DNA of 14,914 nt from Myxococcota bacterium (GTDB lineage: Bacteria; Myxococcota_C; UBA6777): the NCBI GenBank assembly GCA_023150835.1, contig JAKLKB010000156.1, forward strand, positions 1 to 14,914. Direction: 5' to 3'. Each line of letters starts with the position of its first letter. The stretch's first letter is position 1. Under the pieces are notes generated by a model that did no database searches, was not told the origin of the DNA, and saw nothing but the letters and a program-made list of their open reading frames with translations. Position numbers and translations under genes: made by a program. Positions 1 through 14,914 of the stretch are shown here, piece by piece.

Positions 1-96
1 AAACCCTCACCACTTCCGTCAATGTCAAGAAGGCCACCACTCGGCTGGCCGCACGAACCACCACCCTCACAACACAAAGAAAGGGCGGCGCTTCCT

Positions 97-116
97 CCCC
101 CCTCTAAAGAAGGGGG
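97..116. repeat. G/C-tract inverted repeat before the first gene
   Basis: CCCCCCTCT and AGAAGGGGG form a 9-bp stem with one C/A mismatch around an AA centre. It sits about 20 bases before the chosen start at 136. The downstream arm (AAAGAAGGGGG) is purine-rich and could pass for a ribosome binding site, but it is too far from the ATG for a standard one. It may be a hairpin in the mRNA leader, a small interspersed repeat, or the terminator stem of a gene left of the window; no T tract follows on the plus strand. Confidence 0.4.
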
Positions 117-135
117 TCTCCGCGCCTTAAAAACG

Positions 136-3063
136 ATGAATCCATCATTGTGGTTACGAGCCCGCTGGGCATTGCTATGCGGCTTGGCGCTGTTTTTCTT
201 ACAAGGGGCCAATTGTGGCGGTACTCCCGGCCCCACCAAATGCCTCGTCAACGCCGACTGCCCGGGGACACAAACCTGCATCAATTCGGTCTGTACGGAC
301 TCTGCCGCTGAAACCGGCAAAGAAACAGACTCCCAAGAATCCGCAGCAGAAACCACTTCTCCCGAAGAAACCGCAACCCCCGAAGAATCGGCTGTCCCCG
401 AAGAGGCCACCAGCACAGAAGGAACGCCCGAAGCGACCGAACCCACCACCGACGGAAGCCCAAGCGATGGCGATCCTGTCGAGCAAGATCCACAACCCGA
501 ACAAACCATCAAGGAAACACCGAGCGAGTCGACCTTCTTTGAAAACGTCACAGGCTTCTGCACCACAGGCGAAACCGCCACTTGCTACAACGGGCCTGTC
601 AACACCATCAGCATCGGCGAATGCAAAACAGGCATCAAGACCTGCGTGGGCGGCTTTTGGGATGCTGCGTGTGAAAACGAAGTCACCCCACAAGTCGAAG
701 TCTGCGACGGCAAAGACAACAACTGCGACGGCAAAGTCGACGAATCTTTCCCTGAAGACGGCCAAGTCTGCGACGTCCCCAACGCCAAAGGCCCCTGCAA
801 AAGCGGCGTCTCCAAGTGCCAAAACGGCCAGCTTGCCTGCGAAAGCAGCTATCAACCCAAACCCGAAGATTGCAGCAACAAGATCGACGACGATTGCGAC
901 GGCATCCCCGATGGCCCTCCTTGTGCTTGCACCACAGGCGAAACCCGCGAATGTTACGATGGTCCCGCAAATACCGCAAACAAAGGCATCTGCCGCCCGG
1001 GAAAACAAGAGTGTAAGTCCGGAAAATGGGAGGCATGTATCGGCCAAACCACCCCCCAAGCCGAGATCTGCGACGGCAAAGACAACGACTGCAACGGCCA
1101 GATCGACGAGGCATTCCCCGAAAAAGGCCAAAACTGCACCGACAGCACCCAAAAAGGCGAATGTCAAAAAGGCAGCTACACCGCTTGTACAAACGCAAAG
1201 CTTGTCTGTACATCAAGCGTCAAGCCCGCACCTTCCGAGATCTGCGACAACGGCAAAGACGACAACTGCGATGGACAGATCGACGAAAACCCCCCGTGTG
1301 TCTGCTCAGGCACCCAAACACGCGATTGTTATAGCGGACCCGCAAATAGCAGCGGCGTTGGCTTGTGCAAAAAAGGCAAACAAACCTGTGATGGCGGAAA
1401 ATGGGGCGCTTGCGTCGGCGAAGTCATCCCCGCAGCAGAGGCTTGTGATAACCAAGATAACGACTGCAACGGCAAGATCGACGATAACCTTTCGCGCTCT
1501 TGTTCTACCGCTTGCGGCTCAGGCACAGAGTTCTGTTCTGCCGGACAATGGGTCCAATGCAACGCCCCCCAAGTCGCCACCGAAGTCTGCAACAACAAAG
1601 ACGACAACTGCGACGGCAAAGTCGACGAAAACCTCACCCAACCCTGCTCCAACCAATGCGGCAAAGGCACAGAAACCTGTCAAAACGGCCAATGGCAAGG
1701 ATGCACCGCCCCCATCGCAAGCCCCGAAGTCTGCGACAACAAAGACAACGATTGCGACGGCCAGATCGACGACAACCTCACTCGCCCCTGCTACCCCGCC
1801 AACACCGCTGGTTGTGTGTTTGACCGCATCAAGAGCACATGGAACTGCGTTGGCGCTTGTCGGGCTGGCATCGAGATCTGCTCTGCCGGACAATGGAGCC
1901 TCTGTAGCCGAACGATCACCCCCACCACCGAAACCTGCAACAACCTAGACGACAACTGCGACGGCAAAGTCGACGAAACCTACACCAACAAAGGAGCGCC
2001 TTGCACCGTCGGCATCGGCGCATGCGTACGCAGCGGCACTTACGTGTGCAACTCCAAAGGCTCAGGAACCACCTGTTCTGTCACCGCAGGCACCCCGATC
2101 ACCGAAGCATGCCGCGACAACGTTGACAACGATTGCGACGGAACCATCGACGAGATCTGCGGTACACGCCATCACTTCGCAGCTACCGACGCGAGTTCTA
2201 CGACAGTGACCATCCGCAACCAGTACGGCATCGCCTCCATCTCCCGCGCTGGTACGGGCATCTACGACATCACCGCCGACAGCTCGGGTTTTGGCTGCGC
2301 CTATCGCCCCATCTTCGTCAGCCCCAATACCTCGCTGCTTCGCCCTACCAGCTTCGTTTGTTCGGGCGACAACTTTCGGGTGTACCTCGGTTCCAACAAT
2401 TCTGGAACACTTGCTGACGCGGGCTTTAACGTGGTCATCCCCCTCAAAACCACAGGCGCTGGCACCGCACGCACCAGTTCTTGCCCAACCACGGGCGCAT
2501 GCACCCTCGTCGGAAACTACAACATCACCGCAATCAACCACCTCGGAACGGGTGCCTACGAGATCATCTCTCCGCTGTGTGCAGACAGCAGCCAACCTGT
2601 CTTTGCACAGATCTATTCCAGCCTCCCGGGCTACACCGTCACAGGCTCCAATTGGCGAAGCAGCGGCAAATGCTACGTCCGTGTGTACGACTTCGCCGGC
2701 AATCTCCGCGATGTGAGCATCGGCGTATGGATCACCCCGAAACCCCTCCTGCCTTGGGCCATCACCAACGCAAGTGCCGGTATCGACGCCTCCCACAACT
2801 TTGGCGACCAAAACGCCCAATGGACCGCCAACAAACCTGCGACAGGGAATTACGACATCCGCTTCCCCGCGTGGGCCAACCCAAGCTCCGCCCTCACTCA
2901 AGTTCGCGGTAGCTCCGTTCAGTTTCAAGGCGTCTGGCTCGACAGCTACCCCACGATCTACGCCACCCCCGTTCGCCAAACATCGGGCGTTTACGTCTAC
3001 ACCCGCGATTTCAAAACCAACACCGCCGCAGACGCTCGCCTACAAACCGTCTTCGTCCAATAA
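136..3063 (+). CDS. Secreted MopE-like multi-repeat Cys-rich protein
   Basis: The protein is 975 residues from the ATG at 136. That start is preferred over an in-frame ATG at 22 because it opens directly on a signal sequence: Arg at 8 and 10, then a hydrophobic run to about residue 25. Cys27 follows, but the residues before it (QGAN) do not make a good lipobox, so lipoprotein versus signal peptidase I processing is open. Next come a small Cys module (about 35-52), a Glu/Pro/Thr/Ser-rich spacer (about 55-135), and Cys-rich modules with nine acidic motifs of the type CDGKDNNCDGKVDE (nucleotides 697-2160). These match the putative metal-binding motif family of MopE. The last third (about residues 676-975) holds three related segments of about 95 residues, each with a G-x-Y-[DE]-I core. 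The likely role is a surface or exported calcium- or metal-binding protein; the ligand is unknown. No good Shine-Dalgarno is seen. Confidence 0.85.
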   Translation: MNPSLWLRARWALLCGLALFFLQGANCGGTPGPTKCLVNADCPGTQTCINSVCTDSAAETGKETDSQESAAETTSPEETATPEESAVPEEATSTEGTPEATEPTTDGSPSDGDPVEQDPQPEQTIKETPSESTFFENVTGFCTTGETATCYNGPVNTISIGECKTGIKTCVGGFWDAACENEVTPQVEVCDGKDNNCDGKVDESFPEDGQVCDVPNAKGPCKSGVSKCQNGQLACESSYQPKPEDCSNKIDDDCDGIPDGPPCACTTGETRECYDGPANTANKGICRPGKQECKSGKWEACIGQTTPQAEICDGKDNDCNGQIDEAFPEKGQNCTDSTQKGECQKGSYTACTNAKLVCTSSVKPAPSEICDNGKDDNCDGQIDENPPCVCSGTQTRDCYSGPANSSGVGLCKKGKQTCDGGKWGACVGEVIPAAEACDNQDNDCNGKIDDNLSRSCSTACGSGTEFCSAGQWVQCNAPQVATEVCNNKDDNCDGKVDENLTQPCSNQCGKGTETCQNGQWQGCTAPIASPEVCDNKDNDCDGQIDDNLTRPCYPANTAGCVFDRIKSTWNCVGACRAGIEICSAGQWSLCSRTITPTTETCNNLDDNCDGKVDETYTNKGAPCTVGIGACVRSGTYVCNSKGSGTTCSVTAGTPITEACRDNVDNDCDGTIDEICGTRHHFAATDASSTTVTIRNQYGIASISRAGTGIYDITADSSGFGCAYRPIFVSPNTSLLRPTSFVCSGDNFRVYLGSNNSGTLADAGFNVVIPLKTTGAGTARTSSCPTTGACTLVGNYNITAINHLGTGAYEIISPLCADSSQPVFAQIYSSLPGYTVTGSNWRSSGKCYVRVYDFAGNLRDVSIGVWITPKPLLPWAITNASAGIDASHNFGDQNAQWTANKPATGNYDIRFPAWANPSSALTQVRGSSVQFQGVWLDSYPTIYATPVRQTSGVYVYTRDFKTNTAADARLQTVFVQ

Positions 3064-3079
3064 TACGATATCCGCAAGA

Positions 3080-3159
3080 TGTGTGATCGAAGGATCGTGC
3101 GTAGATGCCCTACGGTTGGGCATCCACACCTGTCTGCCCCTACGTTTTACGATCACACA
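3080..3159. repeat. Nested inverted repeat between convergent genes
   Basis: The 152-bp gap between the convergent MopE-like and clpB stops contains an outer 10-bp perfect inverted repeat, TGTGTGATCG (3080-3089) and CGATCACACA (3150-3159). Inside it CGTAG (3100-3104) can pair with CTACG (3140-3144), and GATGCCC (3104-3110) with GGGCATC (3118-3124) around a 7-base loop. The last two stems share a base, so they are partly alternative. No T tract follows, so it is not a classic intrinsic terminator. It looks like a REP-type or small non-autonomous interspersed element that could also terminate or stabilise both transcripts. Confidence 0.5.
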
Positions 3160-3215
3160 ATGGGCGGATCTCGTATCACTTGTTCTTTGCCGCCGTGTTT
3201 TTCGGGCTTTTGCGA

Positions 3216-6035
3216 TCAGTTTGAGGAAGGGTGTTCTTGCGGGGATGGCGATGCTTCTGTGGAGAAGTACAAGCGGCCATCGCGTAGGGAGGCGTGGATC
3301 TGGCTTCCAGCGGGGAAGCGATCTTCGAGCAGAGCGGTGGAGAGGGGATCTTGGATCAGGTGAAGGATAGCGCGTTTGAGGGGTCTGGCACCAAAGGCGG
3401 GATCGTAGCCTGCTTCGACAAGAAAAGCTTGAGCTTCGGGTGAGACACACAAGGAGAGGGATTGTTCGCGAAGTTGGCGGTGGAGCCGTTCGAGTTGGAG
3501 GGTGCAGATGGTGTGCATCGCGGCTTTGGTCAAGCGATTGAAGATCAAGATCTCGTCGATGCGATTGAGGAATTCAGGTCGAAAGAAAGCGCGCAGTTCG
3601 GATTGGATGGTGTTGCGCAAGTCGTCGTCTTGCGTGCCTTCGGCTTCCAAGATCGCGGATGCACCGACATTTGATGTGAGGATCACAACCGTATTGCGAA
3701 AATCGACCGTACGCCCTTGGCTATCCGTCAAGCGCCCATCATCGAGCACTTGTAACAACAGCAAAAAGATATCTTGGTGAGCCTTTTCCACTTCATCGAA
3801 AAGGATCACGGCGTACGGGCGAGAGCGTACAGCTTCGGTGAGTTGCCCGCCTTCTTCGTGTCCTGCGTAGCCGGGGGGCGATCCCAACAGACGCGAAACG
3901 GCGTGCTTTTCCATAAACTCGGACATATCAAAGCGTAGGATGGCGCGTTCGTCATCAAACAAAAAGGCTGCAAGCGCTTTGGCGAGTTCGGTCTTTCCGA
4001 CGCCTGTGGGGCCAAGGAACAAAAACGATCCGATGGGGCGTTGCGGATCCGCAAGCCCGGAGCGCGAGCGCCGAACAGCGGCGCTTAAAGCGGCGATGGC
4101 TTCGGGCTGTCCGATCACACGATGTTCGAGGTGCCCTTGCATCTTGAGCAGCTTTTCGCGCTCGCTCTGCATCATCCGTGCTGCGGGGATGCCCGTCCAA
4201 TCCGCGATGATCTGCGCGATATCTTGCGCATCGACTTTTTCTTTTAACAGACGCTGCTCTCCCGCCGCCCCCAACAGCGCTTCGGCTTCGGCCAGCCGCT
4301 CACGTAGCTGTAGCACTTGGTTGTAGCGGATCTCTGCGGCGCGTTGAAAGTCGCCCTCGCTTTCGGCGTCCTTTTCTTCAAGCTCGTAGGCTTCGAGCTT
4401 TTCTTTGATCACGCGGATCTCGGAGAGAGCGCGTTTTTCACGGCCCCACTGGGCTTTTGCTTGCTCAAGCCGCTGTGCGATCTGTGCGGCCTCTTCGCGC
4501 AATGTGTGGATCTGCTGTTGTGCGCTGGCGGTTGTTTCGTGCAACAGCGCTTGTTCTCCCGTCTTTAGATGGATCAAGCGCCGATTCAGATCGTCGAGCA
4601 TTGGAGGCATCGCATCGATCGAAAGGCGCAGACGACTGGCGGCTTCATCGATCAGATCAAGGGCTTTGTCCGGCAAGGCGCGATCGGCAAGATAGCGCTC
4701 GGAAAGCTGAACCGCTGCACGCAAGGCATCATCCGAGATCTGGACGCTGTGATGGATCTCGTAACGCGCCTTCACGCCGCGCAAGATCGCGATCGCTTCG
4801 TCTTGGGTGGGCGACTGGACGGCGATACTTTGAAATAGACGCTTGAATGCAGGTTCTCTGTCAAAACGCTGTCGATAAGCTTCTGACGTGGTCGTGCCGA
4901 TGACTTGCACTTCCCCCCGCAGCAGCGCGGGTTTGAGCAACCCTGACGCATCGGCTACGCTGCTCCCTTCTCCCGCCTTGATCAACGTATGCAGATCGGG
5001 CAACACCAACAAGATCTGCCCCGCTGCATCGCGAACCTCCTGCAAGATCGCCTTCAATCTTTCCTCAAAATCTCCCCGATACTTGGCCCCCGCGATGACT
5101 GAACCCATCTCCAACACCACCAGACGCCGACGACGCATCTGGGCCGGCACATCCCCTCGCACGATCCGCAACGCCAAACCATGCAAGATCGATGTCTTCC
5201 CCACACCCGGCTCTCCCACCAACAATGGATTGTTTTTGTGCCGACGGCTGAGGATCTGCATCATCCAACGGATCTCGTTGTCTCGCCCGATTACTGGGTC
5301 CAATCCACCGCTCTCTGCAAGGTACGTCAAATCCCGACCATACTCCCGCAATGCCTCCCCCAGCGGTGGAGACATCTCAACATCCGAATCTTTCGAGGCC
5401 ACCGAATCTTTCGAGACCACCGAATCTTTCGAGACCACCGAATCTTTCGAGGCCACCGAATCTTTCGAGGCCACCGAATCTTTCGAGGCATCCGAATCTT
5501 TCGGGACCACCGAATCTTTCGAGGCCACCGAATCTTTCGAGGCATCCGAACCTTTCGAGGCATCCGATGTTCCTGACGATTGAATGGGCGTCTCATCCTG
5601 TGGTTGTTTGCGTAGGCTATGCAGGGCGCGACTGACGCGCAGGCGGTTGACTCCAAAAAAGCTTAATTGTTCGGCAGCGCGGCCTCCTCGCTCATCAAGA
5701 AGCGCCAAAAACAAATGCAGCGTAGAGACCCATTCTTCGCCGCGCTCTCGACATTCTCGTTCTGCGCGCTGCAATGTTCCCAACAGACGGGCCGAAAGAA
5801 AGACTTCTTCACGAGCTTTACCGCTGCCTGTGATCTCTCGAAGCAGTCGACGCTTCAGATCGTCGCGATCGACCCCAAGCATCGAGAGCAAACGCAACAA
5901 CATACCGCTGTTTTGGCAAAGCATCGCATACAGCAAATGTTCAGGCGATATCTCTGTACGGCCCGAACTTGCGGCGAGTTTTTCTGCTCCCAACACAGCC
6001 TCGGCAGCTTGACGAGAATAACGATCAAAATCCAT
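3216..6035 (-). CDS. clpB: ClpB-type AAA+ disaggregase with degenerate NBD1
   Basis: This 939-residue protein belongs to the Hsp100 disaggregases, which thread aggregated proteins through a hexameric ring using ATP. The start at 6035 (MDFDRYSRQA) matches the family N-terminus; an ORF extension to 6092 does not. Order: double Clp N-domain (1-142), a repeated hexapeptide linker (about 158-218), NBD1 with Walker A GEPGVGKT (274-281) and pore Tyr319, a full-length coiled-coil middle domain (about 475-600) that marks ClpB rather than ClpC, then NBD2 with Walker A GPTGVGKT (675-682), pore Tyr723, Walker B Asp747-Glu748, sensor Asn789, Arg825 and GARPLKRAI. NBD2 looks intact. In NBD1 the Walker B Asp-Glu pair is Pro346-Asp347, and the usual Arg pair is Arg399-Leu400. 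The linker makes it longer than typical ClpB (about 860-880). It lies 164 bp after the DUF1844 gene. No CIRCE element or clear heat-shock promoter is seen, and the Shine-Dalgarno is weak. A ClpB paralogue is possible. Confidence 0.92.
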   Translation of the reverse strand: MDFDRYSRQAAEAVLGAEKLAASSGRTEISPEHLLYAMLCQNSGMLLRLLSMLGVDRDDLKRRLLREITGSGKAREEVFLSARLLGTLQRAERECRERGEEWVSTLHLFLALLDERGGRAAEQLSFFGVNRLRVSRALHSLRKQPQDETPIQSSGTSDASKGSDASKDSVASKDSVVPKDSDASKDSVASKDSVASKDSVVSKDSVVSKDSVASKDSDVEMSPPLGEALREYGRDLTYLAESGGLDPVIGRDNEIRWMMQILSRRHKNNPLLVGEPGVGKTSILHGLALRIVRGDVPAQMRRRRLVVLEMGSVIAGAKYRGDFEERLKAILQEVRDAAGQILLVLPDLHTLIKAGEGSSVADASGLLKPALLRGEVQVIGTTTSEAYRQRFDREPAFKRLFQSIAVQSPTQDEAIAILRGVKARYEIHHSVQISDDALRAAVQLSERYLADRALPDKALDLIDEAASRLRLSIDAMPPMLDDLNRRLIHLKTGEQALLHETTASAQQQIHTLREEAAQIAQRLEQAKAQWGREKRALSEIRVIKEKLEAYELEEKDAESEGDFQRAAEIRYNQVLQLRERLAEAEALLGAAGEQRLLKEKVDAQDIAQIIADWTGIPAARMMQSEREKLLKMQGHLEHRVIGQPEAIAALSAAVRRSRSGLADPQRPIGSFLFLGPTGVGKTELAKALAAFLFDDERAILRFDMSEFMEKHAVSRLLGSPPGYAGHEEGGQLTEAVRSRPYAVILFDEVEKAHQDIFLLLLQVLDDGRLTDSQGRTVDFRNTVVILTSNVGASAILEAEGTQDDDLRNTIQSELRAFFRPEFLNRIDEILIFNRLTKAAMHTICTLQLERLHRQLREQSLSLCVSPEAQAFLVEAGYDPAFGARPLKRAILHLIQDPLSTALLEDRFPAGSQIHASLRDGRLYFSTEASPSPQEHPSSN
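5383..5562 (-). repeat. 18-bp tandem repeat, ten copies, inside clpB
   Basis: Ten contiguous 18-bp units occur (plus-strand form ACCGAATCTTTCGAGGCC, varying at only a few positions), with a partial unit after 5562. Eighteen bases is six codons, so each unit adds a hexapeptide near SKDSVA to the linker between the ClpB N-domain and NBD1. Because the period is a multiple of three and the unit has no stop, several other frames across it are also open; these are artefacts. Confidence 0.95.
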
Positions 6036-6100
6036 CGGTTGGCTCGCTTCTTGGCTTGCTCTGCGCGCTTGGGTTGGACGGTGCCGCCACACCGCGCAAG

Positions 6101-6212
6101 GGGTCTCGCGTCTTGACTTTTTCGACCTGATTCGTCGGGTGATCCGTGCGGAGACTGCCCCAAATCTCTGATTGAGTGGCAGATGATGGGCCTCGCGTCT
6201 TAGCTTTTTTTC
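6101..6212. repeat. Imperfect direct repeat pair around the clpB leader
   Basis: Two copies of GGG(T/C)CTCGCGTCTT followed by a short T run occur at 6101-6123 and 6188-6212, starting 87 bp apart. On the minus strand each reads as an A-run, then AAGACGCGAG, then a C-run. The second copy overlaps the stop codon of the DUF1844 gene, and the first lies in the leader of clpB. No function is evident; it may be a local duplication or a regulatory pair. Confidence 0.5.
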
Positions 6213-6574
6213 TGTTTGTCGACGTATTTCATCTGTAACTCAAATAACAACATCTGCAAGAGTTTTTCTTCTTCGCGCTCCAAGTTGCCACGGGTCTTTT
6301 CGCGCAACATCTCCAAGGTGTCGATCATGTGTTTGGCCATCGGCAGGTTGACTTCCGCTCCTTCCCCAAGGTGCATGATCGCGCTGTGGTGCAATGACAA
6401 CACAAACGTCGGAAAGTCCAGCTTGGGCAAGCGCAACCCGCGCAAACGTGCCTTGTCTTCTTCTGCCTTGGATGCCCGATCAAATGCCGCTTGGGCTGCC
6501 GAGGCTTCCTTTGATGCCGCTGCTTGGGCACGTTCGGCTTGGGTTTCTTTTTCGGCATCTTGCTGTGTGGTCAT
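6200..6574 (-). CDS. DUF1844 family protein
   Basis: This is a 124-residue soluble protein. Residues 1-48 are Ala/Glu/Gln/Lys-rich and probably form a charged helix. From about residue 50 the sequence matches my knowledge of the DUF1844 family: LDFPTFVLSLHHSAIMHLGE, then NLPMAKHMIDTLEMLREKTRGNL, then EEEKLLQMLLFELQMKYV. The molecular function of the family is unknown; no catalytic motif or membrane segment is visible. The ATG at 6574 is supported by the purine-rich GGAGGGAGAG just upstream (6579-6588 on the minus strand), one of the best ribosome binding sites in the window; a TTG one codon earlier is possible. It lies 164 bp before clpB on the same strand, so co-transcription is plausible but not shown. 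Confidence 0.85.
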   Translation of the reverse strand: MTTQQDAEKETQAERAQAAASKEASAAQAAFDRASKAEEDKARLRGLRLPKLDFPTFVLSLHHSAIMHLGEGAEVNLPMAKHMIDTLEMLREKTRGNLEREEEKLLQMLLFELQMKYVDKQKKS

Positions 6575-6711
6575 CAATCTCTCCCTCCATCTTCAACAAG
6601 GCTTCCTCTTGGCGCAACTTGCGATCTCGCTGCGCACGTCGCGAAGCAAAATCAAGCGAACCGACACACAGGGTTTTTGTGCGCCCGATGAAGCGTCTTG
6701 TTATACACGAA

Positions 6712-6990
6712 CTATTTCACCCTATAGGCGTAGGCGTCTTCAATTACTTGGCCGTTGATAGCGTTTTTTGAGAAACGAATCCCTGTGATATCCTCCTCCG
6801 TCCGAATCGCGCTCCTCATCAGGGGGATGAGTGGGTGTGATCCGTCGATGACCACGACATCATGGAGACCGATCTTGGGTATGCCTTGCGGAAACTTACC
6901 GAAAGCCTCTTGAACCTCTGCTTCTTTGCGTAGAACAACACCGATCCGCAACGTGTTTGTGAACGGAAACGATCGAAGAACGATAGACAC
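6712..6990 (-). CDS. Doubtful small hypothetical protein
   Basis: The ORF is 92 codons from a GTG at 6990, with no convincing Shine-Dalgarno. I do not recognise a family. The part from about residue 15 on reads like normal protein (for example GLHDVVVIDGSHPLIPL and the C-terminal QVIEDAYAYRVK). The same frame stays open upstream of the GTG to 7122, passing through two copies of the adjacent repeat and giving a hydrophobic stretch (FFLALLGIVSIVL), but no ATG, GTG or TTG is found in that extension. It may be a short cytoplasmic protein from the GTG, or the surviving C-terminal part of a gene whose 5' end was replaced by the repeat cluster. No other gene is supported between 6578 and 6711. Confidence 0.4.
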   Translation of the reverse strand: MSIVLRSFPFTNTLRIGVVLRKEAEVQEAFGKFPQGIPKIGLHDVVVIDGSHPLIPLMRSAIRTEEDITGIRFSKNAINGQVIEDAYAYRVK

Positions 6991-6996
6991 GATCCC

Positions 6997-7156
6997 AAGA
7001 AGCGCAAGAAAAAAATCCCCACGAACGTTGCATCGAAGTGTCGACGCGAATCGACCCAGACAGCACGAAAGAAGCGCAAGAAAAAAATCCCCGCTAACGA
7101 GAAGGCAAGAAAAAAATCCCCGCTAACAAGAAGGCAAGAAAAAATCCCCGCTAACG
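6997..7156. repeat. Four-copy A-tract repeat cluster
   Basis: Four copies of a 28-31 bp unit, AAGAAG(C/G)GCAAG followed by 6-7 A and TCCCCGCTAACG, lie at 6997-7027, 7069-7099, about 7100-7128 and about 7128-7156. The first copy ends CCCCACGAACG and is separated by 41 bp; the others are contiguous. The last copy overlaps the stop codon of the membrane glycosyltransferase gene. On the minus strand each copy reads GCGGGGA then a run of T, like the tail of an intrinsic terminator. The head-to-tail packing without regular spacers rules out CRISPR. Confidence 0.8.
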
Positions 7157-7159
7157 CGG
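7139..7159 (-). terminator. Possible weak intrinsic terminator of the GT-C gene
   Basis: On the minus strand, CCGC-GTTA-GCGG (7159-7148) forms a 4-bp stem with a 4-base loop that includes the TAG stop codon. GGA and six T follow (7144-7139). The stem is short, so termination would be inefficient. The neighbouring repeat copies supply further T runs downstream but lack the CCGC arm. Confidence 0.3.
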
Positions 7160-9322
7160 CCTCTCTCGCATAGTCGGCGTGGTAGATGACCGTGTCCTCG
7201 GCTTCATCAACACCTGAATCGCCTCGGCCAATGGGCGTTTTCGCACCCGAACAAGCCCACCCTTGCGCATCGAAAACAGTACGGGTCGAAACAATTCTGG
7301 ATGCTTAACCACCCAAAACTGCTCCGTCGCGGGCGTCGGAGAAAAAAAGACGATGTAGTCCACGTTCTGTTTATGCAGACGCTTTAGCCACGACGCCCGA
7401 TCCGCCGCCTTCGTTCGACCTTCTCCGTAAGGAAGCACCTCGTCGCCCCGCGTGATCGGCACATAACAGACTTGGTGCTGCAAACGATTTCCCATGAACA
7501 AATACAACGGCCAATTGTCGCCGTTCTTCTCCACCGCCGAAGTCACCGCAACCCGAACCGCAGAACGCTTTGAGTCGACCAATTCTTTATCAAACGCCTC
7601 CGCAAGATACTTCCAATCCTTCGACGTGCGGTGATAGATCGCGCTCTCCCAAATCGCCCTCATCCGCGTTGCATCTTTGTACTCTTGAAGCCAAAAGCTT
7701 GCCCCCCACGCCGCACACAGCAGCACCACCCCAGCCCCCCAGACCCAACGCATCCAACACAGCAACACCACCCCACACATACACAACAGCACCACCCCCA
7801 AACCAACCCCCAACATCGGCCATTCCGAAGGACTCCTCTCGATCTGCCAAGGCACCGACAACGACAACAACACCCACACACCCACAACGCCCATCCCTAC
7901 GCGCTGCCACAACACGCCCTGCTTTTGTAGCCACCAAAACACCCACACGCACAGCATCACACACGGCAACAAAAAGCGTGCGCTCGTGAGCGGCAAGATC
8001 ATTCGAACCACCGAAAAATTCGGATGAAAATACAGCGCCAGATTCAACGCTACCAAACCGCCCCAAAACACCATCCGCCAAGGAAACACCCGCCATCCCG
8101 CCAACCACGCAGGAAAAAACAACAAAAGCATCCCCAACAACAACAAAGAAAACGGCTGCCCTTTCGTCCCATAAAAGAGATTGAACAAGTACAATTCTTC
8201 CCTTGTATAGGGCTTTAACTCAGGGCGCTCTCCGTAAAACTTTAGGGCCGGACTGGCCTCACCCAACCGAATCCCCGCAACCTTGACTTCCATCGGATAC
8301 AACGGCGTTCCTTTGCGTGACCATGTATGCCCAAACCACGGCAACACCATCGCCCCCCACAACATACTCACGACGCATACTTCCTTCCATCCCGACCACC
8401 CTCGACGCCAAAACAACAACCCCAACAAACCCATCCCTCCCCCCACCGACAACACCACCCCGTGAAATTTGATGCACGCAAAAACACCAAGCGCCAAACC
8501 CGAAAAATACAAGTCATGACGCTCCCCATATTTCTCGAACCGCACCGCAAACAGCAAAGCCAACGCAAAACACAACGAAAAACCTATCTCGCTATAACCA
8601 CTCCCCACAAGCTGCAACACCAATGGGATCGTCAAATAAAACAGCACCCCCACCACCGCCCATCCTGCACGCAACCCCAACTCCCGCCCCAACGCAAACA
8701 ACACCCAACCCAAAGCCCACCACTGCACGATGTCCACCAACGGCAGCCATACATCGCTGCGAAACGGCAACATCGCGAGGCTCAACAAGATATCCGAACC
8801 CGGCAAAAAGTACTTCTGATAACTCCATCCCCCCGGTGCTTCCATCGCGATCGGCCCCCCAGACTGGATCCACATCGCAGCCCGAGGCGCATGATACGTC
8901 AACGTATCCCAAGACAACGGAGGCAACAACAACACCCGTAGATCCTTCGCGATCGCCCACACCAAAAAAACAACAACCACCCACCCCCGCCACCCCCGAA
9001 AAAAAACACGACAGACCTCACCCAAAAACCAAACATCGATCTGTAAACTCCGAAGCGTCTCGCGCCAAGGCGACACAAAGCGTAACGCACCCACCACACC
9101 CAACCCCACCAAACCACTCACCCCCCACAACGAATACTGCCGCACAGAAAACAACAACCAAAACCCACCCACCGACAACCCCAACCCCACCACACACGTC
9201 GCGCTCCACAACACCCATGTATCCGCACGCCGCAACATCCGCAACGCCACACTATAAGAAACGTAACCCACCCCCAACACCCAAACCACCGCTAACCACC
9301 AACGCCACACCATCTCCAACAT
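7151..9322 (-). CDS. GT-C-type polytopic membrane glycosyltransferase
   Basis: This 723-residue protein has many hydrophobic helices across roughly residues 5-565, then a soluble C-terminal region of about 150 residues. Between early helices lies LSWDTLTYHAPRAAMW, with Asp139 placed like the catalytic Asp in the first outer loop of GT-C enzymes (GT39/GT83, ArnT-like). Those enzymes move a sugar from a polyprenyl-phosphate donor on the outer face of the inner membrane. This relation rests on topology and that motif, so the exact family, sugar and acceptor are not assigned. The start at 9322 is backed by GAGGAG about 7 bases upstream. Codons end mostly in G or T (GTG, TTG, GGG), in sharp contrast to the C- or A-ending codons of the plus-strand genes. 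It is divergent from the GT2-methyltransferase at 9541 and shares a 218-bp control region with it. It could alternatively be an O-antigen-ligase-like or uncharacterised membrane protein. Confidence 0.7.
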   Translation of the reverse strand: MLEMVWRWWLAVVWVLGVGYVSYSVALRMLRRADTWVLWSATCVVGLGLSVGGFWLLFSVRQYSLWGVSGLVGLGVVGALRFVSPWRETLRSLQIDVWFLGEVCRVFFRGWRGWVVVVFLVWAIAKDLRVLLLPPLSWDTLTYHAPRAAMWIQSGGPIAMEAPGGWSYQKYFLPGSDILLSLAMLPFRSDVWLPLVDIVQWWALGWVLFALGRELGLRAGWAVVGVLFYLTIPLVLQLVGSGYSEIGFSLCFALALLFAVRFEKYGERHDLYFSGLALGVFACIKFHGVVLSVGGGMGLLGLLFWRRGWSGWKEVCVVSMLWGAMVLPWFGHTWSRKGTPLYPMEVKVAGIRLGEASPALKFYGERPELKPYTREELYLFNLFYGTKGQPFSLLLLGMLLLFFPAWLAGWRVFPWRMVFWGGLVALNLALYFHPNFSVVRMILPLTSARFLLPCVMLCVWVFWWLQKQGVLWQRVGMGVVGVWVLLSLSVPWQIERSPSEWPMLGVGLGVVLLCMCGVVLLCWMRWVWGAGVVLLCAAWGASFWLQEYKDATRMRAIWESAIYHRTSKDWKYLAEAFDKELVDSKRSAVRVAVTSAVEKNGDNWPLYLFMGNRLQHQVCYVPITRGDEVLPYGEGRTKAADRASWLKRLHKQNVDYIVFFSPTPATEQFWVVKHPELFRPVLFSMRKGGLVRVRKRPLAEAIQVLMKPRTRSSTTPTMRERPR

Positions 9323-9374
9323 CCCTTGCTCCTCGATATCTTTGCCCTGCGCACCAAACCTTTCGCTTGCTCAT

Positions 9375-9391
9375 GCAAAATTTGCTATAGT
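9375..9391 (+). promoter_or_regulatory. Extended -10 promoter with adjacent palindrome
   Basis: TGC-TATAGT (TATAGT at 9386-9391) is a good extended -10 element for the plus strand; no strong -35 is seen. Directly before it GCAAAATTTGC (9375-9385) is a palindrome with a central A, which could bind a regulator. Transcription would start near 9398, leaving a leader of about 140 bases before the ATG at 9541. The site lies in the shared gap with the divergent membrane glycosyltransferase gene. Confidence 0.4.
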
Positions 9392-9540
9392 CCTGCGCGG
9401 CTTTTCTTTCCGACTTCCTCCTCTATGGGGGCCGATAGCACGCACGACCTAAAACAGCCCATCGCCTCCGAAACACTCAATAAGCTTTCCCTCTTCTTCT
9501 CTACCGACCACACCACAACCCAGCGCGCACAGGCACCGCA

Positions 9541-11001
9541 ATGAAAACAAAACCATCCCAAACAGACCTCATCCCAAATCTGTTGAGTATCTTGATCCCT
9601 GTTTACAACGAACGTCCCCTCGTTGGCGCCCTCGTACAAGATGTCCTACGCGCCGACCTCCCACCTCCGCTTCTGCGCGAACTCATCATCGTCGACGACG
9701 GTTCCACCGACGGAACCCGCGAACTTCTGCGCGAACTCACCAAAAAACATCCCGAGATCACCTACCGCGAACACGCCAAAAATATCGGAAAAACCGGCGC
9801 AATCCGCACTGCCTTAGAACTCGCTCGTGGTGAGTTTTGTATCTTCCAAGACGCCGATCTCGAATACTCACCACACGACTACAAATATCTCCTTGCTCCC
9901 TTGTGTTCGGGAAAAGCGGACGTCGTTTATGGCTCGCGTTTTCTCTCCCGTGAACAACGAAAAGTTCTGTTCTTTTGGCATTCTCTCGGAAACAAGTTCC
10001 TGACCTTGCTCTCCAACGCCATCACCGATCTCAACCTCACAGACATGGAAACGGGCTACAAAGCCTTTCGCACCGAGATCCTCAAAAGCATCCCCATCCG
10101 CTCCGAACGTTTCGGCCTTGAACCCGAGATCACCCTCAAAGTCGCCAAACGAAAACTCCGCATCTACGAAGTCCCCATCAATTATCACGGCCGCACCTAC
10201 GAAGAAGGCAAAAAAATCACATGGAAAGACGGGCTCCATACCCTTGGCGTCCTCCTCAAATACACCCTCAAAAACGATCTCCATAAAGACCACGGCGGGA
10301 CGGATGTCCTCCAAACCATGACCCAAGCCAAGCGATTTCACCGATGGATGGCCGACGTCATTCGCCCTTTTGTCAAAGAGCGTGTCATGGAAGTCGGCGC
10401 TGGAATGGGTTCCCTCACTCAGCACCTCCTCCCACAAAAACACTATGTCGCCACCGAGTTTGATCCATTCCATCTACAACAACTCAAACGCTTTGCCCAA
10501 AATCGACCCGATCTCGAAGTCGCATGGATGGACGCACAAGACCCTACCTGCTTCGCCCCTTACATCGGCCAGATCGACACCATCCTCTGTCTTAACGTCC
10601 TCGAACATATCCCCAACGCCTCCACAACACTCGCTAACTTTTACCACTGCCTCTCCCCCCACGGAAACGCGATCATCCTTGTCCCCCAAGGCCAATGGCT
10701 CTACGGCAGCATCGATCAAGCCGTCGAACACGTTAAACGCTATTCTCGACAAGACCTTGAAAGCGCCCTCCGAAACGCGGGCTTTGATTCGATCCTTTTG
10801 TTTGACTTCAATAAGGTCGGTGTGTTGGGCTGGTATCTCAACGGCAAGCTCCTTGAACGCACACAAATGCCCAGCATCCAACTCGGCCTCTATGATCGCA
10901 TGGTCGGCTTATGGAAAAGACTTGACCGATCCTTGCCGTGGCATGGTCTTTCACTCATCGCGATCGCACAAAAATCCAGCCCCACCGCCCATCAACACTG
11001 A
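9541..11001 (+). CDS. Fused GT2 glycosyltransferase / SAM methyltransferase
   Basis: This 486-residue bifunctional protein has an N-terminal half (about 12-245) that is a GT2 glycosyltransferase of the dolichyl/undecaprenyl-phosphate-sugar synthase type: LSILIPVYNE, VDDGSTDGT (51-59), the metal-binding D104-A-D106, GSRF (131-134), TGYKAF, and GRTYEEGKKITWKDG near 217-231. The C-terminal half (about 262-482) is a class I SAM-dependent methyltransferase: motif I VMEVGAGMG (282-290) and LNVLEHI (351-357). Fused GT2-methyltransferases are known in bacteria. The likely pair of reactions is transfer of a sugar to a polyprenyl phosphate or glycan and methylation of a product; the substrates are not readable from sequence. 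No transmembrane helices are evident, so it probably acts at the inner face of the membrane. No good Shine-Dalgarno precedes the ATG, and a short upstream frame ends by overlapping it (ATGA). It converges with the small ORF at 11160. Confidence 0.88.
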   Translation: MKTKPSQTDLIPNLLSILIPVYNERPLVGALVQDVLRADLPPPLLRELIIVDDGSTDGTRELLRELTKKHPEITYREHAKNIGKTGAIRTALELARGEFCIFQDADLEYSPHDYKYLLAPLCSGKADVVYGSRFLSREQRKVLFFWHSLGNKFLTLLSNAITDLNLTDMETGYKAFRTEILKSIPIRSERFGLEPEITLKVAKRKLRIYEVPINYHGRTYEEGKKITWKDGLHTLGVLLKYTLKNDLHKDHGGTDVLQTMTQAKRFHRWMADVIRPFVKERVMEVGAGMGSLTQHLLPQKHYVATEFDPFHLQQLKRFAQNRPDLEVAWMDAQDPTCFAPYIGQIDTILCLNVLEHIPNASTTLANFYHCLSPHGNAIILVPQGQWLYGSIDQAVEHVKRYSRQDLESALRNAGFDSILLFDFNKVGVLGWYLNGKLLERTQMPSIQLGLYDRMVGLWKRLDRSLPWHGLSLIAIAQKSSPTAHQH

Positions 11002-11008
11002 CGGCACG

Positions 11009-11132
11009 AAATCCGCCCCTTGTGTGCGTAAAGACGTAGAGGCTGCCCCCGTAGCTGCTCAACTACAGGGCGTATACAACGGAACGCATCGACTAAAATC
11101 CGCCCCTTGTGTGCGTAAAGACGTAGAGGCTG
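11009..11132. repeat. Two perfect 37-bp direct repeats with a hairpin between
   Basis: Two identical copies lie at 11009-11045 and 11096-11132 (core CCGCCCCTTGTGTGCGTAAA), starting 87 bp apart, in the gap after the GT2-methyltransferase stop. The intervening 50 bases contain a stem-loop: CCCGTAG at 11048-11054 and CTAC-a-GGG at 11063-11070, with one bulged base. No T tract follows, so termination is not assured. The repeats lie outside any supported gene. They could be part of an interspersed repeat family or a small structured RNA. Confidence 0.75.
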
Positions 11133-11159
11133 TGTGGCTCCTTCCCCCGACAACAAACA

Positions 11160-11408
11160 CTAGCGGCGAAAGTGCTTGTTCCAATCAAAAAGATGCTGCC
11201 AACCCTCCCGATGCAACACTTCGACAGCACGCGCATCTTCGCTCGAACAAATATGGCCGTCTTGATTGTACCAACGGTACTGGTGGGGGCTGGTTTCTGG
11301 AAGAGAACGCAGCTTCGTCTCGATTACTTCTTCCGCACGGATGTGGCGGCGGATATCGCGTTTAAGCAAACGAACATCAAATTCAAGAGCCTTCCGAAAC
11401 TTATCCAT
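11160..11408 (-). CDS. Small unknown protein downstream of the PEGA kinase
   Basis: This 82-residue protein runs from the ATG at 11408, preferred over an in-frame TTG at 11420 because GAGG lies 6 bases before the ATG. I do not recognise the family. It is soluble and charged: a basic helical N-terminus (KFRKALEFDVRLLKRDIRRH), then a region rich in aromatic and polar residues (QYRWYNQDGHICSSEDARA) and GWQHLFDWNKHFRR at the end, with one Cys. There is no signal peptide or membrane segment. The ATG is only 21 bases after the kinase stop on the same strand, so the two are very likely co-transcribed. It may be a kinase partner, substrate or regulator; that is inference from position alone. Confidence 0.65.
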   Translation of the reverse strand: MDKFRKALEFDVRLLKRDIRRHIRAEEVIETKLRSLPETSPHQYRWYNQDGHICSSEDARAVEVLHREGWQHLFDWNKHFRR

Positions 11409-11429
11409 TATCGACCTCAAACAAGGGGG

Positions 11430-13199
11430 TTAGAGAAGTTCTTCGATCAAGCGAAAGCTATTTTGGCTGTTTTGACGAAACGTCCAAAGATAAGCCCGCG
11501 AGACGTAGCCTTCTTTTTTGATCTCGATCTGTACGCGTTTGCCGACTTCACCACGAATTGTCAAGGGGGTAGCCCCCATTTTTTTCCCATCCACAAACAC
11601 AGACGCCCCGTTGGGGGTGGTCGCAATGCGGTATTGTACCAGCGCAGCCGCCTCACGACGCGGCGTTGGCGTCACCTCGCGGGGGGCAGGCTCCGAGGTG
11701 CGTGTCGGCACGTCGCGTGAAGACGCAGCAGCGGGGTCTCGGGTGCGCTGCCCCCGCGCAACTCGCGCTTTTTTTCGCCTGACTCGCCTCCCCCACCGCC
11801 TGTTTTGTCGAGGTTTGCGCTTGACTTCGGGTTCCTCCTCTTCTTGGTCGGCGACCTTTTTCTGCCCGTCTTCACCGCTGTTGCTTGCGCCTTCCTGCGC
11901 CGAAGTTGCCGAACCCAACGGAATCTCCCGAACTTCAGGGGCGGGTGCTGCTTTCTTCGACTCTTCCATCCATGACGCAACACGCGGCTTGGGCTTGATC
12001 GGCTGTGGTGGCGGATACAAGGACCGAATCCCCACAAAACCACCCAACAACAACAGCGCCGCCACAGAAACACCGATCATCATCGAACGCAATGGCCGCG
12101 CAGGCGGAATCACGGGAGCGATCATCTTGTATTGGATATCGCGGCGTTTTGGCATCGGGAACAACCCCGTCGCTTCGCCGCTATCGTGATAGATATCTTC
12201 CCAGATCGGATCGATGCCGATCGAGCGCATCGCTTGTTCCAGCGTCTGATTCATTTCGTGCGCACTTTGAAACCGATGCGCGGGATCTTTGGACAGCGCC
12301 TTCGCAACGATCGCCTCCAAGATCTCGGGATATTCGCGATCAGGATTCAGCTCTGCCATGCGCGGTGGCAACGCCTCCAACTGCAGCCGCATCGTGTCGC
12401 GATTCGATCCGCCTTCAAACACCCGCTGCCCCGTCAACATCTCCGCTAAGATGATCCCGCACGCATACAGATCCGCCCGATGATCGATCCGATCCAACTC
12501 ACCCCGCACCTGTTCGGGCGACATATAATACGGCGTACCGATCGCCGCACCTCGCTTTTGCAAGTCGTCCGTTTTCTCCCCTTGCTGTTGAAAGTGCTTC
12601 CCCACGATGTGCGCGATCCCAAAATCCACGATCTTTACCAACAATCGCCCCCGACTCCCCGTCGTCAAGATGATGTTCTCTGGCTTCAAGTCCCTATGCA
12701 CGATCCCCTTTTCGTGCGCATACGCCAACGCATCCAACAACTGTAACATCAGCGCCAACACCCATCCCCACTTCAAATCCCGATTCAACCTCCACAACCG
12801 ATACAGACTCTTCCCCTCCAACCACTCGCAGATCAGATACGGTCCTAGCTGCTCCGATACCCCAAAGTCGATCACTTGCACCACGTTCTCGTGACGCAAC
12901 TCCGCCATCACCAACGCCTCGCGCTGGAACCTCTCAAAAAATTTCTCCTCTTTTGCCCACTGCGGCTGCAACAACTTCACCGCAAACGAATTCTTCAACG
13001 TCACGTGTTGGGCCTCATACACCGCACCAAAACCGCCCTGACCCACCAACCGCGTCAGTTGATAATTCCCCACCACCAGCGCTTCTTCCGACCAATCCTT
13101 CCCACCCTCCAAGGCCACCACCCCCACCGACGGATATCCCCCTTGCTTTGGAGCTTGCAGCCGAGAACTCGCTTTTTCTTCATGCTTCAGCGTTGTCAT
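11430..13199 (-). CDS. Membrane-anchored Ser/Thr kinase with PEGA domain
   Basis: This 589-residue Hanks-type kinase carries all catalytic motifs: glycine loop GQGGFGAV (53-60), Lys75 in FAVK, Glu94, HRDLKPEN with Asp170, DFG at 192-194 and GTPYYMSPE (221-229). The catalytic domain spans about 46-320 and should be active. A single transmembrane helix lies at about 373-391. Then follow a Pro- and charge-rich linker (about 396-530) with a very basic stretch (RRWGRRVRRKKARV), and a C-terminal PEGA domain (about 533-580, ATTPNGASVFVDGKKMGATP) predicted to be extracytoplasmic. This suggests a sensor kinase whose outer part contacts the cell wall or another surface ligand. The ATG at 13199 has AAAAGG about 8 bases upstream. 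It is divergent from a second kinase and followed by a small co-directional ORF. Confidence 0.93.
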   Translation of the reverse strand: MTTLKHEEKASSRLQAPKQGGYPSVGVVALEGGKDWSEEALVVGNYQLTRLVGQGGFGAVYEAQHVTLKNSFAVKLLQPQWAKEEKFFERFQREALVMAELRHENVVQVIDFGVSEQLGPYLICEWLEGKSLYRLWRLNRDLKWGWVLALMLQLLDALAYAHEKGIVHRDLKPENIILTTGSRGRLLVKIVDFGIAHIVGKHFQQQGEKTDDLQKRGAAIGTPYYMSPEQVRGELDRIDHRADLYACGIILAEMLTGQRVFEGGSNRDTMRLQLEALPPRMAELNPDREYPEILEAIVAKALSKDPAHRFQSAHEMNQTLEQAMRSIGIDPIWEDIYHDSGEATGLFPMPKRRDIQYKMIAPVIPPARPLRSMMIGVSVAALLLLGGFVGIRSLYPPPQPIKPKPRVASWMEESKKAAPAPEVREIPLGSATSAQEGASNSGEDGQKKVADQEEEEPEVKRKPRQNRRWGRRVRRKKARVARGQRTRDPAAASSRDVPTRTSEPAPREVTPTPRREAAALVQYRIATTPNGASVFVDGKKMGATPLTIRGEVGKRVQIEIKKEGYVSRAYLWTFRQNSQNSFRLIEELL

Positions 13200-13236
13200 G
13201 TATTTCTGCCTTTTCGTTTTTGCTTTCTACAGCAAG

Positions 13237-13265
13237 AAGATACAAAGACCGCGATCTTTGCCCAA
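13237..13265 (-). promoter_or_regulatory. Candidate promoter with operator palindrome for PEGA kinase
   Basis: On the minus strand, TTGGGC (13265-13260), a 17-base spacer and TATCTT (13242-13237) make a weak sigma-70-like promoter about 30-40 bases before the start. The spacer is almost filled by the 18-bp palindrome CAAAGACCGCGATCTTTG (13243-13260), which has a single mismatched pair. A dimeric repressor bound there would block RNA polymerase. Confidence 0.35.
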
Positions 13266-13336
13266 AACCTTCAACCTTGTCTAGATCGTCTCTCCCATCC
13301 GAATCCCTTCACCAACAAAAAAAACCGCGCCTGCGC

Positions 13337-13443
13337 CCTCTCAACAACGCACCTCTCTCTCAAAAGACCTGCACGTATCCACCGGCGTTTGCATAATCCC
13401 TTCGCCTGTCCTCTCAACAACGCACCTCTCTCTCAAAAGACCT
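13337..13443. repeat. Two perfect 34-bp direct repeats in kinase-kinase gap
   Basis: Identical 34-base copies lie at 13337-13370 and 13410-13443 (core CTCAACAACGCACCTCTCTC), starting 73 bp apart, with weaker similarity just before each (CGCCTG). They sit in the middle of the 472-bp gap between the divergent kinase starts (13200-13671), which otherwise holds only the two candidate promoters; no gene is seen in it. They may be binding sites or a small duplication. Confidence 0.75.
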
Positions 13444-13538
13444 ACACACCACATAGACCGCGCACCCTCCCAACAAACTCCTCCTCCTTGTCGCTCCTTC
13501 TGCCTACACACTCAAACCACTGCACCCCACACCCACCA

Positions 13539-13567
13539 TTGACGACCCGACGCGGGTTTTGTACACT
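13539..13567 (+). promoter_or_regulatory. Sigma-70-like promoter for the second kinase
   Basis: TTGACG (13539-13544), a 17-base spacer and TACACT (13562-13567) match a housekeeping promoter well (5 of 6 and 4 of 6 consensus bases at ideal spacing). Transcription would start near 13574, about 100 bases before the GTG at 13672. Confidence 0.5.
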
Positions 13568-13671
13568 ACCAACCGTTCTTTCCTTACGCACCGCCTAGCG
13601 ACTCCAAACCCCAACCATCGGTCATCCCTCCCCCAAACGACCGATCCCAACACAGAAGGCTTGTTGTTTTC

Positions 13672-14914
13672 GTGAGTTCTTCGCAACGCGACCCACACAC
13701 CTTTGCAGGCAACCGACCGCACGAAGACGATCCTCTCCTCGGGATCGAACTCGGCAGTTATCGCCTTGTCGAACGCCTCGGCGAAGGCGCTTCGGCTGTC
13801 GTCTATCGCGCCGAACACGTCCGCCTCGGCATCCCCTACGCCATCAAGATCCTCCACCCCATTATCGCTTCCCGACAAGGGATGCGTGAGCGCTTCCTGC
13901 GCGAAGCTCAAGCCGCTGGCTCCCTCCGACACGAAAACGTCGTCTTTATCTCCGACTTTGCCATCGACACCAAGATCGGCCCCTACATGGTCATGGAGTA
14001 CCTCCAAGGCGAAACCCTTCAAGCCGTCCTCGAACGCGAAGGCGCTCTCCCCATTGAACGCGCTCGCAATATCGCCAAACAGATCTGTAAAGCCCTCGCT
14101 GTCGCCCATGATACCGGCATCATCCACCGCGATCTCAAACCAGAAAATATCTTCCTCCTCAACCGCAAAGGCGGTGAAACCGTCAAGATCCTCGACTTTG
14201 GCATCGCTCGCCTCGCACAACACACCCACAACCTCACCGGCGCAGGAAACATCGTTGGCACCCCTCTCTATATGTCTCCTGAACAATGCCGGGGCGATGG
14301 CGAACTCTCCAAATCCACCGATATCTATTCTTTCGGCGTCATGCTCTTCCAAATGCTCATGGGACACACTCCCTTCCAAGGCGATCACCCCCAAAAACTC
14401 TTGATCGATCACTTCCTTGTCCCCGCCCCTCCCCTCCCTGCCTCCTTCCCCGAACCTTTGCGCAAACTCCAAGCCGAACTCCTCGCCAAAACACCCGAAG
14501 AACGCCCTCCCGATATGGAAACCGTTTGGCGACGACTCGCCGATGCCCTCATCACCACCGCCCCCAACGCCAAAGAACCTCCCTCTCCCTACGACGACGG
14601 CGGCGAAGACGATCACACCGACCTCACCGCCGCGTTTGAGGCCGTCCCCGATCCCAACGCTCCCACCGTCTCTTTGCGCGAAACCGATCCCAACGACTTC
14701 TCCCGTCTCTCCGGCCGATCCCTCGAACGCGAAGAAACCGACTTCCAACCCCGCCCTCCCCTATACCAAACCCCGCACCCTCCCCTCTCTTCTTCTCTTT
14801 CCATCCAACCCCTCGAAATCGAATACGACCGACAAACCCTCGAATCCCTTCCCGCCGTCACTCCCGATTTCCTCGCCGCCAACACTTCCCTCTCCAAACC
14901 TCTCTCCCCGCCCC
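13672..14914 (+). CDS. Ser/Thr protein kinase, 3' end beyond the window
   Basis: The frame is open to the window end (414 codons plus one base seen). The GTG at 13672 is the only usable start in the open frame after the stop at 13540; AGAAGG lies 12 bases before it. Motifs: [10 protein letters not shown] (36-45), Lys59 in AIK, Glu78, HRDLKPEN with Asp154, DFG at 175-177 and GTPLYMSPE (196-204). The catalytic domain (about 29-285) should be active. Beyond it the visible sequence is an acidic, Pro/Ser-rich linker with no membrane helix yet; a C-terminal sensor or transmembrane part may follow outside the window. It is divergent from the PEGA kinase. Codons end mainly in C. A 414-codon antisense frame over it is only a shadow. 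Confidence 0.92.

Follow-up and report, generated by a model that had tools for sequence, protein, structure and literature searches.

A lineage-wide ClpB paralogue whose first ATPase domain lacks conserved catalytic residues

The need of ClpB and Hsp104 for two ATPase rings has been probed almost wholly through engineered mutants. ClpB is driven mainly by AAA2: in the derepressed K476C background, blocking hydrolysis in AAA1 cuts the substrate-stimulated ATPase activity 1.7-fold, and blocking it in AAA2 cuts it 7.6-fold (PMC6593972). Derepressed E. coli AAA1 mutants (E279A/R331A) retain more activity than AAA2 mutants, although their disaggregation is still strongly reduced (PMC6593972). In cross-linked Thermus NBD1-M dimers, kcat falls by 90% with R323A and by 35% with R322A, and R322 was interpreted as chiefly an interface stabiliser; when the cross-link is absent, the R322A and R323A single mutants each lose about 1000-fold (PMC4239642). 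In E. coli ClpB, Walker A mutations in AAA1 cause oligomerisation defects (PMC5319980).

No published natural ClpB with a dead NBD1 was found in the open literature searched, which is no proof of absence. Human CLPB/Skd3 has no NBD1 at all. A ClpB-type NBD2 works there without an NBD1 motor (PMC7343390, PMC9934407). The D1 domain of Pex6 has a degenerate Walker A, Walker B and Arg finger, binds ATP without hydrolysing it and serves assembly, the motor of Pex1/Pex6 being D2 (PMC10518020).

The window, by which we mean the whole stretch of 14,914 nucleotides analyzed here, encodes a ClpB-like protein (Table 1). Pfam matches, an AlphaFold model and PDB matches all gave it the order Clp_N, AAA, lid, M-domain coiled coil, AAA_2 and D2-small. 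The closest solved structures were ClpB, Hsp104 and ClpC. Across the two motor domains the identity to ClpB structures is approximately 49-52%, and the match to solved E. coli ClpB scores 800.8 bits (E 1.5e-239). The ClpB equivalog model of NCBIfam (TIGR03346) scored highest of all models, at 1052.3 bits, yet below its curated cut-off of 1232.1. Of two catalytic AAA+ sites, each with a Walker A, a Walker B Asp-Glu and an Arg finger, only that of NBD2 is complete, NBD1 lacking the Asp-Glu and the second Arg. Because the protein falls short both of the equivalog cut-off and of two active sites, it should be called a ClpB paralogue that descends from the ClpB family, not ClpB proper. We rejected an identity as ClpV (TIGR03345, 725.6 bits against a cut-off of 884.95) and likewise as ClpA, ClpG or ClpK, beneath whose model cut-offs the paralogue scores. 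By alignment, equivalents of E. coli K476, E500 and Y503 are present in the M-domain, and their bearing on DnaK-linked disaggregation is only suggestive. The repeat in the linker encodes SKDSVA-type hexapeptides; a relative of the same genus has SGTSG-type repeats instead.

Table 1. Features of the paralogue and its conserved neighbours, with nucleotide positions in the window and residue numbers in the protein.
Feature	Position	Strand	Residues	Remarks
clpB-like paralogue, proposed name clpB2	3219..6035	-		939 aa, ATG at 6035
ORF frame holding the paralogue	3216-6092	-		
Clp_N			1-143	
Variable linker			145-222	
NBD1			226-411	
NBD1 small/lid			412-485	
M-domain coiled coil			486-600	
NBD2			601-834	
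D2-small			835-939	
18-bp tandem repeat, 9.9 copies	5384..5561	-		Encodes fast-evolving N-domain/NBD1 linker
NBD1 Walker A, GEPGVGKT	5193..5216	-	274-281	Intact in window protein
NBD1 pore loop, AKYRG	5073..5087	-		Tyr319 kept; Phe in G003 orthologue
Degenerate NBD1 Walker B, ILLVLPDLHT	4986..5015	-	341-350	Pro346-Asp347 replace Asp-Glu
NBD1 trans Arg pair	4836..4841	-	399-400	R399 (= E. coli R331) kept, L400 (= R332) lost
NBD2 Walker A, GPTGVGKT	3990..4013	-	675-682	Intact
NBD2 Walker B, ILFDEVEK	3783..3806	-	744-751	Intact
DUF1844 protein	6200..6577	-		Directly upstream of paralogue; Pfam 1e-23; neighbour in all five phylum genomes
Small conserved protein, 86 aa	11160..11420	-		Same neighbourhood
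Ser/Thr protein kinase with PEGA domain	11430..13199	-		Pfam; conserved neighbour

The original prediction, made from the DNA letters, was that the NBD1 Walker B had lost its acidic pair. The codons and the alignment agree: read on the minus strand, 4992-5015 gives ILLVLPDL, with CCC at 4998-5000 for Pro346 and GAT at 4995-4997 for Asp347, and these residues align with D278 and E279 of E. coli ClpB, where the motif hhhhDE is expected. At least two base changes are required to turn the Asp into Pro. The predicted Arg399-Leu400 aligned with E. coli R331/R332, and the NBD1 Walker A, pore Tyr319 and NBD2 motifs, described as intact, are all present in the window protein, so that the description was correct in each detail checked. 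The sensor-2 and Arg residues of NBD2 are intact as well, and T383 in the sensor-1 segment of NBD1 is kept by all copies. Outside the clade described below, every one of 112 full-length relatives has D at 346, E at 347 and R at 400, so chance does not account for the window protein's residues.

Five genomes in our collection belong to the phylum of the window: the window genome (G000), G001 from the same genus, G004 from another genus, G003 from a third, and G002. The orthologues are 93% (G001), 64% (G004) and 58% (G003) identical to the window paralogue, and their Walker B segments read VLPDLH, VLPDIH and VLPELH, respectively. Pro-[Asp/Glu] is therefore conserved across three genera, where relatives all with Asp-Glu would have spoken against the prediction. 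The Arg-pair segment reads KRLFQ in G001 and G004 and QRLFQ in G003, the second Arg being lost in each. In G002 the orthologue is present as two pieces at contig ends, and the first piece stops just short of the Walker B, which is thus unread. The Walker A Lys of NBD1 is found in the window's genus only, having been replaced by Arg in G002 (GEPGVGRT), G003 (GEPGVGRS) and G004 (GTPGVGRT). Every copy that could be read has thus lost two catalytic residues, the Walker B Asp and the catalytic Arg, and the Walker A Lys is gone from some.

We defined conserved columns as those conserved to at least 95% in 112 other proteins, which gave 80 columns in NBD1 and 89 in NBD2. The window protein is altered at 21/80 of the NBD1 columns and 4/89 of the NBD2 columns, and 10/80 and 1/89, respectively, are altered in all four orthologues; for the canonical ClpB copies of the same phylum the figures are 1/80 and 1-3/89. 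The columns at which all, or nearly all, of the four copies are altered lie in clusters: the Walker B strand (344-347), the next loop (352-365), the sensor-1 segment (376-386) and the Arg pair (397, 400). Over the whole gene, dN/dS between G000 and G001 is 0.124; by domain it is 0.067 in NBD1, 0.022 in the lid, 0.010 in the M-domain and 0.027 in NBD2, and in the linker it is 0.89. Given its dN/dS of 0.067, NBD1 is maintained by purifying selection despite its lost catalytic residues.

A structure was predicted with AlphaFold as a monomer without nucleotide. An input of 5 sequences gave a poor model and one of 77 sequences a good one, with a mean pLDDT of 85.6 and values of about 90 through most of NBD1. 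NBD1 has the usual AAA+ order of strands and helices in this model, and Pro346 comes immediately after the strand formed by residues 341-345. The NBD1 fold is thus predicted to be retained, the monomer model being mute on catalysis and nucleotide.

A second, canonical clpB had been proposed as something to look for, and it was found in the window genome and in the four other genomes of the phylum. The copy in the window genome is complete, with FIDEMHT and RRF, and is located on contig C157; the paralogue is on C100, and the two genes are not adjacent. The G002 copy is interrupted by a contig end. Paralogue and canonical ClpB are 45-50% identical. We constructed a maximum likelihood tree of 49 proteins with SH-aLRT support, in which the exact root was not resolved and long branches urge caution. 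The four degenerate proteins formed one clade (support 100) and the canonical copies from the same genomes a separate clade (100). Since each of the two clades extends across the phylum, the split between them predates the divergence of the three genera; a recent duplication of canonical ClpB inside the window's genus was rejected on the same grounds.

The fetched loci yielded 172 NBD1 matches, of which 157 had DE, RR and Lys. Another 11 combined P[DE] with R-L and were redundant views of the four orthologues, one was the partial G002 piece, and three were distant Clp-like proteins from the window genome. A DNA pattern in which the NBD1 pore loop precedes a Walker B with the Asp codon replaced matched in exactly 4 of 386 genomes, these being the four orthologues, and a companion pattern with Ala, Gly or Val at the Walker B Asp had no match in the 386 genomes. 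As a positive control, the canonical form of the pattern matched in 85 of 98 genomes. Both lost-Asp patterns demand the second acid and the His, so that other kinds of NBD1 loss would escape them. Separately, three large double-AAA Clp-like proteins of 1258, 1397 and 1014 aa are encoded close together in the window genome (locus L179, 2156-16282; G000:C70:104155-118281), near a VIT-domain protein. Their first AAA domains are very divergent (26-28% identity), with odd Walker B and Arg residues, and similar sets occur in G003 (C94) and G004 (C1).

We also examined the genomic context of the paralogue. Upstream and on the same strand, all five genomes of the phylum have the DUF1844 protein, the small conserved protein and the PEGA-domain Ser/Thr kinase, of which the G002 piece includes only the C-terminal part. 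A second kinase comes next wherever the contig extends far enough. Downstream, G002, G003 and G004 have a transglutaminase-like membrane protein, which was not found adjoining the paralogue in the window's genus. Conservation of this neighbourhood suggests that the paralogue has a dedicated role apart from the general heat-shock response. Two genes at 7151-11001, encoding a membrane protein without a Pfam match and a fusion of a GT2 glycosyltransferase with a methyltransferase, separate the DUF1844 and small-protein genes in the window genome only. Because these neighbours are adjacent in the four relatives, the region resembles an insertion, of about 4.5 kb. Three copies of a 29-bp repeat are present at 7070-7156. 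A large protein encoded at 22-3063 of the window carries repeats of a MopE-type metal-binding motif (CDGKDNNCDG) and probably a lipoprotein signal.

Together, these observations point, with a probability that we put at roughly 0.7, to a specialised ClpB paralogue in which NBD1 is catalytically dead or nearly so and is kept as a structural and regulatory collar, AAA2 being the sole driver. NBD1 would bind nucleotide without hydrolysis, or with very slow hydrolysis, and the retained Arg, with any bound nucleotide, would stabilise the hexamer. It would hold substrate while NBD2 pulls, and NBD2 would perform all ATP-driven threading. The resulting unfoldase would work more slowly, or under different regulation, on other substrates beside the normal ClpB. 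Read against the published ClpB mutants, from which the biochemistry is drawn, the observed sequence and its evolution make this collar-plus-single-motor model plausible. The paralogue keeps the equivalent of Thermus R322 and loses that of R323, a pattern that would fit a ring needing assembly, not hydrolysis. Because E. coli AAA1 Walker A mutants have oligomerisation defects, the Lys-to-Arg change in three genomes makes one ask what keeps those hexamers together; an Arg-type Walker A might nonetheless retain nucleotide, or NBD2 might be enough for the hexamer. The original proposal of a one-engine disaggregase or a regulatory paralogue gains support from the separate canonical clpB, the conserved Pro-Asp/Glu and the degeneration confined to NBD1 under purifying selection. 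However, the paralogue may not be a disaggregase at all, since mutating the AAA1 Walker B of E. coli ClpB strongly lowers disaggregation.

Slow hydrolysis by NBD1 may be possible, as Asp347 (Glu in G003) occupies the position of the catalytic Glu. Taken further, NBD1 might be an altered yet working ATPase in which this residue is the catalytic carboxylate, Mg is otherwise coordinated and the kinetics are changed. An acid is indeed kept at 347 (D, D, D, E), as are T383 in all copies and the Walker A in the window's genus, but no orthologue read has the Mg-coordinating Asp, which is Pro throughout; the catalytic Arg has gone, and in 3/5 genomes Arg has taken the place of the Walker A Lys. With several independent steps away from catalysis, we regard a working NBD1 as unlikely. 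Somewhat less probable still is a regulatory subunit that forms mixed hexamers together with the cell's canonical ClpB, tuning its activity or blocking it in part. Both genes occur in 5/5 genomes, and NBD2 and the M-domain are conserved, as such a subunit would have it; the two proteins, however, have only the 45-50% identity noted above, and their genes, on C100 and C157, are not adjacent. Absent catalytic residues could also mark a decaying gene or an error of sequencing or assembly, a reading that is refuted. Genomes of three genera, assembled independently, share the change, and their VLP[DE] argues against a sequencing error; open frames, low dN/dS for the gene and for NBD1, and a conserved neighbourhood argue against a pseudogene.

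The paralogue shares with canonical ClpB/Hsp104 the domain order, an intact NBD2, the pore Tyr and the M-domain. It differs from canonical ClpB in an NBD1 without the Walker B Asp, the second trans Arg and, in the window protein, the catalytic Glu, and in forming its own clade. As in the engineered AAA1 mutants (E. coli E279A, R331A; Thermus E271Q, R323A), a block of hydrolysis would be expected in ring 1 only, with ring 2 as the motor (PMC6593972, PMC4239642, PMC5319980). Unlike them, it is natural and fixed in a lineage, with Pro for the Walker B Asp and Arg in the Walker A of 3/5 genomes. Like Pex1/Pex6, it combines a degenerate Walker B and Arg finger in one ring with an intact other ring (PMC10518020), although Pex1/Pex6 is a peroxisomal heterohexamer of another AAA+ clade, with other N-domains and no ClpB M-domain, making the parallel functional only. 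It resembles human CLPB/Skd3 in what may be reliance on NBD2, whereas CLPB/Skd3 carries ankyrin repeats and the paralogue keeps the NBD1 fold.

More tentatively, and with rather less confidence than in the reading of NBD1 itself, the lineage may possess a natural 'single-engine' Hsp100, with AAA1 as a conserved pseudo-ATPase collar: a dedicated AAA2-driven unfoldase coupled to a PEGA-type Ser/Thr kinase locus and distinct from the general disaggregase. The lineage represents a natural experiment in which ring 1 has been stripped of catalytic residues and the interface Arg, pore loop and M-domain have been kept. It offers ready-made proteins for asking if a single motor ring is enough and if DnaK dependence changes when ring 1 is dead.
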